Positions 1 through 28,838 of a stretch of DNA of 28,838 bases are shown here, piece after piece. Every line of letters begins with the position of its first letter. Positions within the stretch are counted from its first letter, which is position 1. The DNA is from a virus. The DNA is taken from positions 1 through 28,838 of IMG/VR virus record IMGVR_UViG_3300012202_000009. One strand, 5' to 3'. The notes under the pieces are model-generated. The model searched no databases. It was not told where the DNA came from and saw nothing but the letters and a program-made list of their open reading frames with translations. The position numbers and the translations under genes are program-made.

Positions 1-211
1 CCGCGGCTTTGTCCAGATCATCGGACAGCGACGCCTGCTGAGCGGACGACAGGGCTTTCGGATCAGCCAGGACAATCAGCGGCTCGATCGTCCTGAGCAT
101 CGTCACCGCACCCTGGAGATCCGCGATGACCTGGGCAGGCGTGACCGAGGTATTGGCGCAGCCCGAGAGGAACGCGAGCGCGAGTGCGCCAGCGGCGGTC
201 AATCGTTTCAT
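1..211 (-). CDS. Small lipoprotein, 3' end cut by window edge
   Basis: The reading frame begins with ATG at 211 and runs off the left edge, giving 70 visible residues. The N-terminus is a classical lipoprotein signal: Lys-Arg, a hydrophobic stretch, and the lipobox LSGC with Cys18 as the predicted lipidated residue. The remainder is helical and Ala/Leu-rich, without a recognised domain. A strong Shine-Dalgarno AAGGAG lies 5 bases before the ATG, which fixes the start. Small lipoproteins of this kind occur near lysis genes in phages. An outer-membrane lysis role (o-spanin-like) or a superinfection role are both possible, but neither is shown by sequence. It is the last gene seen in the minus-strand block. 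Confidence 0.8.
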   Translation of the reverse strand, partial: MKRLTAAGALALAFLSGCANTSVTPAQVIADLQGAVTMLRTIEPLIVLADPKALSSAQQASLSDDLDKAA

Positions 212-401
212 GGTAGCTCCTTGGGTGATTGAACGAGATGGTCGGGCCATCTGGAATGCCGGATTGGTTGGCAAGGCCATCGCCCGGCAGCCTCCGGCCT
301 ACGATGTCAGCGCGCTGAACCACTGCCGTTCAGTCAGTCATTCCCGCCCATAGCGGCGGATCGGTTTACAAACGGCGCCCGTTGATTGACAGATCGCGCG
401 G
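212..401. other. Non-coding gap with weak tRNA-like fold
   Basis: This 190-base gap separates the small phage protein from the lipoprotein. I see no credible gene apart from the ribosome binding site of the lipoprotein. The minus strand around 250-330 has a D-loop-like run (AGTGGTTCAGCGCGC) and a possible anticodon arm, but no matching acceptor stem and no TTCGA-type T-loop, so I do not call a tRNA. Confidence 0.4.
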
Positions 402-662
402 TCAGGTTGAGTCTTTGGTGGTCGGGATAAGCTCGACGAAAAAGAACTGCCCAGGCAGCACTTTGTCGAATGCCGCTGAGTTGCTGACGCTGATCATCAG
501 TCTCGCGCATGGCGTCCATTTCGACCACTGCCCGTTGGGTGAATTCTCAGGTCCATAGACCGCCTGCAGAAAGATTTCCTCCTGCACCTTCGCGCCAGTT
601 CCGTCACACAACGTATTTACTGACGAGACGGACATCTTCAGGCGCAGAGTTGCATTGTTCAT
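402..662 (-). CDS. Small phage protein of unknown function
   Basis: This protein has 86 residues. The ATG at 662 is preceded by a good Shine-Dalgarno AAGGAC, 5 bases away. The visible pattern is an N-terminal beta strand (LRLKMSVSSV), a charged middle ending in AVYGPE, a conserved-looking KWTP, and a C-terminal LPGQFFFVEL. From memory, this layout (a strand, then 'AVYG', 'KWTPSA', 'G..Y.LDF') resembles a small protein widespread in tailed phages with no assigned function. It has no membrane segment or signal peptide. It lies between the glycosyltransferase and the lipoprotein with modest gaps on both sides. Family recognition is from memory only. Confidence 0.75.
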   Translation of the reverse strand: MNNATLRLKMSVSSVNTLCDGTGAKVQEEIFLQAVYGPENSPNGQWSKWTPCARLMISVSNSAAFDKVLPGQFFFVELIPTTKDST

Positions 663-709
663 GGTAAGTCCTTCTGTGTTATCGACGGTTGAGGCTGTTG
701 CCTGTGGGT

Positions 710-732
710 GTCATCGCGACGATCGCGCTGAC
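710..732. other. Intergenic hairpin
   Basis: A stem of GTCA then CGCGA pairs with TCGCG then TGAC around a three-base loop, with one internal mismatch. It lies 10 bases downstream of the glycosyltransferase stop (742) on the minus strand. No U-run follows, so it is not a standard intrinsic terminator. It may stabilise mRNA or weakly attenuate transcription. Confidence 0.4.
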
Positions 733-741
733 GACAGGATC

Positions 742-1683
742 TCACAGGGTGTTGATGTCCTCGTTACGGCTTCGCAGGTACAGATCGAAGTCGTGGCGCA
801 GCTCCGGCTTATTGCCCGCGAACTCCAGAACCCCATGGCTGTTGCGCTTCAGGTCCTCCAGCGGATCGAACCCATGGCGGAGAAACAGGCCCCAGCGTGA
901 CTGGTATCCGCGGTCACCCTTACGGCCGTGGAACAGGTGCTCGATCGTGCCGTCGACGTAGCCGATGTTCCGGTTGATATGCGACAGAGCCCGGCGCTCC
1001 CAGCGCCTGACCTCCTCGCGGTATGCCGCGCTTATGCCGCCCGGCATCGATGTGTCTCCTCCCCCGACCAGAGCCAGCGCCATGTGGTGATCGCCCGACC
1101 CCATACCGCCCATTTCAAATAATCCGCCGACCCAATCGAACGCCTGCCGCGTCATCGCCCAGGCATAGCCGGAGTGCGGATAGCGATAGGGTCCGCCATC
1201 ATGCGACCACCAGTTTTTTCCGCGTGGGATGACCGGTTCGCGGTGGAACCACTGGCGGCAAAACGACCGGTGATGGGCAATGATTTCATCGTTCGGGCCA
1301 AGATCCAGGCCATCCGACCAGGGCTGGATCACGTCATAGTGCTGGAGCGCGTGAAGGGTCGCGAGCGGCCAGTCGCGGCGGCGGAACATCACGTCGGCAT
1401 CGATCCAGGCGATGTATTTTGCCTCAGGCGTCCGGTGGATCGCGAGGTTCAGAAGGTTTTCCTTGTTCCAGACCCTGGTCTTCGCCCGGACGGGAATGTG
1501 CCGCACGCCCTCGGCCGCGCACCGGTGATCCTCGTCGCCATAGACGCACTCGATCACGGTGAGAGTCACCCCGGCCTCGAGCATGCCCGCGGCGAACCGG
1601 AGCCAGTTGCGGTGTGGCGCGTCCCAGTGCAGCGGGTTCGAGCGAACGGTGAAGACGTGGAGGTCAGCAGGATTCAGCGGCAT
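742..1683 (-). CDS. Phage-encoded glycosyltransferase (GT-A fold)
   Basis: This protein has 313 residues and probably transfers a sugar from a nucleotide-sugar donor. The N-terminal half has a Rossmann-like alternation (HVFTVRSNPLHW, then LTVIECVYGD). A hydrophobic strand ending in the metal-binding DXD motif follows: IAWIDADVMF, with Asp95 and Asp97. The acceptor-side region has an SGYAWAMTR strand (about 173-181) and a MGSGDHHMALAL segment (about 195-206). A late EHLFHG motif is typical of such enzymes. I chose the ATG at 1683 because an earlier in-frame ATG at 1749 would overlap the CtrA-like gene and has low-complexity residues. The acceptor cannot be read from sequence: virion protein, modified DNA base, or host envelope glycan are all possible. 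It sits 37 bases after the CtrA-like gene, so the two are probably co-transcribed. Confidence 0.85.
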   Translation of the reverse strand: MPLNPADLHVFTVRSNPLHWDAPHRNWLRFAAGMLEAGVTLTVIECVYGDEDHRCAAEGVRHIPVRAKTRVWNKENLLNLAIHRTPEAKYIAWIDADVMFRRRDWPLATLHALQHYDVIQPWSDGLDLGPNDEIIAHHRSFCRQWFHREPVIPRGKNWWSHDGGPYRYPHSGYAWAMTRQAFDWVGGLFEMGGMGSGDHHMALALVGGGDTSMPGGISAAYREEVRRWERRALSHINRNIGYVDGTIEHLFHGRKGDRGYQSRWGLFLRHGFDPLEDLKRNSHGVLEFAGNKPELRHDFDLYLRSRNEDINTL

Positions 1684-1720
1684 GGATGTTCCGGAATGTG
1701 AGTGTGTGAAATGACCACCG

Positions 1721-2410
1721 TTATGCGGCGGGGCTCGGACCTGGATCATGCAGGACGTGCCCGCATCCCCAGATGGTATCGATCAGCCGTGGCACGCCGG
1801 CGGCCTCGAATTTCTTCCTGATGCGGCAGATGATCACGTCGATCGTCTTTTCCCCCGCCTCCTCCATCCCCGCGTAGATGTGGTTCAGGAATGCGCTCTT
1901 GGTCAGCACCATGCCGCGTCTGAGGAACAGCAGCTCGAGCAACGTGTATTCCCGGCGCGACAGGTCCATCTTGCGATCGCCGACGAAAACCGCGTGCTGG
2001 GCAAGGTTCATCAGGACCTGGCCGCATTGCAAAAGCGTCGAAGAATGCCCCTCGCTGCGCCGCACGACGGCCCTGACACGGGCCATCACCTCAGCGGGTT
2101 CCCATGGCGCCAGGATAAAATCGTCAGCCCCGGTGTCCAGCGCGGCGATACGCATCGGCGCTGTCGCGTGCTGGGCAAGGATCACGCAGGGAATACCGAA
2201 ATGCGCCTGACGCGCATGGCGCACCAGCTCGGTCCCGGTCATATCCGGCAGCTCAAAGTCGATGACCGCCGCGTCGTATTCATAGAGATGGAAGAAATCG
2301 AGCGCCGCTTCGCCCGATGGCGCGCGCTCAACAGTCAATCGGTGCTGGCTTATGAGCCTCGCCTCGCTGACGGCGTGGATGGACGTTGTTCCAACCCTCA
2401 GGATCAGCAT
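1721..2410 (-). CDS. CtrA-like response regulator with degenerate receiver
   Basis: This 229-residue protein matches alphaproteobacterial CtrA in length and layout: receiver (about 1-115), linker, and OmpR-type winged-helix DNA-binding domain (about 125-222). CtrA hallmarks seen are LPDMTG after the phospho-acceptor position, GADD, AVVRRSEGH, REYTLLELL, LTKSAFLNH and the wing region TIWGCGHVL. Asp51 is kept at the phosphorylation site. The acidic pair near the N-terminus is replaced (RVGTTS), the conserved Ser/Thr is Ala79, and the conserved Lys of the KPF motif is Ala101 (APW). Phospho-switching is therefore probably lost, and the protein may act constitutively or as a competitor at host CtrA sites. 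The chain ends in Ala-Ala, like host CtrA, where that end is needed for ClpXP turnover. It starts 21 bases after the membrane coiled-coil gene. Family is near certain; the role is inference. Confidence 0.92.
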   Translation of the reverse strand: MLILRVGTTSIHAVSEARLISQHRLTVERAPSGEAALDFFHLYEYDAAVIDFELPDMTGTELVRHARQAHFGIPCVILAQHATAPMRIAALDTGADDFILAPWEPAEVMARVRAVVRRSEGHSSTLLQCGQVLMNLAQHAVFVGDRKMDLSRREYTLLELLFLRRGMVLTKSAFLNHIYAGMEEAGEKTIDVIICRIRKKFEAAGVPRLIDTIWGCGHVLHDPGPSPAA

Positions 2411-2431
2411 TTCAGCGTCCCCGGCCCCTTG

Positions 2432-2842
2432 TCATTTCGCCGATCGGGCCGGAAACGCGGCCATGATCCTGGCCTCTCTCTCAGAACCATCCGCCTTCAT
2501 TTCCTCACGGGTTGGCATGTGACCGAGGCGCTCGACCGCTGAAGCGAGCTGGTCGAGCATCCGCTGATGCTGCTCAAGTCCAGCGCGTTGATTGGTCCGC
2601 AGCTCTGTCCAGATCCGATCCAGGTCCTCGCGGTGCTCACGCGCGCGTGTGGCGCGGTCGGTCCGGTCCGTCTCGGCGCCGGCGAGCAGCTCGCGGCGGA
2701 CATCCTGGGCGGCGTCGATGGCCTCACGTTTTGACTGTCCGATGTGGAGCCATACCGCGCCAAACATGGCATACAGCAGCCCAACGGCGGCGGTCATGAC
2801 CCAGGAGACGAACCATTGGTCATTTGTGTTGGCGGTGCTCAT
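2432..2842 (-). CDS. Membrane-anchored coiled-coil protein, possible lysis component
   Basis: This protein has 136 residues from the ATG at 2842. One hydrophobic segment near the N-terminus (about residues 10-30, FVSWVMTAAVGLLYAMFG) is followed by a long, highly charged helix rich in Arg, Glu, Asp and Gln, consistent with a coiled coil. This is the topology of an i-spanin, or of some small phage membrane proteins labelled holins, and it lies at the end of the virion block where lysis genes often sit. No endolysin gene is adjacent. The start is uncertain: a TTG at 2857 is in frame but has the AGAGG only three bases upstream, while the ATG has only a weak GGGA. The lipoprotein at 1-211 could be a partner, but three genes separate them. 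Confidence 0.75.
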   Translation of the reverse strand: MSTANTNDQWFVSWVMTAAVGLLYAMFGAVWLHIGQSKREAIDAAQDVRRELLAGAETDRTDRATRAREHREDLDRIWTELRTNQRAGLEQHQRMLDQLASAVERLGHMPTREEMKADGSEREARIMAAFPARSAK

Positions 2843-2911
2843 GAATTGGGTTCCCAAAATCCTCTTGGTACTACTTGCGGCCGCACAAGTTCTGAGGACA
2901 GAAAATCGCTG
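2843..2911. other. Intergenic spacer with two short hairpins
   Basis: After the stop of the glycine-rich gene, two short perfect stems can be drawn: CTGTC/GACAG (2897-2913, loop of seven, overlapping the stop codon) and ACTTG/CAAGT (2873-2890). Neither is followed by a clear U-run on the minus strand. I see no promoter consensus. Confidence 0.3.
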
Positions 2912-4012
2912 TCATGGGAACGAGCGGAAGAACAGCCGGGCGGCGTTTGAGCAAAATGGAGTATATGTGATGACTATAATACCCTGCGCGCCGCTACCCA
3001 TTTGATTTCCTGACGCTACGCTGCCTGTGCCAGCACCACCTCCGTATAAACCGCCATCGCCACCTTTATTTGATATAGAACCGCTTACCGCCCCCTGGCC
3101 TCCGCCCCCGCCAGCGCCGTGCGTACTATCCCAGTCAGTCCCAGGGCCGCCATTTCCTCCATTGCCTGTATTCGCCCCCCCTCCGCTTCCACCTCCGCCG
3201 CCCCCGCCGCCAGACGTTCCGGCCGCACCCGATCCGCCACCTGAAGTCCCACCAGCGCCGCCTCCGGCGCCCAGGCTATTATTTCCACCGGCGCCACCTA
3301 CCGCTCCGGAATTGGCATTTCCTTGGCTGCCCCCTCCGGCACCACCACCACCAGCACCGCCGCTCGTTCCGGAATTAGGGTCAGTATTGCCATTCGCCCC
3401 CGCGCCAGATGGACCGCCCGCCGCCCCCCCAGATCCTCTTTGTTGAGTTCCGGCATTGGATCCTGTTCCCCCGGAATTTTTTATATTGCCCGTGCCCAGG
3501 GCAATTCCTGATGCCGCCGCCCCTCCCACCCCTTCACCGCTCGACCCTACGGTCGCATCGCCCGGACCGCCGCCTTTTGATCCCGCTATGACACCGGAAG
3601 AAGTTATGCTTGTCGCTGTATTATTATTGGATATCCAGGTATCTCCGCCTGTGCCGCCCTTACTGTTCGCGGTGTTATTCGCGGCCCCTCCTGATCCAAC
3701 GCTGATGTTGACGACAGCACCCGCCGTTAAAGTCTGGGCAACCGACTTTGAATAAGCGCCAGCTCCGGACGCCGCTGGATTTCGAACGCCCTGCTGCCCT
3801 CCGCCAGCGCCGCCGCCGCCGCCTATCGTTTCTATAGTACTGCAACTGCTAACCAGATCCGACGGGACTGTGAGAGTTGTCGCTGTAGTATCCGTGCATG
3901 CGATAATTTTTGGCGGTCCAGTGACCAGCGTTGTCAATGTGCAATTGGCCGCTCTCGCCTGAGAGGAAGCCAGTAAGCAGAGAAAAACGAAAAGGACACG
4001 TTTGATTTTCAT
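2912..4012 (-). CDS. Secreted glycine-rich adhesin-like tail protein
   Basis: This protein has 366 residues. The N-terminus is a Sec-type signal peptide ([17 protein letters not shown], likely cut after ARA). A Cys-containing region follows (about 22-60), then some 250 residues dominated by Gly, Ser, Ala, Thr and Asn with many GG and GGG runs. It ends in a beta strand, GIIVITYTP, followed by a short CSNAARLFF tail. Gly-rich phage tail-tip proteins are known that pack as polyglycine-II helices and bind host surface receptors, for example the gp38 adhesin of phage S16. The run ending in IIVITY is typical of such Gly-rich phage domains. It overlaps the preceding fibre gene by TGATG, so the two are probably translated together. 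The signal peptide is unusual for a virion part. Confidence 0.82.
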   Translation of the reverse strand: MKIKRVLFVFLCLLASSQARAANCTLTTLVTGPPKIIACTDTTATTLTVPSDLVSSCSTIETIGGGGGAGGGQQGVRNPAASGAGAYSKSVAQTLTAGAVVNISVGSGGAANNTANSKGGTGGDTWISNNNTATSITSSGVIAGSKGGGPGDATVGSSGEGVGGAAASGIALGTGNIKNSGGTGSNAGTQQRGSGGAAGGPSGAGANGNTDPNSGTSGGAGGGGAGGGSQGNANSGAVGGAGGNNSLGAGGGAGGTSGGGSGAAGTSGGGGGGGGSGGGANTGNGGNGGPGTDWDSTHGAGGGGGQGAVSGSISNKGGDGGLYGGGAGTGSVASGNQMGSGAQGIIVITYTPFCSNAARLFFRSFP

Positions 4013-5439
4013 CAGTGCACGTAATTCAAAGATGGCGACAACAGAATATGAGTACTGTCCATCACATAGTATGAAAGAACATCAACGGCGTTAGCTCCCG
4101 TTGACAGCGTAATTGTGGAAGTACCGCCCGGCGCCTGGAACTGGCTTCCATACGTGCCGATCGTATCGCTTCCCGTCGATGATTGCTTCACGACGACCTG
4201 ACCACTGGTCCCCGCTACAGGTGTCGCGGATGGGTTCGCGAGAGTGCATGGGCATGACGCATGTACCAGGGTAATCGAGTAATTGTTGTTGGTTCCATCC
4301 GGGGTAAACGTGGCGGTCGAGATCGATAGTGTGGTGACAGAGGCGGATTGCTGCGCGGACCAGACGTTGGTTCCATTCAGCAGCGGAATTGTCGCCCCGC
4401 TTGTCCCGGTATTTTGCGTCGCGGCGGTACCAGGAGCGGAAAGGGTATCTTTCAGAAGCTTGCCGGTTGAGCCGCTATATATCGCGAAGTGACCATCGGT
4501 CGCCGACCCGGGTCCGACGACGGTCGTCGAGGGATTGAGAGAGAATTGCGTGAATGTCAGGGGGTCTGTTCCCACCGTGGCGATCGACGAGGTGAGAAGC
4601 CATGTCGTCTGGGCATTCAATGTGCCATTCACCACCGGGATTGAGCCGGTATTGTTCATGTCGGACGGCTGGTCGTAATCCAGCGTGCGAGTCAGAATGA
4701 CCGGTAGTATCCCGGTCTGAAGCTGGGTTACCTGATAGACACCGTTGTGCGATCCGCTGACCGATACGGTGTCATTTTTGATGAGCGCCCGCTGACCCGT
4801 CGCGGTAAAGGTGAAGCCGTCCGGAGCGAATGCCGTATTTACCGGCCCGGTGAGCGTGGCGCCGATCCCGGACGCGCCGTTGCTATATGTGAAGCCACTG
4901 GTATCGCTGGCCTGCGTCGTGGCGGCCTGCACCGCGACCGCTGGGTTGAGCGCCGAGGCCACATTATCGACGTAGGTCTTGTTCGCCGCGTCCGTCCCGG
5001 CGGATGGCGTCGGTACATTGGTCACCGTACCGCCGGTCAGAGCGACGCTGGTCGCCGAAGCGGCGCCAAGCATGGGTGTGACGAATGTCTGTACCGCCGA
5101 CCACGTATTGGCATGCCCGAGGTTCAGGTCGAAGTTGATCGTGCCGGACGATGTGACGGGATTGGTGCCGCCCAGCGTCAACGTGCCATTTGGCGTGGCC
5201 GCCGTGACGCTGGAGACCGATCCACCGCCAGTACCGGTGCCAAATGGTCCTACGACCGATCCCGCGATCCGGCAGAAAAGTCCGGCCGAGGTCGTCAGGC
5301 ATTGTCCGTTGACCGTCAGTCCCGACGTGTTTGCCTGTGGCACCAGGGTAATAATCGGATAGGCGGGATCCGCGGCCAGCGCGCCTGTTATGGAGCCCAG
5401 AAGCACCATCGCCGCCGACAAAATAATACGCATGATCAT
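4012..5439 (-). CDS. Tail-fibre-like protein with signal peptide
   Basis: This protein has 475 residues from the ATG at 5439, which overlaps the previous stop as ATGA; a second ATG at 5433 is also possible. A signal peptide is clear ([20 protein letters not shown], then ADP). The body is Thr/Ser/Gly/Ala-rich beta sequence. It includes the fibre phrase AANKTYVDN and a block found in many phage tail fibres: [47 protein letters not shown]. Near the C-terminus is a CPCT pair of cysteines and a final strand region. It most likely forms part of a host-recognition fibre, together with the glycine-rich protein next to it. Export through Sec would be unexpected for a fibre assembled in the cytoplasm, so the signal-like segment may instead have another role. 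Confidence 0.8.
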
Positions 5440-6728
5440 GGCCCCACCTGAAGAACACCACCGTTGAGCCATAGCTTGCCGCCACCGGGATCAGCGGTTG
5501 GAGCGGAGGAGAAATCGAGCGCCAGAATTTGCGCCGCGGTGACTCCGGGGGGCGCGGCCCACGTGGCATCCCCGCGCCAGAACGTCGTGCCGCTGGCCGC
5601 CGTCCCGCTGTTCAGATTGGTGACCGGCAGGTTGCCTGTCACATCGGCCGAGAGTGAAACGGGTCCGAACGATGGCGCCCCAGCCGCGTTACCATGCAAT
5701 ACCGTCGTCGTCGTGCCGAGACTTCCCAGCGGCGCCACGGCGGCGGTACCGGCGCCAAGCAGGATGGCGTTGGCCGTCAGCGATGTCGTGGCATTGGCGA
5801 TTGTCCCGGCGGTCGTGATCGTACCATTCGCGAGGAACGGACCACCCTGAGCGATGACCGATGTGACCGACCCGCCGGAACCTGTCGCGGAGAGGGTGCC
5901 GGAAACACTCAGCGTCAAACCGGAACCAACCGCGATGTTGCTTCCGGTCGCGCCGATGGTCAGCCCATTACCAAACAGGCTTGTCGCGGCGAGAGTGGAG
6001 ATGTTGGCGAAAGATAAAAGCCCGGTCACACCACTGGAAAGCGGGAGCCCCGTCGCATTCGTCAGGGTTACGGATGCGGGTGTGCCAAGCGTTGGGGCGG
6101 ATAAGACGGGTCCGCTCGCCTTGACGTAGTTTCCCGTCCCCGTGACCGATACGCCCTGAATGATCGCCGCCGCCGTCCATTCCGCCGCCTGGCCCGCAAC
6201 CGGCGTGCCGGTATTCGACACGTTGCCAGACGACGTTATCGCGACCTGTGTAACCGTCAGCGCGCGGCCCGCGCCATCGACCTGAATGCGCGCGACATGC
6301 GTCGCATCGCCATAGGTTCCCGCCGTGACACCGGTCGCGATAAGCCCCAGGGCGCCGGTATTATCGAGCGTCGCATCGCCGCTCAGTGTGCGCGGAAGGG
6401 GATCAGCAGAGGCGCCCTGGCCCACGATGATCTGGCCGCTCAGAAGCGCCGCCGTGGCTGATACAGCGGCCGTGCCATGCCCTACCAGAAGACCATGCGC
6501 GGTGAGCGACGCCACCGAATTATCGATCGTGCCAGCGGATATGATCGTGGTATCGGCGAGGAACGGGCCGCCCTGCGCTGATACCCGCGTGACGGTACCC
6601 CCGGCGGCCGCGAGCGCGTTCGCCAGGGTGGTTTGCGTGCCGCCCGTCGGCGTGACACGGATGTCCCGCGCCTGGAGCTGCTCGAACGTCTCGCCGGTTA
6701 TAAATGGGGTGTCGGCGACCTGGGTCAT
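5436..6728 (-). CDS. Repeat-containing tail fibre protein
   Basis: This protein has 430 residues and starts at ATG 6728. The N-terminus holds [20 protein letters not shown] followed by [15 protein letters not shown], a segment shared with the protein at 18960-19622 and perhaps an attachment module. Two long internal repeats of about 50 residues follow (about 45-94 and 287-336), both with the pattern AQGGPFLA, then AGTI, then LTA, then G.GTAAV. Between them is a Gly/Thr/Ser-rich beta stretch including [19 protein letters not shown], typical of fibre shafts. The C-terminus has [11 protein letters not shown] and a closing [16 protein letters not shown]. It is the first of three host-recognition genes in a row on the left. 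It is not next to the ejection gene: a gap with a plus-strand gene lies between. Confidence 0.82.
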
Positions 6729-6790
6729 TTGCTCTCGACAATGATGTATGATACAGGCGACAGGCGGCCTGGGAGCCGCGTGGAGGCGAA

Positions 6791-7144
6791 ATGCACGTTC
6801 ACGCCATGGTGGCGGCGCTCTGGTTATGGTGGCGCGGAAGTTGGGCCGGGCGGCTGATGTTACTCATGCCAGTATGGGTTACGCTGGTGCTCTTGAGGTT
6901 CGACGGCGAACCTCCACATCCGGTGGGACTTCACCAGGTCAGTAATATCGCCGCGTTGATTGGCTGCGGCGTTATCGCGTGGCTAATCTGTGGCCTGCCG
7001 GTGTACCTCAGGGGCCTCCGCCCGCCGAAGGCCAGCCCGGCGCGGCACCCGCGGCCGGCGATGGCTCTCCTGTATTCAACGGGTTCCATGGCGCGGATCG
7101 CGCGGGTGGCTGCTGTGCCAGAGCGGCTTCGCCTTTCCCGCTGA
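6791..7144 (+). CDS. Small two-helix membrane protein on opposite strand
   Basis: This is the only gene I support on the plus strand. The ATG at 6791 is preceded by a near-ideal Shine-Dalgarno, GGAGG with four bases to the start. The protein has 117 residues with two hydrophobic segments: about 19-35 ([17 protein letters not shown]) and about 51-71 ([19 protein letters not shown]). A basic, Pro/Arg/Ala-rich tail follows. The last 137 bases overlap the 3' end of the transglycosylase gene tail to tail. A TATGAT lies near 6746 as a possible -10 box, with no convincing -35. The minus strand of 6729-7007 has no open frame to compete with it. A holin, antiholin or superinfection-exclusion moron would fit, but nothing identifies it. 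Confidence 0.55.
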
Positions 7145-9791
7145 AATTAAGAATACGCTCCAGGATCGCTTCCTTAACCATGGCCTCGGATCTGGCGAGA
7201 ACTGACTTCGCGCCGTCGCCAAGGATTTTTCCGCCGATCACTCCCGTGAAACTCGGATCCGCGAATATGCCAAGACCGAGCGATGCGAGCGGGTTACCGG
7301 CGATTTGCGACACCGTCGAATTTGTCGCGAGGTTCTGAAACGTCGTCGAGTTGATTGGCTTACCGGTCCCCCTGGCGGCTTCCATACGCAGAGCGTTACG
7401 TAATGCTGTCAGTTGGTCGATAGTTTCCGGCGTGACCCATTTTGCTTTGGGAGCGCCCGGTAGCTGCTGCTGTTTTTGGATGTTCTTGATCGCCGAGTCG
7501 ATCGCCTGTAACCGCACGTCGCCGGTCGCGCTGGTAAGATTAAGGCTTTGCAGGAAGCGTTTCTCGTCGACTGCCTTCATCAGCTCCGCGTGCGTCTTCA
7601 TATAGTCTTTGAACCCAGATGCACCCGACTCGATCGCGGTCTGGGCCAACGGCTTCAATTTCATCAATGCGGCGGATGCTGCCTGCGCGTCAGCGTCAGT
7701 ATTTTGCGCGACCGGACTCAACAGATGATTGATAAGCTTATGCACGCCATAGGCCATTTCCGGGTCGGTTTCAGGCGCTCCGTTTCCTGCGTTACTTCTC
7801 ATCGCATCCCTGACCTGCGTGACATATTTTACCGCACCGGGAAGCTTACTGTCAGGTCCGGAAAGGATTTTATTCGCGGCATCAAAGAATGCCTGAACCT
7901 TTTGAGGATCCATCTCCGTCTTGTTCGTAAACGCAGCTGTCCTCATTGGGCCAGTGATGGCATTAACAGCCGCCTCCATGGTCGCCACGTCACCCGGATC
8001 GCCTTGTAACTTGTGGGCCGCCGCGTTGATCGCCTGCGCGTTACGCTGTGCCACCACCGCTGGCGCGCCGCTCACGCTCTCCAGTCCACGATGAAGCGTC
8101 GCCAGCCCCGGATCGTTCGTCAGGCCGGTCAAAGTCGGATGATATCCGGGCGGCACGACGACATCTGTGGCGGCAATAGGCGGATTTCCTGAGTGAAAAT
8201 GGCGGATCAGATTATCGGCGACCTTCTGTGCGGCATCCTTTGAGAGGGGAGGCATCATCGGTGCGGGTGGCGGATTGTCATGGATCGCGGCATATCCGGC
8301 GGCTTCTGTCGGCGACAGCGTCGCGGGATCGAGCCCAGGTGTGGTCGGTGTGTAGCCAGGCTCTCCGAGCGGGGGCGCGCCCGGGGGCGGTTCGCCGGGC
8401 AACGTCGGAGCGGCGCCGCGTGGGACAGGTGTACGGATCGCCGCGTAGCCGGCCTGCTCGGTCGGTGAAAGAGTAATTGTTTTCCCCGGTGCTGGCGCGA
8501 TCACAGGCGCGCTGGGGCGCGGAGAAGCGGTCGCCAGCGGATTGACCGATGTCACTTCCGAGGAGGCTGGTGGCGCGGACCGAGGCTGGGATATCCCTCG
8601 TATGACCGGTGTCGCCGCGGCGGTGACGTTGCCTTGCGGGTCGACCTCGAAGGTTCGGCCGCCCGAAGGTGCGAAGGAAGGCGTTGGCGCTTCGAGTGCG
8701 GGTGCCGCGAGCGGATTGACCCCGGGCGCCTCTCCAGCGGCCGCGGGCGTGCCGCTCGGGAAAAGTGAAAACCGGCCAGGGATGTTCGCGGGCGAACGCA
8801 TGAGACCTGGCGTGAGCATCATCCCGGATGCGAGAGCATTCGTCGCTTCGGGCGTTATCGTGCCGGTGCGCGGGCCATGAACAAGATCGACGAGGCCGCC
8901 TAGAAAATCATGTACCGCGCCCGGCAATGCGAAGTGTGGCTGACCCGCGGCGTCCATCGCAATCGGTGTGTTCTGCGAATAGACCAGGGAAGGGTCGCGG
9001 GCGACCGCCGATCGGAGGGCCGCATAAGTTTCCTGGCTCGGATTCGAGGCGATGGGATTCGGGATAAACTGATCACCTCCGAGTCTGTTCAGCGCGACGT
9101 TGGTATCGCCCATGATCGGAGGGATCCGAACCGGGGCGGAGGTCGCCGCGTCAGAAACCAGAGTAGGCGTAGGTGGTGAAACGCCAGGCTGCGTGGCGGT
9201 CGCGCCGGGCGCCCCATCCCCGGAGATCCCCCACCGGCTACGGAACGCGCTTTCATCGACTGCCGGACGCGCCTGCGTTCCAGATATTCCCCACCGTGAA
9301 CGGAATGCTTGCTCGTCGGGTAACGCTCCAGCGCCGGCGCCTTGGCTCGCATCCGTCGCCGTCTTCCCGGGCGCTCCTATTCCGCTTGCATCCGCGTACT
9401 TCGTCAGTTTCATTTGCGGATAGAATGACAAGGCCTTTGTCACATAGCCTTGGGTTTCAGGCTTCCATCGCTGTGCGGTGCGCGGTCCACCATTATAGTA
9501 AGCCAGCGCTCCGGCAGGATCGCCGCCGCTCGCCTGTAACCCCTCCGCGAGGTTCGCTGCCGCCGCCGGGATCGCCTGGGTCATATCGCGCGGATCGATA
9601 CCGTAGTGCGCGGCGAGCTTTGGCATGATCTGCATGCCGCCAACAGCTCCAGCCGGAGATTCAGGTGTGTTCGGATTACCAGAGCTTTCCAGGTGAAACG
9701 CGGTTTTAATCAGCAGTGGGTCGACGTTATATACCTGTCCGTAATAATCAAACAGGTGGTCAAAAGCGTCGTTCGTCTGAAGCGCGGCCAT
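7008..9791 (-). CDS. Ejection protein with N-terminal lytic transglycosylase
   Basis: This protein has 927 residues. The first 125 or so form an SLT-type lytic transglycosylase: catalytic Glu35 in HLESSGNP, GGMQIMP at 51-57, ALAYYNGGP at 95-103, and YVTKAL near 116. Such domains cut peptidoglycan locally during DNA entry, as in the T7 gp16 ejection protein. Two copies of AFRSRWGISG follow (about 162-171 and 182-191), then a long Pro/Ala/Gly-rich low-complexity region with two copies of LSPTE.AGYAAI. From about residue 520 on, helical sequence predominates to the Pro/Gly-rich end. The start ATG overlaps the upstream stop as TAATG. The domain, the size and the position at the end of the ejection genes make an internal virion protein very likely. 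The large non-enzymatic part is not recognisable by family. Confidence 0.88.
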   Translation of the reverse strand: MAALQTNDAFDHLFDYYGQVYNVDPLLIKTAFHLESSGNPNTPESPAGAVGGMQIMPKLAAHYGIDPRDMTQAIPAAAANLAEGLQASGGDPAGALAYYNGGPRTAQRWKPETQGYVTKALSFYPQMKLTKYADASGIGAPGKTATDASQGAGAGALPDEQAFRSRWGISGTQARPAVDESAFRSRWGISGDGAPGATATQPGVSPPTPTLVSDAATSAPVRIPPIMGDTNVALNRLGGDQFIPNPIASNPSQETYAALRSAVARDPSLVYSQNTPIAMDAAGQPHFALPGAVHDFLGGLVDLVHGPRTGTITPEATNALASGMMLTPGLMRSPANIPGRFSLFPSGTPAAAGEAPGVNPLAAPALEAPTPSFAPSGGRTFEVDPQGNVTAAATPVIRGISQPRSAPPASSEVTSVNPLATASPRPSAPVIAPAPGKTITLSPTEQAGYAAIRTPVPRGAAPTLPGEPPPGAPPLGEPGYTPTTPGLDPATLSPTEAAGYAAIHDNPPPAPMMPPLSKDAAQKVADNLIRHFHSGNPPIAATDVVVPPGYHPTLTGLTNDPGLATLHRGLESVSGAPAVVAQRNAQAINAAAHKLQGDPGDVATMEAAVNAITGPMRTAAFTNKTEMDPQKVQAFFDAANKILSGPDSKLPGAVKYVTQVRDAMRSNAGNGAPETDPEMAYGVHKLINHLLSPVAQNTDADAQAASAALMKLKPLAQTAIESGASGFKDYMKTHAELMKAVDEKRFLQSLNLTSATGDVRLQAIDSAIKNIQKQQQLPGAPKAKWVTPETIDQLTALRNALRMEAARGTGKPINSTTFQNLATNSTVSQIAGNPLASLGLGIFADPSFTGVIGGKILGDGAKSVLARSEAMVKEAILERILNFSGKGEAALAQQPPARSAPWNPLNTGEPSPAAGAAPGWPSAGGGP

Positions 9792-10636
9792 TATTGTGCC
9801 GGCGCCAACTGGGGTGGCATCATACCAAAATTATTATAGATCCCATCATTGTCAGCCTTGCCAACGCGGTTCATGAACGCTGATCTTTGTGTCGCGTCCA
9901 TACTATCCAGGACCTTCTTACGTTGTGGCCCGGTGAGCTGATCCCACACATAAACCCGGGGATCCGCATTGGTCTGGAACTGTGTAACAAACCGGTTAAT
10001 ATTACCGACCTGCTGTCCGCTATTCTGCCACTGAAGTGTTTGATCGTGCTCCATACGCCGCAACCCGATCATTCCCTGAAGGACGGCTTGCGCGGCCGGC
10101 TTTGGAATCAGAACACTCGGACTGGCGGCCGAAGCGGTCTGGCCGCCTTCTTTTCTTTGCATGGCGCGGGCACCACCGAGAGACGCCTGCGTCAGGAATT
10201 TGTTCGCTTCCGCGTAATGGGTGGTTTCTTCTGGTGTCATCACACCACCAAACGATCCTCCCAGGGTCGTCACGAAATGCTCTGCCCGTTGTAGCCATTC
10301 AGGATGCTGGGTCATTATTTTGGCACTGAGATCGTATAATGCGTCAGAACCTTTCCCGGTCGGCGCCAGCGCCAGTTCCTGCTGCGCCTTGAACAACGGA
10401 TACATATCGTTCGCGTAAGTCTTAGACCGTTCAGCCATCTCGCGCTGCTGCGCTACCTGCGCCGCGACAGAGGCGTCGAAACCAGGCGGGTTACCCGCTG
10501 CGAACCCCCCCCCAGGAATATTGCCTCCCTGACTCGTGGCTGGTTGTCCAGACCCTTGCGGGTCGACCGCGATGCCGCCGGCGGCCGTCGGATCGAAGGC
10601 AACACCGCCCGCGGCGACAGGATCGAACGCCGCCAT
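9791..10636 (-). CDS. Probable internal or ejection virion protein
   Basis: This protein has 281 residues from ATG 10636, which overlaps the upstream stop as TGATG; a GTG at 10639 is less likely. The N-terminus carries a tandem short repeat, FDPVAAGG, FDPTAAGG, VDPQGSG. A helical body follows with Gln/Glu/Lys-rich segments (about 55-95 and 195-225) and WLQRAEHFVTTLGG near the middle. It ends with MMPPQLAPAQ. I recognise no family. It lies in an unbroken chain of overlapping genes between a 299-residue protein and the transglycosylase ejection protein, the place where podoviruses encode proteins ejected with the DNA. That position is the main support for the role. Confidence 0.72.
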   Translation of the reverse strand: MAAFDPVAAGGVAFDPTAAGGIAVDPQGSGQPATSQGGNIPGGGFAAGNPPGFDASVAAQVAQQREMAERSKTYANDMYPLFKAQQELALAPTGKGSDALYDLSAKIMTQHPEWLQRAEHFVTTLGGSFGGVMTPEETTHYAEANKFLTQASLGGARAMQRKEGGQTASAASPSVLIPKPAAQAVLQGMIGLRRMEHDQTLQWQNSGQQVGNINRFVTQFQTNADPRVYVWDQLTGPQRKKVLDSMDATQRSAFMNRVGKADNDGIYNNFGMMPPQLAPAQ

Positions 10637-11535
10637 CACTGATATCCGTTCTGTTGAAACAGCGAGACCTTATCGGGAGGAACCATGAACGACCCGCCTG
10701 GGCCCCTCATCAGGCGAGCGCCAGGGACATGAGCGGCGCTACCAGGTGGTCCAGGCGGCCGATATGGCGCGCCGAGCTGGGTGAGTGGCCTCTGCGGTGC
10801 CACATAGCCGCCAGGGCCCAGAGCGCCGGGCTGAATCGGAACGCGAGCGCCACCAGCACCCGGATTATAGCCGTTGGTCGCCGGCACGCTGGTCAACGGA
10901 ACCGTGAGCTGCTGACCCAGTGTGATGCCGCCGCCGCTCGCATCAACGTCAGCCTGTGTCGCCGCCCGAGTGGTCGTCGCCAAGCGGTCGGATGGCGAAT
11001 ATCCGATGGTGAATCCTTCCGTGGACTGCGTGGGGATTGCCGGAAAAGGCGCCCCAGCGGGCGAGATAGCGGTAGGAATGATCTGGCCTCCAACACTGAT
11101 GGAGGAGGGTGTGGGCGTCACCGCGCCAAGCCGCGACTCCGCCGCCGTTTGCATCTGGGATGCGATGAATGGCCGCAGATAGGCGGACAGAGCGGCCCCG
11201 TCGCCGGTTGGTCCGGCGGCGAGATCCGCGAGAATGGGCTGCGTGACGTATCCATTGTGCTCGCCGCGCGCCAGTAGATTGGTGATTTCCTCATGCGACC
11301 ACTGGTCGGGCGGCTTCGCCAGCATCGGCGCCAGCAAGCCGTACGACCCCGATCGCTGATCATTCAGCGTCCGCTGCCGCTGCTGCGCCAGGGTTTCCGG
11401 AAACAGCTTCGCCTGGTTGAGCTGATTCTGGATGCCCGCGAACTGCCCGATCGTGGCCAGCGGGTTGACCGGTGCGACACCCTGACCGGCGCGCAGCGGG
11501 ATTGAGGCGTCAACACCTCCGATTGAACCGCTCAT
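10636..11535 (-). CDS. Unknown virion-cluster protein, Pro/Gly-rich C-terminus
   Basis: This protein has 299 residues. The ATG at 11535 overlaps the previous stop as ATGA; further-upstream in-frame starts give arginine-rich sequence that is clearly another frame of the neighbour, so I reject them. Residues about 23-105 are helical (LATIGQFAGIQNQLNQAKLF, LLAPMLAKPP, EEITNLLARGEHNGY). The C-terminal half is Pro/Gly-rich and looks flexible (VPIQPGALGPGGYVAPQRPL), ending with PPDKVSLFQQNGYQ. I do not recognise the family. Tight coupling with the DNA-transfer-like protein and the transglycosylase protein suggests a role in the ejected core, by position only. Confidence 0.72.
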   Translation of the reverse strand: MSGSIGGVDASIPLRAGQGVAPVNPLATIGQFAGIQNQLNQAKLFPETLAQQRQRTLNDQRSGSYGLLAPMLAKPPDQWSHEEITNLLARGEHNGYVTQPILADLAAGPTGDGAALSAYLRPFIASQMQTAAESRLGAVTPTPSSISVGGQIIPTAISPAGAPFPAIPTQSTEGFTIGYSPSDRLATTTRAATQADVDASGGGITLGQQLTVPLTSVPATNGYNPGAGGARVPIQPGALGPGGYVAPQRPLTQLGAPYRPPGPPGSAAHVPGARLMRGPGGSFMVPPDKVSLFQQNGYQ

Positions 11536-12002
11536 GGCGTTGCACCCGCGGGCGCCGGCGTTGCACCTCCAGGGGCCGCGGTTGCGCCATCCTGCCCCGC
11601 GACTGGCGCCGGCGCGGCGCCGGCCTGCTGCTGACGGAGCAACGCGGCCTTCCCGTGGACAGCAGCGGACAGGTTGATCGCGTACTTCTCCCGCAGCCAC
11701 GCCCGCAACTTGTCCGGATCCGCGGGCATTTCCGAGATGGTCGCGACCGCGATCGAGGGCTGGAGCTTGCCCTCCGCGACCGCCGATGAGACCGCCTTAA
11801 TCACGTCTTTGGCCTTGACGTTTGGGTTGCCGGCGAGGGCTCCCATGACAGGAAGCCCGTAATCGAGGGTGGTGATGTGCTGCTGAAGAACGTCCGGCGG
11901 CTGGGCATGCATATGTGCCCAGGCCTGAGCGTGCTGAAGCATCGGGTCGGGTTCAGCCGCGGCTGTTCGCGCGCGGGCGGAGATGAGGGGATTCGATGCC
12001 AT
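11532..12002 (-). CDS. Small helical protein in the ejection gene cluster
   Basis: This protein has 156 residues from ATG 12002, which overlaps the previous stop as TGATG. Residues 20-118 are predicted helical and fairly ordered. Visible pieces are MLQHAQAWAHMHAQPPDVLQ, KAKDVIKAVSSAVAEGKLQP, and ISEMPADPDKLRAWLREKYA. The last 35 residues are Ala/Pro/Gly-rich. Small proteins with the 'DV.KA....G......A......MP.DP..LR.WL' arrangement occur in this position in other alphaproteobacterial phages as far as I remember, always without a defined function. It may correspond functionally to one of the small P22 ejection or assembly proteins, but no homology can be claimed. Confidence 0.72.
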   Translation of the reverse strand: MASNPLISARARTAAAEPDPMLQHAQAWAHMHAQPPDVLQQHITTLDYGLPVMGALAGNPNVKAKDVIKAVSSAVAEGKLQPSIAVATISEMPADPDKLRAWLREKYAINLSAAVHGKAALLRQQQAGAAPAPVAGQDGATAAPGGATPAPAGATP

Positions 12003-12745
12003 CAAAAATTCCCGTCAATATTGCCATTTATCGCGTTGGAAATTGGACCACTGCCTCCTCCACCGCCTCCACCACTTCCGAGCAGATTGTTGTACAACAG
12101 GTAATTGAGAGGCGTGCCGCCGGCTGAACTCAGCCCACCGGCGACGGCGTTCCCACTTCCAACCGTCCCGGCCGCGCTGGCATTGGCGCCCCCGATCGCA
12201 GAGGCATTGGCGTTCGAGATGTTTGCCGTTCCGAGATCGCCGGTTTTCGCGGCGGCGCTTTCCCCCTGGCTCGCCAGGGACTGGAGCGGATTGAGCAAAT
12301 TCGCCTGAAAGGTGTTCTGGGCGAGTCCGGTGGCGTATCCCGCGGCCCCCTTAAGCGCCGCGCCTGACGTGCCGAGCCCGCGGGCCGCCGCGCTGTTCTG
12401 CACGGACTTCAGCCCCTGCGTGAGGTTGAACTGGTACCCGGGGGTAGCTTCAAGAGCCGATAATTCCGCGCCGGAGTCGAGCGGTGCGGCTGGCGTTATG
12501 GTCCCATCCGCGGCGGTCGTCGGAAGGCCGAAGAACGAGGACAGCTTGTTCGTCGCGGCCTGTCCGGTGGCATTGTATGGCGCCAGATCGGCGCGGGTCT
12601 GCGCGGCTTCATCGATCGATGCCTGGGTCGCCCTGTTCGCCGCGCCCGCCTGCTTACTGGCCGCACTGCTCGCCGCGCTCGATGAGACCGCCGCCCCGGC
12701 CAGACCGGCAGCCGCTGAAACGCCGATCGCCGCTCCGACGCCCAT
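12002..12745 (-). CDS. DNA transfer (ejection) protein, P22 gp7-like region
   Basis: This protein has 247 residues. The N-terminus is Ala/Ser/Gly-rich and hydrophobic (AAIGVSAAAGLAGAAVSSSA), followed by a helix with RADLAPYNATGQAATNKL (about 51-68). The signature is TPGYQFNLTQGLKSVQNSAA then ARGLGTSGAA (about 101-130). This phrase is characteristic of phage proteins annotated as DNA transfer or ejection proteins, placed near gp7 in P22-type phages. The rest is low-complexity Ala/Gly/Asn/Ser with a Gly run near the end. It begins at a TGATG overlap with the sulfotransferase-GNAT gene and starts the chain of five ejection-cluster genes. The protein would leave the capsid with the DNA and act at the cell envelope. 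Confidence 0.82.
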   Translation of the reverse strand: MGVGAAIGVSAAAGLAGAAVSSSAASSAASKQAGAANRATQASIDEAAQTRADLAPYNATGQAATNKLSSFFGLPTTAADGTITPAAPLDSGAELSALEATPGYQFNLTQGLKSVQNSAAARGLGTSGAALKGAAGYATGLAQNTFQANLLNPLQSLASQGESAAAKTGDLGTANISNANASAIGGANASAAGTVGSGNAVAGGLSSAGGTPLNYLLYNNLLGSGGGGGGGSGPISNAINGNIDGNF

Positions 12746-13797
12746 CAGACCGCTCCCGTTTCGAGTTTATAGAGATGGCCGAAATCCTCAGCGCCGAGAC
12801 GTTGGTACAACGGCCCCATCTTCGGCCCCGATCCGCGCGGGCCAGCCCGGAAATACACCTCGTGAATGCCTTTTTCCTTGAGGGCCGCGATTGATGCTCG
12901 TTGCATTTTCATCCCCAGGCCGAAAAACCCCGGCGCCGCGAAAAACAGCGTGTGCACAGCGGTCATGATGTGCGGCGACTCGAGCGATGGGCTCAGGATG
13001 GCCATCAGATAGCCGAACATCCGGCCGTTGCTGCGCGCCGTCATGAACTGGATCGCGTGCCTCCGATCCAGCTCGCGCATGAGCGGAATGTTCTTGCCTT
13101 CCCAGGAGTCCGGCGTCTCGCCGACGGAGATACAATGGTCGCGAAATAAGTGACGGCCGTCGCGATGGACGGTTTCGAAAGACTCCTGTTGGATTGAGAC
13201 GCCTTCAAGGTCTTTCACCGGACGTGCCATTCCGGCGATGCACTGCTGTTTCGCGATCTTCGCGACTTTGTCGAGTTGCGTCTGGTATGCGGCGGAATAC
13301 CGAATGAGTGCCGCCATGCTGACCTGAAGGTTGAGCGACGCGAAGGCGCCCCACCAGTCCGGCTTATGTGCGTAGGGCAGACAATGCTCAAACAGCCGGG
13401 CGCATCCGGCCTCCGTCGCCAGCTCGGCATATGAGATGGAAAGAACACCCGGCACGCGCCGCTCGATCTGGTCGAGTTTTCGATCCAGCTTCACCATGAG
13501 CGGTTCGATCGTGGTATCGAGGCCGAGGCGTACCAGGCTCTCAACCACGTCTCGCACCGGGCGGCGGATGACGATGGTCCGCAGGTCCGGCCTGTATCGC
13601 CGCGCCAGGCGCCACCAGGGCGCACCGGCGGTTTCCACGGTCCCGGTGCATTCCTGTGATAGCCATGACCTCACGTCCTCCAGGCCGCGCGCATGGCGCA
13701 GCTCGTCATGACCACAGTTCCAGTCGCCATATGAGAGAAAGCGCGAAACCCAGAACGTCCGCGATCGGGGCAGCGCGTAGATGATAAACGGGGTCAT
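12745..13797 (-). CDS. Sulfotransferase-like and GNAT acetyltransferase-like fusion
   Basis: This protein has 350 residues from ATG 13797, which overlaps the previous stop as ATGA; a TTG three codons earlier is possible. Residues 1 to about 190 resemble a P-loop sulfotransferase: a 5'-phosphosulfate loop IYALPRSRTFWVSRFL (6-21) and a 3'-phosphate-binding segment VIRRPVRDVVESLVRLG (76-92). Residues about 200-350 resemble GNAT acetyltransferases of phage virion clusters: ARSNGRMFGYLMAIL (254-268), the acetyl-CoA loop region PGFFGLGMKMQRAS (289-302), and a C-terminal RLGAEDFGHLYKLE. A GNAT-type protein is often present among podovirus structural genes; I do not know of a described fusion of this kind. 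Substrates are unknown. It could modify virion proteins, or the surface of the infected host. Domain calls rest on motif reading, not on a search. Confidence 0.75.
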   Translation of the reverse strand: MTPFIIYALPRSRTFWVSRFLSYGDWNCGHDELRHARGLEDVRSWLSQECTGTVETAGAPWWRLARRYRPDLRTIVIRRPVRDVVESLVRLGLDTTIEPLMVKLDRKLDQIERRVPGVLSISYAELATEAGCARLFEHCLPYAHKPDWWGAFASLNLQVSMAALIRYSAAYQTQLDKVAKIAKQQCIAGMARPVKDLEGVSIQQESFETVHRDGRHLFRDHCISVGETPDSWEGKNIPLMRELDRRHAIQFMTARSNGRMFGYLMAILSPSLESPHIMTAVHTLFFAAPGFFGLGMKMQRASIAALKEKGIHEVYFRAGPRGSGPKMGPLYQRLGAEDFGHLYKLETGAV

Positions 13798-14483
13798 GCC
13801 GGCCAAAACGGACTCGCGTAGTTGGTGCCGTTGATATTGACCCGGAGCCAGAAGGCCGGGTTTCCCGCCGTGGGGGCATTGGTCAGGGTTGCCACCTGAG
13901 CCGCCGCGTCGCTCGTTTGGCCCGTCAGATGAAGTAGGCCGTCGCCGTTGACCGTAACGCCCGCCAGGGTGGGGTTGGTGGCTCGCGCCAGATTTCCGGT
14001 GCCCGTGGTCGCGGTATAGGTGACCGTGGCCGGAGCTGTGATGAGCGGCACGGTGCCCGTCGCCGGGCTGGCCGGGTATGCCGTGCCGTTGCCCTTGGCC
14101 ACCGTCGGGTTGGGGTAGGTGCCCGACAGGTCGCCCCCGGCGGCACCGGTCAGGATCGGCGCGGCGAATGTGGCGTCAGCCCGAAGGAAGTTGGTCGTGC
14201 CCCCTCCGGATGGGGGAACCAGGCCCTTGAGGGTGCTGCTGAACGTGTTGATCAGTAGTGTGAGCGCCGCGTTGGTCAGGCCGCCAAAGAAGCCTCCTCC
14301 CGCGTTCACCTGGACGTTTCCGGTGACACCGCCGGGCACGCCGGCCGCGCCCGACTGGCCGCCGGTGCGGGAGAGCAGCGTCTGGAAGAAGAACTGCCAT
14401 GCTGGGTCGGTGATCTTCGTCAGCGGATTGGTCACCGGGATCGATGGTACCGGGACCTGGGCGTTCAGATTGGTGCCGCTCAT
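13794..14483 (-). CDS. Short tail-fibre-like protein
   Basis: This protein has 229 residues. The N-terminus (ITDPAWQFFFQTLLSRTGG, about 24-42) is the kind of segment found at the start of phage fibre proteins that dock on the virion. A fibre-type shaft follows: GGGTTNFLRADATFAAP (93-109), then GDLSGTYPNPTVAKGNG (117-133). From about residue 184 the C-terminal module LHLTGQTSDAAAQVATL, then TNAPTAGNPAFWLRVNINGT, closes the chain. The same module ends the protein at 18960-19622. It starts four bases after the stop of the lectin-like gene and overlaps the next start by ATGA. It is likely a trimeric fibre or a fibre adaptor. Confidence 0.78.
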   Translation of the reverse strand: MSGTNLNAQVPVPSIPVTNPLTKITDPAWQFFFQTLLSRTGGQSGAAGVPGGVTGNVQVNAGGGFFGGLTNAALTLLINTFSSTLKGLVPPSGGGTTNFLRADATFAAPILTGAAGGDLSGTYPNPTVAKGNGTAYPASPATGTVPLITAPATVTYTATTGTGNLARATNPTLAGVTVNGDGLLHLTGQTSDAAAQVATLTNAPTAGNPAFWLRVNINGTNYASPFWPA

Positions 14484-14487
14484 GATT

Positions 14488-15546
14488 TCAGGACTTCCAC
14501 GGTTCCACCTCGACGAAAGCGCCGTTCAGCGCCGTTTTGAACGCCGACGACCAGAACAGCTCGAAGACGCGATCGCGGGCGTAGCCGGTGCGGTTCCATT
14601 GCGGCTGCGAGAGAGGATCGCTGGTGATCTCTTGCGGCACGGGATTTCCCCAGTCCTCTCCCCGCGTATCGGACCACCTCAGGCCGAGCGATGGCGTGAT
14701 GGCGGGCGCTGGCGAAAACTGAAGCGCGGTGCACGGGCTCTCCGTCGCCAGGGAGGTGACGACGACGTTGTCCATGTTCAGTTTTGGCCGAGGGGGCGGA
14801 GGAGGCGGGGGTGGTGACGGGGGAAACAGCGTGCACAATATTTCCAGGCCGGTGCCGGAAAATGTCCCGCCCAGACTTCCGCGGTTCAACGTGAAATCGC
14901 TTACTACTCCCCCGGCCGGAACGCTGTTGTACATCTGCGGCGGCGACCCGAATGGGAGCTGGCCATTCGATCCCAGGAAGACCGGCAGCAGACCCGCCGT
15001 GATGAACTTTCGCCGGTTCGCCGCGATGTTGAGGTCAACGAATAAGGACGGAACCCCCCACCATACGTCCGCCATGCAGTACTGGCCGTTATCTAGGATG
15101 TCGCCGAGATGACTGGAAGTGCCGGTCGCGATTGTCGGCCATTTGATAGGATCGAAGGCGTTCCAGATAACTGCACTCGGCGCGCATACGACGTCGTTCT
15201 GATAGCATTGGATCGTCTGAGTGCTGGTGTCGACCGAAAGCAGGATGTGATTTTCGCCGCTTATCGATACGAGATCAAAGTCCGCGTCTACCAGAACCGG
15301 ATCGGCGCCGTAGAATAGTCCACTGCCGAACTTCGCGTTGACGGACGTGCCCGCGAAGCGAAAGCTGAACCCGAACATCGGTTGCGTCGGTGGTGACGAT
15401 GAGAAATTCGATTGGAAGTAGACGACGGAACCGCCGGTATTCTCTACCCATAAGCTGAGCAGGAACGTGGTTGACGACGTGGGAAACCCAATTCCGACGG
15501 TGCTGCTGGAGTACCCTCCTCGCGCGGGCGTGATCGAATATGGCAT
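14488..15546 (-). CDS. Lectin-like protein with P22 gp10-type C-terminus
   Basis: This protein has 352 residues. Residues about 25-240 look like a concanavalin A or LamG-type jelly roll: TTFLLSLWVENTGGSVVYF, GENHILLSVDTSTQTIQCYQ, a late ADVWWG, and FITAGLLPVFLG. A poly-proline linker (about 242-254) leads to an end module (256-352). That module contains LGLRWSDTRG, PQWNRTGYARDRVFELFWS and KTALNGAFVEVEPW. The end module corresponds to the last strand region of P22 gp10-like DNA-stabilisation proteins, where the chain ends in a similar W.R.G..R...F....S...L....... pattern. An almost identical module ends the neighbour at 15566-17068. The protein is probably a tail part carrying a sugar-binding domain on a gp10-derived mount. 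Confidence 0.8.
   Translation of the reverse strand: MPYSITPARGGYSSSTVGIGFPTSSTTFLLSLWVENTGGSVVYFQSNFSSSPPTQPMFGFSFRFAGTSVNAKFGSGLFYGADPVLVDADFDLVSISGENHILLSVDTSTQTIQCYQNDVVCAPSAVIWNAFDPIKWPTIATGTSSHLGDILDNGQYCMADVWWGVPSLFVDLNIAANRRKFITAGLLPVFLGSNGQLPFGSPPQMYNSVPAGGVVSDFTLNRGSLGGTFSGTGLEILCTLFPPSPPPPPPPPRPKLNMDNVVVTSLATESPCTALQFSPAPAITPSLGLRWSDTRGEDWGNPVPQEITSDPLSQPQWNRTGYARDRVFELFWSSAFKTALNGAFVEVEPWKS
14492..14778. repeat. Direct repeat copy A (gp10-type end module)
   Basis: This segment at the 3' end of the lectin-like gene matches 15570-15859 at the DNA level. The first 120 or so bases differ at only a handful of positions, and the last 50 or so are nearly identical. The middle is more diverged, with a three-base length difference. 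This points to gene duplication or recombination between neighbours. Confidence 0.9.
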
Positions 15547-15565
15547 TACAGAGCACCGCCGCGAC

Positions 15566-17068
15566 TTACGACTTCCACGGTACCACCTCGACGAAAGCGC
15601 CGTTCAACGCGGTTTTGAACGCCGACGACCAGAACAGCTCGAAAACGCGATCGCGGGCGTAGCCAGTGCGGTTCCATTGCGGCTGCGAAAAGCGGCTGGT
15701 GCTGAACTGCTGCGGAACAGGCGGTCCGAATGTCTTGCCGCGCGTGTCGGACCATCTCAGTCCAAGCGACGGGCCGATCGCGGCGAACGAAGGATCGAAC
15801 TGAATCGCGGTGCACGGACTCTCCGTCGCCAGGGAGGTGACGACGACGTTGTCCATGTTGATCGAAATGGTCGACGGCGCGCTCGGTCCGTCCCCATCGC
15901 CCCAGATAATAGCGCCGTCCGGCGTGATGCCTTTCGCGCGGCCCTGAAAGACGTCGCCACTGTCGGCGATCGTGGGAAGCTTGTGGATCGAACCATCGGC
16001 GGTCCAATACACCGGCCATTCGACGTTATCGATATCTTCAGCAAATCCGACGGTTATTGTCGCATCATCGGTGATCCCGGTCGCGACACCCGTCGTTCCA
16101 CCAGCAAGCTGATCAAGCGCGGTGGCGATCGTCCCAACCCAGCGGATCGCGATCTGATTTCCATCAACATCGAAACCTGAACCAACCGCTACCGGTGAGC
16201 CCGACACAAGTGCGCGCGCGCGGTTTGTGATCACAGCACCGCTTCCGCCTGGGAGTTGGGCCATCACATGCACGTCGCCATAGAACAGTCCGGCCGGAAG
16301 CGTTCCTGAATGAGACAGATTATCCCAATAAACCGGCGTGCTTGGTATGCCGTTTGTGCCGAATATAACCGTTCCGTCATCGATTATAAAACCGGCCGTC
16401 CCGTTTGAGCTTATGCTTGGGTTAACCGGCGTCAGACGAAAAACCGCCCCCGCGCCGGTCCAGAAGACAGCAAGGGGAACGACGAACGGGAGCGGTGAGG
16501 AGGCCGTCCCGACAAGCCGTGGAAAACCACTCTGGTCAACGTCGAGAGCCTGTGTTGTCGCGAACGGAACAAAGTCAATGGGCGGAGGGTCAATAAGAAG
16601 TATTGGGAAAAGACTATCCCACAGAGTCGCCTTCTTTGACTCCGGAGTTCCCGTCGAACTCGATCCCGCGATGAAGCGTCCGTCATGGGATATCGCGTTG
16701 GGTGTCGCGTCGGTGTAGCTGGTTCCCGGCGTCAGAAGATGGCCGGTTATTCCCGAGCTGGTCCAGGCGGCGCCGATACTCGCGGCGCCCGACGATCCAA
16801 ATATGACAGAGCCGCCTTTCGCGATACCCGCCGCGATACTCAGGCCGGAAGGAAAAACGTCGTCTAGTGCCGATATGGCTGTGCCAGACGGCCATTGCGC
16901 CGCCTTGGCAAACGATCCGTTGTTGGCCGTTCCGACAACGTCCCCTGTCGCCGAACTCGCCCCGCTGGTGGTTGCGTTATCGCCTGACACCAGTTGATCG
17001 AGTTTCGTCACGGTGGGGTAAGTCAGGCCGCTGGCCAGCCATTTCAGCCCGAAAATACTGGCGGCCAT
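15566..17068 (-). CDS. HAF-repeat-like protein with P22 gp10-type C-terminus
   Basis: This protein has 500 residues from ATG 17068 (TAATG overlap with the gp10-like gene). The N-terminal 390 residues contain repeated units with a Trp-centred strand and a following Gly/Asp turn: AAQWPSG, AAWTSSG, ATLWDSL, AVFWTGAG, PVYWDNL, AIRWVGTI and PVYWTADG. These alternate with phrases such as ISHDGRFIAGSS, IIDDGTVIFG and ITPDGAIIWGDG. This is the pattern of HAF-type extracellular repeats, which fold as beta-propeller-like blades. The last 100 residues (from MDNVVVTSLATESPC) match the end module of the next protein almost exactly. The layout suggests a tail component in which a propeller-like domain is mounted on a gp10-derived base. 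Confidence 0.8.
   Translation of the reverse strand: MAASIFGLKWLASGLTYPTVTKLDQLVSGDNATTSGASSATGDVVGTANNGSFAKAAQWPSGTAISALDDVFPSGLSIAAGIAKGGSVIFGSSGAASIGAAWTSSGITGHLLTPGTSYTDATPNAISHDGRFIAGSSSTGTPESKKATLWDSLFPILLIDPPPIDFVPFATTQALDVDQSGFPRLVGTASSPLPFVVPLAVFWTGAGAVFRLTPVNPSISSNGTAGFIIDDGTVIFGTNGIPSTPVYWDNLSHSGTLPAGLFYGDVHVMAQLPGGSGAVITNRARALVSGSPVAVGSGFDVDGNQIAIRWVGTIATALDQLAGGTTGVATGITDDATITVGFAEDIDNVEWPVYWTADGSIHKLPTIADSGDVFQGRAKGITPDGAIIWGDGDGPSAPSTISINMDNVVVTSLATESPCTAIQFDPSFAAIGPSLGLRWSDTRGKTFGPPVPQQFSTSRFSQPQWNRTGYARDRVFELFWSSAFKTALNGAFVEVVPWKS
15570..15859. repeat. Direct repeat copy B (gp10-type end module)
   Basis: Partner of the repeat at 14492-14778. It encodes the last 95 or so residues of the HAF-repeat-like protein. 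The two flanks are much more alike than the centre. Confidence 0.9.
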
Positions 17069-18948
17069 TACCAAACGCCCCCGATGATCACGTTTCCGGC
17101 GGTGGTAAAGGTCGCATTATCGATCGAAATCGCTTTGGTGAAATCAACGCCCCAGGTCCCGGCGCCGGAAAGCCAAAGCCCGTCCTCGGAACGTTGCACC
17201 GATACCTCGATCGCGGTGCCCTGCATCGAGAGGAACAGCTCAAAAAACCCGGAAGAGATCAGGCCCATACTGACCGTGGTCGTGCCGCCACCCATCACCG
17301 TCAGCTTTGCCTGAAACACGGTGCCATTCGACGTGGCAGAGAGCTTGTATCCGTTGTTCGCCGCGTCGGCGCGGCCGATGAGATAGACCTGCTTCCCTGA
17401 CGCGGCCGCGGCGAGATAGCTGGCGGGGATCGCCTGAAACCGTGCGATGTAGTCGGGGCTGGTGGGCTTTCCTGACGCCAGATACGACGTTGACCCGGTG
17501 CCCGCGCCGGTCAGCACACCACCCTCGACCTCCGCATTGATCGTCGTGTCGATCTGCGTGTACTGCGATCCATCATCGCCCGCGCTGAGCGCCCAGGGCG
17601 ACAGGTAATCCTGTAGAAGCGTGCCGTTTGGCGCGGTGAAGGTCGTGTCGATCACGGTCACGACAGCGGGGAACGTCAATGGGCTGGCCAGACCTGATGG
17701 AAGCCCGGCGCCCCCGCTCCCCGGCGCGGTCGCCGTTCCCGACTGGATGTCGGCGACAAACGACGGATAGGAAGCGCGATTCCCGTCGGCCATCATATGC
17801 GGGTGGCCGCGGCGCCGCTCAACGAAGTCGCCGGCATCGGTCGCATTGTTCGGGTCGAGCATATAGAGCTGACCCGTCAGACGGTCGCCGGCTACGTTCA
17901 CGCCGTAACAAAACGCCGAGGATAAGGCGCGGTGCGATTCACTCTGGCAGGTCGCCGGGTTGAGCCAGGACCGCTCGTGCCATAATTTCGTGGTCTGGTC
18001 GTAGACCCAGTCGGCGCCCAGGCCGCCGTTCGCGCTCGGAAACTTCAGCCAATAGAAGGCATGTCCCAGCTGCTCGTAGCAAAACCCGACGGCATCTGTG
18101 ATCGTGGCGTATGAGCCGATCGCGGCCTCGATAGCCGGTGTCGAGATCTTGTTCGCGGCGAAATTCACACCCTCGACAACGATCGTTGTTCCGTAGGCAT
18201 CCTGCGACAGCCAAAAGACCGAACCGCCCTGCTTGGCGATCGAGTACGGGGCGATGGCGCCATGCTCGACAAAAGGCCCGGGCAGGATCTGAAACGGAAA
18301 ATCAGCGGCGCCCGCATCGAACCATATTTCCGACGTCGACTGACTTCCGACCAGCCATATATTCCGGTTCTGAATGGCGATCCCGGCGAGCTTGTCCGGG
18401 TAGCCGGTCTTGTTGGCGAAGAACAGCGGATCGAAGGTGATCGCGTTGCTGTCCGAGCAGTAGAATGTCTGGCTCGCCGGCTTGTTAAAAACCAGGAACG
18501 TGTCCAGCGTCTCGACGAAGTTCGAGCCGAAGAAGTTCGGATCCGAGATGGCCGCGTAGGCGTGTGTCGCGAGGTCGACCGACCAGCCGAACGCCGATCC
18601 GTCGACGATGACCATCGTCGTCCCGTTATCGCCCATCCTGACCGGGGTGGTATTGACCGCCGTGGTGCCAAGCAGCGTCGACGTCCAGTTCGGGGCGATG
18701 AAGTAGATCCCGCTGCCCACCGCGGCGAACAGCTGGCCATTGGAGGCACGATAGAGTCCGCGGACCGGCGCCGCCTCCGGAGGGACGCCAAGTCGGCTGA
18801 GGCCGGGCGTGAGGTAGTGGGTGGTGGGGCTGTCCTCGCTTTTCGGATTGGCTTCCGGGTAGAGGTTCAGGCAGCGCTGGGCCGCCGCGATCACCGATCG
18901 CGCGGTGTAGGCCCCCTCCAACAGAGGGACGCGGACGGCGCCAGCCAC
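17068..18948 (-). CDS. P22 gp10-like packaged-DNA stabilisation protein with lectin-like C-terminus
   Basis: This protein has 626 residues with a GTG start at 18948; the Shine-Dalgarno TAAGG includes the upstream stop codon. Residues 1 to about 410 follow the gp10 plan: RCLNLYPEANPKSEDSPT near the N-terminus (CLNLYPE is a hallmark), TPGLSRLG, GIAIQNRNIWLVGSQSTSEI, EHGAIAPYSIAKQGGSVFWL, and WVYDQTTKLWHERSW. P22 gp10 (about 472 residues) plugs the neck and joins the tail machine. After FVADIQSGTATAPG the usual gp10 end is absent. Instead a Gly/Pro linker leads to a jelly-roll-like domain (about 426-626), with FQAIPASYLAAA, VYLIGRADAANNGYKLSATS and FELFLSMQGTAIEVSVQRSE. The missing end appears on the two downstream proteins. 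Confidence 0.88.
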   Translation of the reverse strand: MAGAVRVPLLEGAYTARSVIAAAQRCLNLYPEANPKSEDSPTTHYLTPGLSRLGVPPEAAPVRGLYRASNGQLFAAVGSGIYFIAPNWTSTLLGTTAVNTTPVRMGDNGTTMVIVDGSAFGWSVDLATHAYAAISDPNFFGSNFVETLDTFLVFNKPASQTFYCSDSNAITFDPLFFANKTGYPDKLAGIAIQNRNIWLVGSQSTSEIWFDAGAADFPFQILPGPFVEHGAIAPYSIAKQGGSVFWLSQDAYGTTIVVEGVNFAANKISTPAIEAAIGSYATITDAVGFCYEQLGHAFYWLKFPSANGGLGADWVYDQTTKLWHERSWLNPATCQSESHRALSSAFCYGVNVAGDRLTGQLYMLDPNNATDAGDFVERRRGHPHMMADGNRASYPSFVADIQSGTATAPGSGGAGLPSGLASPLTFPAVVTVIDTTFTAPNGTLLQDYLSPWALSAGDDGSQYTQIDTTINAEVEGGVLTGAGTGSTSYLASGKPTSPDYIARFQAIPASYLAAAASGKQVYLIGRADAANNGYKLSATSNGTVFQAKLTVMGGGTTTVSMGLISSGFFELFLSMQGTAIEVSVQRSEDGLWLSGAGTWGVDFTKAISIDNATFTTAGNVIIGGVW

Positions 18949-18959
18949 TCTGCTCTACC

Positions 18960-19622
18960 TTAGACGGCAGTCCAGGCGGGAATGGCCAGGTTCACGCCAT
19001 TGACCGTCACACGGACCCAGAAGGCCGGGTTTCCGGCGGTCGGCCCGTTCGTCAGGGTCGCGGTCTGGGCGCCGGCGTCGGACGTTTGATTGGTCAGCTT
19101 GAGCCCATTGTTGCCGGTGACCGTGGCGCCCGTGAAGGTCCCGGCCGCCGGGGTCGTGCCGCCCACGGTAACATTGTCGACGGAACCGAGCGTGGCCGGG
19201 GCGATGGTGACGACGCCCGTTCCCGTCGGTGACAGCACGACGTTGGCGCTCGCCGGCGAAAGGGTGACCGCACCGGTGGCCGCCAGGGTCGTGCTCCGCA
19301 CCGCGGCGGCCGTGGTGACGCCAACACTGGTGTTGTTGATCGTGCTCGCGGCCGTGGGATTGACGGTCAGGGCGCCCGCCGGGCTGACCGTGACGGTGCC
19401 GGTGCCGCTCGGGCTGACCGCGACGTTGGCGTTCACAGGGCTCAGCGTGACGGTGCTGGACGCGGTGAGCGTGGTCGCCGCGATGGGGCCGCTCGATCCC
19501 CCGCCAGCGGCGAGCGCGGCCGCCAGCGTTGTCTGAGTCCCGCCCGTGGGGGTGATCTCCAGCGCGCCGACGGAAATCTGCTGCAGTACGGGCCCCGTCA
19601 GGACCAGGGTGTCATCGGCCAT
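18960..19622 (-). CDS. Fibre-like repeat protein
   Basis: This protein has 220 residues. Start ATG 19622 has a good Shine-Dalgarno AAGGAA seven bases upstream. The N-terminus ([21 protein letters not shown], about 21-41, one residue beyond a short motif) is shared with the fibre at 5436-6728. The middle contains two copies of a 31-residue unit: TLTASSTVTLSP..ANV.VSP at 51-81 and TLAATGAVTLSP..ANVVLSP at 112-142. The C-terminus (175-217, LKLTNQTSDAGAQTATLTNG then NPAFWVRVTVNG) is shared with the protein at 13794-14483. It is probably a shaft or adaptor of a tail fibre. The modules shared at each end show exchange of parts between fibre genes. Confidence 0.78.
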   Translation of the reverse strand: MADDTLVLTGPVLQQISVGALEITPTGGTQTTLAAALAAGGGSSGPIAATTLTASSTVTLSPVNANVAVSPSGTGTVTVSPAGALTVNPTAASTINNTSVGVTTAAAVRSTTLAATGAVTLSPASANVVLSPTGTGVVTIAPATLGSVDNVTVGGTTPAAGTFTGATVTGNNGLKLTNQTSDAGAQTATLTNGPTAGNPAFWVRVTVNGVNLAIPAWTAV

Positions 19623-19649
19623 GAATTATTTCCTTGAGGGAGGGATGGT

Positions 19650-19670
19650 GCCGCGGATCACCGCCGCGGC
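19650..19670. other. Intergenic hairpin
   Basis: A perfect seven-base stem GCCGCGG/CCGCGGC with a seven-base loop lies in the 79-base gap between the 998-residue gene and the fibre-like gene. No U-run follows on the minus strand, so it is not a standard terminator. Confidence 0.45.
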
Positions 19671-19701
19671 GCCGGTGCTTTCGTGAAGCGGATCGGGATG
19701 G

Positions 19702-22698
19702 TCAGGTGCCCGCGCCCATGAGCGCCAGCTCGTGGGCAGTACTCGCCGAGGCGACGATGAACTCGATCGCGCCGACCGTCGGCGGGTTCGCGCGCGCCCT
19801 GCCGAACAGGTCGAGAGGCACCGTCGCGTCGAAGGTGCCGATCTGAAGTCCGTTTCCGGCCTTTGGGCGCACATCCACCGTCACGCCAGGATTGCCACTG
19901 TTCGGCTGCGACGTCGTAGCGGTCAGACCGGTCGCGGCGTTGAACTGCGCGCCATACGACATCGTTGTCAGTCCGGCCTGCGAGAACGGATTGGCGTCGC
20001 TCGCGCACGTCGTCATCGTACCCAGCTGATTGTTGCCGTGCGGCGCGGAGAAGCCGAAAAACGCCGAATTCTTGCTCGCCGTGGTGCGGCCATCCCCGAC
20101 AAAGTCCTCGATGCCGAAGAAGATCTGCGTTCCGGCCGCGATCGACCCGGTTGTCGTCACACCGTGGTTCAGCGTGATCGTGTTGCCGGATATCGACAGA
20201 ACGTCGGTGTCATAGGGAATCTGGCCGCCCGTTACCCAGACGACCATGCCGGTATTAGCGCCGCCTGGTTGCGGCTGGACGCCAATCACGTCGCTCAATG
20301 TAATGGTATTTGACCCGCTCGCCGTTGTGCCGACCGTCGTCTTTATCGTGTTGGCCGTGTTCACGAACGTGCAGTGGATCGGCGAAATCGCGGCCTGCTG
20401 TGACATCGCCTTGGCGAGAAAGTTCGTTCCGACGCCGATCACGTTTATCATCGTGACGTTTGACAGGATGGACTGCGACTGGCCGAACAGACCGGAGTGC
20501 TGGAAGTCATTCGTGCCATTGGTGCCGTAGGCAATGACCTCGCGTATCGTGACAGGTGTCGTGACATTGGCGCCGGGCGAGAAAACGCCGTCTTCCTGGT
20601 TTTTATTGGAGCACCACACCTGAATGTTTTGAATGGTCAGAAAGCCACAGGCGATCGTGATCGGCGATACGTGATCAGGATTTGAATTACTGTCGTCACC
20701 GTTACGAAGATAGATCGCCGATCCGCTATTGCTCGGCGTGCCAGCCGGTGAAGCCGCGTTAAAGGCGGTGCTCCCCTTCAGTGTGACCGTCGAGACAGAC
20801 GACGTCCCAAACGGGCCGAGCTGCATTGCCGTGCCGCTGCCGGAAAACACGTTGAAGTCCCACCCGGTATTGCCGGGTCCGGCGAGCCCACAGGTCAGGG
20901 TCAGGCTGATGGGTGCGATGTCGTAGGCATCACCGGTCAGGGGCGATCCGCCCAGCGTGGCCGCGTATCCCGCGATCGCCGCGATGGTCGCGGTGTGGGT
21001 CGCGTCATCAAACGCGATGATCATGCAGTAGGGGTTGGTCTTCCAGCGGATAGGGTGTCCGATGCACCGGGCATCGTCTGTCGTATCGAGAAGGATCGTG
21101 GTGGTCGTGCCGTTACCCGAGCAGGTCTTCCCACCCGAGGACCAGGTGAGATCGCCGCCCCGGCTGGCGGGCGTGGGGTTCGACCCGAAAACGATCGTGG
21201 TGCCGTTTGGGCCGCCCATGACGGAGGTGAAGACGTAGTTGATCCAGATCAGCGTCCCGGTGACTGATCCGGGGTTGCTGGTGATCGGAACGGTGAAGGT
21301 CGAGGCGCCGGTCACGGTCGCGGTGTAGACGCCGCTCCACCCGGCCGAGCCACCGATACCTCCGAGGGAGACGTAGGGTGTTGTGCCGACCACCATGCCA
21401 TGCGGCCCGGACGTGGTGACGGTACCGACACCAGCCGCCCACGAGCCCGATGACACTGTTCCGTTGGGGCACGGCGAGGCGTAGTCGCCGCCGCTCGCCG
21501 CGAAATTGTAATTCACGGCCTGGAGCGCCGGGACCACTGTCCCCGTCTCCTGCGGCCCGATCGTGATATTGGTCAGGCTCCGCGTCGTGCCGTAGATATC
21601 GGTCAGCAGGTTGGCGTTCGTGCCCCCGGCTCCGATCATCGCGGATGTGGACCGCGTCCGCATGTCCTGGATCGTTGGAGCGCCCAGCGCCGCGATCTGA
21701 TCCGTCATGGTGAGCGCGGTGCAGCCGGACTGCGCCACGTCGCCAGCGCAGTTGGTTGTCGTTCCGCCGAAGCCGTCGCATTTATAGAACCAGCAGTCGA
21801 TCGCCTGCGCGCCGAAGGAGAGCGGCATCCCGGACGCCGTCACGCCGTCCTTGTTCACGCCGTAAAAGGCACAGCCGTAGGCTCGCGTATTGCCACTGAT
21901 GCCGCCATTGAGGAAATGGTGCGCGGTCGGCATGAACATGTCGCAGTTCGTCGCGATGACAAAACTGTTGCCCGTGCTGGTGCCGATCAGCACATCGAAG
22001 AACGGGTTGGCGGCCCGGAGCATGCAGCCGTTCAAATTGATCTGAGAATGATCGTACCAGATCGCGGCCGGGTTATTTATATCGGCATTGAACTGGATAT
22101 TGTTGATCGTGACCTTACCGCCAGACCACGCCGCGAAATTGAAAATCCCGTCCGCCCCGCCACCCGCCGAGTTCGTGTAGAAATACACGGGCTGAGTGAC
22201 GGCACCAGAACTGTTGAAGGTGCGGCTGTATTTCGGGTTCCAGGCCGTCGCACCATTGATCGTCAGCGTGTTCGCGGAGGTATTTGCGTTCGCGTTTGGG
22301 TAGGTGATGACGGCGCTCAGGTTCCAGCGATTGGTTCCGGAAGCGGACTGCCCGACTGTCGCGACGACGGCGACATCAGCAATCGTATAGCTCTGTCCCA
22401 CGGTTGGGGTGGATGTCCAGGTTCCGGTAAACCCGGCGCGGGCACTTATGGTGGCCACCCGCGTGCCGGAATTATACGCGGTGATTAAATGCGTCTCACC
22501 TCCCGATGTAACGGGGTGGCCAACAGGATCGGTGATGGCATCCGTGAGCGAGAGCACAATCGTTGTTGACGTCGAGCCAGCCTGAGCGAGGTTTCCGGTA
22601 CTGCTCGTCTGCCAGTCCGTGCCGTAGTTGGCGGCGAACGTCGCCATATCGACGAAGTCACCCGCGAAGTTGACCGTATAGGTAACCGTGGTGGTCAT
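19702..22698 (-). CDS. Large beta-helix protein, likely tailspike or adhesin
   Basis: This protein has 998 residues and overlaps the upstream stop as TAATG. The sequence is rich in Thr, Asn, Gly and Ser with short beta strands. It contains two stretches typical of right-handed parallel beta-helices: GKVTINNIQFNADINN then QINLNGCMLRAANPFFD (about 190-240), and ITIACGFLTIQNIQVWCSNK then TIREVIAYGTNG (about 690-740). Two closing phrases, DIYGTTRSLTNITIGPQETG (about 375-395) and DLFGRARANPPTVGAIEF (about 965-982), resemble the end motif of choice-of-anchor or beta-helix proteins. The protein therefore looks like two related beta-helix units in tandem. A capsule- or LPS-binding or -degrading spike would fit, but no catalytic pair can be assigned. 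It lies between neck genes and the gp10-like gene. Confidence 0.78.
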   Translation of the reverse strand: MTTTVTYTVNFAGDFVDMATFAANYGTDWQTSSTGNLAQAGSTSTTIVLSLTDAITDPVGHPVTSGGETHLITAYNSGTRVATISARAGFTGTWTSTPTVGQSYTIADVAVVATVGQSASGTNRWNLSAVITYPNANANTSANTLTINGATAWNPKYSRTFNSSGAVTQPVYFYTNSAGGGADGIFNFAAWSGGKVTINNIQFNADINNPAAIWYDHSQINLNGCMLRAANPFFDVLIGTSTGNSFVIATNCDMFMPTAHHFLNGGISGNTRAYGCAFYGVNKDGVTASGMPLSFGAQAIDCWFYKCDGFGGTTTNCAGDVAQSGCTALTMTDQIAALGAPTIQDMRTRSTSAMIGAGGTNANLLTDIYGTTRSLTNITIGPQETGTVVPALQAVNYNFAASGGDYASPCPNGTVSSGSWAAGVGTVTTSGPHGMVVGTTPYVSLGGIGGSAGWSGVYTATVTGASTFTVPITSNPGSVTGTLIWINYVFTSVMGGPNGTTIVFGSNPTPASRGGDLTWSSGGKTCSGNGTTTTILLDTTDDARCIGHPIRWKTNPYCMIIAFDDATHTATIAAIAGYAATLGGSPLTGDAYDIAPISLTLTCGLAGPGNTGWDFNVFSGSGTAMQLGPFGTSSVSTVTLKGSTAFNAASPAGTPSNSGSAIYLRNGDDSNSNPDHVSPITIACGFLTIQNIQVWCSNKNQEDGVFSPGANVTTPVTIREVIAYGTNGTNDFQHSGLFGQSQSILSNVTMINVIGVGTNFLAKAMSQQAAISPIHCTFVNTANTIKTTVGTTASGSNTITLSDVIGVQPQPGGANTGMVVWVTGGQIPYDTDVLSISGNTITLNHGVTTTGSIAAGTQIFFGIEDFVGDGRTTASKNSAFFGFSAPHGNNQLGTMTTCASDANPFSQAGLTTMSYGAQFNAATGLTATTSQPNSGNPGVTVDVRPKAGNGLQIGTFDATVPLDLFGRARANPPTVGAIEFIVASASTAHELALMGAGT

Positions 22699-23678
22699 TA
22701 CGCGCTCTTGAAGCCCTGCGCGCCCGCCAGCACCGATGTCACGGCCGGGGTCATCGTGAATGTCAGCGGGTTACCGGCCGCGAGCTTGATTGGCGTCTGG
22801 AAGTGGATCTCTCGCCCGCCGTTCGCCGGAATGACCAGCTGCGTCGCCACCGTATTGTTCAGCGTGATCACCGTCTGCGTCGTGCTGGTGTTGCTCAGCT
22901 CGAGATCGGTCACATTGATCGCCAGGGCGGTTCCCGGCGACGCGATCAGTGTCACCGCCGCCGTCGTACCGGAGGTGACAAATCCGTCGAGGTTGTTTTC
23001 CGGCAGAGCAAAGCCAGCATTGATGAACCTGCCGATTTTGTCTGCCAGGATACGGACAGCCTGGCCATCCGCGACAGCGGCCGGGTCGGCGGTGGCCGCC
23101 CGTGCTCCGAGCAACAGGGGATTGCCCGCGACCGCGACGCCGGATGCCGCTTGTCCACCCACGGTCTGAGTGCCGGAAGGGACGATCGTGGTCGTCCATG
23201 ACCCGGACTGGATGGCGGATACCGAGCCGGATACCGGGACAGTCCCGTTGACCGACAATGTGCCGCTGGCGACGACAGACCCGATATTCTGCGTTCCGGC
23301 GCCCAGACCGACGACACCGGTACCGTCGGTCGGCAACTCGACGCGAAGCGCGCCAGCGGCCGTGCCGTGCCCTGTGGCGGCGGCGGCGCTGCCGATCTGC
23401 GTGATATTGACGTTCTGTAAGGCTGGCGCGGCAAACGATCCGGTGACCGCGATCGTCTGATCGGTGGCGATGGCGACAGGGAATGAATGCGCCGCCGTGG
23501 TCGCGCCCTGGGCGATCGCGACCGAGCCAACCTGGGTAATATTCACGTTCTGGAGCGACGTGGGTGAGACCGTCACGCTGGCGTTGACCGGTAATGGATT
23601 ACCGGATGTCACGGCTGACCAGACCGTGCCGTTCAGCCAGAAAAGTCCGTTCGGCGGTGGGGATGCGATGTCTGTCAT
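22698..23678 (-). CDS. Repeat-containing virion protein
   Basis: This protein has 326 residues with ATG 23678. The N-terminus (PPPNGLFWLNGTVWSAVTSG, about 8-27) is followed by two repeats centred on LQNVNITQ.GS (about 42-52 and 87-97), each leading into a HSFPVAIATDQ- or GALRVELPTDG-type strand. The central part repeats short beta phrases (LSVNGTVPVSGSVS). The last 100 residues form an apparent beta-sandwich (LAINVTDLELSNTSTTQTVI, VIPANGGREIHFQTPIKLAA). Proteins with the 'QNVNITQ' style repeats are common in virion modules, but no specific function is known to me. It may be a decoration or fibre component. Confidence 0.75.
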   Translation of the reverse strand: MTDIASPPPNGLFWLNGTVWSAVTSGNPLPVNASVTVSPTSLQNVNITQVGSVAIAQGATTAAHSFPVAIATDQTIAVTGSFAAPALQNVNITQIGSAAAATGHGTAAGALRVELPTDGTGVVGLGAGTQNIGSVVASGTLSVNGTVPVSGSVSAIQSGSWTTTIVPSGTQTVGGQAASGVAVAGNPLLLGARAATADPAAVADGQAVRILADKIGRFINAGFALPENNLDGFVTSGTTAAVTLIASPGTALAINVTDLELSNTSTTQTVITLNNTVATQLVIPANGGREIHFQTPIKLAAGNPLTFTMTPAVTSVLAGAQGFKSA

Positions 23679-23713
23679 GTCGGGCTTTTCACAGTGGGGT
23701 GAAGCTCGTTATC

Positions 23714-23729
23714 AGCGGAAAAGTCCGCT
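23714..23729. other. Intergenic hairpin
   Basis: A perfect stem AGCGGA/TCCGCT with a four-base loop begins at the last base of the gp4-like stop codon and lies in the 50-base gap before the next gene. No U-run follows on the minus strand. Confidence 0.4.
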
Positions 23730-24514
23730 CAGTATGTTTGATATGAGAAGATATTGAACAGCGGCGGACGCACCATTCCGGTCGGCATCAACAACCTGCC
23801 GATCTGGGCATTGGCGCCCCTGATCGTCGCCAGGGAGGCTTTCGCGATACCGACGGTGAATTCGTTGATATTCGCGCCAGGGAAGGTGGCTGCCACGCGG
23901 ATGGCGAGGTTCGACCAGATCGCCTCAAAATATTCCGGTGGGAGATTGAACGGCGTCGTCAACGTGGGAAACTGGTTCAGGGTATCCTTGATGATGACGT
24001 GCAGCTCCGAGTTCGGCACGTTCGGGATCGGCACCGGCAGCACCTGCCCGATCGGGAACGCGGCGTCGTAAAACACCGCCTCAGGCCAGGATTGTAGGAA
24101 TTTAAGCGTGACCTGGGCGTAGTCTTCCATGCTCTGGAGCAGGTCGAGCGGGAAGTCGACGGGATCGCCGCTGCTATCGACGAACTGCCGGAAATAGGCC
24201 GTCTCCAGCCTGTCCGGACGCGGGACATCGAAGTCGCCACCTGGACCGATCGTGTAGGCCCGCTTGTCGGTGGTCATGACGGCGATATCGAGCAGGTGCC
24301 AGATGAGCCACCGCTTGCGCGACCAGATAGCCAGCATGCCGTTGAGGAGGGCGAACACATCCGCCACGTCCTGCGGCGCTGGTGTCTGGCCGATACCGAC
24401 GAGACTGGCGTTTTTCAGCGCCAGCAAGACCATGTCGTTGGCGGTATAGGACTGGACGAATGAGCCGCCGACCGGCGTCTGACCGATCGCGAGGCCGCCG
24501 ATCGCGCCGCTCAC
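23729..24514 (-). CDS. P22 gp4-like tail accessory factor
   Basis: This protein has 261 residues with a GTG start at 24514, one base after the previous stop. Characteristic features of the gp4 / packaged-DNA stabilisation family are present: an N-terminal helical stretch ANDMVLLALKNASLVGIGQT then DVADVFALLNGMLAIWSRKR (about 25-68), and AYTIGPGGDFDVPRPDRLET (86-105), where YTIGPGGDFD.PRP is highly typical. EYFEAIWSNLAIRVAATFPG follows in the last third. In P22, gp4 binds the portal and provides the platform for gp10 and the tail. P22 gp4 has about 166 residues, so this version is longer. It stands upstream of the gp10-like gene with three genes between, an order compatible with P22-type phages that have gained adhesion genes. 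Confidence 0.88.
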   Translation of the reverse strand: MSGAIGGLAIGQTPVGGSFVQSYTANDMVLLALKNASLVGIGQTPAPQDVADVFALLNGMLAIWSRKRWLIWHLLDIAVMTTDKRAYTIGPGGDFDVPRPDRLETAYFRQFVDSSGDPVDFPLDLLQSMEDYAQVTLKFLQSWPEAVFYDAAFPIGQVLPVPIPNVPNSELHVIIKDTLNQFPTLTTPFNLPPEYFEAIWSNLAIRVAATFPGANINEFTVGIAKASLATIRGANAQIGRLLMPTGMVRPPLFNIFSYQTY

Positions 24515-24515
24515 C

Positions 24516-24878
24516 TCAGTGGGTTTTCCACGCGGCGCCGGTGCAGAAGACCGGAACGATCACCGCGCCGCTACCCACGGGGGTTCCGTTATATGTCGGT
24601 GTCGTCGCGTCGGTGATCACCGCCCAGGAAAAGGCGATGGCGGAGTTGCATGGGGGAAGTGTCGCCACCGTGAACGCCGGGAGAGGCCAGTCCTGCTTGG
24701 CCTGAAAGAAGCCGTTCCATTGGGAAGCAGACGGAATAAGGCCGAAATAGAGGCCGAGTCCGCCCGGCACAGCTGGCATGGATTGTGCCAGGGCGCCGGC
24801 CGCGACAAGAAGCGCGGCCGTGAGCCCCAGGGCGGCGGGAAACGCGAACGCGATCAGCCGTGCGATGACACGTGCCAT
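24516..24878 (-). CDS. Small virion-cluster protein with signal peptide
   Basis: This protein has 120 residues. The ATG at 24878 lies just downstream of the previous stop (TAG at 24882-24880), overlapping none, with GAGGG as Shine-Dalgarno. Longer versions starting upstream are arginine/proline-rich and read the neighbour in another frame, so I reject them. Residues 1-33 form a clear Sec signal peptide (basic MARVIARL, long hydrophobic core, cleavage near ALA-QS). The mature part has the phage fibre phrase SASQWNGFFQAKQDW (about 52-66) and a beta-rich C-terminus PVGSGAVIVPVFCTGAAWK. The N-terminal signal is odd for a virion part. The protein could be a periplasmic or surface factor made late in infection, or a fibre piece. 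Confidence 0.72.
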   Translation of the reverse strand: MARVIARLIAFAFPAALGLTAALLVAAGALAQSMPAVPGGLGLYFGLIPSASQWNGFFQAKQDWPLPAFTVATLPPCNSAIAFSWAVITDATTPTYNGTPVGSGAVIVPVFCTGAAWKTH

Positions 24879-24879
24879 G

Positions 24880-25206
24880 CTAACCCTCAGCGTCCGTGGC
24901 CGTTGTGGCGGGGGTCGGCACTTCCATCGGTGGCTCCGTAACCTCAGCCGGCGGGGAAGGAGGATCGGCGGACACCAGCGCGACTGGCGCGGGGTCCGCC
25001 GGGGCAACGATGCTCACGCCGCCATACCGGACCCGCGCCGCGTCGCGGTCTCGCGCGCCGCGCTGATGGGCCTCCAGAGTCAGATGGCGAAGTGCCGCGG
25101 TTACCTCGTCCTCGACCGCCCACTTGCGGAACAAAGACGCGATCACCTCCGCCGATTCGGCTTCTCCCCGTTCGACCAGGGCCAACATGCGTTCGTTTTC
25201 GCTCAA
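24880..25206 (-). CDS. Unknown small protein, TTG start
   Basis: This protein has 108 residues. The TTG at 25206 overlaps the upstream stop as TTGA and has a strong Shine-Dalgarno (GGGAGGAA) eight bases before it. The in-frame ATG at 25188 lacks a good site. The N-terminal two thirds is helical and charged (RMLALVERGEAESAEVIASL, FRKWAVEDEVTAALRHLTLE). The C-terminal 35 residues are Pro/Ala/Val/Glu-rich. A longer frame reaching 25617 exists but upstream of 25206 it is arginine-rich and overlaps the well-supported previous gene, so I reject it. Function is unknown. It is placed between the coat gene and the gp4-like gene, as are several small head or neck proteins in other phages. Confidence 0.72.
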   Translation of the reverse strand: MSENERMLALVERGEAESAEVIASLFRKWAVEDEVTAALRHLTLEAHQRGARDRDAARVRYGGVSIVAPADPAPVALVSADPPSPPAEVTEPPMEVPTPATTATDAEG

Positions 25207-25796
25207 TTCCCGTTCCTCCCGCGACGCCTGCCTCCAGCATCCCCGAGTTCCACGATTTCGGTTGCCTCGTGCTCGGCACCGCCGGCGAGACGCGCGCGCA
25301 GCTCGTCGATCTCCGCCTGCATCGCGGCCATCTTGCGGAGGCCGGCCAGCTCGGCTTCGAGCTTCGCCATGTTGTCGCCCGGGGCTGGCGCATCGAGCGC
25401 GTCGCCCAGCTCGCGGCGAAGGCGCACCGCCGACCACGCGGGGTCCGCGGCGATCCCCATGGCATGGCATCGCATGATGAGGCCCTGCCGAGTGTCTTCG
25501 AGCTGCGCCGATGTCTTCCCGCCGGACAGAACGCGCTCTTCCTCCTCTTCGGAGTTGACGACGATGTCCTCGAACACCTCGCGCTGCTCGGACCAGGAAA
25601 TCTCGGCGCCCTTGCAAGTGTCGGTCTTCAGGGTCACCGTTTCGGTGCCATGCGACAGCCGGAGCATCTTTGGGTATTCGTGGTAGACGTACGCTTTTGG
25701 TATCACGCCGGCCTTGCGCAGCTGCAGAAGAGCCAGCTCGTATGACCCTCCGCGCGCCATGAAGGCGTCCTGGGCGGCCTGTACTTCGAGTGACAT
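25203..25796 (-). CDS. Head-neck region protein with C-terminal coiled coil
   Basis: This protein has 197 residues with ATG 25796 and a Shine-Dalgarno AAGGA. Residues 35-95 contain YVYHEYPKMLRLSHGTETV and VNSEEEEERVLSGGK. The combination of 'YPKML' and 'V.S.EEE....GG' is common in small phage proteins placed just after the major capsid gene, whose function I cannot name. Residues about 140-172 form a coiled coil (MAKLEAELAGLRKMAAMQAE then IDELRARLAGG). The end is Arg/Gly-rich. It follows the coat gene after a 108-base gap that contains a large inverted repeat, so its expression may be set lower than that of coat. Assembly or scaffold-like contact is possible. Confidence 0.78.
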   Translation of the reverse strand: MSLEVQAAQDAFMARGGSYELALLQLRKAGVIPKAYVYHEYPKMLRLSHGTETVTLKTDTCKGAEISWSEQREVFEDIVVNSEEEEERVLSGGKTSAQLEDTRQGLIMRCHAMGIAADPAWSAVRLRRELGDALDAPAPGDNMAKLEAELAGLRKMAAMQAEIDELRARLAGGAEHEATEIVELGDAGGRRRGRNGN

Positions 25797-25823
25797 CGGG
25801 TGGTCCTTCGGTTATGGAGGGGT

Positions 25824-25898
25824 GTCGCGAGCGGCAACCTTTTCCGGCTCCAACTGCGCCAGCGGTCGGGTATCAGCCGGATCAGGCCCGCTCGCGAC
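25824..25898. other. Nested inverted repeat downstream of the coat gene
   Basis: Perfect 11-base arms GTCGCGAGCGG (25824-25834) and CCGCTCGCGAC (25888-25898) enclose a second inverted repeat, TCCGGCT (25843-25849) and AGCCGGA (25875-25881). The structure starts six bases beyond the coat stop codon. No U-run follows on the minus strand. It could protect the 3' end of coat mRNA from exonucleases, or reduce read-through to downstream genes. Confidence 0.7.
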
Positions 25899-25904
25899 GA
25901 CAGG

Positions 25905-27116
25905 TCAGATCACATCGGCGATGACGACCGCCCATTCCGGCCGGATCCAGAGCGCGCCCCACACGACATCGAGACGTGTCCCGGTTTGCCCGGTGCCGAT
26001 GATGTACTGGCGAACCATCAACATCGACACGCCATCCAGCTCATGACGCGCGCTCTCGACGTTCGGCGGGATCTCGAGATCCGCCGTGGTCATCGTCACC
26101 GCATCCGGAACGAAGGCGATGTTCTTGCGGTAGGTGGTCGACGCCGGGCTCGCGAGGCTGATGGCGGCGCCATTCGCCGGCGAAACGTCAACGGTCTGGT
26201 ACTGTACGTCGGCGCCACCAGGGCCGCCGGGGATCAGCGCCGGGTAGACGCTGATCGAGGTGCCACCGCTCGGAACATCGGCGAGCACGACGAGCTGCCG
26301 CGGCTGGCCATAGGACTGCTTCTCGATACGGTTCACGCCGTTGGATCCGGCGATCGTGATGATGTCGCCCTTCTTGAGCGTGCCGGTGATGGCGTTGGTC
26401 ACGATCGTGGTGCCGCTCTGTCCGGCGCCGTTCACTGTCCCCGCGGAGAATGAGCCGGGGGTGTGCATGATGACGGTCTGATCCATCATCCAGTCGAACC
26501 CGAGCGCGTTCTTCATCGAGCCGGAACGATACTGCTCGCTGATTTCCGTGGCCGGGTTGAACAGCCCGCCCAGCGCCCCGGCGATCCGCGCGTCGGTGAA
26601 CGGATTGACCACCAGCCGGTGATTCATGGCCGGGGCTGATTGCGTATGGAGGATGGCGTTGGCGGTCAGGATCGTGGTGTTGGACGGGCTGATGATGACG
26701 CTCGACGCTTCATTGTCGACGTAGTTGCAAACGCCGCCCTCGGATCCGCTCATGATGCCGACCGCGACCTTACCGGCAAGGTTGTTCACGGCCGGGGCGA
26801 TGTACCGTTCCGTGAAGTCGTCGACCTTCAGGGTGAGGTCGATCTGCGGAAATGACAGGCCCACGTTGTTCTGGGTCGCCATGGTCAGCGTGGTGAACTG
26901 CTCGCTGACGTCCTGGAAGGAAACCGAGGTTCCCGTGCCGACAGTGAAATCGACCGGCAGGCGGATGCGCAGCTGCGACCCGATCTTGGCGCCGGTGCGC
27001 GCAAACTGGTCGTCATATTGCGTGTTGATATTGCGCATGAAGGCGTTGGTGTTTTTCCATAGACGGACCGCCAGACGCGCGATCATGTCAATGGTGAGAA
27101 GCGTATTTCCGGCCAT
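25905..27116 (-). CDS. Major capsid protein, P22 coat family
   Basis: This protein has 403 residues; P22 coat (gp5) has 430. The N-terminus follows the family plan: LTIDMIARLAVRLWKNTNAF then MRNINTQYDDQFARTGAKIG (about 7-46), then RIRLPVDFTVGTG and SVSFQDVSEQFTTLTM, then VGLSFPQIDLTLKVDDFTER (about 85-104). The middle holds RLVVNPFTDARIAGALGGLF and the insertion-like region with strands TLKKGDIITIAGSNGVN and a RQLVVLADVPSGGTS. The C-terminus includes YRKNIAFVPDAVTM and GVSMLMVRQYIIG. This forms an HK97-like fold shell. The ATG at 27116 has GGAG upstream. It is preceded by the longest gap in the window (203 bases) and followed by a large inverted repeat, consistent with separate control of a highly expressed gene. 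Confidence 0.92.
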   Translation of the reverse strand: MAGNTLLTIDMIARLAVRLWKNTNAFMRNINTQYDDQFARTGAKIGSQLRIRLPVDFTVGTGTSVSFQDVSEQFTTLTMATQNNVGLSFPQIDLTLKVDDFTERYIAPAVNNLAGKVAVGIMSGSEGGVCNYVDNEASSVIISPSNTTILTANAILHTQSAPAMNHRLVVNPFTDARIAGALGGLFNPATEISEQYRSGSMKNALGFDWMMDQTVIMHTPGSFSAGTVNGAGQSGTTIVTNAITGTLKKGDIITIAGSNGVNRIEKQSYGQPRQLVVLADVPSGGTSISVYPALIPGGPGGADVQYQTVDVSPANGAAISLASPASTTYRKNIAFVPDAVTMTTADLEIPPNVESARHELDGVSMLMVRQYIIGTGQTGTRLDVVWGALWIRPEWAVVIADVI

Positions 27117-27319
27117 GGTTTTACTCCAGACAAGCGCGAGCGATGCTCAAACGCCAGACAAAACAGGCCCGTCTCACTCGCGAGGTCTTGACGGGAACTT
27201 GGTTTGCCGTGTCGGAGGTGATTGGGTAGACATCACGTCACAGCGGATGGAAGGCACGTCATCGACGGGTGACAGTCCCGGTCTGGCTCGTTTACGTTCC
27301 GGCGGCGCCGGGATGACGA
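27117..27319. promoter_or_regulatory. Leader region of the coat gene
   Basis: This is the longest non-coding gap in the window (203 bases), between a 79-residue protein and the coat gene. The minus-strand RNA can form a stem CCCGTC/GACGGG (27168-27195), followed by CCTGTTTTG, a weak U-rich tract. A second short stem CCGGC/GCCGG lies near 27300-27312. I find no clear -35/-10 pair. A promoter for coat, or an attenuator, is likely by position only. Confidence 0.35.
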
Positions 27320-27559
27320 CTAATCAGGTTGCTGAAACTCGACGATCTCCACGCCGAAGATAAACACCATTTTGTCACCGCGCAGGCCCTGGCCGATCAT
27401 CTTTCCTTCATCCCGAAGGATGGCCAGGGTAATCGCGTCAACGTACCACTTGTTGGGTCTGGGATAGCGGCCACATAGCTGACGCGCGAACGAGGTTATC
27501 GTCGGCGTCATATCGCGCGGCGGCTCGCAGATCATTGAGCGGTCGAATTCGCCCTTCAT
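27320..27559 (-). CDS. Unknown small protein before the coat gene
   Basis: This protein has 79 residues. The ATG at 27559 overlaps the upstream stop as ATGA, which fixes the start. The visible features are basic and aromatic: SFARQLCGRYPRPNKWYVDA, then a hydrophobic end GDKMVFIFGVEIVEFQQPD. I recognise no family, signal peptide or membrane segment. Placement between the cysteine-rich protein and coat suggests a head-assembly role, by position only. Confidence 0.65.
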   Translation of the reverse strand: MKGEFDRSMICEPPRDMTPTITSFARQLCGRYPRPNKWYVDAITLAILRDEGKMIGQGLRGDKMVFIFGVEIVEFQQPD

Positions 27560-28191
27560 TTGCCCTTCTTTCGTCCACCAAGTCTCGGCGGCAGATCCCT
27601 GTCCATCATCTTCGCGTAGTCGCGCATTGGCATATTCTTGTCGTAGTTGTAAAGATCGGGCGATTTTGGCGCGGCGCGTTTCGGTGACGGCTTGTCGTCG
27701 TCATCACCGTCGTCATCGCCATCCATCGGCGTTTGCGCGTTACAGCAGGCATGCGGCGTGATGTTGGGGTCGAGCGCGAAGTCGTTGGGAAGTAGCTTAT
27801 TCAGGGTTTCGTAGAGACCACATTTCGTGACCTCTTTGTTGGACGGCCAGAAGCAATTCTCGCACCTCACCTGCCGTGAGACGAGGCCTGACTCCTCCGG
27901 GGTCACTGATCCCGTGATCATCTTGTTCAGCTCGCCGGCATGGTCCTTGACCACCTTAACGTTTGGCGCACCGTCCGGGGTCGGCCAGGAAACCATGAGG
28001 CCGCAACTGTCATCGCCATCGACTGATACGAATGAACCGTGCAAAATGCACCGCGACCCATCGATGTTTTTCGCGAGGTATTCCTCTCCGACAAACATCC
28101 GGCAATCGATGCACTGCGCGAATATAATGAGCGGCTTACCGGCGCCCGGCTCAAGAAAGAGAAAGGCGCTCCGGTCGATTTTTTCTCGCAT
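27556..28191 (-). CDS. Cysteine-rich protein with scaffold-type C-terminal tag
   Basis: This protein has 211 residues. Two cysteine sets are visible: C27-x2-C30, C48, C63, and C110-x2-C113, C124, C149/C150. The first set, with a short 'C..CR.F ... RC.LHG.F ... CGL' layout, is like the phage proteins often labelled high-potential iron-sulfur proteins, so an Fe-S cluster or zinc is possible. An acidic run (DGDDDGDDDDK, 158-167) follows, then a 33-residue C-terminal tag (NMPMRDYAKMMDRDLPPRLG, and basic GRKKGK). The tag matches the end of the scaffold-like protein upstream. The gene sits between scaffold and coat. The tag may bring the protein into the prohead. It is probably co-expressed with the 79-residue protein (ATGA overlap). 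Confidence 0.75.
   Translation of the reverse strand: MREKIDRSAFLFLEPGAGKPLIIFAQCIDCRMFVGEEYLAKNIDGSRCILHGSFVSVDGDDSCGLMVSWPTPDGAPNVKVVKDHAGELNKMITGSVTPEESGLVSRQVRCENCFWPSNKEVTKCGLYETLNKLLPNDFALDPNITPHACCNAQTPMDGDDDGDDDDKPSPKRAAPKSPDLYNYDKNMPMRDYAKMMDRDLPPRLGGRKKGK
27578..27651. repeat. Diverged direct repeat, C-terminal tag copy 1
   Basis: This 74-base segment aligns without gaps to 28243-28316, with about two thirds of bases identical (for example GTCCATCATCTT and CATATTCT shared). It encodes the shared N-M-x-M-...-K-M-M-D-x-x-L-P-P-R-L-G tag. Confidence 0.8.
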
Positions 28192-28220
28192 GATTTATCG
28201 TCCCGACAATTCGGTGGCCC

Positions 28221-28838
28221 TCAGGCGACCCTGGCGCGGCCGCCAAGACGTGGTGGAAGCACCTTGTCCATCATCTTGTTCCACTCTTGCATGGACATAT
28301 TCTCCGGGTATTCGTACGGCGAGGGCTCCGGCGCGACGCCGGACGATCTGACCTTCGACGCCGGGACCGGCGCGGCGCTCAATGCCCGTGGCGCGGGTTT
28401 GCTGAGGTCCGCATCCATGCGGCCGATCCGCGCCGCCATCGCCGCCGGCGGCTTGCCCAGGATCTCCATGAGGATGTCCGGGTCATCCGCCATCGCCGCG
28501 AAAATCTTCGTCGGGTTTTCGGTTTCGGACAGTGCCTGCAGGAACGCCTGGTTGTTGACCGCGCCAAGGCTTGTCATCGTTGCCTTGGCCGCCTCCCATG
28601 CGTCCGGGCCGAGTTCCTTCTTTCCGGCGGAGTCGATCTCACCCAGGCGCCGGTTGAATGCCCGTTCGGCGACAAGCTCGGCTGCTCGTGCTTCGACGTC
28701 GGTCGCGGCCCGCGCGGGCTGAGCGGATGGTTTCGGTTCGCCGCCCGTGTCACCGGCCGCCAGTAGGGCTTCCGCGGCCAACGCCCGGCGTTCCGCGGCG
28801 TCGGCGCGTTGCGCTTCGGCCGTCGCCTTGGCCGTCAG
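28221..28838 (-). CDS. Scaffolding-like protein, 5' end cut by window edge
   Basis: The frame is open to the right edge, leaving about 205 visible residues; a TTG at 28781 is inside the frame but is not the true start. The visible start is Ala/Glu/Arg-rich helix (ATAEAQRADAAERRALAAEA), and the region up to about 28400 is helical and charged with Asp/Ala/Lys. A Pro/Ala-rich linker leads to the C-terminal tag YPENMSMQEWNKMMDKVLPP then RLGGRARV. Position just upstream of coat and the mostly helical, soluble make-up fit a scaffolding protein of a P22-type phage, where the C-terminal helix-turn-helix binds coat. The tag may be its coat-binding end. The call is from position and composition, not recognised family motifs. 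Confidence 0.68.
   Translation of the reverse strand: MTAKATAEAQRADAAERRALAAEALLAAGDTGGEPKPSAQPARAATDVEARAAELVAERAFNRRLGEIDSAGKKELGPDAWEAAKATMTSLGAVNNQAFLQALSETENPTKIFAAMADDPDILMEILGKPPAAMAARIGRMDADLSKPAPRALSAAPVPASKVRSSGVAPEPSPYEYPENMSMQEWNKMMDKVLPPRLGGRARVA
28243..28316. repeat. Diverged direct repeat, C-terminal tag copy 2
   Basis: Partner of the segment at 27578-27651. It encodes the end of the scaffold-like protein. Confidence 0.8.

Follow-up and report, generated by a model that had tools for sequence, protein, structure and literature searches.

The window analysed here, the whole 28,838-base stretch of a viral record, carries a gene whose product resembles CtrA, a cell-cycle and motility regulator of Alphaproteobacteria that is held to be controlled through phosphorylation and proteolysis. 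The locus raises the question of what role such a regulator plays in a phage when several residues of phosphotransfer have been lost from its receiver. We judged the record to be viral because it encoded a P22-like major coat protein (25905..27116, minus strand) and a head-closure protein (17068-18948); it may be a fragment, with half of the phage genome missing. The closest match of the coat protein was a Pseudomonas phage, followed by Acetobacter phage phiAX1. When 50 records with related coat proteins were searched, no match to the ctrA-like gene was obtained, and conservation of the gene across this phage group was thus ruled out.

Receiver and DNA-binding domain of the CtrA-like protein

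The ctrA-like open reading frame (1721..2410) ran on the minus strand from an ATG start at 2410 to 1721 and encoded an OmpR-type protein of 229 aa, which was assigned to a clade of pseudo-receiver CtrA paralogues using Pfam, NCBIfam, a residue check, and a phylogenetic tree. Both Pfam matches, Response_reg (61.9 bits) and Trans_reg_C (61.1 bits), exceeded the cut-off. A first, sequence-only reading of this DNA had ascribed to the protein the length, linker, and winged-helix motifs of CtrA. The comparison agreed with that description, as the domain order, length, linker, and most of the winged helix matched CtrA. The top NCBIfam model was likewise CtrA (NF045991) with 205.7 bits, followed by PhoB with 120.9. 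However, this score lay below the equivalog cut-off of 350 bits, whereas 62 true CtrAs scored 399-433 and the best Colwellia non-CtrA scored 177. CtrA was the best-matching family, yet the window protein does not count as an equivalog of the host regulator.

The pseudo-receiver domain comprised residues 1-117 (2060..2410, minus strand). As a reference, we used 34 class-wide CtrAs, every one of which had the intact set of E-D, D51, S/T79, and K101. The DD pair is taken here to be CtrA positions 7 and 8, by homology to PhoB and CheY. In the window protein, G7 and T8 replaced this pair, A79 and A101 were present, and D51 was kept; the losses in the acidic pocket and at positions 79 and 101 were exactly those described before. 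With these residues, a functional phosphorylation site is very unlikely. The OmpR-type winged-helix DNA-binding domain (residues 124-223; 1742..2041, minus strand) contained T189, I193, R196, and C216 instead of the I, F, K, and R of CtrA, respectively. The protein ended in PSPAA, which bore out the Ala-Ala terminus reported earlier and is a further likeness to CtrA; control by ClpXP is plausible.

The receiver structure was predicted with AlphaFold2, and the mean pLDDT of the model was 90.1. The modelled receiver superposed on the solved CtrA receiver 4qpj_C (TM 0.89, target length; 1.9 Å), and the whole modelled chain fitted PmrA and CosR, the latter an atypical regulator, both in their DNA-bound forms, with a TM of 0.80-0.85. 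The model suggested that the receiver is folded, not unfolded, though the phosphotransfer residues are missing. This combination is the one set out for pseudo-receivers, which are well known as such: the protein matched PF00072 at 61.9 bits, yet DD, T/S, and K were lost, and the receiver fold was kept in the model (PMC12632262). Pseudo-receivers are typically free of control by Asp phosphorylation, and several of them dimerise without it (PMC12632262). ChxR, HP1043/HsrA, and CosR similarly join a receiver fold without a full phosphotransfer site to an OmpR-type DNA-binding domain (PMC12632262). The clade of the window protein differs from these regulators in that it arose separately within CtrA, mostly kept D51, is linked to Tad genes, and is carried by phages.

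A pseudo-receiver branch within CtrA

Patterns built from the window protein alone retrieved no close relative in viral contigs and, in genomes, a Colwellia regulator as the sole match; relatives surfaced only through family-level genome searches and a profile. In the alphaproteobacterial family of genome G609, second ctrA-like genes showed 46-50% identity, compared with 40-46% for ordinary CtrAs, and the profile search yielded more clade members together with one further viral record (L361). The phylogenetic tree, built from 71 sequences, grouped the window protein and 15 others in one clade with a support of 100/100; this clade was nested in the G609 family's own CtrAs (99/97). All CtrA-like sequences, including this clade, were united against other OmpR-type regulators (100/99). 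Descent from CtrA, as assumed from the outset, was thus recovered, and a placement outside the CtrA clade did not occur. The clade was found again in a receiver-only tree (99/95) and in a tree of the DNA-binding domain only (91/70), where the window protein fell within a 10-member set (95/93).

Fourteen of the 16 clade members came from a single alphaproteobacterial family, where each was an additional, second copy on the chromosome, and an intact ctrA was also present in all three genomes checked (G664, G707, and G918). G7, a non-acidic residue 8, and the absence of K101 were common to all 16 members; D51 was kept in 15, and L368 had Arg. The DNA-binding domain was altered as well. R196 was observed in 16/16 members, where every CtrA has Lys, while T/A/S189 stood for the Ile and I/V/L193 for the Phe of CtrA, and C216 replaced the wing Arg of CtrA in 13/16. 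C-terminal ends were read for 13 of the other members, and 12 of these ended in Ala. The mean identity within the clade was 0.60 for the DNA-binding domain and 0.47 for the receiver; the values for class-wide CtrA were 0.83 and 0.72, respectively. Since the residue pattern was fixed in a 16-member clade with 14 chromosomal members, it indicated a stable pseudo-receiver and not decay in one phage. The term "decayed receiver", used in the sequence-only reading, calls for revision in that the change is not one of a single phage. Judged by its sequence, the window gene belongs to a stable branch of pseudo-receiver regulators and was captured by the phage. Additional degenerate CtrA paralogues were seen in the same bacterial family (L344 in G676, L345 in G765, L346 in G673, and L349 in G766); because some degenerate paralogues lay outside the 16-member clade, phosphate control of CtrA seems to have been lost more than once in the G609 family. 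Proxies for the bacterial lineage disagreed, with CpaF nearest to Skermanella/Azospirillum and a permease nearest to Martelella.

The chromosomal members were associated with Tad-pilus genes. In G918, the ctrA-like gene sat amid Tad genes (TadG-like, CpaB/RcpC, secretin, and CpaF). A TadG-like gene adjoined the ctrA-like gene in 7 of the 14 chromosomal tree members and in L407, which was outside the tree; at three ordinary ctrA loci used as controls, no TadG-like neighbour was found. A Tad gene next door was absent for both phage members (the window and L361). In seven of the eight Tad-adjacent loci, one or two TTAA-N7-TTAA sequences with one mismatch were located <100 bp upstream, and the approximately 95 kb of these eight loci held 10 one-mismatch boxes, every one of them in this short stretch before the ctrA-like gene. 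Shuffled 100-bp upstream regions held such a box with a probability of 0.01-0.03 each. L399, L401, and L403 were closely related, which left about five independent cases of upstream boxes. The boxes before the chromosomal relatives are candidate CtrA-type sites, for either CtrA or the paralogue. In the phage window, no exact TTAA-N7-TTAA was detected, as the earlier scan had found, and the single one-mismatch match, at 16411, compared with 1.07 expected by chance. A conventional CtrA box in the window was rejected, as matches were no more frequent than expected by chance, whether the spacer was 7 or 6. We also sought an own promoter for the phage ctrA-like gene, and no candidate signal beat shuffled sequence.

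A palindrome-like motif, GGCCTAGTCC / TAGGCCGTACGGCCTA, recurred approximately 90-130 bp upstream of chromosomal pseudo-receiver genes (L341, L342, L343, L363, L395, L399, L400, L401, L403, and L407). A LuxR-type regulator gene was present near the ctrA-like gene in G918, G943, and G707, and its product might be the reader of this motif. A possible connection of G707, G943, and G918 to Tad through this regulator was noted as well.

CtrA-like proteins on other viral contigs

The other phage member, L361, came from a distinct phage with its own terminase, portal, and recombinase. The only genes common to L361 and the window were the ctrA-like gene (50% identity) and a glycosyltransferase-like gene (71-72% identity). 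In the window, the latter was located directly downstream of the ctrA-like gene (742..1683, minus strand) and encoded a protein with a DxD-type motif (WIDADVMF) and no Pfam match. Relatives of this protein were also observed in 19 viral contigs besides L361 and in Xanthomonas phage XaC1.

An altered phosphotransfer site was found in 15 of the 23 distinct full-length CtrA-like proteins on viral contigs, compared with 4 of 67 chromosomal CtrAs (Fisher p = 2.7e-8, a value that ignores relatedness; the tree requires at least four changes). The first viral set was gathered with two patterns, one of which demands the conserved Lys, so this set was skewed towards intact receivers. A natural D51E change, which corresponds to the laboratory phosphomimetic, occurred in six viral CtrA-like proteins, namely L121 (8001-8666), L124 (7947-8615), L125 (5207-5863), L131 (8001-8669), L146 (7875-8543), and L257 (1340-2014), and D51A occurred in L128. 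Several of the D51E genes directly followed a DNA polymerase gene of the phage, and several viral CtrA-like genes had a phage gene for DNA polymerase, DnaB, or primase as a neighbour. These replication-gene neighbours indicated that the CtrA-like genes of the viral contigs are phage genes; when the other viral CtrA contigs were searched with Pfam for large terminases, one match was obtained, and their phage nature rests on the PHROG replication genes. The proteins of L121, L125, L128, and L131 shared an extension at the C-terminus (SPSLAPEMRDMIDDPP type) that continued past the CtrA end and that host CtrA lacks.

Published phages also encode receiver-less CtrA-like domains. The "CtrA" of Roseobacter RDJL phi 1/2/6 and the proteins of the Rhodobacter RcSalem group and Paracoccus vB_PmaS-R3 resemble the window protein in being phage-encoded CtrA-like DNA-binding domains that would be free of phosphate control. 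In those proteins, the receiver is absent or another N-terminal domain takes its place, whereas the window protein has a folded pseudo-receiver according to Pfam and the model, which separates it from the RDJL type, defined by having no receiver domain. The control of phages by CtrA is already known (PMC9437464). Phage phiCbK with its GcrA, and alphaproteobacterial phages controlled by host CtrA (lytic deferment, PMC9437464), likewise exploit the host CtrA-GcrA network, but they use host CtrA sites or a GcrA homologue, whereas the window phage supplies a CtrA-like protein. A literature search that covered few subscription journals returned no paper on a phage-encoded full-length CtrA or pseudo-receiver CtrA. 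We suggest, tentatively and with a little less than even confidence, that CtrA was captured by alphaproteobacterial phages again and again and was uncoupled from the host phosphorelay by several routes, as a general strategy for seizing the CtrA/pilus regulon. The routes, which we put forward just as tentatively, would be a pseudo-receiver (the window and L361), D51E beside the DNA polymerase gene, and complete loss of the receiver. The wider pattern (15 of 23 viral proteins altered, six with D51E) would make a takeover of the CtrA network by phages testable in Caulobacter.

Possible role in the phage and competing explanations

The reading that we favour, and consider somewhat probable, is that the phage-captured pseudo-receiver CtrA binds DNA without the CckA phosphorelay, at CtrA/Tad-pilus-type promoters of the host, and thereby alters the expression of pilus or surface genes. 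The gene would have been captured from the bacterial branch of second chromosomal ctrA-like genes, which are often Tad-adjacent and have a CtrA-type box in front. The folded receiver would have been kept, probably for dimerisation, and the loss of the Mg2+ pocket, Thr/Ser, and Lys of the phosphotransfer site would permit DNA binding without CckA input, presumably as a constitutive dimer. Expressed from a late or accessory phage region, the protein would target host promoters related to CtrA/Tad sites, and pilus or other surface genes would be altered during infection or lysogeny. In Caulobacter, pilin expression is under CtrA control, and altered CtrA boxes of pilA shift the sensitivity to a pilus-dependent phage (PMC11264516). 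On this basis, the leading guess is that pili would serve superinfection exclusion, so that no further phage adsorbs, or release timing. Phosphate independence, the DNA targets, the timing, activation or repression, and the benefit to the phage are what we infer beyond the sequence, fold model, clade, and linkage. The paired glycosyltransferase-like gene, which is of a surface type, is consistent with a function at the host surface; it fits but does not prove one. A Tad-tied CtrA branch without phosphate control, now present in phages, would represent a natural separation of the phosphorylation and proteolysis controls, and it would allow a direct test of phage effects on pili, a common phage receptor.

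Several results count against the pilus reading. Half of the chromosomal members had no nearby Tad gene, a scan of the window revealed neither Tad genes nor a CtrA box by the phage gene, and none of the 50 phages related by coat protein had a ctrA-like gene. Because no promoter was visible and the gene lies on the late-gene strand, the phage protein may be made too late in infection to redirect the host. The C216 in the wing and the differing recognition-helix residues imply that its targets may not be those of CtrA.

A lock on the host cell cycle, with the protein filling host CtrA sites at the origin and at cell-cycle promoters, was the role first proposed for this gene, and we now regard it as an unlikely rival. 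Membership in the CtrA clade and the retention of much of the recognition helix speak for it, and so do the full-length CtrAs of other alphaproteobacterial phages (with D51E or other receiver changes), whose position next to DNA polymerase genes would suit replication control; phage cell-cycle factors have a precedent in the GcrA of phiCbK (PMC3556154, PMC9437464). Nevertheless, the closest relatives of the window protein are paralogues that coexist with a normal ctrA and whose genomic link is with Tad-pilus genes rather than with the cell cycle; moreover, its DNA-contact residues are altered and its gene lies in the late region. The protein might instead regulate the phage's own promoters, such as those of late genes or lysis, and not the host's. 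Host CtrA does regulate genes of alphaproteobacterial phages (PMC9437464), and the ctrA-like gene stands between putative lysis genes. One of these, 21 bases upstream (2432..2842, minus strand), encodes a small membrane/coiled-coil protein that possibly belongs to a lysis region; the other (2..211, minus strand) extends past the record end and encodes a putative lipoprotein with the lipobox LSGC, a possible spanin-like protein. Both were recognised by sequence reading alone. The chance-level frequency of CtrA-type boxes in the window weighs against phage promoters as targets, in a record from which half of the genome may be missing, and we consider this explanation quite unlikely.

It is also improbable that the gene is a passenger, that is, a host gene acquired by chance, with no role in the phage and with selection relaxed on the receiver, or perhaps on the entire protein. 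The long end branch of the window protein in the 71-sequence tree (0.8) and the absence of the gene from related phages would be expected of a passenger. By contrast, all 229 codons stayed open, the GC and GC3 were similar to those of the remaining phage genes, the signature residues of the clade were retained, the predicted fold was of high confidence, and a second, otherwise unrelated phage had both a clade member and a gene of the same neighbouring family. Inefficient phosphorylation of the receiver at D51 is the possibility to which we give hardly any weight. D51 persisted in 15 of the 16 members, and certain DD, T, or K substitutions leave some phosphorylation (PMC12632262). Even so, every member lacked K101 and an acidic residue at either DD position, and a retained Asp can support dimer formation in some pseudo-receivers (PMC12632262).

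Two further proteins of the window drew our attention. A 353-aa protein encoded among the structural genes (12745-13806) weakly matched phrog_10855 (hydrolase) in its N-terminal part and resembled an acyltransferase-type domain in its C-terminal part. A 366-aa protein (2912-4012), without a PHROG match, was very Gly/Ala-rich and of low complexity, with a signal-like start, and is possibly a tail or surface fibre.
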